Positions 1 through 44,115 of a stretch of 44,115 bases of DNA are shown in pieces. The notes beneath the pieces were generated by a model. The model saw only the letters and a list, made by a program, of their open reading frames with translations. It did not search any database and had not been told where the DNA came from. The stretch comes from Pseudomonadota bacterium. GTDB taxonomy: Bacteria; Pseudomonadota; Gammaproteobacteria; Acidiferrobacterales; UBA6901. The first letter of the stretch is position 1. Every line of letters starts with the position of its first letter. The position numbers and the translations under genes are program-made. The DNA is taken from positions 1 to 44,115 of the forward strand of contig JAKASJ010000025.1 in assembly GCA_021819085.1 (NCBI GenBank), given 5' to 3'.

Positions 1-69
1 TGTCCCCTGGTGGAACGATAGGCCGCTCGTTTTGACTGCGTGAGCCGCGCAAACGGCCTTGCTCTTAGC

Positions 70-684
70 TCAATCCGCCGCCGTGGAAATCCAGGCTAGT
101 GCCCCAAGCGAGATTATGTACAGGTAGGCGTAGTGGTAGGAGTTCTCAGCCCGCAATACTTGCTGATGTCCGATGCGCATTTGCAGCTTAAGCAGATCAC
201 GGAGCTGTTTCAGGACCGCATTCTGTGCGGGCACGGTCTTGGAGAGAAGCAGCGCGTCGGCCTTGGCAATCTTCCCGGTTATGATGAGGTTTGCGACTAG
301 CTTCTGCTGGGATTCGGACTTCGCGATGAGCCTACTCTGGCGCGCAAGAATTACCTTCTCTTCCGGACTAAGGTTCATTGCCAGAAGCTGCTCGCGTGCG
401 ACGGTGAATTCCGTCGCCAGTCGGTTGAAGCGTGTGAATTGGCTCTCTCGGGAAAACGGGTCTTGCGTCAATGCCATCGAGAAAAGCAGCAGCGCACGCT
501 CACGTGCGGCATAGTGCATGGTGAACACGAGTTCGGTTCTGAGGCTGTTTTCATCGATCACCTCCCGCAGGCGACGATTGATCAGCCTCATCTCCTGCAG
601 TCCGATGAAAGCAACACCGAGCAGTAGTGCCAGAACCAGCACGAAACCGAGTGCGATGATGGAACGCGATTGTCTCCGGTACAT
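70..684 (-). pseudogene. Truncated membrane sensor protein (N-terminal part only)
   Basis: The 204 codons encode a short cytoplasmic start, a hydrophobic segment (about residues 9-29), a long helical periplasmic-type region (about 30-180) and the beginning of a second membrane segment (YAYLYIISLGALA). This is the N-terminal layout of four-helix-bundle sensors found on diguanylate cyclases/phosphodiesterases and chemoreceptors. The reading frame then runs into WISTAAD and a stop, so the second membrane segment is cut after about a dozen residues and no signalling domain (GGDEF, EAL, kinase or MCP) follows. The DNA left of about position 95 does not continue the gene in another frame that I can recognise, so an insertion or deletion boundary near 90-97 is likely. 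What the output domain was cannot be told. The product is probably non-functional. Confidence 0.6.
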
Positions 685-1006
685 ACATGAAATATAGTCG
701 TTAAATGAGAAAAACGCCTATGTTTTGGCCCCAAATGTGTACAATTTCCAACAATAATAGAAGACAGTTCCAGCAGCCTGACGGACAACGCCCCGCGCGC
801 CTGCGCCGGCCTCCGGTCGGCCGTGGTTTGGGGCGACAGTTAAGTGGCATCAGCTGGGCGGCCGACGGGGATCAGTCCTGACTCTTTGCGTTGCCAGCGA
901 CTATCGAATTGACCCGTCCACCCTCCTGCGGTCACCGTGCGCGTATCGCCTGCCATCCGGGAGGTGCATCGTCGCCTTCCGGGCAATTTATTGTCGGGGC
1001 GCTCTT
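685..1006. other. Gap without a recognisable gene
   Basis: This 322-base stretch lies between the start of the truncated sensor gene and the stop of the glpD-like gene, both on the minus strand. It should hold the promoter of the sensor gene. The small GC hairpin around 808-827 (GGCC...GGCC) has no T tract. I see no gene. Confidence 0.4.
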
Positions 1007-2179
1007 TCAGTCGGGAACAAGCGGGATACGTGCCGTATCGGCCACCGGGGAAACCTGGGGCAGAACGCCCCGCACCAGGCGCACGACGCGTGCCCCCGTC
1101 GCGCGATACCCTGTCAGCTTGCCGCCGTAAATTGCTATGTAACACACCGGATCGAAAGTGTCTCTCAGGAAAATGGTTTCGCGCGGGCGACGGAAAGGGC
1201 GGGAGCTGCCTAGCGGCAGAACACGCAGTCCGGAGAAACTGTCTACAATATCGAGATTGCGTTCCGGAAAATAATGACGCACTGTCTTTTGCAGATAGAC
1301 GAGTTCCTCGGGCAGCGGGTGCACGAACGCGGGGTCTCCGGTGTATGGGGACTCCGTGGTCCCAACGAGTGTGCGGTCGTACCAGGGCATGACGAAGATT
1401 GCGCGGTGATCCCACGGAGCTTCCAGGTAGTACACGCCCTGGGTCAGGTGCCCAGGGAGGATGATGTGCGTGCCCTGCACCAGATCGATCGCAAAGCGGC
1501 GCGGCGCGGGCGTCACCCGCTGTGCAACCAGATCGACCCACGGGCCGGCGGCGTTGACCAATGCGCGGCAGAAGCGCTCCTTCTCCTCGCCCGCTTCCCG
1601 ATAGGCGATGCGGTAGCCTTCGTTCAGGCGGGTGGCGGCCACAAATTCTGCCGGACATGCGAGTTCGGCGCCCAGCTCGATTGCAGAACGCATGACTGCC
1701 CGCGTCAGGGCAGCGTCGTCGGTCTGTGCATCGTAGTAGCGCCATACCGTCTGCAGGCCGTTCGTGCGCAACCCGTCGAGGTCTGCCCATGCGTTGTGTG
1801 GAACCCTTGCAAACTTGGTATCGGGTGCCAGGCCTCCCAGCAGTGCATACAGCGACAAACCCACACCGACCTTCCACGGCCGACGCACGGTGTCGCGGTA
1901 TATGGGGATATGGAAAGGCACGCGACGTACCAGGTCCGGAGCGAGTGCCAGCAGCACAGCACGCTCTCGCAGCGACTCGTGCACGAGTCGCAGCTGGGCG
2001 GTTTCGAGGTAGCGCAGTCCACCGTGTATGAGTTTGCTTGAACGCCCGGAGGTGCCGCTTGCAAGTGCGGTTTGTTCGATCAGCAGGATGCGATAGCCGG
2101 CAGCTGCCACCGCCTGTGCAATGCCCACTCCGTGGATGCCGCCCCCGACAACCACAACGTCGTAGGTAGCCGAAGTCAA
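1007..2179 (-). CDS. glpD: FAD-dependent glycerol-3-phosphate dehydrogenase-like protein, short form
   Basis: The 390-residue product starts with a dinucleotide-binding fold carrying VVVGGGIHGVGIA (about residues 9-21). It continues with the GlpD-type signature SGRSSKLIHGGLRYLE (about 45-60) and the typical VNAAGPWVD segment. GlpD oxidises glycerol-3-phosphate to dihydroxyacetone phosphate and feeds electrons to quinone at the membrane. Full-length GlpD is about 500 residues; this one stops after the GLRVLPL / YGGKLTGYRATG region and lacks the C-terminal helical domain, so it may be a short subfamily or truncated. Translation starts at TTG (2177-2179), overlapping the TGA of the upstream phosphodiesterase gene as TTGA, which implies translational coupling. 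With that neighbour it forms a glycerophosphodiester-to-DHAP salvage pair. The family is secure; the exact substrate is less so. Confidence 0.8.
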   Translation of the reverse strand: MTSATYDVVVVGGGIHGVGIAQAVAAAGYRILLIEQTALASGTSGRSSKLIHGGLRYLETAQLRLVHESLRERAVLLALAPDLVRRVPFHIPIYRDTVRRPWKVGVGLSLYALLGGLAPDTKFARVPHNAWADLDGLRTNGLQTVWRYYDAQTDDAALTRAVMRSAIELGAELACPAEFVAATRLNEGYRIAYREAGEEKERFCRALVNAAGPWVDLVAQRVTPAPRRFAIDLVQGTHIILPGHLTQGVYYLEAPWDHRAIFVMPWYDRTLVGTTESPYTGDPAFVHPLPEELVYLQKTVRHYFPERNLDIVDSFSGLRVLPLGSSRPFRRPRETIFLRDTFDPVCYIAIYGGKLTGYRATGARVVRLVRGVLPQVSPVADTARIPLVPD

Positions 2180-2925
2180 GCTGGTGCCTCACGCAACAGC
2201 TCGAATGCCGATAGCATCTCGCCGATTGCAAAGGTCTCGACCAGTTCGACTCCCCGTCTGGCCAGTGCCGCGGCCTCATTCGGATCGGTGATTTCGTAGA
2301 CCGCCAGACGGGCCGGCGCCGTACGCAGCCCGCCCCGGCGCGGAAGGCTGGCTGCATCGCAGAACAGGTAGTCCGGACGGATTTTCTGAACCAGACCGCT
2401 TTTGCGGTCGCTCCATTGCTCCAGGATGACGCCCAAATCGTGTCGGCCGACCTGGCGCGCAGCCAGAAGGCATTCCTGAGAAAAGGAAATCAGCACGCAC
2501 TGGTCCCTGACCGGCTCGATCACCGGTAACACTTGCTCCAGCATGGAGGCTGTGCCAAAGCGTTCGATCGAAATGCGCTTTAGCTCGACGAACGCAGTCA
2601 CCTGGGGCTCGCGCTGCAGCAAGGCGACAAATTCCGCGAGTGTTGCAATTGGAACTTGTGCGTACCGATAACCGAAGCGTCCGAACTCGGAAGCGCGAAG
2701 TCCGCGCAGGCGGACAAACGGAAATTCATGCACTTTCCCGATGACGCCGCACAGGCGCTCCAGATCGCGATCGTGGAACAGTACGGGCAGCTTGTCGGCG
2801 GTGAGCTGGATGTCGATTTCCACATAGCGCGCTCCGGCCCGAATTGCGGCCTCCACCGCGACAAGGGTGTTCTCGGGATAGTGCAGAGCATAGCCGCGAT
2901 GCGCGACGAGTTCCGGAAACACCAT
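2176..2925 (-). CDS. Glycerophosphodiester phosphodiesterase
   Basis: The 249-residue protein opens with VAHRGYALHYPENT, the conserved HRG...PENT signature of the GDPD family. EIDIQLTADKLPVLFHDRDLERLCG follows, supplying the E-x-D metal ligands and the HD residues. It hydrolyses glycerophosphodiesters to sn-glycerol-3-phosphate and an alcohol. There is no signal peptide, so it is cytosolic and UgpQ-like rather than periplasmic GlpQ. The length matches UgpQ (about 250). It is the first gene of a two-gene unit whose second member is the glpD-like oxidoreductase, with a four-base overlap. The ATG at 2925 is the only sensible start, although no strong ribosome-binding site precedes it. Confidence 0.9.
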   Translation of the reverse strand: MVFPELVAHRGYALHYPENTLVAVEAAIRAGARYVEIDIQLTADKLPVLFHDRDLERLCGVIGKVHEFPFVRLRGLRASEFGRFGYRYAQVPIATLAEFVALLQREPQVTAFVELKRISIERFGTASMLEQVLPVIEPVRDQCVLISFSQECLLAARQVGRHDLGVILEQWSDRKSGLVQKIRPDYLFCDAASLPRRGGLRTAPARLAVYEITDPNEAAALARRGVELVETFAIGEMLSAFELLREAPA

Positions 2926-3827
2926 GGTGAGACTAATGTACTAGATTGGTGCCGCCTTGAGAATAACGCATTTCCGGCTGCTGGAGCCGGCAATGAATGT
3001 TGCCAGGCGGTTCATTGTCTAACCCGGGGCTCCCCATGGACAGTCCGGAAGAATGCAGGCTATGGATAAACCCAAGCCTTTGCCGGCACTGCCTGCACCC
3101 GGGTCTGTGGCCCTAACGGTATTCCCGAGAATACCAGACAGATAGCGCCTGGCATTTGAAAAATGGGCTTCCGGCCCTGAGGCTGCCCGTTGCGCCTCAG
3201 TCCTGCAATTTTTATTACCCATTTTTTCTACGGTCCGCTTTTCCAAAATAATTTCTGTTCGATCTGGTAGGACAATAAAAAACAATCAGCGGTAGTTCCG
3301 GTACGCTGAGCAGGCGTGCTCCATGCGCCTTAAACTAGCAATGAATCATGCCTAAGTTGCACCAGAGAATTGCACGTGCTTTGCGGCTTATCGGCTCTGC
3401 CAATGGAGCGGCACGCGACGCATTTAATGCCTTATAGTTGCATCAGCACAGCCAACTCCCATTTCAAGCGGCGATGTAGCGGAAATGAACGTGCCAGGTT
3501 ACAACATCACGGTTTTAGCTATTAGGTTCCGTTTTGTTGGGGCTAGTCGTTTGGACAAGGAGCACAACGCCACCCCTCTGACCAGCATTTGCCGCAGCTG
3601 TGCCAGCCAGTCAGCGATATTGTCGTTGGGTCTTCGAGTGTTGCGGCAGTTTATTGGCTTGCGGCTTGCCGGCAGGACATTCTTCGGGTAATCCAACCTC
3701 ACCTCCTGCATGACCTTACGGTAAAAGTAACCTAAAAATCGGGGCCCCGGCAGACGGTAGCGCTGGATTTATGGTTTGATGGGCGGTGGCTCATCATTCG
3801 ATTCTCTTTGCGGACAGGAACGAGACG
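2926..3827. other. About 900-bp gap, no convincing gene
   Basis: Short open frames exist on both strands (for example 3019-3285 minus and 3499-3711 minus). They have non-ATG or weakly supported starts, no recognisable domains and no consistent codon bias. A 10-bp palindrome CGGGGCCCCG lies near 3740. The stretch looks like eroded or non-coding DNA. Confidence 0.4.
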
Positions 3828-4667
3828 CTAGGACTCGGGTGATCCATGCCTTGCCGCCTCCCACGAATGCATCGCATGTTTCCGCAGTTCACCCCAGCGG
3901 TATCCTCCGAGGTAGCCGCTCTGCTGGATGACACGATGACAAGGGATCAGGAACGCGACGGGATTTGCGCCCACAGCGAGACCGACCGCCCTTGCGGCGC
4001 GTGGGCGGCCTGTCGCCGCTGCTACCTGAGAATAGCTCGCGATCGATCCCGGAGGAATACGCAGCAACGCCTTCCATACATTGACCTGGAAGTTGGTGCC
4101 GCAGACATGCAAGGATAGTGGCCGAGACGGCCTTTCTTTGCCGTTAAAAATAGTTCTGCTAACCGCTAGTGTCCGCTGGCGGTTTTCCCGCAGCACTGCG
4201 CGTGGCCATGTCCTGGACAGCGCGGCCAAATGCTCGTCGATATCTGGCGTCTCCACGAATGATAAGCTGCAAATTCCTCTGGTGGTGAGGGCAATAAATG
4301 CCCGCCCAAAGGGAGTGTCATGCGCGGAGTACTCAATGGACAGCCCTGCTCCTCCCGTTTTGTACTCACCCGGCGTAACGGCTTCCAGTTGAACGAAATG
4401 GTCATACAGACGAGAGGCGCTGCTCAACCCGATGGCTTCGGAAACCTCGAGCAACGGCTTCGGCTCCCGGAGCATCTGCTTGGCGCGTTCCAATGTGAGA
4501 ACCTGCAGGAATCTTTTGGGGGTTACTCCCGCCCAGCGGCAGAATACGCGTTGAAAATGAAAAGGACTGAGGTGCACATGCGCCGCGATTTCGTTCAAAG
4601 TCGGCTGGCTGTCCGTATGGCTGACAATGAAAGCAATCGCCTCGGCTATGCGATCATAGTCTGACAT
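3828..4667 (-). CDS. AraC-type HTH / methylated-DNA-protein cysteine methyltransferase (Ada-like, without the zinc domain)
   Basis: Residues 1-100 are an AraC-family double helix-turn-helix (LNEIAAHVHLSPFHFQRVF, then EVSEAIGLSSASRLYDHF). Residues from about 110 onward are an O6-alkylguanine-DNA alkyltransferase domain with the active-site motif PCHRV at about 242-246 (acceptor Cys about 243). The protein takes alkyl groups from O6-guanine onto cysteine and probably regulates transcription. Classical Ada has an extra N-terminal zinc domain that senses methylphosphotriesters; it is absent here, so the inducing signal is unclear. A good AAGGATG ribosome site precedes the ATG. It lies upstream of nothing obvious but within 500 bp of a second alkylation-repair gene on the same strand. 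Confidence 0.9.
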   Translation of the reverse strand: MSDYDRIAEAIAFIVSHTDSQPTLNEIAAHVHLSPFHFQRVFCRWAGVTPKRFLQVLTLERAKQMLREPKPLLEVSEAIGLSSASRLYDHFVQLEAVTPGEYKTGGAGLSIEYSAHDTPFGRAFIALTTRGICSLSFVETPDIDEHLAALSRTWPRAVLRENRQRTLAVSRTIFNGKERPSRPLSLHVCGTNFQVNVWKALLRIPPGSIASYSQVAAATGRPRAARAVGLAVGANPVAFLIPCHRVIQQSGYLGGYRWGELRKHAMHSWEAARHGSPES

Positions 4668-5158
4668 TCTGGGGCATCCTTATACGCACGCTTAATACGC
4701 AACTCGATGCATTCAGCGGCATCACGTTTGGTGAAACGGGATTGTGCATCAAGTGCTCTCCGGAGACGGATCACGAGGCGCATGTATTGTGGGGTCCGGA
4801 CTAGCCCCGTTCAACCCGGATCTTGCCATGCTGAAATAGGGCACCGGCAGCTCCTGTCGATGTACTTGACGGGGCCTGGGGGGAGCACACTTCCGGATTC
4901 CTGCGCACTCCCGCAATGTCTGACGGCTATCGGCGGAATATGCAACGGTGGGCAGCCGGCTCGGCCAGCGCGTGCGGGACCGCCAGACTGCCGATATCGC
5001 AATCGAATCCGACAGCAATCCACATTGCGGCAGGGGCTATCCGATGATCGGTGCGTCGCGCTGCCGGATTCCTTTAAGATACCACCACAAGCCCAAGGCT
5101 GACCGTCAAAAGCCGGCAAAAAAGTCCAAAATTTCAGAGGATACGCAATCCTTCGCGG
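4668..5158. other. Gap between the two alkylation-repair genes
   Basis: This 490-base stretch presumably carries the promoter of the AraC-MGMT gene. Open frames on both strands (for example 4707-5102 plus) show no domain, start signal or codon bias that I trust. No Ada-box-like repeat stands out. Confidence 0.4.
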
Positions 5159-6370
5159 CTACTTTCTCGCCAAATCGGCAGCACGCCATAAATACCAGCT
5201 TGCGACCGTGCGGTAGGGCATCCATCGTTTGCCATGTATTTCTAGCTCAGCGTGGCTCGGCAGCGTGCGCTTCCTAAAGGCGATCGCGTAGCCTTTGCGG
5301 ATGCCATAATCGTCCACCGGCAGCACGTCCGGGCGTCCGAGGCGGAAAATAAGAAGCATTTCCGCCGTCCACCGTCCGATCCCACGAACTTCACTAAGGC
5401 TTTCGATAATCGTATCGTCTGCCATGCGGTGGATCTCCGTGAGAGTGGGAATCTCGCCCGCAGCAGCGCGTCGCGCAAGGTCGCGGAGCGAAAGGAGCTT
5501 TGAATGCGACAGGCCGGCGGCGCGCAGTTTTTTGTCGGAGGCGCCCAGGATATGCTCGCTCGTAAGGCCTTCATGTGCGTGCGGAAATAGTGCACATAGA
5601 CGAGCGAAAATAGTTACCGCAGCCTTTCCGGAAAGTTGCTGGTGAACAATTGCCTCCGCGAGCGCAGCGAAGACGCTCGTCGTTCTCTTGAGCCGCATGC
5701 AAAAAGGACCTACATCATGGATGACGCGCCCGAGTGCCGGGTCGGCGCGGCGCAGGCGCCCAATCGCTACGTCCGGATCGAAGCCGAATGTGCCGTCGCC
5801 ATCGAAGAGGCAACTCTGGCCGGTTGCTCGCGTCGCCTCGATCGCTAGGAGCTGAAGCTTCGTCGCGATGCCGCCGTTCGCAGAGAAGCCACCGATCATG
5901 CCGCCGGCAGCGAGTACACGATGGCATGGTACGATGATCGCGAATGGGTTATGTCCGAGGGCCTGCCCAACGGCGCGTGCGGCGCCGTGTGCGCCCAGCA
6001 TTGCGGCGATGTCACCATACGATCGCGTGGCGCCCGGAGGAATTGTCCGTGCCGCCTCGTACACTCGACGGCAAAATACCGACACGCTGTCCATGTCAAG
6101 CCGGGCGGCGGAGAGATCACTTTCCTCGCCGCACAGCAGTGCGACGATACCGTCGATTGACCGTTGCACCTCGGGTGGGGGCGAAGATTCAGTTGCGCTG
6201 GGGAATTGTCGGATCAGGTGTGCCCGTGCCGCATGTTCCCGGGTCTCTGGAAACTGCACTCCGACGATTCCACTTTTGCTCCAGACGATGCTGCAATACC
6301 CAATTGCCGTGCCGAAAACCGCAAAGCCCTGCTTCGTCGGGGCGCACCTGATGGAACGAATGGATACCAT
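5159..6370 (-). CDS. MGMT / DNA-3-methyladenine glycosylase (AlkA-type) fusion
   Basis: From the chosen ATG at 6370 the protein has 403 residues. Residues 1-165 are an alkylguanine-DNA alkyltransferase domain with PCHRV at about 148-152 (acceptor Cys149). Residues 205-403 are an AlkA-like helix-hairpin-helix glycosylase. It shows IVHQQLSGKAA, the hairpin LSEVRGIGRWTAEMLLIF (about 325-342), a VDDYGIRKG motif whose second Asp (about 354) matches the AlkA catalytic Asp, and the C-terminal RWMPYRTVASWYLWR. One polypeptide thus combines direct O6-alkyl reversal with excision of N3/N7-alkylated bases. The frame stays open to an ATG at 6559 (466 residues), but the extra 63 residues match no domain; 6451 is another possible start. 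The 6559 ATG overlaps the stop of a small upstream frame as ATGA, so the longer form cannot be excluded. Confidence 0.88.
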   Translation of the reverse strand: MVSIRSIRCAPTKQGFAVFGTAIGYCSIVWSKSGIVGVQFPETREHAARAHLIRQFPSATESSPPPEVQRSIDGIVALLCGEESDLSAARLDMDSVSVFCRRVYEAARTIPPGATRSYGDIAAMLGAHGAARAVGQALGHNPFAIIVPCHRVLAAGGMIGGFSANGGIATKLQLLAIEATRATGQSCLFDGDGTFGFDPDVAIGRLRRADPALGRVIHDVGPFCMRLKRTTSVFAALAEAIVHQQLSGKAAVTIFARLCALFPHAHEGLTSEHILGASDKKLRAAGLSHSKLLSLRDLARRAAAGEIPTLTEIHRMADDTIIESLSEVRGIGRWTAEMLLIFRLGRPDVLPVDDYGIRKGYAIAFRKRTLPSHAELEIHGKRWMPYRTVASWYLWRAADLARK

Positions 6371-6763
6371 ATCATGCAAACCCTTATCGTCATCTGATTC
6401 ATCGCTCGTTCCCGACCCGTGAACCGTTTCGGGACGTCCGGGAGCATTCATGCGGTCTTGACCCTGTCCCCAGTCCGGACCAAGATGGATCGAAGCACAG
6501 CAGATTAGACCGTGGCGCATCCACTGGGGTACGGTGGGCAGATACCGCATTTGTATCATCGATCAAGACGAAATGGGAGACAGATCCTTACAGGCGTGTC
6601 TAACTTGCCCCAGTCCATAATTTTTCCATCGTTTCGCGTTCTGGCCATAGTTACAAATGCACTTTGCTGGCCTGGATCGTAAGGATTCCGATTTTTTTCA
6701 TGTTCAAGGCCTATTTGGTTTTCCTTGTCAGGAATGAAGCAATACGGACGGAGCTGTTCATTG

Positions 6764-6961
6764 TCAGACATCAGATTCGATGACGTCACCGGCAGTGACG
6801 CTGATTTCTAGATTATGAGCGACGGTTCTGGAGGGGTTGAGGTGGGATGGTTCTGCCGCGATCATCTCCCGTGTGATCTCCGCGGCACCTCCGACGAACC
6901 GGATCCACCGGTCCAATTCCGTTTCGGCTAGACCCGTCAACGTCTTCCCGCTATTCTGCAT
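6764..6961 (-). CDS. Possible small hypothetical protein (65 residues)
   Basis: The frame begins MQNSGKTLTGLAETELDRW and has a GC-rich third position typical of the real genes here, with a short GGA just before the ATG. I recognise no domain. A second overlapping frame, 6556-6771 on the same strand, is AT-richer in codon third positions and ends in an ATGA overlap with the long form of the repair fusion gene. If both were real they would form a coupled run into the fusion gene, but codon use supports only this one, and weakly. Confidence 0.3.
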   Translation of the reverse strand: MQNSGKTLTGLAETELDRWIRFVGGAAEITREMIAAEPSHLNPSRTVAHNLEISVTAGDVIESDV

Positions 6962-7177
6962 AATTCCAGATTATCTGTTAGGGCACTGGAGGCTAGCAAA
7001 GTCCAAAGGAAGTTCTTGATGCCTTATATGTTGTCCTGGCTAACGATTTTGCCAATCGCATCCCGAAGAAAAACCATCGCTGGCTAAACTTGAGCCATCC
7101 TGCGATTGCGCGCCGCTTTCGGCCATTGCTGTGCGTTAGGGGCAGGAACGTTTGAAAGAACTGCATAATATTCCAAG

Positions 7178-8725
7178 ATGATTCCACTGGTTCTGGTGTA
7201 TACAGCACTGCTTGTCTACCTTGGGCGGCTGGGACGCCGCAAGGCGCGCGCTTGCGACTTCGTTATGGGCGGTCGTCAATTCACGGCAACAAAAGTGTTC
7301 TTCATGATTAGTGCGCTGTGGTGTTCCTGGATATTCATGGTAGAGATAGAAAGCGCCTATTTATTCGGTGTCTCGGCGGCCTGGTTCGGCATAAGTGTTG
7401 GCGTGATGGCTGTCGCTGGCGGCCTTCTGCTTAGGACCCGATTTGCAAAATTGAGTTATGTGACCAACAGCAGGCTTCTTGGAGAGCGTTTTGGGACGAT
7501 GGCGGGAGTGCTTGCCGGTCTGGTTCTCGGTATTACCTTTCCAATATTTGCCATGTCCAATGTTCTGGCGGCCGCCGCGTTCATCCATGCGGTCACCGGA
7601 TGGAGCTTTCTGGGCACGCTCGTAGGAACGGCGATCGTGATTGTGTCTTATATTTTTGGCGGCGGCATATGGGCGCTCGCCTATGTCCAGATCGCCAATT
7701 TCATAACTATATCGATAGGTCTGCTGGTGGGAACCGTGGTCGTGCTGCATACCGATTCGCTATCGGCATTGGCAGCACATCTTCCAGCGGGATATTTGAA
7801 GTGGGACGGGGTAGGGGCGTCCACAATCTTGTTATGGCTGTTTTCAACCCTTCTCGGAGTCATGAGCGCGCAGGCCGAGTTCCAGATTCTGATGGCGGCA
7901 TCCGATCACAGGACCGCGCGCAGGGGTCTGGGATGGGCCATGGTGTCCGTGGGAATATTTGCCGTCCTGTCGGCGGTGATAGGGCTGTGTGTAAGAGCAG
8001 GCACAAGCAACCACAACATGTACGCTGTTCTCGCGTTCCCTGCATTTTTTATACGGAATGCCCCGCGGGATGTTGTGGCAGTGATGGCACTTGCCGTGTG
8101 GGCTTCCGCATTGGCATGGTCGGCACCACTTATATTTTCCGGAGCTTCTAGCATGGGCATCGATGTCATTCGGCCTGGCTTCCGGAATCGTTTTGGTGAT
8201 GCGACGAAGCTGTCTGTCCAGATCTGCCTCCCCGTACAGGCTGCATTGGTCGTACTTTATGCATTGGCAAGGCCTGATCATCTAGCCTGGTGGCAGATGT
8301 TTTCACTGACCATAAGAAATGGAGCAATATTTGCTCCGACAGCAGCCCTGCTGGTATGGCCCGCAGTGCAAAAAAACGCAGCGGTTATGTCCATGGTCTT
8401 GGGAAGCGGCAGTGGTCTTTTGTGGAATATCCTGGGTCGATTTTCGACGGAACATTTCGTTCTCGGGATTGATCCCATGTGGATTGCCGCGATTGCCGGT
8501 ATCGTGAGCCTTGTGCTTATGACGCTACTTTCAGGGCTGCGGGTGCACAAGCTCGATGTAGCGGCAGTCAACAGCTATCGGGGTTGGGCATCCGTGGCGG
8601 TCTTGATTGCAAGCGGGATGCTGGCTGTGGAGGGATGGGGGGCGCATTCTTTTGCGGGCCCCCTCGTGCTGACGATGTCTTTGTCGGTCCTGGCTTTGTG
8701 TGCCCTTGTGGTGCGCAGGAAGTGA
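7178..8725 (+). CDS. Sodium:solute symporter family (SSS) transporter
   Basis: The 515-residue protein is almost entirely hydrophobic, with about a dozen membrane-spanning segments. Near the N-terminus it has the SSS pattern RKARACDFVMGGRQFTATKVFFMISALWCSW, where family members have a motif describing GGR...S/TW at the first helices. SSS proteins import sugars, amino acids, carboxylates or other solutes with sodium. The substrate cannot be inferred: the QAEFQ and RAGTSNHN stretches are not diagnostic to me. No strong ribosome-binding site precedes the ATG. The gene stands alone between gaps, about 600 bp before the TetR gene on the same strand. It could belong to the accessory TetR-DsrE-binding protein locus, but nothing in the sequence proves it. 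Confidence 0.8.
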   Translation: MIPLVLVYTALLVYLGRLGRRKARACDFVMGGRQFTATKVFFMISALWCSWIFMVEIESAYLFGVSAAWFGISVGVMAVAGGLLLRTRFAKLSYVTNSRLLGERFGTMAGVLAGLVLGITFPIFAMSNVLAAAAFIHAVTGWSFLGTLVGTAIVIVSYIFGGGIWALAYVQIANFITISIGLLVGTVVVLHTDSLSALAAHLPAGYLKWDGVGASTILLWLFSTLLGVMSAQAEFQILMAASDHRTARRGLGWAMVSVGIFAVLSAVIGLCVRAGTSNHNMYAVLAFPAFFIRNAPRDVVAVMALAVWASALAWSAPLIFSGASSMGIDVIRPGFRNRFGDATKLSVQICLPVQAALVVLYALARPDHLAWWQMFSLTIRNGAIFAPTAALLVWPAVQKNAAVMSMVLGSGSGLLWNILGRFSTEHFVLGIDPMWIAAIAGIVSLVLMTLLSGLRVHKLDVAAVNSYRGWASVAVLIASGMLAVEGWGAHSFAGPLVLTMSLSVLALCALVVRRK

Positions 8726-9244
8726 CTTGTCCGCGGCACGTCGCTCGCGCATGGGGTAAGTCTGACGCGCGTCGTGCGGCGTCTGACGCTCGAGCTTGGC
8801 AAGTGCGGGTAATGAACCCGCGTCCGTAGTCTCTGGTACGGTTGCCCGGACAGTCGGCATTCCGTTCGCGGGGGCCTGCGTTGTGGCATCGGACCATCTT
8901 GGCGTCCGGCACTTCCTGCGGCGCCTCTTTGTGCCAGAGTCTTGTGAAACCCTACTCTTTAGGCAGACAGCGCAACTCGACGTGTCCTGGTAGCGCGATG
9001 CTTCTTTATGGCCACGGTGCGTTCCTTTCTGCGCGAGTTAGGGCTGATTTCGTCAGCTTCCGCCATGTAATTACTTCTCTAGCCTGCCAGGTTGTTTGCG
9101 CTTTAAGTCGGGGTGATAGCGCTTTTGCCGAGCATTCAGACACATATGATCTATCTATTGTAACTAGTTGTAACTATATAAACGGATTGAGGTATCTTTG
9201 CCGGTAAAGATCGTCAGTCGACAAATTGCGCACTTTGTCCGATC
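8726..9244. other. Gap between symporter and TetR gene
   Basis: No convincing gene is visible. The right part (9120-9240) is AT-rich and contains a direct repeat TTGTAACTA at about 9157 and 9168, suitable for a promoter region of the TetR gene. No clear terminator follows the symporter stop. Confidence 0.35.
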
Positions 9245-9269
9245 ATTCTAAAGTATAGAATGTATATTC
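9245..9269. promoter_or_regulatory. Candidate operator upstream of the TetR gene
   Basis: Two interlocked inverted repeats occur here: ATTCTA-N5-TAGAAT (9245-9261) and GAAT-GTAT-ATTC (9258-9269). The octamer TAGAATGT at 9256 recurs at 10994 within the operator region of the dsrE-like operon. A shared word at both places suggests that the TetR protein binds both and represses itself. This is an inference from sequence symmetry only. Confidence 0.4.
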
Positions 9270-9355
9270 GACCATTGGTGGGTTGATTCTGAAGCATGGC
9301 AATGCTATCGAACAAGTTACGATAGGAAATGTTGAGTCCGGAGACGCGTATATCT

Positions 9356-9958
9356 ATGCCAATTGCCAAAAAAACAATTCGGGAAATGATCGAATCCCGG
9401 CCGCTGCCTGCGCGGGTACTGGATACTGCCATGCGTCTTTTTGTTCGCAAAGGCTACTTCAGTACCTCCATTCAAGATATTGTGCAGGAGTCTGGTGTCA
9501 GCACGGGCTCTATATACCATTACTTCGGAGATAAGGAGAGCATCGCGAAGGCGCTGTACGTTACTTACATCGACCGAATGAGTTCCGAAATGAATCGAAT
9601 TTATCAGCAAGAGAGCACATTGCGCGAGCGGTCGCGGGCGGTAATCAGACTTCTGTTCGAACTGACAGAGCAGGAACCTGAGGCTATCGCATTTATGCTT
9701 GGAGCCAAGCTCCAGGAGTTCCTGCCTGACGAAGTTCCAGTATGTTCCGCTCGCCCTTTCGAGCAAATGAGAGACATGGTGAAAGAGGGCATCGAGCAGA
9801 AAGAGATTCGGAATCTGCCGCCTATAGTGGCTGTTTCCGCGCTATACGGTGCGGCACACCGGATGATTCACCACAGGATAGAAGGTCGTGTGAAAGAACC
9901 GCTGTACCGCTACGAAGCTGAAGTGTGGGAATGTGGCTGGAGATCCGTTGCCAAGTGA
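9356..9958 (+). CDS. TetR/AcrR-family transcriptional regulator
   Basis: The 200-residue protein (counted from the ATG at 9356) has the TetR N-terminal helix-turn-helix: ARVLDTAMRLFVRKGYFSTSIQDIVQESGVSTGSIYHYFGDKE, residues about 18-60. A helical ligand-binding domain of about 130 residues follows. Such proteins repress target promoters until a small ligand releases them. The frame is open to an ATG at 9329, but the AGGA there sits only one or two bases from that codon, whereas GGAG at 9340-9343 suits 9356 better. Likely targets are its own promoter and the palindromic promoter at 10.98 kb, which share the word TAGAATGT. The C-terminal domain gives no hint of the ligand. Confidence 0.9.
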   Translation: MPIAKKTIREMIESRPLPARVLDTAMRLFVRKGYFSTSIQDIVQESGVSTGSIYHYFGDKESIAKALYVTYIDRMSSEMNRIYQQESTLRERSRAVIRLLFELTEQEPEAIAFMLGAKLQEFLPDEVPVCSARPFEQMRDMVKEGIEQKEIRNLPPIVAVSALYGAAHRMIHHRIEGRVKEPLYRYEAEVWECGWRSVAK

Positions 9959-10940
9959 GTATTCAGACCGATGCGCCGGAGGGCGTTGGCACCTGAATGT
10001 GTTGGTGCTGTCTGGTGCCTACAGGTGTATCACGCCGGCGGCGGTACGGATGTCGCTATGTGTCCCATGCATTTTTGATGTCTATCTCAACCCCCCATTG
10101 CGGAACAACGCCGCCATCCCGGTAAGGGCAGCTCGACGCTCCGCGGCATGGTTTGGCCGTGCGGAATTGTGTGTCTTCCTTATTTGCGCGGGGAATCGCG
10201 CCATGGCTTCAGAGAGGTCAGCCCTGCGTCAAGTTCGGGACGTGCCACGTCTAAAAAAGCGATAGAACAAATTTTCCAATTGTTAATCAGCGTGCGGTCC
10301 CGTGTTCGAGTGTGTGAAGCGCGCCGTAACCGCGGGCTTGTCTCGGCCGTTGCCTGCGGCGGAGGTAACGCTGCCCGAAGCACAGTTGTTTGTACCGGTC
10401 TCCGTGGCCAATGTTTCGCAGCCTGCTGCCGGAATACGCGCGGATCTGCTGTGGGCTCGCTCGCAAGGAGGGCGAAGTCCGTGCTGCTGCAGGAGGATAT
10501 CAGACGATTCATCCCACGGACCTGCGTACCTCCCTGTTCTGCGAGTGCAACAATGCCTATGCGTGGTCCTCTATTTACCGATGTGTCCGATGCCTCGGGC
10601 TGGCGAGAGGTGTTCCATCGATTGTGAAGGGCAGACCGTGCCTGTGATCAATCAGGAACGCGGCGAGGTGCGCGAGGCACAAAGGTTCGTCGCAAGTGGT
10701 GGCACGAGCTCCTGCCCCTGCTACGAGACTAACCTGGACGCAACCGCATCCTGACCGGATCGGCTCTTACACGTGCCTACCCTGGTGCATTTCCCAATCG
10801 CCACTGGGCGGTTCTTTCGCGACTAGATTGCCAGGACCTATGCGCGATAGGGAAATATGCTGAAATCGAAGCAGGTTTAGATGCATGGCGATGCCGGGTC
10901 ATCGGATAGTCCGAGCCTCCACCGGTAACCTTAGTCTCTC
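9959..10940. other. About 1-kb gap, possibly a decayed gene
   Basis: Several overlapping plus-strand frames of about 85-160 codons occur (for example 10302-10754), none with a domain or uniform codon bias. A few segments have a coding flavour that switches frames near 10440-10480, so a degraded gene is possible. I could not name a parent family. Confidence 0.3.
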
Positions 10941-10969
10941 TTGACAACGAGAGCCTATTTCTCTAGGTT
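10941..10969 (+). promoter_or_regulatory. Sigma-70-type promoter of the dsrE-like operon
   Basis: TTGACA at 10941-10946 is followed after 17 bases by TAGGTT at 10964-10969. TATAAC at 10970-10975 is an alternative but poorly spaced -10. Transcription would start within the adjacent palindrome, about 150 bp before the dsrE-like start codon. Confidence 0.5.
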
Positions 10970-10978
10970 TATAACTAG

Positions 10979-11006
10979 AACGAACGTTCGTTTTAGAATG
11001 TTCGTT
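10979..11006. promoter_or_regulatory. TetR-type operator: 14-bp perfect palindrome plus a second site
   Basis: AACGAACGTTCGTT (10979-10992) is a perfect palindrome, directly followed by AATGTTCGTT (10997-11006), which repeats one half-site. It lies immediately downstream of the -10 element, where bound repressor would block transcription. The geometry is typical of TetR-family operators, and a TetR gene lies 1 kb upstream. Confidence 0.6.
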
Positions 11007-11135
11007 CCAGAACACACATTCACATGTAACACATTGGAATGGAACCGGTATTTCTAAACCCATGAATAGGTACTGAGTGGGTTGCCTGCCCAGAGAGTTG
11101 CCTGTGTCGGTGGCCCCGTACCTGGAGGAACGGTG

Positions 11136-11636
11136 ATGATCAAAGAAATGACAAAGGTACAAAGGGTCCTTCGTGTTCTGCTTTTTGCGCTCGCGTGTGT
11201 GCCTGTTTCGGCATTTGCGCAAGGCAACGGCGGCAGTCGCGCGCTAGACGGGCACTCAACGGCCTATTACCAGCACCACACGTTCAAGGTGGTATTTGAG
11301 GTTCCGGCAAATCCGAAGCTGTGGCCCGCTGTCGCATTAGTGGTTACGCATAACCTGGTCAGCATGATGGGCCATAACGTGCATGTGAAAGCCATCATGG
11401 TGGCGCCAGGACCGGCGATCCATTATTTCATGAGCCAGTTCAACGCAGGCGATTATAAGCGTCTTGAAAGATTGCATGAACTCGGCGTCCGCTTTGTCGC
11501 ATGCAATGCAGCTCTAGTGGCTTTTCACGTAAAAAGAAATCAGCTGTTCCCGTTTGTCGGGGTCGCGTACCCAAGCGGAGTGGTGTATTTGCTGAAGAAA
11601 CAGGCCCAGGGATATTCCTACTACGTCTGGTCATGA
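11136..11636 (+). CDS. Periplasmic DsrE/DsrF-like protein
   Basis: The 166-residue product has a clear signal peptide (VLRVLLFALACVPVSAFA then QG, cleavage about residue 28). Its mature domain resembles the DsrE/F/YchN fold: KVVFEVPANPKLWPAVALVVTHNL, then VKAIMVAPGPAIHYF, and a single mature-domain Cys in FVACNAAL, at the place where DsrE-like proteins have a redox or persulfide-carrying cysteine. A sulfur-relay or sulfur-binding role in the periplasm is therefore plausible but unproven. The ATG at 11136 has a strong GGAGG ribosome site; the frame extends upstream to 11082 without a better signal. It is the first gene after the palindromic promoter and is followed 111 bp later by a binding-protein gene. 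Its regulation by the TetR protein is inferred from the operator. Confidence 0.75.
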   Translation: MIKEMTKVQRVLRVLLFALACVPVSAFAQGNGGSRALDGHSTAYYQHHTFKVVFEVPANPKLWPAVALVVTHNLVSMMGHNVHVKAIMVAPGPAIHYFMSQFNAGDYKRLERLHELGVRFVACNAALVAFHVKRNQLFPFVGVAYPSGVVYLLKKQAQGYSYYVWS

Positions 11637-11747
11637 TCTCAGTTTGAGGTAAGAAATCAGTAGCCCCAAAGCTATAGATAGACTGAGCGATCACAGCCAT
11701 GCCGTTGGGCGGGGTAGCAATCAAACCTTATGGCGGGAGAATTAAAA

Positions 11748-12590
11748 ATGAACCGATTTTCGACCATTATCTCAATACTGCTAGCGTGTGGTGCCATGAC
11801 TTTGTCGGCCATGGCGAGGGCGGAAGCCCAGACGCACACTACCATACGGGTATTTGCTTCAGACGCGACCGAAAAGCCGGTGCGTCAGATCGGTTATATA
11901 TTCGAGAAAGAACACCCCAATGCAAAGTTGCATTACGAGTTTTCCGCTTCTGGCGTCTTCTATATAGCCATTGTGCAAGGGGTTCCTCCTGACATCTACA
12001 TTTCCGCGGGCAACAAATATCAGGATAAACTGACAGACAAGGCCAGCATCGGGCTCCCGCGCACCATCGCGTACGATTCTCTGTCAGCAGCCACCCCTTG
12101 TTACAATCCGGTACAAGACGGACCGAAAGAGGGTCTTACGGAATCAAACGTCATCAGTTTGATGACAAATAAAAATATCAGCCTTGCGGTAGCCAGACCG
12201 ACTTTGAGTCCTGCGGGAGATTACACGACGAAAATGTTCGATATGATTAATCGGAAGGACCCGGAAGCGTTACCGGCGCTAGGACGTGCTCGCAAGGTTC
12301 TGAGTCCCGCCCAGATCTTTCCCTTGCTTGCCCAGCAGAAAGCTGATTTGGGCATAGTCTACTCGTCCCAGGTCGCAGCTCTAAAAAGGCAGGCAGGCTG
12401 CGTCAACGCGGTGACGATCCCAAGACCCTACAACATGCGTGTGCCATTTACTATCTCGGTATTGAACAAATCACCGTTCCATTTTGTGAGCCCCGAAAGG
12501 CGCAGCCTAGATCAGGCATTTCAACGCCTGGTGCTGTCTCGCGAAGGGCAGTCAATCCTGAAACAGTGGGGGTTTGTGCCAGCAAAATAG
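11748..12590 (+). CDS. Periplasmic substrate-binding protein, ModA-like (type II fold)
   Basis: The 280-residue protein begins with a signal peptide (MNRFSTIISILLACGAMTLSAMARA). It then shows the layout of ModA-type oxyanion-binding proteins: IRVFASDATEKPVRQIGYIFEK, PPDIYISAGNKYQD, ARPTLSPAGDYTTKMFD (compare ModA PAGxYA) and ADLGIVYSSQV. ModA captures molybdate or tungstate for an ABC importer. Here no permease or ATPase gene is adjacent, so this is an orphan that may serve a distant transporter or act as a sensor or scavenger. GGGAGAA precedes the ATG at 11748; an in-frame ATG at 11730 is less likely. It follows the dsrE-like gene and ends before a strong hairpin, which defines a two-gene operon. 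The ligand is unknown, and several residues around the usual oxyanion site look divergent. Confidence 0.78.
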   Translation: MNRFSTIISILLACGAMTLSAMARAEAQTHTTIRVFASDATEKPVRQIGYIFEKEHPNAKLHYEFSASGVFYIAIVQGVPPDIYISAGNKYQDKLTDKASIGLPRTIAYDSLSAATPCYNPVQDGPKEGLTESNVISLMTNKNISLAVARPTLSPAGDYTTKMFDMINRKDPEALPALGRARKVLSPAQIFPLLAQQKADLGIVYSSQVAALKRQAGCVNAVTIPRPYNMRVPFTISVLNKSPFHFVSPERRSLDQAFQRLVLSREGQSILKQWGFVPAK

Positions 12591-12609
12591 TTATGGGCAG
12601 GAATCCCGG

Positions 12610-12638
12610 GCGGGGATCATCGTCACGTTGATCCCCGC
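12610..12638 (+). terminator. Hairpin ending the dsrE-like / binding-protein operon
   Basis: GCGGGGATCA (12610-12619) and TGATCCCCGC (12629-12638) form a perfect 10-bp stem with a 9-base loop, 20 bases after the stop codon. The T tract is weak (CTCGTTTC), so termination may be partial. Confidence 0.6.
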
Positions 12639-12840
12639 CTCGTTTCGGTGCGATATCTCGAAAACAGGATGTGCGGCGGATGATCGCGCTTGAGCTCATT
12701 TGCAGTCTAAGCATAACTACGACAATGCTCAGCGATGTCATTCCCTGCCTGAACGGCTCAGGTACTCCGAGCAATGGGAGATTCGCCTGGACACATAAGC
12801 TTGGCCTGCAATTTGCGTAGGCTGGGCGCGGAGGTTTTTC

Positions 12841-13128
12841 ATGGTGGTTTCGCAGAATCAAGAACGGGCGGGTGGCGCGGCGAGGGACGGCATCGCACAG
12901 ATCGAAGTGCCATTGTCTCGTGCGCAGGCCGAAGCATTTGCCACCGTGCTTTGGTCGCTGACTTGGCGCGATCTAGAAGCGCTTGCTTCCAACGCAATGG
13001 AGGCCCGCCTGGTGTTTGAGGCCGTTGACCAGCTCCGAGCCACGTTGGCGCTCTCCGGTTTCATGGGCCAACTGGGAGGGAGTGGAACGCCGCGATCCAA
13101 AAGCCCTGCAAAAAAGAAAAAGAAGTAA
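12841..13128 (+). CDS. Small DUF7706-like protein with a lysine tail
   Basis: This 95-residue protein has a compact helical core, IEVPLSRAQAEAFATVLWSLTWRDLEALASNAMEARLVFEAVDQLRATLALSGF. It resembles from memory the DUF7706 group of short proteobacterial proteins (pattern L-s-EAEAxALAxFLKRvxwxD...A...E..l...A.dkvR.AL...G). It ends in PRSKSPAKKKKK, a strongly basic tail that suggests nucleic-acid contact. Function is unknown. A GGAGG about 10 bases upstream of the ATG supports the start. It stands alone after the terminator of the preceding operon. Confidence 0.65.
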   Translation: MVVSQNQERAGGAARDGIAQIEVPLSRAQAEAFATVLWSLTWRDLEALASNAMEARLVFEAVDQLRATLALSGFMGQLGGSGTPRSKSPAKKKKK

Positions 13129-13978
13129 ACATTGACCGGCACCAGAAACACCAGAGCAGAGATCGCGGCAGAAAAACCCGTATTGTTACTGGCTACCGCG
13201 ACCAGCGTGCGGTTCTGGAAATTTAGGGGTTCCCGCAATGCGCGTGCGCAACGTCAATGAATAGGTCTTGTAGCCGCCCCAGCCGAAGGATCGTCGAGTG
13301 AACGATCGACCGAGGCAGGCTGCCAGCGGCGCCGGGGCGGCCATTACTTCTAAACAGCGGTTGTCGCCGGTTTAATTTCCGCCGGCGCGTATAGGGTGAG
13401 GGGGCAATCGAGACCAGACCCACGCAGATGCGCGACATCACCGAGCTCGCGCGAAGGCTCGAATCTGACCGGCGCATAGCAGAACTGTCAGTGGCCCCAG
13501 GGAAATTGCCGCTGCCCGTGCGGTTGAGGCGGTTGCGTCGGTAGAAAACCGCTCCGACGTTTGCATTGCAACTGACCTGGCCTGCTCGCAAATAGGATCT
13601 CATCGGTAAAAACGTCAGAAGCCTCTTGCTGGGTCATTGAAGATAGAAGTCATGGGCCGAGGCAGGCCGAAATTCAGCAATTTAGCACTGTTCGGCCCCG
13701 GCCTGTGTGGCTGGCAGCGCCGGTTAACATTCTAAATATGGATCCTTGTTTTGGTAGTACTAATCGATCTCTGCGCGATGTTGTTGGATTACCCGCAAGC
13801 ATCTGTCCGAAAGTGTGAACCCCGTTTCCACGCACATTCCGAGCGGTTGCGCCCACATTCCATTTATCGGCATCCCGGCTATCTGGCGGGCTGTATGCGA
13901 CCAGCTAACGCTGTGTATAATCCAGCCCCGAACACCGGCCGCGGGCCGGCGATAATCACTGAAGATCCAACAAGAGTT
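13129..13978. other. About 850-bp gap before the HPP gene
   Basis: A 38-codon plus-strand frame at about 13429-13545 (MRDITELARRLESDRR...) has coding flavour but no support. The HPP-family frame stays open back to 13751, but its first 76 residues do not belong to the family. Nothing else is recognisable. Confidence 0.35.
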
Positions 13979-14944
13979 ATGCATACTTTGCGCACACGGT
14001 TACAGCATTTCCTCGGCATCGAGCGCGAAACAGTTAGCGGAGCCGAAAAACTTGTTTCAACGCTGGGCGGCGTTCTGAGTATCGTCCTTGTAGTTTCCAT
14101 AGCGTATAAGGTCCTGGGCAAGACCGGGGCGGTCTTGATCATACCGTCAATGGGCGCCTCGGCAGTGCTTATGTTTGCTGTGCCACATGGCCGTCTGTCC
14201 CAGCCGTGGTCGGTGCTCGGCGGCCATCTGGTGTCGGCCATTGTGGGTGTCGCCTGTTACCAGCTCGTGCCTGCGCCATTTCTGGCTGCCGGTCTCGCAG
14301 TGGGTTTAGCGATTGGCGCGATGCACCTGCTGAGTTGCATTCATCCCCCGGGTGGCGCTACAGCGTTGGCTGCGGTCATCGGCGGACCTGCGATTCACGC
14401 CTTGGGTTACGACTACGTCCTTATGCCAACGCTTCTTAACGTGACGGTCATGCTGGCCGTTGCCATATTTTTCAACGGTGTATTTCCGTGGCGTCGGTAT
14501 CCAGCTAGTATGATGCGCTTTACGGATATGCCCGGAACCGGACGCAGTCGTGCGGCGCGGCTATTGGACAAGCACAATATCGAGCAGGCGCTCGGGGACA
14601 TGGACTTGATAGTGGATATCGCGACCGAGGACCTGCAACGCCTTTTTGCGCTAACTCTGGAACATGCCGAAAAACAACATGTCACGCCGGGGCAGGTGCG
14701 TCTGAATCACTATTACACAAATGGCAAACATGGTACCGATTGGTCCGTCCGGAAAATTATCGGTGAATCTATTTCTCCGGATCCCGAAAAGCACATGGTG
14801 ACCTACCGGATTGTCGAGGGGCGAGGGCTGCACAGGACTAACAGTTGTACACGTGTCGAGTTTGCCCAATGGGCGGCGCGTCGGGTATTCCCGAATCAGG
14901 CGTTGGTGCAGAGCGCGAGTAACAAGCAGACCAAACAGCTATGA
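13979..14944 (+). CDS. HPP-family integral membrane protein
   Basis: From the ATG at 13979 (preceded by AAGAG) the protein has 321 residues. The N-terminal 170 contain about four to five membrane segments and the family motif CIHPPGGATALAAV. SMGASAVLMFAVPHGRLSQPWSVLGGH is the other well-conserved block. The C-terminal 150 residues are soluble and charged. HPP proteins are implicated in nitrite transport in plastids and cyanobacteria; in proteobacteria their substrate is unknown. The open frame extends upstream to 13751, but that segment lacks family similarity. It is a single gene with gaps on both sides. A small hairpin GGCGG-CTAAC-CCGCC at 14946-14960 follows the stop without a T tract. Confidence 0.85.
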   Translation: MHTLRTRLQHFLGIERETVSGAEKLVSTLGGVLSIVLVVSIAYKVLGKTGAVLIIPSMGASAVLMFAVPHGRLSQPWSVLGGHLVSAIVGVACYQLVPAPFLAAGLAVGLAIGAMHLLSCIHPPGGATALAAVIGGPAIHALGYDYVLMPTLLNVTVMLAVAIFFNGVFPWRRYPASMMRFTDMPGTGRSRAARLLDKHNIEQALGDMDLIVDIATEDLQRLFALTLEHAEKQHVTPGQVRLNHYYTNGKHGTDWSVRKIIGESISPDPEKHMVTYRIVEGRGLHRTNSCTRVEFAQWAARRVFPNQALVQSASNKQTKQL

Positions 14945-15625
14945 AGGCGGCTAACCCGCCATAAAAATCATCAGGCTAAGTCTCTTACGCGATAATTCCC
15001 GTCGATCTGCATCATTAATTATCAACGGTACTATGCGGATTTCATTGTCTCTCTGTCGCCATCTCCGCTGGGCCCAGTTGGCGTAACAGCGGGGTTTGGC
15101 GATTCGTCTAGAATCGATCAGTGGCAGTCAGCCAGAGTGGCGATCGTGAAAAGTGTTCCGCGGCCAAAGCAGATTGTTTACGTTAATCTGTCAGACCGTA
15201 ATCCATGATCAGATTAATGACTTTCTTGTCCGCTGTGGTCTTCCGACATCCTATAAATGTCGGAGTCTCTGAGGCAACAAGACTCAAATGAACGCTTCCT
15301 GATTTCATTGGTCGCTTTGCCGTGATAGTGCCAATTCGCCCACTAAAAATCAGGCTTCCCGCAACCAAGTGTGTTACCGCGCCGCGCCATGACTGTTTTG
15401 TCCGATTTCCGGTTAGTCGCGGTAGCTACCTTGGGTGCCAGTGCCTCTCAGAAAGCAATCATTCAGTAGAATGCCGCCGTTGAACGGCAAAGATACGACA
15501 AATAGAGGAAACAGTGCGCTTCTCCGGATCTGCTCCGAGGGCTTGTTATGCCTCGGCTGCCCGTGCAGCAATATTTTCGTTTTGACACTTCGCCATGATG
15601 GTTGGCAACAGTGTGCAAAACGTCT
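14945..15625. other. About 680-bp gap
   Basis: The only frame with some coding look is a 61-codon minus-strand TTG-initiated one (15183-15368; VAGSLIFSGRIGTITAKRP...). It has no domain and weak codon bias. The DNA resembles the eroded stretch containing the two pseudogenes to its right. Confidence 0.35.
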
Positions 15626-16044
15626 TCATAGATACCCATGTGCAATCGCGATGTTGAAGCGCAAGGCAGTCGCAAGAAATCGATTTCGAAAATGGAAACG
15701 GTGCCGTAGATAATTAGACAGCGTGTATCCAAAATGAACGTGCTGCAGCCGCGCTCCCGCGCCTCTTGCCAGAGTCGGGACATAAGGTGCCACCATGGCC
15801 GAGACCGCGCAAGGTCTCATCGGTCACCAGATCGCCTACATAGAGGTGGCGACCATGCACCAGGTTCTCCTGCATCCGAAAACCAGCCAGAGCGATCACT
15901 TGCGGACCCTCAAACAGCGCCAGCAATGGGTTGGCGGTGCCAGCGGGCGACGAACTCACTTTCGGAGGCCAAATGTGTGGGCGTAACTGCGCCGTCAGCG
16001 TAGCAGTGGCGAACGCTGACCTCGTCATCGACGTATTGCAACGT
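15626..16044 (-). pseudogene. GNAT-family N-acetyltransferase, broken by frameshifts
   Basis: Read 5' to 3' on the minus strand, three frames must be joined. VSVRHCYADGAVTPTHLASESEFVARWHRQ comes first (frame ending at 15910). LLALFEGPQVIALAGFRMQENLVHGRHLYVGDLVTDETLRGLGHG follows in the frame ending at 15714, then ARERGCSTFILDT and RHRFHFRNRFLATALRFNIAIA in two further frames. Together they follow a GNAT acetyltransferase: core strands, the RGxGxG/A acetyl-CoA loop (here RGLGHG) and the HRFYxRxGF C-terminal strand. At least three indels separate the pieces, so no full-length enzyme is made. It follows a broken carboxymuconolactone decarboxylase gene on the same strand. Confidence 0.75.
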
Positions 16045-16084
16045 ACTTGTCGACGCTCCCGTCGTAAAACTCCAGGTGAGAATC

Positions 16085-16498
16085 GCCCCGACTGTATGGG
16101 TGGGTCGAAACGCGGCGCACCGGCGATCCGATTCCCGGAATTGATCGCGCTCACCGCAGCTGCCAGAAAGATGATCCCTGTCTCGGAGAACTGTGCCTGC
16201 AGTCCGACATAAGGCGCCTCGGAGCCGCTCTGCACGGTCATGGACGTCAGTGCCTCGGTCCACGCCAATGCGGTTCGCTCCCGTGCCGAGAATACGCCCG
16301 CCTCCTGCCAGGCGGAAACCAGATCGAGCTTGGCGCGGGTACCCCGACCCGGCGGCGGCATTGACGTGGTACTGGGCGCAGAACGCGCAGCGATTGATCT
16401 GTGAGGTGCGCAGAGTGATTCGCGGTCATGTTGGCGTCGCATTTGGTGCCGTACGATCGCTTTCGCCGTGGTCCATCCGTTCGTTTACGGTGGCCCAT
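16085..16498 (-). pseudogene. Carboxymuconolactone decarboxylase / AhpD-family protein, frameshifted
   Basis: One minus-strand frame gives RITLRTSQINRCAFCAQYHVNAA, which contains the AhpD-type CxxC active site (CAFC) and downstream His. The frame then changes to LDLVSAWQEAGVFSARERTALAWTEALTSM and QAQFSETGIIFLAAAVSAINSGNRIAGAPRF, the second half of the same family. The expected family length is about 145-150 residues, and the pieces cover it in order. At least one frameshift separates the catalytic motif from the C-terminal half, so it is inactivated. Such proteins act as peroxidase partners or thiol reductases. The adjacent GNAT pseudogene suggests that a two-gene unit decayed together. Confidence 0.75.
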
Positions 16499-16741
16499 GG
16501 TGCCTCCAATCTGCCGTGTTCACTCCCCGGCTGAGTTTGGTGCCGAAGGCGTGGAACACCGCCCACTCTGATGGCCTGACCTTGCCATTCCAGCTTACCT
16601 TTCGGATTCGGTGCGCGGAATGTGGCCAAATGCTTTCCCTTGCCATGGTTAATTTCGGCAAGGCAATGGCGTAAAAAACCAGCGCCGATGCGCGTACACC
16701 TAGGATGGCGTACCGTAATCTATTGTTTCTAAATGAATATT

Positions 16742-16817
<76 letters not shown>

Positions 16818-16834
16818 TTGGCAAGAGTCGGCGC

Positions 16835-16863
16835 ATTATAGAGAACTCCTCGGAGATTGTAAA
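16835..16863 (-). promoter_or_regulatory. Promoter of tRNA-Phe
   Basis: On the minus strand TTTACA (16858-16863) and TATAAT (16835-16840) are separated by exactly 17 bases. The discriminator that follows is GC-rich (GCGCCGAC), typical of stringently controlled stable-RNA promoters. The start point would be about 10 bases before the mature tRNA. Confidence 0.8.
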
Positions 16864-17229
16864 AATAGTGAGGTTGGCTGCTAGAAACGCTACTTCTGCC
16901 GATAACTGCCGACAGGATCTGCCGTCCGTCTGTGTCCGACCAACTCCGAAGTTGCAGGTTCGCTACCCATCCCCGGGGTGAGTTCGAAATTACGGGCTGG
17001 CGCGTAATCGCTGGAACAATCTGATTTGGGGAAAGGCCGGCCGCTGGAGTGGCTCCTGGAAATCCATCGATGTATCCGCGCGTTTCATCTGGTTAATTGC
17101 CAGCTCCGCAATGGCCGAACTCGCCGATATCGGGTTACAATGGTGACGCATGAGGCTCGGCTGTTTCCTCGCCTCCAACGTCACCGCGAATTCTCTGATG
17201 CTCAATCTCGCTTGGTTATTGTTTGGGAA
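16864..17229. other. Gap between the tRNA-Phe promoter and the radical SAM gene
   Basis: No gene is recognisable. The radical SAM frame remains open back to 17026, but the extra residues do not resemble the cobalamin-binding-like N-terminus. The promoter of that gene probably lies here. Confidence 0.35.
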
Positions 17230-18618
17230 ATGAATGTCGTCCTGATCAATCCTTACGAACTCGGTCGCCAGCCGTTCGGATTGGCGCATCCCGCAGCTTG
17301 GCTCGCGCGCGAGGGCTGTACGGTGCACTGTCTCGACCTGTCTTTGCAGAAACTGGATGTTACCGTGATTTCCGATGCGGATTTGGTTGCGATCTATGTC
17401 GGTATGCACACGGCCACGCGCATCGCGGCGGAAGCGATCCCACGCATTCGTGCAATGACGTCCCGTGCGCGGCTGTGTGTTTACGGTCTGTATGCACCAA
17501 TGAACGCAGATTTCCTGCGCGCATTGGGAGTCGACGCGATTTTCGGGGGGGAGTTCGAGCCGGGGCTCAAATCCCTGGTGCTACGTATTAGAGCCGGAGA
17601 CGGCCGCATACAGTCGGAGCCGGTAGTGAATCTTTCCAAGATTGAATTTATCCCGCCTGACCGCACCGGTCTGCCTACGCTTGTCAATTATGCCCATCTT
17701 CAGGTTCCGGGCGCCGGCAATCGGGTGGTGGGTTTCGTCGAGGCGAGCCGGGGCTGCAAGCATCTGTGCCGTCATTGTCCAGTAGTCCCCGTGTACGAGG
17801 GACGTTTCCGTATTGTGCCGGTTGACGTGGTGATGGCGGACGTGCGCCAGCAGGTTGCGGCAGGTGCGCAGCACATCTCCTTTGGAGACCCGGATTTCTT
17901 CAATGGTCCGACGCATGCTCTCAGAATTGTGCAGGCACTGCACGCCAAGTTTCCTCAGGTCACCTACGATGTCACGATCAAGATCCAGCACCTGATCGAG
18001 CACGCCGATTTCATGCCGGTGCTCAGCGAAACGGGTTGCCTTTTCATTACGAGTGCCGTGGAATCCGTCGACGACAGAATTTTGGGTTATCTTGCCAAGA
18101 ATCACACAAGCCGTGACTTTGGTCGAGCGGTAAGGCTGGTGCGTGCCGCTAATATCGCTTTTGCGCCGACCTTCGTTCCATTTACACCCTGGACAACGCC
18201 GCAGGGTTATGTCGATCTGCTGCGACGCCTTGTTGATCTGCAACTCGTTGAAAGCGTGCCGCCTATACAGCTGGCGATTCGGCTGCTGATTCCTCAGGGC
18301 TCCCGTCTGCTGGAATTGCCCGGGTTCCGGGAGCAGATCGGCCCATTTGATGCGCGGACTCTGGGTTATCCATGGGAGAGCCCGGATGAGCGTGTCGATG
18401 CGCTGCAACGCGAGATCCAGGCGCTGGTTGTAGAGGGGGATCGTCTGGGGCTGGGAAGGTCCGAGTTGTTTGCCCGCATATGGCGCGCAGCGCATGATGC
18501 TTGCGGTGAAATCGCACCCGGGTTGCCTGCTGGTGGTCTCGGGCAGGAGATCCCGCACATGTCGGAACCCTGGTACTGCTGTGCCGAACCGACTGAACAG
18601 CAGCTGCAGACCTTTTAG
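17230..18618 (+). CDS. CUAEP/CCAEP-tail radical SAM protein
   Basis: The 462-residue protein has an N-terminal B12-binding-like Rossmann domain (MNVVLINPYELG...HPAAWL, about 1-125). A radical SAM core follows with the cluster motif CKHLCRHC (Cys176, 180, 183), a Cx3Cx2C arrangement, and HISFGDPDFFNG downstream. The C-terminus reads PWYCCAEPTEQQ, matching the CCAEP tail that defines this family. Relatives may carry selenocysteine at the second position (CUAEP); here the codons are TGC TGT, so plain Cys-Cys. The reaction is not known. The start ATG at 17230 is chosen because the B12-like fold begins there. It is transcribed toward the FecR/SPOR gene with a 200-bp spacer. Confidence 0.85.
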   Translation: MNVVLINPYELGRQPFGLAHPAAWLAREGCTVHCLDLSLQKLDVTVISDADLVAIYVGMHTATRIAAEAIPRIRAMTSRARLCVYGLYAPMNADFLRALGVDAIFGGEFEPGLKSLVLRIRAGDGRIQSEPVVNLSKIEFIPPDRTGLPTLVNYAHLQVPGAGNRVVGFVEASRGCKHLCRHCPVVPVYEGRFRIVPVDVVMADVRQQVAAGAQHISFGDPDFFNGPTHALRIVQALHAKFPQVTYDVTIKIQHLIEHADFMPVLSETGCLFITSAVESVDDRILGYLAKNHTSRDFGRAVRLVRAANIAFAPTFVPFTPWTTPQGYVDLLRRLVDLQLVESVPPIQLAIRLLIPQGSRLLELPGFREQIGPFDARTLGYPWESPDERVDALQREIQALVVEGDRLGLGRSELFARIWRAAHDACGEIAPGLPAGGLGQEIPHMSEPWYCCAEPTEQQLQTF

Positions 18619-18782
18619 CAGCCGAAACCCGGCCGGTATCAGGGCCGTCCGCCTGCCCGAGTGCTCACATCTGGTTCCGGCCGATTGCTCCATCCAGTTA
18701 GATTGGCATGTCAAGGTTGGCCCCAATATCCGTGGCCGCAATAGTGCAATCGTCCTTGTCGGGGGTTGTCCTTTGCGGTAAA

Positions 18783-18810
18783 TCCCTCGTGGGAGAACCG
18801 GCTCGAGGGA
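18783..18810 (+). promoter_or_regulatory. Possible ribosome-site-masking hairpin
   Basis: TCCCTCG (18783-18789) is perfectly complementary to CGAGGGA (18804-18810), which is the ribosome-binding site for the ATG at 18818. If formed, the 7-bp stem with its 14-base loop would hide the site. It may be a chance fold. Confidence 0.35.
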
Positions 18811-18817
18811 AAAAGTT

Positions 18818-19694
18818 ATGAACTGTGTCGGAGCGCTCGCCTTCGGTATCGGCCTTCTCGCAGCTTTCCCGGCGCGTGCTGTGCCCACCGCTGCAGATGC
18901 CGGCATGGGTGGGGAGAGACGGATATCGGCGACCCCTTGAAGCCGGAAGGGTCCTGACCCGGAGTGAGGAGATACGCGCCGGTATCGCGGCACGCGTTCT
19001 TGTGCGGTTTCCTGACGGCGGTGAACTCAGTCTGGGCGAGCGGGCACGTATCACGCTTGCTCAGATGCGTCCTGTCAGATCTGACAGGACGTACCGGACC
19101 ATGCTGATTGTCCACCGCGGCTCGTTCCGCATTGCAAACGTGCCGGACAAGGATAGCCTCCACCACTACATAAGCGTACATCTGGGTACGACCCACGTTC
19201 ATATTCTCAGCGGCGATGTCTGGGGTCGCGTGGGCATGCGTTCTGCTGTTATCTGCCTTGTCCAAGGCCACATCGCTGTTCGCGACCCTGCGGCCGGTCG
19301 GCTGGACATGGAAAAGCCGATGACACTTCTCCGTGTCGGCCGAACGCCGCACCCGCTCCGGGTGCGGCCGGTGAATCCGCTAAGCTTCAAAAGCTGGTCG
19401 GCACAGACTGAGATCATTCCGGGAGAGGGTCTAACCGTTCCCGAAGGTGCGTGGTTCGTGCAGTTGGCCGCCCAGAAGCGCCAGCGCGACCTGTATCCGA
19501 TGCAGCATCGCCTCGCGGCCGCCGGCTATCCCGTGAAGATGACCAAAGCGCGTGTCAAAAGCAGAACTTTCTACCGGCTTCGAATCGGAGGTTTCGGCAG
19601 CCAAGCCGATGGGCAGATTTTTGCCGGCCGCATGCGCGAACACTATGGCGTTGCTGTGCCATGGGTAGTGCGGGGGCACGGAAAGTCGAATTGA
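18818..19694 (+). CDS. FecR-like / SPOR-domain protein with an apparent frameshift after the signal peptide
   Basis: The ATG at 18818 has a strong GAGGGA ribosome site and encodes a good signal peptide (MNCVGALAFGIGLLAAFPARA), but that frame stops after about 40 codons. The frame shifted by one then continues for about 260 residues: PLEAGRVLTRSEEIRAGIAARVLVRFPDGGELSLGERARI (FecR-like sheet domain), VHRGSFRIANVP, then GAWFVQLAAQKRQRDLYPMQHRLAAAGYPV...YRLRIGGFGSQADGQIFAGRM (SPOR, a peptidoglycan-binding domain). A GTG at 18825 would start the second frame but gives no signal peptide. A one-base indel between about 18900 and 18940 best explains the data, either a real mutation or a sequencing error. 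The intended product is a periplasmic, septum- or cell-wall-associated protein. Confidence 0.65.
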
Positions 19695-20034
19695 TTTTCC
19701 GCCGGGACGCCGCGCCATCACGGTATCGGACAGGCCTTAAGTGTCGGCAATGAACCGACCCTCTGGCGGCTCCCCGCCGCCGGGTCCGTACTTGAGGACA
19801 GCGATGATCTTCATGGGTGTTTCTCACGCTTCCTTAAGGGGCTTTCTGACGAAGGCGCAGCGACCCGGTGGAGGTACCCCCAAGGAGACAGAGTGCGGCA
19901 CACCGCCCGCGCGAAGGTTGGGGGCGGTCTCCGTCGGGCTACGCTACTACCGCGGTATTGCGATGGGCGTTACGATTTGCCGGGTTCCGCCTCTATGGAA
20001 CCGGATCCATTGGGGCGCGCGCGGATCCTGCAGT
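19695..20034. other. Gap between the SPOR gene and yggX
   Basis: This 340-base stretch is GC-rich with no convincing gene. A 25-codon minus-strand frame (MKIIAVLKYGPGG..., near 19740-19815) has a fair start but is too short to call. The two flanking genes are convergent, so terminators are expected; none with a T tract is evident. Confidence 0.35.
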
Positions 20035-20313
20035 CTATTTCTTGCTGGATGGAGGCTGGTAACCTTCGGGTAGCTGCGAGCCGTCACCGAAGAAAAACTT
20101 GTCCATCTCGGTTTCGATGAACTTGCGTGCCTTGGGATCAAGCGGGCTGATGCGATATTCATTGATCAGCATCGTCTGATGGGTGAGCCAAAGCTGCCAC
20201 GCTTCCTTCGACACATTTTCATAGATTTTCTTGCCCAGTTCCCCCGGGTAGGTGGGGTAATCCAGGCCTTGTGCCTCCTTGCCGAGTTTCACACATTTCA
20301 CCATGCGGGTCAC
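20035..20313 (-). CDS. yggX: Probable Fe(2+)-trafficking protein YggX
   Basis: The 92-residue protein matches YggX throughout: [24 protein letters not shown], then [32 protein letters not shown] and EMDKFFFG. YggX protects iron-sulfur clusters from oxidative damage and is proposed to handle labile ferrous iron in the cytosol. It overlaps the 3' end of mutY by four bases (ATGA), the arrangement seen in enterobacteria. Coupling makes sense because MutY carries a 4Fe-4S cluster. Confidence 0.95.
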
Positions 20314-21368
20314 GAGAGATTCCTCAGTTGCTGCAGTAATTGCTTGACCGGTGTTGCCAGGCCGCGCACATCCGGCTGATGGACGTTATACCAAACTGTC
20401 TTCGTGTTCTCCATGGCCTTTGTATTTGACCGCATGAGGCGTGCGGGAATTGGTGTGATGTCGAGTCGAAAATGGGTGAAGCGGTGTCGCAGCGGCGGCC
20501 ATGGTGTGTCGAGTGCGATTTCCAATCCGTATGTGGTCCGGCACCAGCTGCGGGCATCCTTTGCCGGATCGCACTCCGGAAATCCCCACAATCCTCCCCA
20601 GATGCCGACCGGTGGACGTTGCTGCAGTAGTACCTGGCCTTGTCGATCGCGTAGCAGAATCATTTGGACCTGTTTGACCGGCAGCGCCCGGCGCGGTGCA
20701 CCTCCCGGATAATCGCTGGGGTTTCCCTGTTTGAAGGCAACACAGTTGCTGTTGAGCGGGCATGATCCGCAGGTGGGCCGCGTCCGCCGGCAGACCATAG
20801 CGCCAAGATCCATGATTGCCTGTGTGTATTCTTCGACGTGTACCTTGGGCACATGAGTCTCGGCCAGCGCCCAGAGCCGCTGTTCGACCGCGTGGATGCC
20901 GGGCCAGCCGCTGACCCCATGGTAGCGCGCGAGCACGCGTTTGACGTTGCCGTCGAGAATCGGATGTTGCTGCCCGTAGGCAAAGGCCAGTATTGCCCCT
21001 GCCGTGGAACGTCCAATGCCGGGCAATGCGCAAACCGCCTCGAACGTCTGTGGAAAATGCCCGCCATGCCGGGTGATGATGGCTTGGGCCGCACGGTGCA
21101 GATTGCGCCCCCGCGCGTAGTAACCGAGCCCGGTCCATAGATGCAGGACCTCATCGATAGAAGCGTGCGCAAGCGTATGAATGTCCGGAAATCTCTCCAG
21201 GAAGCGCCGGAAATAGGGGATCACCGTGGCAACCTGTGTCTGCTGCAGCATGATTTCCGAGATCCAAATGACATAAGGATCGCGGCTATCATGCCACGGG
21301 AGATTCTTGCGTCCGTTGCTGCCGAACCAATCCAAAAGGGTCGTGCTGAAGTCCCGTTCCACGATCAT
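20310..21368 (-). CDS. mutY: A/G-specific adenine DNA glycosylase MutY
   Basis: The 352-residue enzyme removes adenine mispaired with 8-oxoguanine. It shows the catalytic-Glu segment [16 protein letters not shown], the helix-hairpin-helix [13 protein letters not shown], the catalytic Asp in [13 protein letters not shown], and the iron-sulfur ligands C-x6-C-x2-C-x5-C ([17 protein letters not shown]). A C-terminal NUDIX-like 8-oxoG recognition domain follows ([19 protein letters not shown]). The start at 21368 ([15 protein letters not shown]) matches family N-termini; the open frame reaches 21512 with no similarity. It is followed by yggX in the same transcript. Confidence 0.95.
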
Positions 21369-21559
21369 GATCCGAGGCCTGCCGGGAGCGTTGCGTTGCG
21401 CGCTTGAGCGCTTCGCCCGTTGCCCAAACCCGGTTGCCGGCCGCAAATGCCGCATACCGGATGCCGTTGATGTCTGCAATCCGCCCGGAGGTCGTGCGCG
21501 AGCGCGGGTCATCCGCCGCAGTCTGGGGACGGCGAGTCGCAGCGTACGAGGCGCGAAAT

Positions 21560-23494
21560 CTATGGTAGCAGCCGGCGCAGACCCTGATTCAGTTGCTTCT
21601 GGAGCTCATTCTTCAGCGCCTTTTCCGCCTGTCGCTTGGCGATGTCGCTCCAGTCGACGTCGTACTTCAATCCGCTGAACGGACCCCGAATAGTCACCGG
21701 TACAGTAAGTCTCTTCGATGGATTATCCCGATCCAGGGTTACCCTAAGCGTGTAATCCAGATTTTGAGCGACCAGATTGGCACTGCCGCCGCCGGTCGCG
21801 GCAAGTGCTGGCGAGTCGAGCACGAGGTCATTGTTATGGGCGATGCCGTTAACGACCCGCACCGTCCCGGTGAGACTGCTAAACGCGGTGGTGTCGCTGT
21901 TGGAGGTCTGCGCGGCAACCGGTTTTCCGCGCATTTGCTGGGCGATCGCGCGCGTCTGGTTGATGATCCTGACGAAATCGACGCCAACTATTTTACCGTT
22001 CCGCAACGAAAACGAGCCGTTGCCATTGAGGTTCGAAGTGATCTGTCCGGCGGTCAATCCGTGCGCGTTGAGTTTGAATGCCAGGTTGCCGGTTCCGGTG
22101 AAATGGCTGAAGGTCTGCATGTCCTTGAGCAGCGGCCCGACTTGGACTCCCTGAAGGTTCTCGTCCATCGAAAAATAGGGAATCCGCCCACGCGCGTCCA
22201 TCCGGAAGGTGCCTTTGTAAGTGCCGCCGTAGAGCTTGGCCTGCAGCGGATTGAGGACGATCAGTCCGTTCTTGGCCAGGATACTGGCGCTGATGTCGCT
22301 CGAGCGGATGTTCGTAGCTGTGAGCTTGTGTACCTTCAAAATGCCGTTTATGTCGAGCGCGCGCAGCCCCGCGAGCGGCAAGACCACGGCCGGCCTCGCT
22401 GCGGCAGGCGGCGGTCCATTCCGTTTCGGGGCAGGCGCCGACGGGCGCGGCAGGTAACGGTCGAGGTCGATCTGGTCCAGGTTCAGATTGAAGCGGTAGG
22501 CCGGGTGGGCGAAATCGGCAAGCGCAAACGAACCGTTCAGCGTACTGTCATCCACACCAAGGCGGAAATTTCTGAGCTGGACAGCAGTGGTCGACACGTT
22601 GAATGGTCCGCGAAACGCGACTTTCGTCAGGGCGCGCTTGTCGCTCGGCTCGTACCGGATTCCGAGTCGGGCCATCAGCGCGCGAGCATCAAAAGCAGGT
22701 ATGTCCAGATTGCCGCTGAATGACGGGGCATCGAAGATCCTCGTGCCCTTGAGGTCGGTTAGCTTGATCTTCATTCCCGCCGCCTCGAGGGACGCTGCCG
22801 GGGATTCCAGCGTCTGCCGTCCCGGGTCGACGGCCAGCCGGGCCTTGAGCGTCACGCGTGTATGGAGCGGCGGACTGCCGGAGCTGAGATCGAAGCCGAG
22901 TGTCACGTCGGTCATGCGCCCGGGGCTGATCTGGCCGGTCTGAAAGTCGAGGTTGCGCACCGTATAGCGTTTTCCGCTTTGTTCGTCATTCCACATAAGT
23001 TCGCTATTTTGTACGCTAACGCCGCTTACCAGCAGACCTGCTATCGGTGATGCAGCCGGCTTTGCTGCAGCGGCGGGAGCAGGCTTTCCCTGTCCCGTGA
23101 GTCCTTGCCAGTTGCCACGTCCGGCACGGTCCTTCACCAGATTGAGCTTGAGACCATCAACGATGATTTCGTCCACCTCCACCTTCTTGCGCAGCAAGGG
23201 CAAAAGCTTGACCTTAACGCCCAGCTTCGAAACCTGAGCGAACGGGCTGCTGCCGAACCCGGGTGCATTGGAAAGGGAAACGGATCCGATGTCCGCGCCT
23301 ATCCAGGGAAAGAACGAAAGCGAGATCTTTCCGTCGATGGTGAGCGTGCGTCCGGTCTGTGCCTTCACGAGGCGGGTAATCTCGCCCTTGTAGCGGTTCG
23401 GATTGAACGTTAGCGATAAGATAACCGCGGCGACGATGAAAAGGATAATTACGACGCCTAGCGCAATGCCGATAATTTTCAGTGCTTTCTTCAC
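21560..23494 (-). CDS. asmA: AsmA-family inner-membrane-anchored protein
   Basis: The 645-residue protein begins with one membrane segment ([23 protein letters not shown]). It then has the AsmA signature [52 protein letters not shown] long periplasmic beta-rich domain follows, ending with [37 protein letters not shown]. AsmA relatives are bridge-like lipid-transfer proteins that influence outer-membrane composition. The GTG at 23494, preceded by GGGGGGAAG, is the natural start; the frame is open to 23575. It lies upstream of mutY on the same strand, a linkage common in gammaproteobacteria. A Pro/Ala-rich linker occurs mid-protein. Confidence 0.92.
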
Positions 23495-23581
23495 GCTTCC
23501 CCCCGGGCTCCGGAAACCGAATTTTTGGAAGGCAGTTGACCGCCGCGATGCCGCCTCAGGCCGCAGTGCTGGCAAGAAGAA

Positions 23582-23655
23582 TGGAGCGGGTGATGGGAAT
23601 CGAACCCACGTCTAAAGCTTGGGAAGCTTTCATTCTACCATTGAACTACACCCGC
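23582..23655 (-). tRNA. tRNA-Gly (CCC)
   Basis: The 74-base minus-strand sequence has acceptor arm GCGGGTG/CACCCGC, a D arm around TAGTTCAATGGTAGAA, an anticodon stem AAAGC/GCTTT with loop TTCCCAA (anticodon CCC), a T arm GTGGGTTCGATTCCCAT and an encoded CCA. It decodes GGG. Confidence 0.95.
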
Positions 23656-23740
23656 CCGCCGGGGCCAGCTGCAATTTTGACCCGCCGGCGATAGAATAGC
23701 ATACAAATTTTTTCGCGGCTTGCGTAGAGGTGGTTACGCT

Positions 23741-23959
23741 GTGGCAACAAATAGACGCACCAAGATCCTGCTGAATGGCAGCGAGAAAATCCTGGATACC
23801 GCCCCGAGTGTGGCCTCGTTGCTACAGGAACTCGGGCTGGCCGACAAGCGTGTAGCGGTGGAAATCAATTGTGAGATCGTGCCGCGCAGCCAGCACGCCG
23901 GGCGTATCCTGAGCGACAATGACCGCGTGGAAGTGGTGGTGGCTATAGGGGGTGGCTGA
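23741..23959 (+). CDS. thiS: Sulfur carrier protein ThiS
   Basis: The 72-residue protein has a ubiquitin-like fold pattern ([11 protein letters not shown]...[29 protein letters not shown]...[14 protein letters not shown]) and ends in the Gly-Gly tail that is adenylated and turned into a thiocarboxylate. It donates sulfur to the thiazole ring of thiamine. GTG at 23741 is the chosen start with AGAGG upstream; a TTG at 23720 is possible. The stop overlaps the thiG ATG by one base. No TPP riboswitch is visible in the short space before it. Confidence 0.92.
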
Positions 23960-24777
23960 TGACAGCGGTGGTATCAAAGTCGCGTGAAGCGGCCGGTGCT
24001 AGTGATATTCTGACCATTGCCGGGAGGGAGTTTCGGTCACGACTGCTCGTGGGCACCGGCAAATACCGGGACCTGGATGAGACGCGCCGTGCCGTCGAGG
24101 CAAGCGGTGCCGAGATCGTGACGGTCGCGATACGCCGAACCAACATCGGCCAGAACCCGAATGAGCCGAACCTCCTTGATGTCCTGTCGCCGCGGCGGTA
24201 CACGCTACTGCCCAATACAGCGGGTTGCTACAGCGCCGAAGACGCGGTGCGGACCTGCCGGATGGCGCGGGAGCTGCTCGACGGACATGATCTGGTGAAG
24301 CTGGAGGTTCTGGGCGACGACAAGACGCTGTTTCCGGATATCCCGAAGACGCTGAGTGCCGCTGAAACGCTCGTGAAAGAAGGCTTCAAGGTGATGGTTT
24401 ACACGACCGACGACCCGGTCATGGCGAAGCGCTTCGAAGAGATCGGCTGCGTGGCTGTAATGCCGTTGGCTGCACCGATAGGGTCCGGCCTTGGCATCCG
24501 CAATCCCTATAACATCCGCATCATTGTCGAGAATGCGCGCGTTCCTATTCTGGTCGATGCCGGAGTTGGGACTGCGAGCGATGCGGCGGTCGCCATGGAG
24601 TTGGGTTGCGACGGTGTCCTGATGAATACTGCTATTGCGGCAGCAAGGAACCCGGTGCTCATGGCTTCTGCCATGAAGAAAGCGGTAGAAGCGGGACGGG
24701 ATGCCTATCTTGCCGGACGCATGCCGCGCAAGTTTTATGCTACGGCTTCCTCTCCTGTTGACGGCACCTTTTTCTAG
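23959..24777 (+). CDS. thiG: Thiazole synthase ThiG
   Basis: The 272-residue enzyme makes the thiamine thiazole phosphate from deoxyxylulose phosphate, dehydroglycine and ThiS thiocarboxylate. Family landmarks are [36 protein letters not shown], the Schiff-base lysine in [37 protein letters not shown] and [17 protein letters not shown]. Length is normal. It is translationally linked to thiS; trmB follows after 48 bases. Other thiamine genes are not in the window. Confidence 0.96.
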
Positions 24778-24825
24778 GGCCCCTGGTATCGAGCTGCCCT
24801 GGCCCACCGGCGGGAGGGTCGGGCG

Positions 24826-25527
24826 GTGAGCGGCTTGGGTGTGCCGGACGGGCATATGCGCCGGATTCGCAGCTATGTGCGCCGCGAGGGCCGTATCACA
24901 ACGGCCCAACGCCGTGCGCTGGAAGATTTGTGGCCACGTTTTGGTGTCGCGGACAGCAGCGACCGGCTTGATCTGGGCGTGCTTTTCGGACGCACTGCGC
25001 CAGTAATCCTTGAAATCGGCTTCGGAGACGGGCAGTCCCTGTGTGCCATGGCGGCGGCCCATCCGGAGCAGGACTATCTGGGCGCGGAGATCCACCGCCC
25101 CGGTGTCGGCCGTCTGCTCAGAGACCTGGGCGCGCAGGCCATCAAGAACGTGCGAGTGATGTGCGAGGATGCATGCTCGATGCTCGCAAACAAGGTGCAG
25201 GATGAACAGCTGCACGGCGTACACCTGTTTTTTCCGGATCCCTGGCCGAAGGCCCGTCACCATAAGCGGCGTCTGGTGCAGGCGGAATTCGTGGAGCTCG
25301 TGCGTTGCCGGCTTGTCGTCGGCGGATATCTGCACCTGGCCACCGACTGGGAGCACTATGCGCAGCACATGATGGTCGTCATGACCCATGCGCCGGGATT
25401 CGAGAACAGCGCCGGTCCCGGTCGTTTCGCACCGCGCCCGCAGAACCGCCCGTTCACCAAATTCGAGCGCCGAGGTCAGCGACTCGGTCACGGAGTATGG
25501 GATTTGATCTTCCGGCGCTCCAGCTAG
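24826..25527 (+). CDS. trmB: tRNA (guanine-N7-)-methyltransferase TrmB
   Basis: The 233-residue protein methylates G46 of tRNAs with SAM. It contains VILEIGFGDGQSL (motif I), YLGAEIHRPGVGRLL, HLFFPDPWPKARHHKRRLV (the TrmB hallmark) and ATDWEHYAQHM, and ends with PFTKFERRGQRLGHGVWDLIF. It starts with GTG at 24826 after a GGGAGGG site. It is co-directional with thiS-thiG, a common proteobacterial order, and converges on the transhydrogenase operon. Confidence 0.95.
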   Translation: MSGLGVPDGHMRRIRSYVRREGRITTAQRRALEDLWPRFGVADSSDRLDLGVLFGRTAPVILEIGFGDGQSLCAMAAAHPEQDYLGAEIHRPGVGRLLRDLGAQAIKNVRVMCEDACSMLANKVQDEQLHGVHLFFPDPWPKARHHKRRLVQAEFVELVRCRLVVGGYLHLATDWEHYAQHMMVVMTHAPGFENSAGPGRFAPRPQNRPFTKFERRGQRLGHGVWDLIFRRSS

Positions 25528-25540
25528 GAGCCGGAGCGCC
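25514..25540. terminator. Hairpin between convergent trmB and pntB
   Basis: GGCGCTCC (25514-25521) pairs perfectly with GGAGCGCC (25533-25540). The stem overlaps the end of trmB and lies just beyond the pntB stop, so it could serve both directions. There is no long T tract. Confidence 0.5.
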
Positions 25541-25552
25541 ACCGGTAATGCC

Positions 25553-26947
25553 TCAGGCTGCCTTCAGTTCCACCACCATCTTTTCGCAAACTTTCTTGGC
25601 GTCGCCGAAAACAAGCGAGCAATTGTCCTGGTAGAACAGCTGGTTTTCCACTCCGGAATAACCGGGGTTCATGCTGCGCTTGATGAAGAATATCTGGCGT
25701 GCCTTATAGACGTCGAGGATCGGCATTCCATAGATCGGGCTCGCCTTGTCGCTCTTGGCTGCCGGGTTGGTTACGTCATTGGCGCCAACCACAAGCGCGA
25801 CATCGGCCGTGGTGAACTCCGGATTGATATCTTCCATTTCGAAAACATGGTCATAAGGGACATCCGCTTCCGCAAGCAGGACATTCATGTGGCCCGGCAT
25901 CCGGCCTGCGACGGGATGGATAGCAAAATGTACCGTGACGCCCTTGCTTTCCAGTATGTCTGCAAGTTCCTTGAGAGCATGTTGAGCCTGGGCAACAGCC
26001 ATGCCGTAACCGGGAACAATGATGACCTTGCTGGCATTGGCCATCAGAAATACTGCATCTTCGACTGCAGCCGTTTTGACACCTTTGGTGTTGTCTGCAC
26101 CCGGTCCGGCACCGGTTGCGCCCTCGCCACCTCCAAAGCCGCCGAGAACGATGCTGGAAATCGACCGGTTCATGGCCTTCGACATGATGTACGACAGGAT
26201 CGCGCCCGAAAATCCCACGAGCGCACCGGTAATGATCAGCAGGTTGTTGCCCAGGGTAAATCCGGTGGCTGCAGCAGCCCAGCCGGAATAGGAGTTCAGC
26301 ATCGACACCACCACAGGCATGTCAGCGCCGCCGATCGGGACGATCAACAGAATGCCGAGCGCCAGCGCCAGAGCGATCACGGCCAGCAGCGCGTCGAACT
26401 GGTTGTGCAGGAGGAATTGAATTCCCAGCCCGATCATCAACAGGGCCATCAGCAGGTTCAGGATATGCTGACCCCTGAAGATGAGCGGTTTTCCGGTGAT
26501 GATTCCCTGCAGCTTGCCGAACGCCACTAGCGAGCCAGTGAAGGTAATGGCGCCGATGAATGTGCCGATAAACAACTCTGCCATCAGAACCGTACTCAGT
26601 GTGCCCGTGCGGCTGTGTGTAAGGTAGGTGCCCACCGCGACCAGGACCGCGGTCAGCCCGACGAAACTGTGCAGCGCGGCAACCAACTGAGGCATCGCTG
26701 TCATGCGAATCTTCAGTGCAATCAGGGTACCGATCGTTGCCCCGAGTACGACCCCGGCGATGATGAAGTCATACGACCTGACTGCGGGCGTAAGCACGGT
26801 AGCGACGATTGCCAGCAACATGCCAAACATCGCGTAGTAGTTCCCGCGCCGCGCGCTCGCCGGATGAGTGAGTCCCTTCAGGCCCAATATGAATAGCGTT
26901 GCGGAAACGAGATAGGCAAGCGCCAGATAGTCGCCAGTCAATTGCAT
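25553..26947 (-). CDS. pntB: NAD(P) transhydrogenase subunit beta
   Basis: The 464-residue subunit has an N-terminal half of about nine membrane helices. It includes PAVRSYDFIIAGVVLGATIGTLIA and PQLVAALHSFVGLTAVLV. The C-terminal NADP-binding domain shows ANASKVIIVPGYGMAVAQAQH, HPVAGRMPGHMNVLLAEADVPYD and VGANDVTNPAA. With the alpha subunits it couples hydride transfer from NADH to NADP+ with proton entry, supplying NADPH. It is the last gene of the pnt operon, 12 bases after pntAB. Confidence 0.96.
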   Translation of the reverse strand: MQLTGDYLALAYLVSATLFILGLKGLTHPASARRGNYYAMFGMLLAIVATVLTPAVRSYDFIIAGVVLGATIGTLIALKIRMTAMPQLVAALHSFVGLTAVLVAVGTYLTHSRTGTLSTVLMAELFIGTFIGAITFTGSLVAFGKLQGIITGKPLIFRGQHILNLLMALLMIGLGIQFLLHNQFDALLAVIALALALGILLIVPIGGADMPVVVSMLNSYSGWAAAATGFTLGNNLLIITGALVGFSGAILSYIMSKAMNRSISSIVLGGFGGGEGATGAGPGADNTKGVKTAAVEDAVFLMANASKVIIVPGYGMAVAQAQHALKELADILESKGVTVHFAIHPVAGRMPGHMNVLLAEADVPYDHVFEMEDINPEFTTADVALVVGANDVTNPAAKSDKASPIYGMPILDVYKARQIFFIKRSMNPGYSGVENQLFYQDNCSLVFGDAKKVCEKMVVELKAA

Positions 26948-26959
26948 TCCTGCAGCCCC

Positions 26960-27244
26960 TTATTTCTTTTTCTTGAACATGGCGAGCATGCGCTGCGTGA
27001 CGACGAAGCCGCCAAAGATGTTGATGGATGCAAGGGTCACCGCTATGAACCCGATGGTCTCGGCGGGTCCACCGCCTTGGCCGAATCCGGCAACCAGGAT
27101 GGCGCCGACGATGATGATTCCGGAAATTGCATTGGTCAGCGAGAGTAGCGGAGTGTGCAGGGAGGGCGTTACCCCCCATATGACCCAGTAGCCAATGAAA
27201 CAGGCGAGTACGAAAACATACAGCGCGATCATGGTCGCAGACAT
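26960..27244 (-). CDS. pntAB: NAD(P) transhydrogenase subunit alpha, membrane part
   Basis: The 94-residue protein has three to four membrane helices ([47 protein letters not shown] and a further pair) and ends in FKKKK. It corresponds to the C-terminal membrane part of E. coli PntA, which here is a separate gene, as in Rhodospirillum-type three-subunit enzymes. [16 protein letters not shown] is the conserved block. Tight spacing on both sides shows operon membership. Confidence 0.93.
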
Positions 27245-27259
27245 GGAGTTCCCCTTTTC

Positions 27260-28381
27260 CTATTTCTTTTCTTTGAAGCGCACCGCTCCCTTGTAGGTGA
27301 CCAGGGAACTCGCAGTGATTTCGTCTTCCAGGTAGTCTTTCATCCGCACCTGCCCTTCGGTCGTGGTGACCATAAGCGTTACGAAGTTGAATAGGTTGCG
27401 CGCGTAAAATGCGCTGGCGTCACTCGGCATGAGCGCTGGAAAGTTCGTGATGCCGCATAGAATGACACCGTGCTTGGTGACCGTCTTGTTTGCCTCAGTA
27501 AGCGGGCAGTTACCACCGGTGGCGGCAGCCATGTCGACGATCACCGACCCTTGGTGCATTCCCTCGACTGCCTGTTCGGTGATCAGTACCGGTGCCGGCC
27601 TGCAAGGAATGAGCGCAGTGGAAATGATGATATCCGCTTTCTTAAGCTCGTCAGTAAGCAGTTGCTGCTGCCTGCTCTGCGCCTCGGCAGACAGCTGCCG
27701 GGCATAGCCGCCGGCGCCAGCGCCGGATTCTCCCAAATCAAATTCGATGAATTTGGCGCCCAAGGACATTATCTGCTCCTTGACCTCAGGCCGCACGTCG
27801 TAGGCGGAGACCTGTGCCCCCAGTCGGCGTGCGGTGGCGATCGCCTGCAGCCCGGCGACGCCCGCCCCCAGCACTACCACGCGTGTCGGCTTCGCGGATC
27901 CGGCGGAAGTCATCATCATCGGGAAAAAGCGGCCGTAGAGACGGGCGGCCTCGAGTACCGCACGATAGCCGGCAATGTTGGACTGTGAAGACAGGACGTC
28001 CATGGCTTGCGCGCGCGAAATACGTGGAATCATCTCCAAGGCAAACGCATCGACACCCTTGCCCGCCAGAAGGCTCAAAGTATCGTCGGCGTGGCACAAG
28101 CCCATCATGCTCAGAACCACTGCGCCATTCTTCATGTGCTCGATTTCGACGGGTTCTGGCTTGTGCACTTTGAGCACGATGTCAGAGCCCAGGGCCCGTT
28201 CTTTGTCGCCGATTTCGGCCCCGGCCTGGTGGTAGGCCTCGTCGGTAAAGTGCGAGCCAAGGCCGGCGTTATGCTCGACCAGTACCGACAGGCCGAGGGC
28301 GCGCAGTTTCTTTACGGTCTCCGGTGTGGCGGCGACCCGCGTCTCGCCTCCCAGGACTTCAATTGGTATGCCAACTTTCAT
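27260..28381 (-). CDS. pntAA: NAD(P) transhydrogenase subunit alpha, NAD-binding part
   Basis: The 373-residue soluble subunit binds NAD(H). It begins MKVGIPIEVLGGETRVAATPE, has the Rossmann motif VVVLGAGVAGLQAIATARRLGA, and contains the mobile-loop region VDMAAATGGNCPLTEANK. It is 60% or more similar in pattern to alanine dehydrogenase-like folds, but IEHMKNGAVVLSMMG and the operon identify PntAA. The frame remains open to 28627, but the family N-terminus is at 28381. It is first in the operon pntAA-pntAB-pntB, so the promoter lies in 28382-28722. Confidence 0.95.
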   Translation of the reverse strand: MKVGIPIEVLGGETRVAATPETVKKLRALGLSVLVEHNAGLGSHFTDEAYHQAGAEIGDKERALGSDIVLKVHKPEPVEIEHMKNGAVVLSMMGLCHADDTLSLLAGKGVDAFALEMIPRISRAQAMDVLSSQSNIAGYRAVLEAARLYGRFFPMMMTSAGSAKPTRVVVLGAGVAGLQAIATARRLGAQVSAYDVRPEVKEQIMSLGAKFIEFDLGESGAGAGGYARQLSAEAQSRQQQLLTDELKKADIIISTALIPCRPAPVLITEQAVEGMHQGSVIVDMAAATGGNCPLTEANKTVTKHGVILCGITNFPALMPSDASAFYARNLFNFVTLMVTTTEGQVRMKDYLEDEITASSLVTYKGAVRFKEKK

Positions 28382-28722
28382 AGTGTTCTGCTGTGGTTTC
28401 GGTTGGACGGAGTCCGGATCGGCGCCGCCCGGGCGCGAATTACGAATTGTAACCTGCCTGACGGCTGTTGTACCAAGCCCCTGCCATGGAAACGCATGGT
28501 TCCCAACCGTTCGTGAGCAACGATAGCAAGACACTGTTGCACAGGGCCTGGCAGATATGGCATATGCGCCCGGCGTTTCGGTCGCCCGGATTGGCCGCAT
28601 TATAGGTGGTTCCGAGGCATGGCGCACATTAGGTAGGCTCGGACCGGTAACCGGGGGTGGTAGTCCCTTCTTGGCCAGCCAGCCTGTTCGTTACTGCAAC
28701 CCCTGACGTCGGGAGGCACACG
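28382..28722. other. Upstream region of the pnt operon
   Basis: This 340-base stretch lies between pntAA and the methyltransferase gene, both on the minus strand. It should carry the pnt promoter. I see no gene and no unambiguous -35/-10 pair. Confidence 0.35.
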
Positions 28723-29298
28723 TCAGTCGTGTCGTTGTGCCACCAGCATCGCCTGATTGCGCAGTCCGCGCGTGAGATCGCCCAGCGCCCCCTCCTCGCG
28801 ATAGACCCGCAGCTGCAGTGTGCCAAACAGACGCAGCAATTCCCCGTCGGCTAGCCGAAAATCGGGGTTGCCGGGGGCCGATGCGTCGACCCGCGTACGC
28901 GTAAAAGTCTGGTAGAACAGCAGGCCGCCGGGACGCAACGCTGCCGCGAGGTGAGAAGCGAGGGATCTATCGAGAAAGCGACTTACGACGATCACGTCGA
29001 AGCGCCGTGGCTCGGGCGGGTGCCTGACGACGTCGCGTACCTCGGGATGCAGGAGCAGGCCTGCAGTGAGCTCTTGCAGCCTGGCAATCGCAGCCTGGAC
29101 ACTGTCCCATGCGTAGGTGTCGAAACCACGACGTGCGAGCAGCAAGGCATTGGCGCCGAGGCCACAGGCAAGGTCCAGCGCACAGCCATGTGCCGGAAGC
29201 AGGTGCCCGTTTTCGGCCAATACTTCCGCAGCCGCCCCCGGCAAGGCCCCCTTGTTGCCGTAGCGGGCATTCCAGCAGTCGGTGTCCCGTGGCTCCAT
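28723..29298 (-). CDS. Class I SAM-dependent methyltransferase (TehB-like)
   Basis: The 191-residue protein has SAM motif I ALDLACGLGANALLLARRGFDTYAWD (about 41-66), then RFDVIVVSRFLDRSL and ALRPGGLLFYQTFTR. The start DTDCWNARYGNKGAL resembles the WxxRY opening of TehB and thiopurine-type enzymes. The methyl acceptor is unknown; tellurite-resistance or small-molecule methyltransferase names for this group are loose. It lies 42 bases after the PEGA lipoprotein gene on the same strand and may be co-transcribed with it. Confidence 0.85.
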   Translation of the reverse strand: MEPRDTDCWNARYGNKGALPGAAAEVLAENGHLLPAHGCALDLACGLGANALLLARRGFDTYAWDSVQAAIARLQELTAGLLLHPEVRDVVRHPPEPRRFDVIVVSRFLDRSLASHLAAALRPGGLLFYQTFTRTRVDASAPGNPDFRLADGELLRLFGTLQLRVYREEGALGDLTRGLRNQAMLVAQRHD

Positions 29299-29340
29299 TG
29301 CGCATCACCCGATCCTGGTCCGGCTTAACGGGCGGGACGT

Positions 29341-29865
29341 CTATAACTGGTTCAATATCCGTTGCTGCTGGGTGTGATACTCCTGGTCAGTAATAAGGCC
29401 CTTATTCTTCAGCTCCAGAAGTTCCTGCAGGCGCTGCTCGATCTTCGTGCCTCTGGATTCCGTCGCCGCAGGCGTGGCTTGCGGCGGTGGTAAGTACTGC
29501 GGTCCGCAACTGAGATTTACCGTAATATTTTGCTTCAGGTTTTTTCCGGTGAACTGATCGGTGTAGGGTTTGCAGCCGGTCTTCTTGATGGTGACGGTGG
29601 CAAGCCGGCGGTAAAACGCGAAACCCGGACCGACATCGCTCTTGATGCGTCCCGTCCAATGCCTTGGAAACACTTTGTCGAGCTCCACCAAAACCGGCGT
29701 GGTACCGATATTCTTGCCGGAAACGAAAACCTGTGCACCGGGTGGATCGGAATTGATCGTAATGGAACTGACCGGCTCGGGCAGACTTGCGCAACCGGAA
29801 AGTGCTGCCATGCAGCACAGCGCCAGGAAAGCAGATTCGCGAACACCCCTGCGATTTGGGATCAT
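29341..29865 (-). CDS. PEGA-domain lipoprotein with SHOCT-like C-terminus
   Basis: The 174-residue protein starts with a lipoprotein signal peptide ending in AALSGC (lipidated Cys about 25). A PEGA beta domain (ITINSDPPGAQVFVSGKNIGTTPVLVEL, about 35-62) follows. The C-terminal helix IEQRLQELLELKNKGLITDQEY matches the SHOCT short oligomerisation domain. A Pro/Ala linker joins them. Such lipoproteins probably bind the cell envelope or carry a surface scaffold; no enzyme motif is present. It may share a transcript with the downstream methyltransferase gene. Confidence 0.8.
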   Translation of the reverse strand: MIPNRRGVRESAFLALCCMAALSGCASLPEPVSSITINSDPPGAQVFVSGKNIGTTPVLVELDKVFPRHWTGRIKSDVGPGFAFYRRLATVTIKKTGCKPYTDQFTGKNLKQNITVNLSCGPQYLPPPQATPAATESRGTKIEQRLQELLELKNKGLITDQEYHTQQQRILNQL

Positions 29866-29975
29866 GGATTTTCCTCCCGCATACCTTTCACCTTAACGTC
29901 GGTTGTTCGATGAGTCGGAACTATATTCCCATTGGCCGACCGGTGCCAACCGTCCGCCGCCGTGCAGGCGTTGCT

Positions 29976-29999
29976 AAAAACCCGGGCCGGCGCGCCGGC
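29976..29999 (-). terminator. Intrinsic terminator after rof
   Basis: On the minus strand the palindrome GCCGGCGCGCCGGC (29986-29999) is followed by CCGGG and five T residues (29976-29980). The hairpin can form with a four-base loop. It lies 70 bp after the rof stop codon, giving the cNMP-rhodanese/rof unit a Rho-independent end. Confidence 0.6.
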
Positions 30000-30068
30000 A
30001 GTGTGGGTGCGCCGCTTTCCAAATGTGCCGGCGTTATCGTTGCCGCGGGCCTGGCGGGTGTCTCGTTA

Positions 30069-30323
30069 TCATAAAGTCTGGATCTTGTGGATCCAGTCAA
30101 GCCGCAGGCGGACTGTCTGTCCCGTAGTCGAACGCGCAACCAGGAATTCCTCGTGGTTAGAGGTCTCAATGTCGAGCGGCGTCACGATCTGGTCCTGCAG
30201 GACATTATTCTCGACCCACATCAAGCGCAGCTGCGTACGATGGAGTATGGCAATCTCGAAAACATCGTGGTCTGCGCAGGAAATCGGACGATAGCCGGTA
30301 TCCCCATCGTTCAAGTCGCTCAT
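30069..30323 (-). CDS. rof: Rho-binding antiterminator (Rof/YaeO family)
   Basis: The 84-residue protein follows E. coli Rof closely in layout: YRPISCADHDVFEIAILHRTQLRLMW (YxPIxCxxxDxxExA), then QDQIVTPLDIETSNHEEFLVARSTTGQTVRLRLDWIHKIQ. Rof binds Rho and inhibits Rho-dependent termination in the cytosol. The start at 30323 (MSDLNDGDTGYRPISC) gives the usual family length; an ATG at 30377 with GGCGG upstream is an alternative, and the frame extends to 30458. It follows the cNMP-rhodanese gene by about 145 bp on the same strand and ends at an intrinsic terminator, so one transcript is likely. Confidence 0.85.
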   Translation of the reverse strand: MSDLNDGDTGYRPISCADHDVFEIAILHRTQLRLMWVENNVLQDQIVTPLDIETSNHEEFLVARSTTGQTVRLRLDWIHKIQTL

Positions 30324-30468
30324 GTTTTTCGGCCACCACAGGGGTTGCGATTTGCCGGTTTGTGTCCGGACGGACATGGAAATCCGCCGCCCTGCAGCAC
30401 GTCCGGCAATCTCCGGCGCGTAGTTTGCGCCAGCGCTTGCCGGTGCCCGACAGCCCAAGTTTGAGAGT

Positions 30469-31569
30469 CTAACAGGGGGCAGTCCTGCCGAACCCGGCGG
30501 ATGTGCCTCTTAGCCCTCCTGCAAGCACATATGCACGCAGTCCGCGCTGGCCAAGAATATGTGCCGCCGCAGAGCTGCGACGGCCCGTGTTGCAGTAGCA
30601 AATGTATGCATTATGCGGGTCGAGGCCGTCGGCCACCTGGCACAGCATGTCCAGGGGAAGACGATAGGCGCCCGGGAGCAACGAATCTGAAGCCTCTTCC
30701 AGTGCGCGGACGTCGAGCCAGATGGCGCCCGACTCCGTCATGGACATTGCCTCCGACGGCGACAGCCAGTTCAGCGGCGGTTCGCGCCTGAGGGCGAGGA
30801 AGTGCCGGCGTGCCAATCTCAGCAGTGTGCCGCGTGTTTCCATGGTCACGCTGGCATGCCAGCGGTCCTCGCCAGACAGGCTTTCTTCGCCGAATCCCGT
30901 GCCCGGTCCGAGCATCGTCACATCGGCCGGACCATTTCCGTCGGTTTCGCAAGTCATGACGGCCGTTCCGTTCTCGACGAGATAGTAGCCGTCGGCATCC
31001 TCGCCTTCGCGAGCCACGACCTGTCCTGCCCGCACCGCAACTGATTCCAGCCGCATCCCAAGCAAATCGAGGTTGGGAGGCGGTATGTGCCGAAAAACCA
31101 GACATTGGCGAACCATGCCCATCCAGCTAGTCGCAGAGCCGGAATCAGTCCGGAACCGATTCGGCCCCGGAGCGGCCAGGCAGCCAGCGAGCGTGTCCCA
31201 TGTGACTGCGATATCGAGCAATTCACTGTCGATTCGCAGAATGTCGAGGTCTGTCACTGCCATGGCGGACACTTGGCGTGGTTGCTTGTCTGCGATCGGG
31301 CAGAGCGTTTTTGGCGCATTGCCTGCCATGTCCGCTACCCCCAGCATGCAGCTGTCTTCGTCCTTGGCGCTGCTCAGGACTATCTCGCCGCGCAGCAGAT
31401 AGACGGTCTGATAATCAGTCTCACCCTCGCGGAACAGGATCATGCCTGCGGGAATGTGTTCGATGTGGCACAGCGGTTTCAGCTCTTCGATGCGCAGGAT
31501 GCTCAGTGCTGCAATAGGTTGCAGGGCCTGGATCAGTTCTGATCCAGGCACGCACTCGATTTCAGTCAT
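30469..31569 (-). CDS. Tandem cyclic-nucleotide-binding domains fused to a rhodanese domain
   Basis: In this 366-residue protein, residues 25-120 form one cNMP-type beta roll (IEHIPAGMILFREGETDYQTVYLLRGEIVLSS). Residues 150-260 form a second (VRAGQVVAREGEDADGYYLVENGTAVMT...PGTGFGEESLSGEDRWHASVTMETRGTLLRL). Residues 268-360 form a rhodanese domain with the active-site loop CNTGRRS (Cys about 326). Rhodaneses carry sulfane sulfur on that Cys. No helix-turn-helix is present, so it is not a classic CRP regulator. It may couple nucleotide (or other ligand) binding to sulfur transfer. The ATG at 31569 is chosen; a TTG at 31575 has better spacing from GGAG. It is followed by rof. Whether the phosphate-binding residues of the cNMP folds are intact is doubtful in the first domain. 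Confidence 0.85.
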   Translation of the reverse strand: MTEIECVPGSELIQALQPIAALSILRIEELKPLCHIEHIPAGMILFREGETDYQTVYLLRGEIVLSSAKDEDSCMLGVADMAGNAPKTLCPIADKQPRQVSAMAVTDLDILRIDSELLDIAVTWDTLAGCLAAPGPNRFRTDSGSATSWMGMVRQCLVFRHIPPPNLDLLGMRLESVAVRAGQVVAREGEDADGYYLVENGTAVMTCETDGNGPADVTMLGPGTGFGEESLSGEDRWHASVTMETRGTLLRLARRHFLALRREPPLNWLSPSEAMSMTESGAIWLDVRALEEASDSLLPGAYRLPLDMLCQVADGLDPHNAYICYCNTGRRSSAAAHILGQRGLRAYVLAGGLRGTSAGFGRTAPC

Positions 31570-31740
31570 GCGCAACTTTCACTCCGGACCTTCGCGATGT
31601 GCCGCGACTTGTCGATGGCAGCAATTCCGTCAGGCGCTAGCATATCATCGGAACAGTCAGCCGTATTGCTAGGAGATGTTGCCGTACGTATGATGAATCA
31701 TCTGAGCGCCAGATATGGTCGATTGCATGAGGGGGTCGGG

Positions 31741-32427
31741 ATGAGAAGCATTGAAGATGTCGTAGTCATGATTGAGAGATGGGACCAAGAGCGTTCGAAA
31801 GATCGGGAGCTGGTACTGAGCCAGCTCAATGCGATTTCGAAGAACTGTGAGGAAGCGATCGAAGTCTGGCAGCGCTATCTCGACAACCCCGGTACCGGGG
31901 GCAATCAGTGGACGGCCGTGAGCTGGGTAGGACCCGAGCGCGCCAAGAGATTGCACGAACTCAACCTCAGGGCCGGTGAGCTGATACATCAGCTGTGCAC
32001 GATTGCCGGGTCGGAGGCCATTCGGTTCCTTGCTTACGAAGATAACATGATCGAGATGGCCTATCGTCAGCTCGAGCAGGGCGAAACCGGACCTGACATG
32101 GCGCGTTCCGCCGTCGAACGCATGAACGCTCATCGTGCCTACCTCAATTCTGTGGCGGAACGGGTCAAGTCCATCCGCTTGGCAGAAGCGAAGCATGCCA
32201 AGTCCGTTTCCCGACCGCGTCCGGGTGCCAAGAAGCCGCAAGCCAGCAAGGCGAAAAAGGCGACGGTTGCCGCTGCCAAAATGCCGACTAAGAAGCCAGC
32301 CAAGAAAAAGGCGGCAGTCTCCGCTGCCAAAATGCCGGCTAAGAAGAGAGCGGTAAAACCTGCCCGGAAAAAATCCACACGGAAGTCGACGAAGCCGGTA
32401 CGCGGACACAACAATCGCCGGAAATAA
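31741..32427 (+). CDS. Hypothetical protein with histone H1-like lysine/alanine tail
   Basis: From ATG 31741 (preceded by GAGGGGG) the protein has 228 residues. Residues 1-140 are helical and acidic to neutral, MRSIEDVVVMIERWDQERSKDRELVLSQLN..., unrelated to anything I recognise. Residues 150-228 are Lys/Ala/Pro-rich with a repeated unit around AAAKMPTKKPAKKKAAVSAAKMPAKK. Tails like this occur in AlgP and other bacterial histone H1-like DNA-binding proteins. An in-frame ATG at 31690 is possible. It is divergent from the cNMP-rhodanese gene. A DNA-compacting or nucleoid role is inferred from the tail only. Confidence 0.75.
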   Translation: MRSIEDVVVMIERWDQERSKDRELVLSQLNAISKNCEEAIEVWQRYLDNPGTGGNQWTAVSWVGPERAKRLHELNLRAGELIHQLCTIAGSEAIRFLAYEDNMIEMAYRQLEQGETGPDMARSAVERMNAHRAYLNSVAERVKSIRLAEAKHAKSVSRPRPGAKKPQASKAKKATVAAAKMPTKKPAKKKAAVSAAKMPAKKRAVKPARKKSTRKSTKPVRGHNNRRK

Positions 32428-32750
32428 ATCCGCAGACGCCGGATTGTGGTGCACGACATCAGGACCTGACGGTCGTCTCTGGGGCAGTGTGCTGGGCAGT
32501 GCCCCGGACGTAGGCCGCCAGGACAGGACGGAGGTAACCACGTCAGGGTGCCCCTGGCGCGCGCCGCTCCGGGTGTCTCGCATTTTTTGTATCCCCCTTC
32601 TCCCGGGTTGCTTTGTGCGGCCAATGCATGCCTTGATTTGCCGCGAAGGCGCTGGCCGGGCCAGTCCTGCGCAGCTGGGCGATTGGACTGGAAATAGCGT
32701 GTGATCATCCCCATTTTCGGGTAAAGCCTACGTGCTGGAGGATGTTTCAC

Positions 32751-33185
32751 ATGTCTGCGTCGAAGCTTGTTGTTTGCCCGCATTGCCAGGGGATCAATCG
32801 CGTGCCGGAAGACCGTCTTCAAGATCATCCGAAATGCGGCGTTTGTCATCAGCCGCTGTTCGAGGGCAAGCCGGTGGAATTGAACGCAGCGAATTTCCAC
32901 AGGCACATGGAGCACGGCGACATCCCCTTGCTGGTGGATTTCTGGGCGTCTTGGTGCGGGCCGTGCAAGGCGATGGCGCCGGTATTCGCTGCCGCTGCGG
33001 CCCAATTCGACGGACGTGTCCGTTTTGCCAAAGTTGACACCGATGTTGAGCAGGGCCTGGCGCGCGAGTTTGGTATACGCGGGATTCCTACTCTGGTGCT
33101 GTTCAAGAGTGGGCGCGAGGTCGGCAGGGTGTCAGGTGCGCTTGATCCGCGCGGATTGCAATCCTGGGTCCAGCAGCGCATTTAG
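32751..33185 (+). CDS. trxC: Thioredoxin 2 (TrxC)
   Basis: The 144-residue protein has the TrxC-specific N-terminal zinc module with CPHC (Cys9/12) and CGVC (Cys29/32), then a thioredoxin domain with DFWASWCGPCKAMAPVF (active site WCGPC, Cys69/72) and GIRGIPTLVLFKSGREVGRVSGAL. It reduces disulfides in the cytosol and is oxidative-stress-linked in E. coli. The ATG at 32751 sits 9 bases after GGAGG; the ATG at 32742 is too close. It is a single-gene unit ending before a long GC hairpin. Confidence 0.94.
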   Translation: MSASKLVVCPHCQGINRVPEDRLQDHPKCGVCHQPLFEGKPVELNAANFHRHMEHGDIPLLVDFWASWCGPCKAMAPVFAAAAAQFDGRVRFAKVDTDVEQGLAREFGIRGIPTLVLFKSGREVGRVSGALDPRGLQSWVQQRI

Positions 33186-33362
33186 TGGCTGTTTGCCGGG
33201 GCGTATTTAGGAGCGCGGCAAGGGTCTCGTGATGGATTCGGTAACCGGAGCTTCCGAAACCCACGGGAGACGGCTTTTGCGCAACGAGCCGGCGTTGCTC
33301 ACTGGGACCCATGAAAGGTGGAGTTTTGAACTGTCGCGTGGGGGCCACACGTGGAGCAATGT

Positions 33363-33399
33363 GGGCAGGGCGGCGGGAACGTGTCCTGCCGCCCTGCCC
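33363..33399. terminator. Long GC hairpin between convergent trxC and the basic-peptide gene
   Basis: GGGCAGGGCGGCGGGA (from 33363) pairs with TCCTGCCGCCCTGCCC (to 33399): 15 of 16 pairs with a short loop. There is no T tract on either side. It lies 180 bp after trxC and 68 bp after the minus-strand stop, so it fits a bidirectional transcript end. Confidence 0.5.
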
Positions 33400-33466
33400 G
33401 GTGTGACTGTAAATGCTCAGGAAGTGTTCCGCTTACCAAGCGAAACGGATTCCTTTTTACGATGAG

Positions 33467-33691
33467 CTACTTGGCCTTGCGGACCATGTGTTTCTTGTGC
33501 ACGAATTTCTTGGCGATGCGCCTGTGCACAATCCGTCTGCGAACGATCCTTTTGTGAACTGCCTTTTTGTGTTCAACGCGGTGTTCCGTCTTGTGTCCGG
33601 CAGCAGGCATGCCTGCGGCAACAGCGACTGCGCCGTTGCCAAATACGGCCACCAGGGCCAGAGCGATGATGCCCAGCAAAGTCTTTTTCAC
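33467..33691 (-). CDS. Small secreted His/Lys/Arg-rich basic peptide (Asr-like character)
   Basis: The 74-residue precursor starts at GTG 33691 with GAGG nine bases upstream; the frame is open to 33724 without better signals. Residues 1-26 are a clean signal peptide (MKKTLLGIIALALVAVFGNG then AVAVAAG). The mature part of about 48 residues contains roughly half basic residues (about 7 His, 10 Lys, 8 Arg), in a quasi-repeat such as VHKRIVRRRIVHRRI. It has no Cys and almost no acidic residues. Its composition recalls the enterobacterial acid-shock protein Asr, but there is no alignment-level similarity I can claim. The gene is divergent from a two-component system, and a near-consensus sigma-54 promoter precedes it. 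A role in envelope protection, metal or polyanion binding, or acid stress is inference. Confidence 0.75.
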   Translation of the reverse strand: MKKTLLGIIALALVAVFGNGAVAVAAGMPAAGHKTEHRVEHKKAVHKRIVRRRIVHRRIAKKFVHKKHMVRKAK

Positions 33692-33777
33692 GTATCTATC
33701 CTCAAACAGTTGTCGTTTCTGCACTCACATCGGATGGGCGGGTTGGTCCCCTAGCCCTCCTTAGCGGATCAGACAAT

Positions 33778-33793
33778 AGCAATTCATATGCCA
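33778..33793 (-). promoter_or_regulatory. Sigma-54 (-24/-12) promoter of the basic-peptide gene
   Basis: On the minus strand the 16-mer TGGCATATGAATTGCT matches the RpoN consensus: TGGCA at -24 and TTGCT at -12, with exactly 10 bases between GG and GC. The predicted start, about 12 bases downstream, would give a leader of about 75 bases to the GTG at 33691. The adjacent regulator is a sigma-54 activator, which makes a chance match less likely. Confidence 0.75.
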
Positions 33794-33828
33794 GATTCGA
33801 GAAATGGGAATTTTTTTCCTTGAATCAG

Positions 33829-33854
33829 CCAGTTATACTGGCCGTACTGTACGG
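33829..33854. promoter_or_regulatory. Two abutting 13-bp palindromes, candidate response-regulator binding sites
   Basis: CCAGTTATACTGG (33829-33841) and CCGTACTGTACGG (33842-33854) are both perfect inverted repeats around an odd centre and touch end to end. They lie about 36-61 bp upstream of the -24 element of the peptide promoter and 66 bp before the kinase start, where an enhancer-binding activator would bind to serve the peptide gene and possibly its own operon. Confidence 0.6.
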
Positions 33855-33919
33855 TTGATGTGCCGATTCGTCTTCTCGGATCTACAAATTTTGTAGGTTA
33901 CTCGAAAATAGGAATCTTT

Positions 33920-35653
33920 GTGCGCCTGGACTCTTTCCGTCTCAATCGCCTGCAACGCAAGGTGCTGCTGTTGATCCTGGCTATCATGGTCGTTCCCATG
34001 CTGGGGGCGGCTATGCTGGCTTCGGAGTGGGTATCCTCAGGTTTTGAGGCAAGGCTGAAGCACTATATCGTGGATGCAGCGCGTGTAGACCAGACCTGGC
34101 TGCGGGCCTACCAGAACGATGCGGTCATGTTTGGGGGGGTCCTGGCGGACGACCCGACGTTCCTCGCGAAGCTGAAGAGCGGGGATCCGAACCCCGTGCG
34201 CCGGCCCATTGCGCATATTGCCCGGGAGATGGGCATCAGTTTTATTCAGGTCTACAGCAGTGACCAGACGCTGGTGTATTCGTCGAAACCGGTGAACATG
34301 CGCACCATGTGGGACAAGGTGCAAACCGAAGCCGTTCTCAAGGTCACACGTGGTGGCCGCAGCCAGCTCGCCGCGGTAGGCATTACACGGGTGCCCCGGC
34401 ATGGGATACCGCAGTACTATCTAGTCATGGGCAGCCTGCTTGGCCGGAATTTCATCAACGAACTGTCGCACCTGACCGGCCTCAAGACGCGGCTGTATTA
34501 CCGCGACGGCGACCACTATCTGGACATGTTCTCAAATCCGGGCAAGCGGACCTCGTTCAGGAGTCTTCCCGCGGATGTGATGAGGCGGCTCAAGTCCGAC
34601 CACCGGCCTTACTACAGCGTGAAGGCCGAAAACGCTGATTTTCGCGGCCAGTACACGCCAATTGTCGATAATGATGGCCGCGTGGAAGCAATTATTTTCA
34701 GCGGCCTCAAGCGCGCCGGATTTGAAGAGGTACTCACCAATCGGCTGCTGTTGTTCTCCGGGATCTCGTTTCTCGGTGTGGTATTCGGCGCTGTAACCGG
34801 ATTCCTGCTCAGCCGGCTGGTCGTTCGGCCGGTCGAACACCTGCGCGATGGCGTCATGCAGCTTGCCGCGCAGAACTTCAATGCAACCGTGCCCGTGACC
34901 TCTGATGACGAGGTCGGCGACCTGACAAAAGCCTTTAATGCCATGGCGGTCAGTCTGCGCGAGGCGCGCAACGAACAGCAGCAGCGATTTCATCGCGACA
35001 AGCTGGCCGCCCTCGGCGAGCTGTCGGCATCGCTCGCACATGAGATCCGCAATCCCATTGGCGTCATCAACAGCGCATCGGCGTTGCTGGAGAAGTCGGA
35101 GCTGTCTGCTGACAAGAAGTCCGAACTGCTGCGCATGATCCGGGAGGAAAGTGTTCGGGTCGGCAGTCTTGTTCAGGATTTCCTGCAGTTCTCTCGCCAC
35201 CGTCATCCGCAGTTCTTGAGAATCGACCCGCTAGCGCCGCTGAAGCGCGCACTTGCGGCTGCCCTTGCCGGAACAAACAACGTCGAGGTGCACGAGCGGA
35301 TCGGTCACCGCTCGGCGTGCATTATGGCGGATGCTGGCCTGTTGCAGCAGGCGTGGGCAAATATCCTTACCAATGCGTTGCAGGCGATGGGTGATGGCGG
35401 CGGGGTGCTGAGCCTCGTGACCGCCGTTGAAAATGATCAGGTGATACTTTCCGTGGAGGACAGCGGTCCCGGAATCCCGGCAGAGGTAATGCCGCGTCTG
35501 TTCGAGCCGTTTTTTACCACCAAGGAGCGGGGCACTGGACTCGGATTGTCGCTCGCCGGCACCCTTGTGGAGGTAAACGGCGGCCGGTTGCTGGTGCTTG
35601 AGCCGGAAAAAGGCGGTGCCCGGTTCGCCATGTCGTTTCCGGTACGCGCCTAG
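33920..35653 (+). CDS. Membrane sensor histidine kinase (NtrB-like, HAMP)
   Basis: From GTG 33920 the protein has 577 residues: membrane segment about 14-36, a periplasmic sensing region about 37-272, and a second membrane segment about 275-299. HAMP (VVRPVEHLRDGVMQLAAQNF, about 300-350) follows, then a HisKA domain with SLAHEIRNPIG (His374). The ATPase domain has NILTNALQAM, DSGPGIP and TGLGLSLAG. It should phosphorylate the regulator encoded next to it, whose start codon abuts its stop. TAGGAA sits six bases before this GTG; the longer frame from GTG 33860 would begin immediately after the palindromes and adds no domain. The sensing region has no family I can name. Confidence 0.92.
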   Translation: MRLDSFRLNRLQRKVLLLILAIMVVPMLGAAMLASEWVSSGFEARLKHYIVDAARVDQTWLRAYQNDAVMFGGVLADDPTFLAKLKSGDPNPVRRPIAHIAREMGISFIQVYSSDQTLVYSSKPVNMRTMWDKVQTEAVLKVTRGGRSQLAAVGITRVPRHGIPQYYLVMGSLLGRNFINELSHLTGLKTRLYYRDGDHYLDMFSNPGKRTSFRSLPADVMRRLKSDHRPYYSVKAENADFRGQYTPIVDNDGRVEAIIFSGLKRAGFEEVLTNRLLLFSGISFLGVVFGAVTGFLLSRLVVRPVEHLRDGVMQLAAQNFNATVPVTSDDEVGDLTKAFNAMAVSLREARNEQQQRFHRDKLAALGELSASLAHEIRNPIGVINSASALLEKSELSADKKSELLRMIREESVRVGSLVQDFLQFSRHRHPQFLRIDPLAPLKRALAAALAGTNNVEVHERIGHRSACIMADAGLLQQAWANILTNALQAMGDGGGVLSLVTAVENDQVILSVEDSGPGIPAEVMPRLFEPFFTTKERGTGLGLSLAGTLVEVNGGRLLVLEPEKGGARFAMSFPVRA

Positions 35654-37054
35654 GTGAAACAGATGAAACGAATGATTCTCGTGGTGGATGACGAGCAGAA
35701 CATGCAGACAGTCATACGCATGATTCTCGAGGACGCCGGCTATGTCGTGGAAGTTGCCGATGGTGGCGAAGCAGGCCTCGCGCATCTGACAAACCCGAAT
35801 CTTGATGTCGTACTTTCCGACCTGAAGATGCCGGGCATGGCGGGAGAGGAGTTTATCCGGGCCTGTCGCGAAGAGCGACCCGATGTTCCGGTGATTGTGG
35901 TCACCGCCCACGGCACAATCCGATCGGCGGTGCAGAGCATAAACGCCGGAGCCACAGATTACCTGACCAAGCCGTTTGAGCCGGAAGAGCTGGAAATCGC
36001 CGTTCACAATGCAATCAAGCTGCGCGATATCCTTCACGAAAACCTGCGTCTCAGGGAAACCGTGACCGAATCACTGGCGCGTCGACGACTCATGGGAACG
36101 AGCCAGGCGGTACAGCGCCTGGTGGAGGAGATCAAGCGTGTCGCGCCGTACCGTACCAGTGTTCTGATTACCGGGGAAAGCGGAACCGGCAAGGAACTGG
36201 TGGCACGTACAATCCACGAAACCAGTACCCGGCACCAACAGCCGTGGGTGGCGATCAATTGCTCAGCAATCCCGCACGATCTCATGGAAAGCGAGCTCTT
36301 CGGCTATGTCAAGGGAGCGTTTACGGGTGCAGCGCAGAGTCGTCTCGGTCGTCTCGAGCAGGCGCAAGGTGGAACGCTGTTTCTCGATGAGATCGGAGAT
36401 CTTGAGCCGGCGCTACAGGGGAAGCTGCTGCGTGTGCTGCAGGAGCGGGAGTTCTTTCCGGTCGGAAGCGATCAGGTCCGCAGCGCCGACGTGCGATTCC
36501 TCGCGGCGACCAACCGTGATCTCAAGGAGCTAGTGCGTCAGGGCAGGTTTCGCGAGGATCTGCTTTACCGTCTCGACGTATACAATATCGTGGTGCCGCC
36601 ACTGCGCGATCGTGGGGAAGACATCGCGCTGCTCGCCGAATCCTTCCTGCGCGAAATCTCCCAGGAAATGGACAAGCCGGTGCAGCGATTCACGCAGGAC
36701 GCCCTCCGGATTCTGCTGTACTACCGCTGGCCCGGGAACGTGCGTGAACTGCGCAATGCGGTGGAGCGATCGCTGCTGTCATGCAAGGGCCAGGAGATAG
36801 ATGTTCAGGATCTTCCCGAGGCGATACGCGGGGCCACAGCGCAAAGACAGGAACCGGGCTGCGCGCCAAACGGAGGCAACGATCATGACCTGGACAGCTG
36901 GCTGGCCGACGTCGAGCGGCGCGCAATTCTCAAGGCCCTGGAGCATTGTGGAGGAATCCAGGCCCACGCCGCGAAGCGCCTGGGCATATCCGAACGCAGC
37001 TTGTGGCACCGCATAAAGAAGCTGAACATCCAGATAAACCGCAACTTCATCTAG
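35654..37054 (+). CDS. Sigma-54-dependent response regulator (NtrC family)
   Basis: The 466-residue protein has a receiver domain with phosphoacceptor Asp56 (VVLSDLKMPG). The AAA+ domain has Walker A GESGTGKE (174-181), the sigma-54-contacting GAFTGA loop (221-226), and GGTLFLDEIGDL. A C-terminal Fis-type helix-turn-helix (GGIQAHAAKRLGISERSLWHRIKKLNI) follows. All residues needed to activate RNA polymerase-sigma-54 are present. The GTG start at 35654 directly follows the kinase stop; ATG 35663 is an alternative. A likely target is the sigma-54 promoter 1.9 kb upstream in front of the basic-peptide gene. A nitrogen role is not implied by the family alone. Confidence 0.94.
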   Translation: MKQMKRMILVVDDEQNMQTVIRMILEDAGYVVEVADGGEAGLAHLTNPNLDVVLSDLKMPGMAGEEFIRACREERPDVPVIVVTAHGTIRSAVQSINAGATDYLTKPFEPEELEIAVHNAIKLRDILHENLRLRETVTESLARRRLMGTSQAVQRLVEEIKRVAPYRTSVLITGESGTGKELVARTIHETSTRHQQPWVAINCSAIPHDLMESELFGYVKGAFTGAAQSRLGRLEQAQGGTLFLDEIGDLEPALQGKLLRVLQEREFFPVGSDQVRSADVRFLAATNRDLKELVRQGRFREDLLYRLDVYNIVVPPLRDRGEDIALLAESFLREISQEMDKPVQRFTQDALRILLYYRWPGNVRELRNAVERSLLSCKGQEIDVQDLPEAIRGATAQRQEPGCAPNGGNDHDLDSWLADVERRAILKALEHCGGIQAHAAKRLGISERSLWHRIKKLNIQINRNFI

Positions 37055-37069
37055 TCAGCGCGCGGCGGG

Positions 37070-37726
37070 TCACTTGAGTGTCCGCACTCCAGTGCCGGTT
37101 CCAAGGATCAGCACGTCAGCCGGTCGGTTTGCAAACAGGCCGTTGGTGACCGTGCCGGTGATCTGGTTGAGCATGCGCTCAAGTTCGACCGGATTCAGGA
37201 TCTTGAGGTTGTGCACGTCCAGGATCACGTTGCCGTTGTCGGTAGTGAATCCCTGCCGTAATACCGGTTCTCCGCCCATCTTGACTATCTCCCGGGCGAC
37301 GTAGCTGCGTGCCATTGGGATTACCTCCACCGGCAACGGAAACCTGCCGAGGACGTCGACCAGCTTGGATTCGTCGGCTACGCAGACAAAAGTTTCGCTC
37401 GCAGCGGCAACTATCTTTTCCCGGGTGAGAGCGCCGCCGCCACCCTTCAGCAGGTGCAGGTGCCGGGTAGCCTCGTCGGCGCCGTCGACGTAGAGCTTGA
37501 GCCCCCCGGCGGCGTTGAGATCGATCACCGGAATTCCGCATTTCTTTAGCCGCTCGGCGGTTGCCTGGGAGCTGGCAACAGCCCCATCGATCCGTCCCTT
37601 GATGGTGGCGAGTGCATCGACGAAGTGGTTTGCGGTCGAACCGGTGCCGACGCCGATTACGCCCCCGCTTCCAACATACTCTAGGGCGGCCAGCGCGGCT
37701 GCTTTCTTCATGTCGTCCTGTGTCAT
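37070..37726 (-). CDS. rpiA: Ribose-5-phosphate isomerase A
   Basis: The 218-residue enzyme interconverts ribose-5-phosphate and ribulose-5-phosphate in the pentose phosphate pathway. Family blocks are [67 protein letters not shown] and [11 protein letters not shown]. The ATG at 37726 follows GGGGGAAATGG; the frame is open to 37750. It is divergent from ilvA with a 134-bp shared promoter region, a conserved proteobacterial arrangement, and converges on the two-component operon. Confidence 0.96.
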
Positions 37727-37860
37727 CCATTTCCCCCTGGCATTCTGCATGTCGAGAATACCGTCTGTGCCAGTACCAAAACAAGAGTTGCCACGAAACC
37801 GCCGGCGCCAGATGCGGTAGAAATGCTGCGACCGAGGCCGGATTCTGGTAGATTAGCAGC

Positions 37861-39372
37861 ATGCCGCAGCGCTACATTGAAAAGATTCTCACTACACGCG
37901 CCTATGAAGTTGCCAAAGAGACTCCACTTGATTTTGCCGCCAATCTGTCGCGCCGCCTAGGCAACCAGGTTTGGCTCAAGCGCGAGGACCAGCAGCCAGT
38001 TTTCTCGTTCAAATGCCGTGGCGCCTATACCAAGATGGCGTCATTGTCGAGCACTGTACTTGCACGCGGCGTCGTGGCTGCATCCGCGGGTAACCATGCC
38101 CAGGGAGTTGCTCTGGCGGCGGCCAAGCTCGGCACGCACGCGGTGATCGTCATGCCGGTTACGACACCCGAGATCAAGGTCGACGCGGTGCGCAATTTGG
38201 GCGGCGAGGTGGTGCTTGAAGGCGATAACTACGATGCCGCGTGTGCTTTTGCGCTGCGACTCGGGGCGGAACGCGGCCTGACCTTCGTTCATCCGTATGA
38301 CGATCCGGAAGTTATCGCCGGTCAGGGAACCATCGCCATGGAGATACTCAAGCAGCATACCCATGATCTGCATGCCGTCTTTGTTCCGGTAGGGGGCGGC
38401 GGACTCATCGGTGGAATTGCGGTCTATATAAAATCCCTGCGCCCGGACATCAGGGTAATCGGTGTCGAGCCTGACGAAGCGGATGCGATGTTCCGCTCGC
38501 TTGCGTCTGGTCGCCGGATCATGCTCGACCACGTGGGCATCTTCGCTGATGGAGTCGCCGTCCGTCAGGTCGGCGAGGAGACGTTTCGGCTGGCACAAAA
38601 GTTCGTCGACGAGATTGTCCTTGTCAGCAACGACGAGATCTGTGCCGCCATCAAAGATATCTTTGAAGATACGCGCTCCATACTTGAACCTGCGGGCGCG
38701 CTTGCCATTGCTGGAATGAAGAAATACATTGCGCGTGATTCGCTGCACGACAGACAGCTGGTGGCGATTGCCTCGGGCGCGAACATGAACTTCGACCGCC
38801 TGCGTCACGTCGCAGAACGCGCCGAAGTTGGCGAGAGACGCGAGGCCGTTCTGGCTGTGACCATACCCGAAGTGCCCGGAAGCTTCCGCCGGTTTTGCGC
38901 ATTTATCGGTCATCGCCTGATCACGGAATTCAATTATCGATATGCCAGCCCCAGCAGTGCCCATGTCTTCGTGGGGGTCCAGATCCAGGATGCGCGCGAG
39001 GCCGACGATCTGGTCGCAAGTTTGCGCGCTGAGGGCTATGACACGCTGGACATGACTGACAACGAGATGGCCAAGCTCCATATCCGCCACCTGGTCGGAG
39101 GTCATGCGCCGAACGTATTGCACGAGATTATCTACCGCTTCGAGTTTCCCGAGCGCCCCGGAGCGCTCATGAATTTTCTGGACAGAATGGGCCAGTCGTG
39201 GAACATCAGCCTGTTCCACTATCGCAACCACGGCGCTGATTTCGGGCGCGTGCTGGTCGGAATGCAGGTTCCGCCGTCGGATAAGTCTGCGTTCCGGCAG
39301 TTCCTGGACCAGCTTGGCTACGAATTTGTCGAAGAAACCGCGAATCCGGCTTATAAGCTGTTTCTCAGCTGA
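37861..39372 (+). CDS. ilvA: Threonine ammonia-lyase, biosynthetic
   Basis: The 503-residue PLP enzyme deaminates threonine to 2-oxobutyrate, the first step of isoleucine synthesis. The PLP lysine lies in VFSFKCRGAY. SAGNHAQGVALAAAKLG and the glycine loop PVGGGGLIGGIAVYIK bind the cofactor phosphate. From about 325 there are two ACT-like regulatory domains (AVLAVTIPEVPGSFRRFCAFIG and ...FPERPGALMNFLDRMG), so isoleucine feedback is expected. The length marks the biosynthetic rather than the catabolic form. No leader peptide or attenuator is visible in the short upstream region. Confidence 0.96.
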   Translation: MPQRYIEKILTTRAYEVAKETPLDFAANLSRRLGNQVWLKREDQQPVFSFKCRGAYTKMASLSSTVLARGVVAASAGNHAQGVALAAAKLGTHAVIVMPVTTPEIKVDAVRNLGGEVVLEGDNYDAACAFALRLGAERGLTFVHPYDDPEVIAGQGTIAMEILKQHTHDLHAVFVPVGGGGLIGGIAVYIKSLRPDIRVIGVEPDEADAMFRSLASGRRIMLDHVGIFADGVAVRQVGEETFRLAQKFVDEIVLVSNDEICAAIKDIFEDTRSILEPAGALAIAGMKKYIARDSLHDRQLVAIASGANMNFDRLRHVAERAEVGERREAVLAVTIPEVPGSFRRFCAFIGHRLITEFNYRYASPSSAHVFVGVQIQDAREADDLVASLRAEGYDTLDMTDNEMAKLHIRHLVGGHAPNVLHEIIYRFEFPERPGALMNFLDRMGQSWNISLFHYRNHGADFGRVLVGMQVPPSDKSAFRQFLDQLGYEFVEETANPAYKLFLS

Positions 39373-39378
39373 AGTGCG

Positions 39379-39397
39379 GCCCGGCGTCAGGCCGGGC
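39379..39397. terminator. Bidirectional hairpin between ilvA and the cyclophilin gene
   Basis: GCCCGGC (39379-39385) and GCCGGGC (39391-39397) form a perfect 7-bp stem with a five-base loop, immediately after both convergent genes end. No T tract follows. Confidence 0.5.
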
Positions 39398-39400
39398 AGT

Positions 39401-40009
39401 TCATCGGTATCCCGCCAGTTCCATTTTTTTGATCACAACGTCGCGCAGCGGCACATCCGCAAACGGTCCGCGGGTTCCCGTTGGAACAGCGTCGATCTTT
39501 CTTACCACACCCATACCCTTGACGACCTTTCCGAAGACGGCATAACCCCAACCCTCGACGCTGTCGTCGCGGTGGTCAAGAAACGGGTTGTCGGCGGTGT
39601 TGATGAAGAACTGTGATGTAGCGGAGTTCGGGTCGCTGGTGCGCGCCATGGCGATGGTGCCAACCGAATTCCGTAGTCCGTTGCTGGCCTCGTTGCGGAT
39701 GGGCGTGCGCGTCGGTTTCAAGCGCATTCCCGGCTCGAAGCCGCCGCCCTGGATCATGAACCCGGGGATGACGCGGTGAAAAATGGTGCCGTTGTAGAAA
39801 CCCGAATTCACATAGTTCAGGAAATTTTTGACCGTGACAGGCGCCTTGTCCGGGAACAGTTCCAGCTCGACCGTGCCGAGACTGGTGACCATCCGCACGA
39901 TCGGGTCACGAGCCGGGACTGGTTGCGGTTTGGCATTGGCTCCGGCGGCAGACACGGTGAATAGCAGTGCGGCCAGAGCAGGGGTCAGCTTGCGTATGAT
40001 GTCATTCAT
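39401..40009 (-). CDS. Periplasmic peptidyl-prolyl cis-trans isomerase (cyclophilin)
   Basis: The 202-residue protein has a signal peptide ([19 protein letters not shown]) and a bacterial cyclophilin domain: [37 protein letters not shown], then [33 protein letters not shown] and [15 protein letters not shown]. It catalyses proline isomerisation during folding in the periplasm, like PpiA. The mRNA just before the ATG reads CCTCCTTTAAG, which resembles the 16S anti-Shine-Dalgarno end rather than a ribosome site. Translation may therefore be inefficient, or another start may be used. Confidence 0.93.
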
Positions 40010-40344
40010 CTTAAAGGAGGCTCTCGGTTGCAGATCGGATGGCTGGAAAGCATTATTGCCGGCCGGCGCCTGTCAGCGGGTTTTCCGGAACCCGCGTCTT
40101 CGTGCAGCGATCGTGCCTTGGCAGGTTCCGTAGGTCGCATGCGCGGATATCGGTGTCCTCCATCCCGGCAGTGACGGTCGTTTTGCTGCGTTCATCGTCA
40201 GACGCATGTCGTGATCCAAATGCCGGCTCAGGTACTACATGCGCCCACATGGCGCCACGCCGAAAGTGCCGGAAAACGGCGTGGCCCATCATTGTTCAAG
40301 AATCAATTCCATTTGACAAGCGGCGTATTGATGCCGCAACCACT
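40010..40344. other. Gap upstream of the cyclophilin gene
   Basis: The plus strand carries AAAGGAGG at 40013-40020, seven bases before a TTG with a 48-codon frame ([19 protein letters not shown]...), and a longer ATG frame from 40039. Neither has a known domain, and codon bias is weak. I call no gene. Confidence 0.35.
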
Positions 40345-41022
40345 TCATAGTGCCGCGAACAGGCCTTCGCGCAAGCTCGTATGGCAGGTATCCTCCACGC
40401 GCTGAATGTAGTACATCAGGTCAATCGGCAAAGTGATCCCGTCGAGCAGCTGAAGAGGAAACAGGTCCGCTGCGAGCAGCATATCGGCAGCGGACGGCGA
40501 TCCCAGGTAAAAACGGTCCCGTGCCAGTCGCACGGACAGCTCTCTGAGGCGTGTCGCCTGCATCAGCTGGTCGAATGCTCCGTAGCGATCGTTCGACAGT
40601 TCCTCGATGCTGGTCCCGAAGCTGCGGCCTACTTCCGCCTTGTAGGCTGCCATCGCCTGCTCGTTGTCTCCGATACCGCGGTAGGCGGGCAAAACAGGTG
40701 CATGCAGTCGGGCGATCAGCGCATCGGCCGATCGGCGCCAGGAAAGAAGGCCCTCCCATGCGTCCTCTGTAAGAAGGCCTTTGGAAATCGGCATGTCTGG
40801 CCAGCGATGGTCCAGATTCTTGAGTATCGTGACCGAATCTGTTTCCAGCCGGCCGTCATCGTGCTTCAGCACCGGCACAGCGCGTGCTATGCCCAGTGCG
40901 AAGAATGTCTCGTCGTCATCAAACGCGATCGGCCGGTCTTCGTAGACGATCTCCTTATAGCCGAGTGCAAGGCGGACACGTTGCGCATTGGAGGACCACC
41001 AGAAGTGGTAGAGGGTGGTCAA
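40345..41022 (-). CDS. Glutathione S-transferase family protein
   Basis: The 225-residue protein begins TTLYHFWWSSNAQRVRLALGYKEIVYEDRP, a thioredoxin-like GST N-domain. It shows VPVLKHDDGRLETDSVTILKNLD (the cis-Pro and E/S-S type glutathione-binding segment) and a helical C-domain. The start is TTG at 41022, because the similarity begins there and it overlaps the EVE stop as TTGA; the open frame goes on to 41196 without family similarity. Substrate unknown. It is the last gene of a coupled GST-EVE-GST set. Confidence 0.87.
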   Translation of the reverse strand: MTTLYHFWWSSNAQRVRLALGYKEIVYEDRPIAFDDDETFFALGIARAVPVLKHDDGRLETDSVTILKNLDHRWPDMPISKGLLTEDAWEGLLSWRRSADALIARLHAPVLPAYRGIGDNEQAMAAYKAEVGRSFGTSIEELSNDRYGAFDQLMQATRLRELSVRLARDRFYLGSPSAADMLLAADLFPLQLLDGITLPIDLMYYIQRVEDTCHTSLREGLFAAL

Positions 41023-41507
41023 CGGCGTGCCAGCTTGAGAATGTAATCCCACTCGCGGCGTTCCACGGGCATGACCGACAGCCGGTTTCCGCGGGCGAGC
41101 AGGCGCATGCGGCTCAGTGCCGGGTGTGTCTTTAACTCGCGCAGCGTAATCGGTTGGCGGAATTCGCGCTTGAGATGAACATCGACCATGTACCATAGCG
41201 GCCGCTGTGGCGTGCTTTTCGGGTCATAATGAGCATTGAGGGGATCGAACGCAGTGAAGTCCGGATAACCTGTACGGACGATCTCCACGATGCCTACTAT
41301 GGCCGGTTCGGCGCAACTCGAGTGATAGAGGAAACCCAGATCGCCGGCTTGCATTTCATCGCGCATGAAATTGCGTGCCTGGAAGTTCCTCACGCCATCC
41401 CAGTGTTCCGTCCGGTTGTTGCACTTTGCGAGGTCAGCAATGCTGAAAGCAGCCGGTTCGGATTTGAACAGCCAGTAGCGCACAGGCATCCGTCTGCTGT
41501 GGCTCAC
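41019..41507 (-). CDS. EVE domain protein
   Basis: The 162-residue protein is a single EVE domain: RYWLFKSEPAAFSIADLAK, WDGVRNFQARNFMRDEMQAGDLGFLYHSSCAEPAIVGIVEI and PLWYMVDVHLKREFRQPITLRELK. EVE domains are PUA-like and bind modified bases in DNA or RNA. The gene has four-base overlaps with GST genes on both sides (ATGA upstream, TTGA downstream). The role next to GSTs is not established. Confidence 0.92.
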   Translation of the reverse strand: MSHSRRMPVRYWLFKSEPAAFSIADLAKCNNRTEHWDGVRNFQARNFMRDEMQAGDLGFLYHSSCAEPAIVGIVEIVRTGYPDFTAFDPLNAHYDPKSTPQRPLWYMVDVHLKREFRQPITLRELKTHPALSRMRLLARGNRLSVMPVERREWDYILKLARR

Positions 41508-42163
41508 GAATATCTCTCAAACTGCGGAAGGATTTCCGTTTCGGTGCACGCACTCTCGCACCACTCCTGCAGTGCCGGCAGGGCCGCGATGGTCCGCATG
41601 TAAGCTGTTGCCGCCGGGTCGGTTTCCACAGCATAGGTGATAAATCGAAGCACGACCGGCGCATACATCGCATCCGCTATTGTAAAATGCCCGAATAGCA
41701 TTGGTCCGTCGGCACCGAAGCGGCGCCGGCACTCGTTCCAGATTTCGGTGATGCGTCCGATGTCTGCGGCCACGCCAGGCGTGCGGCCCTTTCCCGGAAA
41801 GGAGCCGCGACAGTTCATTGTCATGTTGGTTCGCAATTCGGTAAAGCCCGAATGCATTTCGGCGCTGACCGAACGTGCAAATGAGCGCGCGGCTGCATCT
41901 GCGGGCCACAATCCTTTGTCCGGATGGCGTTCTGCGAGGTATTCGCAGATCGCCAGCGAATCCCAGATGACGAGATCACCGTCTTCCAAAACCGGCACCT
42001 TGCCGGAGGGTGAGTGCCGCAGTATTTCCTGCTTCGCGCTGTCCGTATAGAGCGCGATGCGCTGCTCGTCAAAGCGGATTCCGCACTGTTTCATAACCAG
42101 CCACGGACGCAGTGACCAGGAAGAGTAGTTTTTGTTTCCAATAATGAGTCTGGGGACAGGCAT
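41504..42163 (-). CDS. Glutathione S-transferase family protein
   Basis: The 219-residue protein starts MPVPRLIIGNKNYSSWSLRPWLVMKQ, the typical N-terminus of a proteobacterial GST group. KVPVLEDGDLVIWDSLAICEYLAE (glutathione site with Asp-Ser) follows, then a helical C-domain ending in CTETEILPQFERY. It probably conjugates or reduces small electrophiles. The ATG at 42163 has AGGAGC/GAGG upstream; the open frame extends to 42190. It lies 51 bases after the cyclo-ligase gene and overlaps the EVE gene, so a single operon is likely. Confidence 0.9.
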   Translation of the reverse strand: MPVPRLIIGNKNYSSWSLRPWLVMKQCGIRFDEQRIALYTDSAKQEILRHSPSGKVPVLEDGDLVIWDSLAICEYLAERHPDKGLWPADAAARSFARSVSAEMHSGFTELRTNMTMNCRGSFPGKGRTPGVAADIGRITEIWNECRRRFGADGPMLFGHFTIADAMYAPVVLRFITYAVETDPAATAYMRTIAALPALQEWCESACTETEILPQFERYS

Positions 42164-42214
42164 CCTCAATTGCTCCTGGTAGGCACACAATGCAAATTGC
42201 GGCTTGCAGTCAGC

Positions 42215-42814
42215 CTAGATGGTCAGATAGAGCGCGCAATCGGTCGCGATCCCCTGAAGCGGCACGTCCCAGGGCGACGGAACCAGAGCGTCCAGCCTTT
42301 GGAAGTCGTGGGCCAGCCCGAGCAGCTTGGGACGATTCCAACTGCGGCGGTTACGCAGAAACTCGAGACTGCGGTCGTAGAATCCTCCGCCCATCCCGAG
42401 GCGATTGCCCTTCAGATCAAACCCCACCAGCGGCACCAATATCAGGTCAAGCTCCTGCGCCCGCACCCAAGTGCGCGGTGCGGTGACCGGCTCCGGAATG
42501 CCGTAGCGGTTCGGCGAGAACGTGCTCGATGGCGTTACCGGCGCGAACCACAGCCGGTCATAGAAAAGGTGCGATAGAACGGGCAGGTAGCAGAGTTTGC
42601 GCATCCGCCACATGCGTTGCATCAGTGGGCGCGGATCGATCTCGCCATCGTTGGGGATATAGCAGGCTACCCGCCGCGCTGACCGAAACATCGGTGAAGC
42701 CGCGACTCTGCCGGCCAGGTTGGCCGCAGCCCGCGCTTGCTGCACCGGTCGCAGGGCCTTGCGCAAGGTCCGCAAGCGCTGCCGCTGCTCGGTCTTGGAT
42801 GCAACCGTGCTCAC
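42215..42814 (-). CDS. fau: 5-formyltetrahydrofolate cyclo-ligase
   Basis: The 199-residue enzyme (YgfA/Fau/MTHFS) converts 5-formyltetrahydrofolate to 5,10-methenyltetrahydrofolate with ATP. It contains RLRTLRKALRP, VACYIPNDGEIDPRPLMQRMW, YGIPEP, LDLILVPLVGFDLKGNRLGMGGGFYDRSL and DVPLQGI. It sits directly behind 6S RNA and may be translated from the same long precursor, as in other gammaproteobacteria. The start ATG at 42814 is close to the 6S 3' stem. Confidence 0.94.
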   Translation of the reverse strand: MSTVASKTEQRQRLRTLRKALRPVQQARAAANLAGRVAASPMFRSARRVACYIPNDGEIDPRPLMQRMWRMRKLCYLPVLSHLFYDRLWFAPVTPSSTFSPNRYGIPEPVTAPRTWVRAQELDLILVPLVGFDLKGNRLGMGGGFYDRSLEFLRNRRSWNRPKLLGLAHDFQRLDALVPSPWDVPLQGIATDCALYLTI

Positions 42815-42824
42815 ACTAAAAGGA

Positions 42825-43013
42825 GGTGTCCTCCGCCTGTGCCGTACCGCCCCTTTGCCCTGAACCGAAGGTTCAGGTGGGAGCCACTGAGATGCATCAG
42901 GCTTTCCGCTACGCGGCGGACTTGCACAACAGCACCTGCTTTAGCGGCCCCCAGGCATTGAATATATAGGTTCAAGGGACCAAAAGCGGATACGTACACC
43001 GCAGAGGACACCA
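42825..43013 (-). ncRNA. ssrS: 6S RNA
   Basis: Between zapA and the cyclo-ligase gene the minus strand reads as 6S RNA. The terminal stem pairs GGTGTCCTCTGC (5' end near 43012) with GCGGAGGACACC (3' end near 42825). The middle has CCCTTGAACC, GGGGGCCGC and an internal hairpin GAACCTTCGGTTC. The size of about 189 bases and the synteny are typical. 6S RNA mimics an open promoter and sequesters sigma-70 RNA polymerase in stationary phase. Ends are approximate. Confidence 0.87.
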
Positions 43014-43047
43014 TAACTCTGCATGCCAATTTCGAAAAAACCAATGC

Positions 43048-43353
43048 CTACAGGATCTCTTCATGCAAGGCGGCGTCGATCTTGCCGCGCAGAAACTGCA
43101 GCCGGTGATCGATGTCGGCAGGAACGTTCGCCGCCTGCTTGCGCAACTCCAGCAGCTCATTGGCAAGATTCAGCGCAGCCATTACCGCGCAACGCTCGGT
43201 TCCCATGACTTTTCCGCTGTCCTGGATTTCCCGCATCTTATCGTCCAGGTAGCGCGCAGCCGCAATCAGCGCAGTGCGCTCACTGTCTGGGCATGCAACC
43301 ATCAGATCCTTGCCCAGAATCGAAATGTTGATACCGCCCTGCGCGGTTTTCAC
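43048..43353 (-). CDS. zapA: Cell division protein ZapA
   Basis: The 101-residue protein has the ZapA pattern: GINISILGKDLMVACPDSERTALIAAARYLDDKMREIQDSGKVMGTERCAVMAALNLANELL, then a C-terminal coiled coil. It binds FtsZ and bundles filaments at the division ring. It starts directly after the stop of the upstream coiled-coil gene. The zapA-ssrS-fau order is classic for gammaproteobacteria. Confidence 0.94.
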   Translation of the reverse strand: MKTAQGGINISILGKDLMVACPDSERTALIAAARYLDDKMREIQDSGKVMGTERCAVMAALNLANELLELRKQAANVPADIDHRLQFLRGKIDAALHEEIL

Positions 43354-43581
43354 CTAGCTGCGCTCCAGAGCTTTAAGACGGCCGATCATCGCCTCAATGC
43401 GGGAACGCGCGACCTGGGTTTTCTCGACCAGGCGCGCGTGCTCGTCCGCAAGATTTCCATGCTCATCCGCAAGATTCCTGTGATCTGTTTTCAGCGCATG
43501 GTTTTCGCGATTCAATCGTCGGCAGGTATCGATGAGCTCATTGATTCGCTCTTCAAGCTTTGCCAGGTTTTCGCTGTCCAT
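43354..43581 (-). CDS. TIGR02449-type coiled-coil protein (ZapB-like)
   Basis: The 75-residue protein is one continuous coiled coil: NLAKLEERINELIDTCRRLNRENHALK, then NLADEHGNLADEHARLVEKTQVARSRIEAMIGRLKALE. It corresponds to the TIGR02449 family found before zapA and probably has a ZapB-like division role. The heptad NLADEHx occurs twice in a row, a tandem heptad duplication. Its stop abuts the zapA ATG. Confidence 0.85.
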   Translation of the reverse strand: MDSENLAKLEERINELIDTCRRLNRENHALKTDHRNLADEHGNLADEHARLVEKTQVARSRIEAMIGRLKALERS

Positions 43582-43676
43582 GTCCCGCTTGTCTGAAGTG
43601 ATCTTGTATCAAATATAGGGCCGGACGTCGCTCTGGTCAACGGCTTCATGCCCGCGGCCGACAATAGTAGACTCTA

Positions 43677-43901
43677 CTATTTGGTGCCCCATAGCCGCCA
43701 GTCGCTGGCGGTGATTCCGCTGTGTGAGTGCCACCGGGGATGAGGAGTACGGATCGCGAGCTGCGCCGCTCGCGATCTATGGGAGATTTCGATGCGCGCA
43801 GCGATCTTGCGGCGGGCCAGTTCGCCGGGGTCACAACCGCGCCGGTGGATCAGTTCGTTCTCCGGTGCGTCCCTTGAAGCTTTCCGGCCGCGCGCCGTCA
43901 T
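43677..43901 (-). CDS. Possible small hypothetical protein (74 residues)
   Basis: The frame reads MTARGRKASRDAPENELIHRR... and ends SDWRLWGTK. GGAG lies eight bases before the ATG, third codon positions are moderately GC-rich, and a short hairpin (TAGTAG-AGT-CTACTA) follows the stop. I know no related family. It contains a perfect 10-bp inverted repeat at 43752-43777. The rest of 43582-44078 shows nothing else. Confidence 0.35.
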   Translation of the reverse strand: MTARGRKASRDAPENELIHRRGCDPGELARRKIAARIEISHRSRAAQLAIRTPHPRWHSHSGITASDWRLWGTK

Positions 43902-44078
43902 GGAAGTTGCTCCAGTGCGGCCCGACGGGCGGCAGCCGTCGGAGGTAAACCGAGGCCTTGCGGGCCCGATTTGCGCCTCCGTCCATCGCTAAGTACACAC
44001 ATCCGTAAATATAGTGACGTATAAAATGTGGCAATCACCGGCGATTCGGAGCATATTTCCCTCCACTGGAGGTGAAGT

Positions 44079-44115
44079 ATGCCAAGAAAAAGTCCATGGA
44101 CTATCACGCTCTCGA
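44079..44115 (+). CDS. Start of a gene running off the window, resembling an IS630-type transposase
   Basis: ATG at 44079 is preceded by a strong GGAGGTGAAG ribosome site and encodes MPRKSPWTITLS before the window ends. The MPRK...ITLS opening is reminiscent of IS630-family transposases and related helix-turn-helix proteins. Only 12 codons are visible, so the identity is tentative, though the start itself is well supported. Confidence 0.45.
   Translation, partial: MPRKSPWTITLS

Follow-up and report, generated by a model that had tools for sequence, protein, structure and literature searches.

The locus examined here raises the question of what function joins a TetR-family regulator to a secreted DsrE-like protein (DsrE-B) and a ModA-like solute-binding protein. 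In the initial annotation, the latter two had been read as a periplasmic pair handling sulfur or oxyanions under TetR control. The window (the whole stretch of 44,115 nucleotides that was analyzed) was compared with related genomes, and three genomes are distinguished below: the window's own (G000), a sister genome carrying locus L009 (G002), and a 77% complete genome carrying locus L008 of 12.5 kb (G017). On balance, the results lean modestly towards tetR-dsrE-B-modA forming a periplasmic module under TetR control that is accessory to a (second) Sox-type thiosulfate-oxidation system.

Table 1. Features of the locus, numbered by position in the window.
Feature	Position	Strand	Details
SSF-family (sodium:solute symporter) membrane protein	7178..8725	+	PF00474 E=1e-6, above cut-off
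Operator-like site TAGAATGTATATTCGACCAT upstream of tetR	9256..9275	+	Sequence match only
tetR, TetR-family regulator, 209 aa	9329..9958	+	PF00440 (TetR_N) E=2.8e-16; PF16295 (TetR_C_10) above cut-off
Gap without recognizable gene	9959..10935	.	L009 has soxB-soxZ-soxY-dsrE-A here, opposite strand
Promoter-like TTGACA-N17-TAGGTT	10941..10969	+	TTGACA 10941-10946; weak -10, 3/6 match
Putative palindromic operator TAGAACGAACGTTCGTTTTA	10976..10995	+	Contains perfect palindrome AACGAACGTTCGTT at 10979-10992
Second, overlapping half-operator GAATGTTCGTTCCAG	10996..11010	+	Inverted partner of 10975-10989, 87% complementary
dsrE-B, secreted DsrE/DsrF-like protein, 166 aa	11136..11636	+	PF02635 E=0.0011; N-terminus signal-peptide-like (by eye); candidate sulfur-carrying Cys123
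modA-like periplasmic solute-binding protein, 280 aa	11748..12590	+	PF13531 E=8.7e-31; TIGR01256 76 bits vs cut-off 62.5
GC-rich hairpin 3' of operon	12608..12640	+	12 outer pairs followed by one mismatch; z=-2.55

Linkage of the pair to sox genes

The pair was searched for in 57 genomes of the order and 369 genomes of the class. Co-occurrence elsewhere had been named beforehand as a test, and dsrE-B and the modA-like gene were found in the same three of the 57 order genomes, adjacent every time, while both were absent in the other 54. The two genes were hence paired in every genome with either, though the distribution is narrow and statistics on the pair rest on few lineages, since only three genomes have it. 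Among the 369 class genomes, the pair was found only in the window's own genome. A relative of DsrE-B was not found in plasmid records, and the 46 plasmid records with ModA-like proteins all showed <60% identity.

In both L008 and L009, the pair sits with soxY, soxZ, soxB, a gene for a secreted DsrE paralog (dsrE-A), and a homologous tetR, and the L008 cluster also includes a dsrE-tusA pair. The SoxY, SoxZ, and SoxB proteins of L009 scored above the NCBIfam cut-offs, as did SoxB of L008, where SoxY reached 123.7 against a cut-off of 125 and both SoxY and SoxZ exceeded the Pfam cut-offs. The soxB adjoining the pair was 76% identical between G002 and G017 and stood apart from the remaining soxB copies (53-54%). 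The linkage of these genes is well supported. As thiosulfate-oxidation genes surround the unit in two related bacteria, it is probably an accessory to sulfur oxidation and not a nutrient importer. The interpretation in the initial annotation was supported in part: its sulfur role by the linkage to soxYZ, soxB, and tusA, and its lack of a transporter by none being seen beside the pair. The Sox link itself, the secreted DsrE paralog, the symporter-like gene in the unit, and the absent sox block had been overlooked.

The gene order SSF-tetR-[sox block]-dsrE-B-modA was common to the window and L009 except for the missing block, and the flanking DNA was without similarity. At L009 and L008, soxYZ and soxB were present at the same locus as the pair; no sox gene was found at the window's own locus, which counts against the Sox-module interpretation. 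No relic of soxB, soxZ, soxY, or dsrE-A was found in the gap between tetR and the promoter: the best query, SoxB of L009, was reached by two of 60 shuffles and the other four queries by 18 to 46 of 60, and four ORFs of the gap had no Pfam match at E 1. The soxYZB arm adjoining the pair has probably been lost in the window genome. A local left-over would be one outcome, in which the tetR-dsrE-modA remainder decays or has a non-sulfur role after the loss; the block is missing exactly between tetR and dsrE-B, with no recognized gene left in the gap. However, all four genes retain intact reading frames with 58-75% identity to the G002 proteins, and operator-like sites are also retained. We regard this outcome as very unlikely.

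The SSF protein adjoins tetR in the window and in L009, the two proteins being 66.9% identical over 514 aa. One alternative is that the pair acts as a sensor in the periplasm, detecting a sulfur compound or an oxyanion and passing the signal to TetR through this symporter-like protein. A catalytic partner is no longer left in the window, and the transporter-like SoxT1B of Hyphomicrobium is described as the signal unit for SoxR in the available excerpts of one study (PMC11582611). This sensor appears quite improbable, however, as an SSF gene was not seen by eye among the ORFs of L008's 12.5 kb, and a signalling domain was not recognized by profile scans of the three proteins.

Protein families and the candidate ligand

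The identification of the TetR gene was confirmed by an N-terminal DNA-binding domain and the TetR_C_10 match. In an alignment, the window TetR was 75% and 41% identical to two homologs, and a single cysteine, C139, was invariant across the three. The other two proteins of the unit do appear to be secreted, as had been proposed, with signal peptides assigned by eye.

DsrE-B scored 19.6 bits on PF02635, below the gathering score of 22.7, and its L009 ortholog had no Pfam match at E 0.01, both of which count against the Sox-module interpretation; the L008 ortholog scored 23.4, above the cut-off. The closest solved relative of DsrE-B was MTH1491 (PDB 1l1s, profile match E=0.0048), in which the region of the cysteine aligns, although it was deposited as a hypothetical protein and its 113-residue chain aligns only past the DsrE-B leader. 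The position of Cys123 was a cysteine in 10 of 10 aligned DsrE proteins, located a few residues past a G-V pair, a motif taken from the alignment.

All three ModA-like homologs passed the TIGR01256 modA equivalog cut-off (76.0, 94.3, and 65.0 bits against 62.5), and profile matches with E down to 1.3e-16 placed the protein in the same family as E. coli ModA (1amf, 3r26, 4xxu) and ModA 4kd5. The ligand residues of perrhenate-bound E. coli ModA are given as Ser12, Ser39, Ala125, Val152, and Tyr170 in the excerpts available (PMC8895017). Four of these five are kept in the ModA-like pocket (the Ser39, Ala125, Val152, and Tyr170 positions), while the Ser12 position is Ala in all three homologs (ASDA motif). 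Besides this substitution, the protein differs from E. coli ModA in two invariant cysteines of the mature protein and in that no ModBC genes were seen adjoining it. In agreement with the initial annotation, no ABC permease or ATPase was matched among the 18 window ORFs that were profile-scanned (8 + 10, a subset of the window ORFs), and none was seen by eye beside the pair among the ORFs of L008 and L009. AlphaFold models of DsrE-B and the ModA-like protein, built from 3-sequence alignments, were unusable (pLDDT 44.8 and 35.6).

The four retained pocket residues and the equivalog scores are compatible with molybdate too, which counts against the Sox-module interpretation. The ModA-like protein could serve as an alternative receptor for molybdate (or tungstate), acting in trans with the genome's ModBC and produced when molybdenum enzymes are required for sulfur oxidation. 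Consistent with such a receptor, ModB was above cut-off in both G000 and G002. In contrast, G000 includes a separate complete modABC with its own ModA (at C8), ModB without the ModA-like protein occurs in three further genomes of the genus, and G017 has the ModA-like protein with no ModB above cut-off (in a genome 77% complete). Together with the replaced Ser12 and the sulfur genes neighboring the pair in L008 and L009, these observations argue against the molybdate receptor, which seems unlikely.

Operator-like sites and putative control of the pair

The promoter described upstream of the pair is present, though its -10 is a partial match and it is missing from the listing of a consensus promoter scan. 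A TTGACA begins 31-40 bases ahead of the operator at four of six sites in three genomes. Both the perfect palindrome and the second half-site were also found as annotated. On its own, AACGAACGTTCGTT is unexceptional, with eight perfect palindromes of at least 14 bases in the window, and the 15-base form with up to three mismatches gave two matches (the same palindrome read on either strand), and 34 of 100 shuffles gave at least as many. The short core GAACGNNCGTTC was unenriched, occurring at four places in the genome against nine for a reversed control, which weighs against the Sox-module interpretation; no sulfur promoter was seen by eye at its three other places (L012-L014). The significance of the operator comes from the recurrence of the longer motif in two other genomes.

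With an operator matrix built from the window only, the L009 sites scored 25.9 and 23.7; the main site of L008 reached 24.3, and the background maximum in 99,411 bases was 13.2. The main operator-like sites of both other genomes precede dsrE-B-modA, dsrE-A-soxYZB, and dsrE-tusA. Two results run against the Sox-module interpretation: the second site of L008, which precedes dsrE-A and the pair, was weak (10.1 to 14.2, near background), and no operator before tetR in L009 was found by matrix search. In the window, the site ahead of tetR scored 16.1 with a matrix from the L009 sites only (background maximum 12.6), and fell outside the top four window matches with a matrix from the single L008 site; TetR autoregulation through this site is possible. 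The word TAGAATGT had been noted as shared between 9256 and 10994, where it is indeed present; a third copy occurs at 13727 on the minus strand (0.46 copies expected in all), and only the copy at 9256 falls in a full operator-like site.

The long operator pattern, with up to two mismatches, occurred at three places in G000, two of them inside the window. Further operator-like matches comprised six in G002 (one at one mismatch, five at two) and one each in G000 and G017, and none was seen by eye ahead of a recognizable sox or dsrE gene. The G017 match (L044) has two mismatches and falls across the initial codons of what was identified by eye as an HdrB-like gene belonging to an hdr-type cluster; it was treated as a coding coincidence and a weak lead.

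The proposal of TetR control over the pair is supported by sequence: the operator and promoter layout fits such control, and the sites recur in the two other genomes. At the 3' end, the hairpin described as perfect has its outer pairs and one mismatch after them; it possibly serves as a terminator, and was not listed as terminator-like because no T-run follows it.

Proposed role and comparison with known systems

In the accessory module that we favor, the TetR binding, ligand, and chemistry are inferred. TetR would repress the promoters sharing the operator-like sequence and come off them once a sulfur compound becomes available. The invariant cysteine of the exported DsrE-B would serve as the carrier site for sulfane sulfur or a thiosulfonate group, which DsrE-B would exchange with SoxYZ or with its paralog DsrE-A. 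Instead of supplying an ABC importer, the ModA-like protein may bind a periplasmic tetrahedral oxyanion and present or buffer it for the DsrE-B exchange; molybdate is a less likely ligand here than thiosulfate or sulfite/sulfate. In the window genome, the pair would have to partner with the genome's other Sox proteins. A bolder version, which we consider rather doubtful, is that TetR senses a sulfur species via C139 and governs a second Sox system, in which sulfur would be relayed through the periplasm with the help of a DsrE carrier that is secreted and a thiosulfate-binding protein derived from ModA; the lost Ser12 hydroxyl would make room for the sulfane sulfur of thiosulfate, turning an import receptor into a substrate-presenting protein.

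In the open-access literature searched, no TetR-controlled sox system was found, and co-mentions of TetR and thiosulfate oxidation were unrelated in the excerpts available. Neither a TetR-family repressor tied to sulfane sulfur or persulfide, nor a periplasmic DsrE, nor DsrE with ModA in sulfur oxidation was found in that literature. With a conserved secreted DsrE and an orphan oxyanion-binding protein encoded behind putative operators that soxYZB also has, the loci offer named candidates, among them one for a sox regulator outside the ArsR type.

The DsrE3A and TusA carriers work inside the cell. Unlike them, DsrE-B starts with a signal-peptide-like stretch, and its score on the Pfam model is only 19.6 bits. 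The likeness to the DsrE3A/TusA sulfur carriers of Metallosphaera cuprina, as far as the available excerpts describe them (PMC4175335), lies in the DsrE family assignment by profile, the conserved cysteine, and the dsrE-tusA genes of L008. Similarly, excerpts on the Sox thiosulfate-oxidation clusters of Hyphomicrobium and Paracoccus describe the ArsR-type repressors SoxR and sHdrR (PMC10451225), and these clusters resemble the present loci in having a regulator gene close to soxYZ/soxB and to genes for sulfur trafficking. In contrast to the clusters so described, the present regulator is of the TetR family with its own putative operator, and the unit also encodes a secreted DsrE together with a ModA-like protein.

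A conserved gene pair of narrow distribution

The genes for the secreted DsrE-like protein (DsrE-B) and the orphan ModA-like binding protein form a real unit that is conserved but narrowly distributed. Profiles made from three homologs of each protein were searched against the 57 genomes of the order, where DsrE-B was found in three genomes (E <= 1e-20) and the ModA-like protein in the same three (E <= 1e-10), each time encoded next to dsrE-B. Co-occurrence elsewhere, which the initial annotation had left to be checked, was thereby confirmed, as the genes were adjacent in every genome holding either. Neither protein was found in the remaining 54 genomes, including three of the five from the window's genus, and a class-wide sample of 369 genomes yielded DsrE-B solely in the genome of the window (E <= 1e-15). 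When one genome per species was scanned with a peptide pattern, the 28 candidate stretches included a single relative, namely the locus L008 from a metagenome-assembled genome labelled Acidiferrobacter sp. (G017). The third locus, L009, lies in the sister genome G002. The genome of the window (G000) comprises 3.42 Mb in 78 contigs, and the window is the entire contig C73 (44,115 bases).

Features of the unit and other observations in the window
Feature	Position	Placement or remark
SSF-family membrane protein	7178-8725	leftmost gene of the unit
TetR regulator	9329-9958	right of the SSF gene
Gap of ~980 bases without recognisable gene		between tetR and promoter
Promoter and operator	10941-11010	before dsrE-B
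DsrE-B, secreted DsrE-like protein	11136-11636	after the operator
ModA-like binding protein	11748-12590	after dsrE-B, followed by a hairpin
AraC-type HTH with methylguanine methyltransferase domain	3828-4667 (-)	alkylation-repair protein
Methyltransferase fused to HhH-GPD glycosylase	5159-6559 (-)	alkylation repair; neighbour of 3828-4667
Cyclic-nucleotide-binding and rhodanese domains in one protein	30472-31575 (-)	PF00027, PF00581
Perfect palindrome, 20 bases	1972-1991	longer than the operator palindrome
Perfect palindrome, 24 bases	19068-19091	longer than the operator palindrome

A putative operator common to three genomes

The promoter and palindrome before dsrE-B agreed with their earlier description, the -10 hexamer having three of six matches. 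The window contains eight perfect palindromes of at least 14 bases, so the operator palindrome alone is not rare; the core GAACGNNCGTTC occurred at four places in the genome, fewer than the nine of its reversed control. The word TAGAATGT, reported upstream of tetR and in the operator, was present at both sites and additionally at 13727, while the hairpin described as perfect after the operon exists with 12 outer pairs but carries one mismatch, and it has no T-run. What sustains the finding is the comparison across genomes rather than the sequence words themselves.

A matrix built from the two window sites alone scored 25.9 before dsrE-B-modA and 23.7 before dsrE-A-soxYZB in L009, dsrE-A encoding a secreted paralog of DsrE-B, and 24.3 in L008 at a site ending 12 bases upstream of the dsrE-tusA start codon; the highest score in control loci totalling 99,411 bases was 13.2. 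Conversely, the main window site was recovered at 21.5 by an L009-only matrix and at 23.4 by an L008-only matrix (control maxima 12.6 and 13.4, respectively). The site before tetR at 9256 scored 16.1 with the L009 matrix and fell outside the top matches with the L008 matrix, and a second L008 site, before dsrE-A, was near background (10.1 to 14.2). With up to two mismatches, a merged pattern occurred at three places in G000 (two without mismatch, both in the window), eight in G002 (two without mismatch, both at the pair locus), and two in G017 (one without mismatch, at the pair locus), compared with zero, two, and zero for the reversed pattern; as the merged pattern was derived from these same sites, only its rarity elsewhere counts as a test. 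One two-mismatch site in G017 (L044, 1501-1518, contig C33) overlaps the opening codons of a gene that, by eye, is HdrB-like and part of a cluster of the hdr type.

At four of the six sites, TTGACA begins 31, 33, 35, or 40 bases upstream of the operator, with a second hexamer 16-17 bases beyond it (by eye); the sites before the window tetR and before dsrE-tusA lack it. Such a layout would suit a repressor that blocks the promoter.

Sulfur-oxidation neighbours and the missing sox block

In L009, the SSF gene and tetR are followed by soxB, soxZ, soxY, and dsrE-A on the opposite strand, and then by dsrE-B and modA-like; SoxY (131 bits), SoxZ (110.5), and SoxB (809.5) exceeded their NCBIfam cut-offs. 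Within 10 kb, L008 encodes dsrE, tusA, tetR, a PhnD-like protein, DsrE-A with a lipobox (by eye), DsrE-B, the ModA-like protein, soxY, soxZ, DUF302, and soxB. Its TetR is 41% identical to that of the window, and its SoxY scored 123.7 bits versus an NCBIfam cut-off of 125 while passing that of Pfam. The PhnD-like periplasmic binding protein (PF12974; L008 3711-4682, minus strand) is a second orphan in this sulfur cluster, with no transporter genes for it seen by eye in 12.5 kb.

The soxB adjoining the pair shares 76% identity between G002 and G017 and 53-54% with the other soxB copies (G001, G002, G003, G017, and G056), making it a type of its own; no soxB match at E <= 1e-60 was found in G004 or G055. 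In G002, G003, G017, and G001 (L036, L033, L037, and L034), contigs stop within ~1.2 kb upstream of the common soxB, past a soxA-like gene and apparently inside soxZ (by eye), soxA being family-confirmed in L036 alone. Contig C4 of G000 likewise terminates 46 bases beyond soxY. Such ends hint that soxYZ exists in repeated, almost identical copies at which assemblies break.

G000 has no pair-type soxB; its soxB-like proteins are 54% (C4), 52% (C2), and 29% (C36) identical to it. The window gap between tetR and dsrE-B occupies the exact position of the L009 sox block; no relic of the block was detectable there, and outside the unit the window shared no blastn similarity with 18 kb of L009 at E 0.01. 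Since both the sister genome and the more distant G017 carry sox genes plus the pair, loss of the block in the window genome is the simpler reading. On C2 of G000 (L021 7014-8858 with 8880-11521), a second SoxB-family protein above cut-off (823.6 bits) adjoins a ChrB-type protein (PF09828) and genes that by eye resemble those for a ChrA transporter and a superoxide dismutase.

The proteins, their proposed roles, and known systems

DsrE-B is probably a remote DsrE/DsrF-like protein: the window copy fell below the Pfam cut-off and the L008 ortholog above it, the L009 copy had no Pfam match at E 0.01, and the closest solved relative was MTH1491 (E=0.0048). The cysteine of GVRFVACNAAL is retained in all ten members of a DsrE comparison, made up of three DsrE-B and two DsrE-A sequences plus five other DsrE proteins from G000; in the tree of these ten, DsrE-B formed a single clade (support 0.983). 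One G000 DsrE lies within ~5 kb of a thioredoxin-like gene, an APS-reductase beta subunit, an AprA-looking FAD protein, and ATP sulfurylase; therefore, secreted DsrE proteins beside sulfur genes recur.

All three copies of the ModA-like protein exceeded the modA equivalog cut-off, and of the five E. coli ModA ligand residues, as listed in PMC8895017, Ser39, Ala125, Val152, and Tyr170 are kept; in every copy an alanine, part of an invariant ASDA, replaces Ser12, and the mature protein has invariant C118 and C218 that are absent from the E. coli segment. G000 also encodes a separate, complete modABC, with every protein above its cut-off (ModA 196.9, ModB 234.6, and ModC 418.6 bits); the ModA of this set has none of the five E. 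coli pocket residues. The ModA-like protein may be an oxyanion receptor without an importer, with molybdate as a less probable ligand.

The gene linkage and the common operator have support; the proposals on TetR binding, chemistry, transfer direction, and ligand are inferences. In the most probable mechanism, TetR would keep dsrE-B-modA repressed until a sulfur compound is available, and would also repress dsrE-A-soxYZB and dsrE-tusA where present. DsrE-B and the ModA-like protein could then work in the periplasm beside SoxYZ and SoxB. The suggested role of DsrE-B, carrying sulfur on a cysteine, draws on the analogy of DsrE3A, which acquires a thiosulfonate from tetrathionate (PMC4175335).

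In the papers examined, Sox regulators are of the ArsR type, namely SoxR, a sulfane-sulfur sensor, and the related sHdrR (PMC10451225), and an Acidithiobacillus review names two-component systems without the word TetR (PMC6335251). Cable bacteria are described in PMC13047784 as having a divergent DsrEFH-like complex in the YTD cluster, a setting that differs from the pair locus. Neither a TetR-controlled sox system nor a periplasmic DsrE was found in the open-access literature searched. The unit is best read as an accessory module of Sox that combines a TetR regulator, a secreted DsrE, and an orphan ModA.
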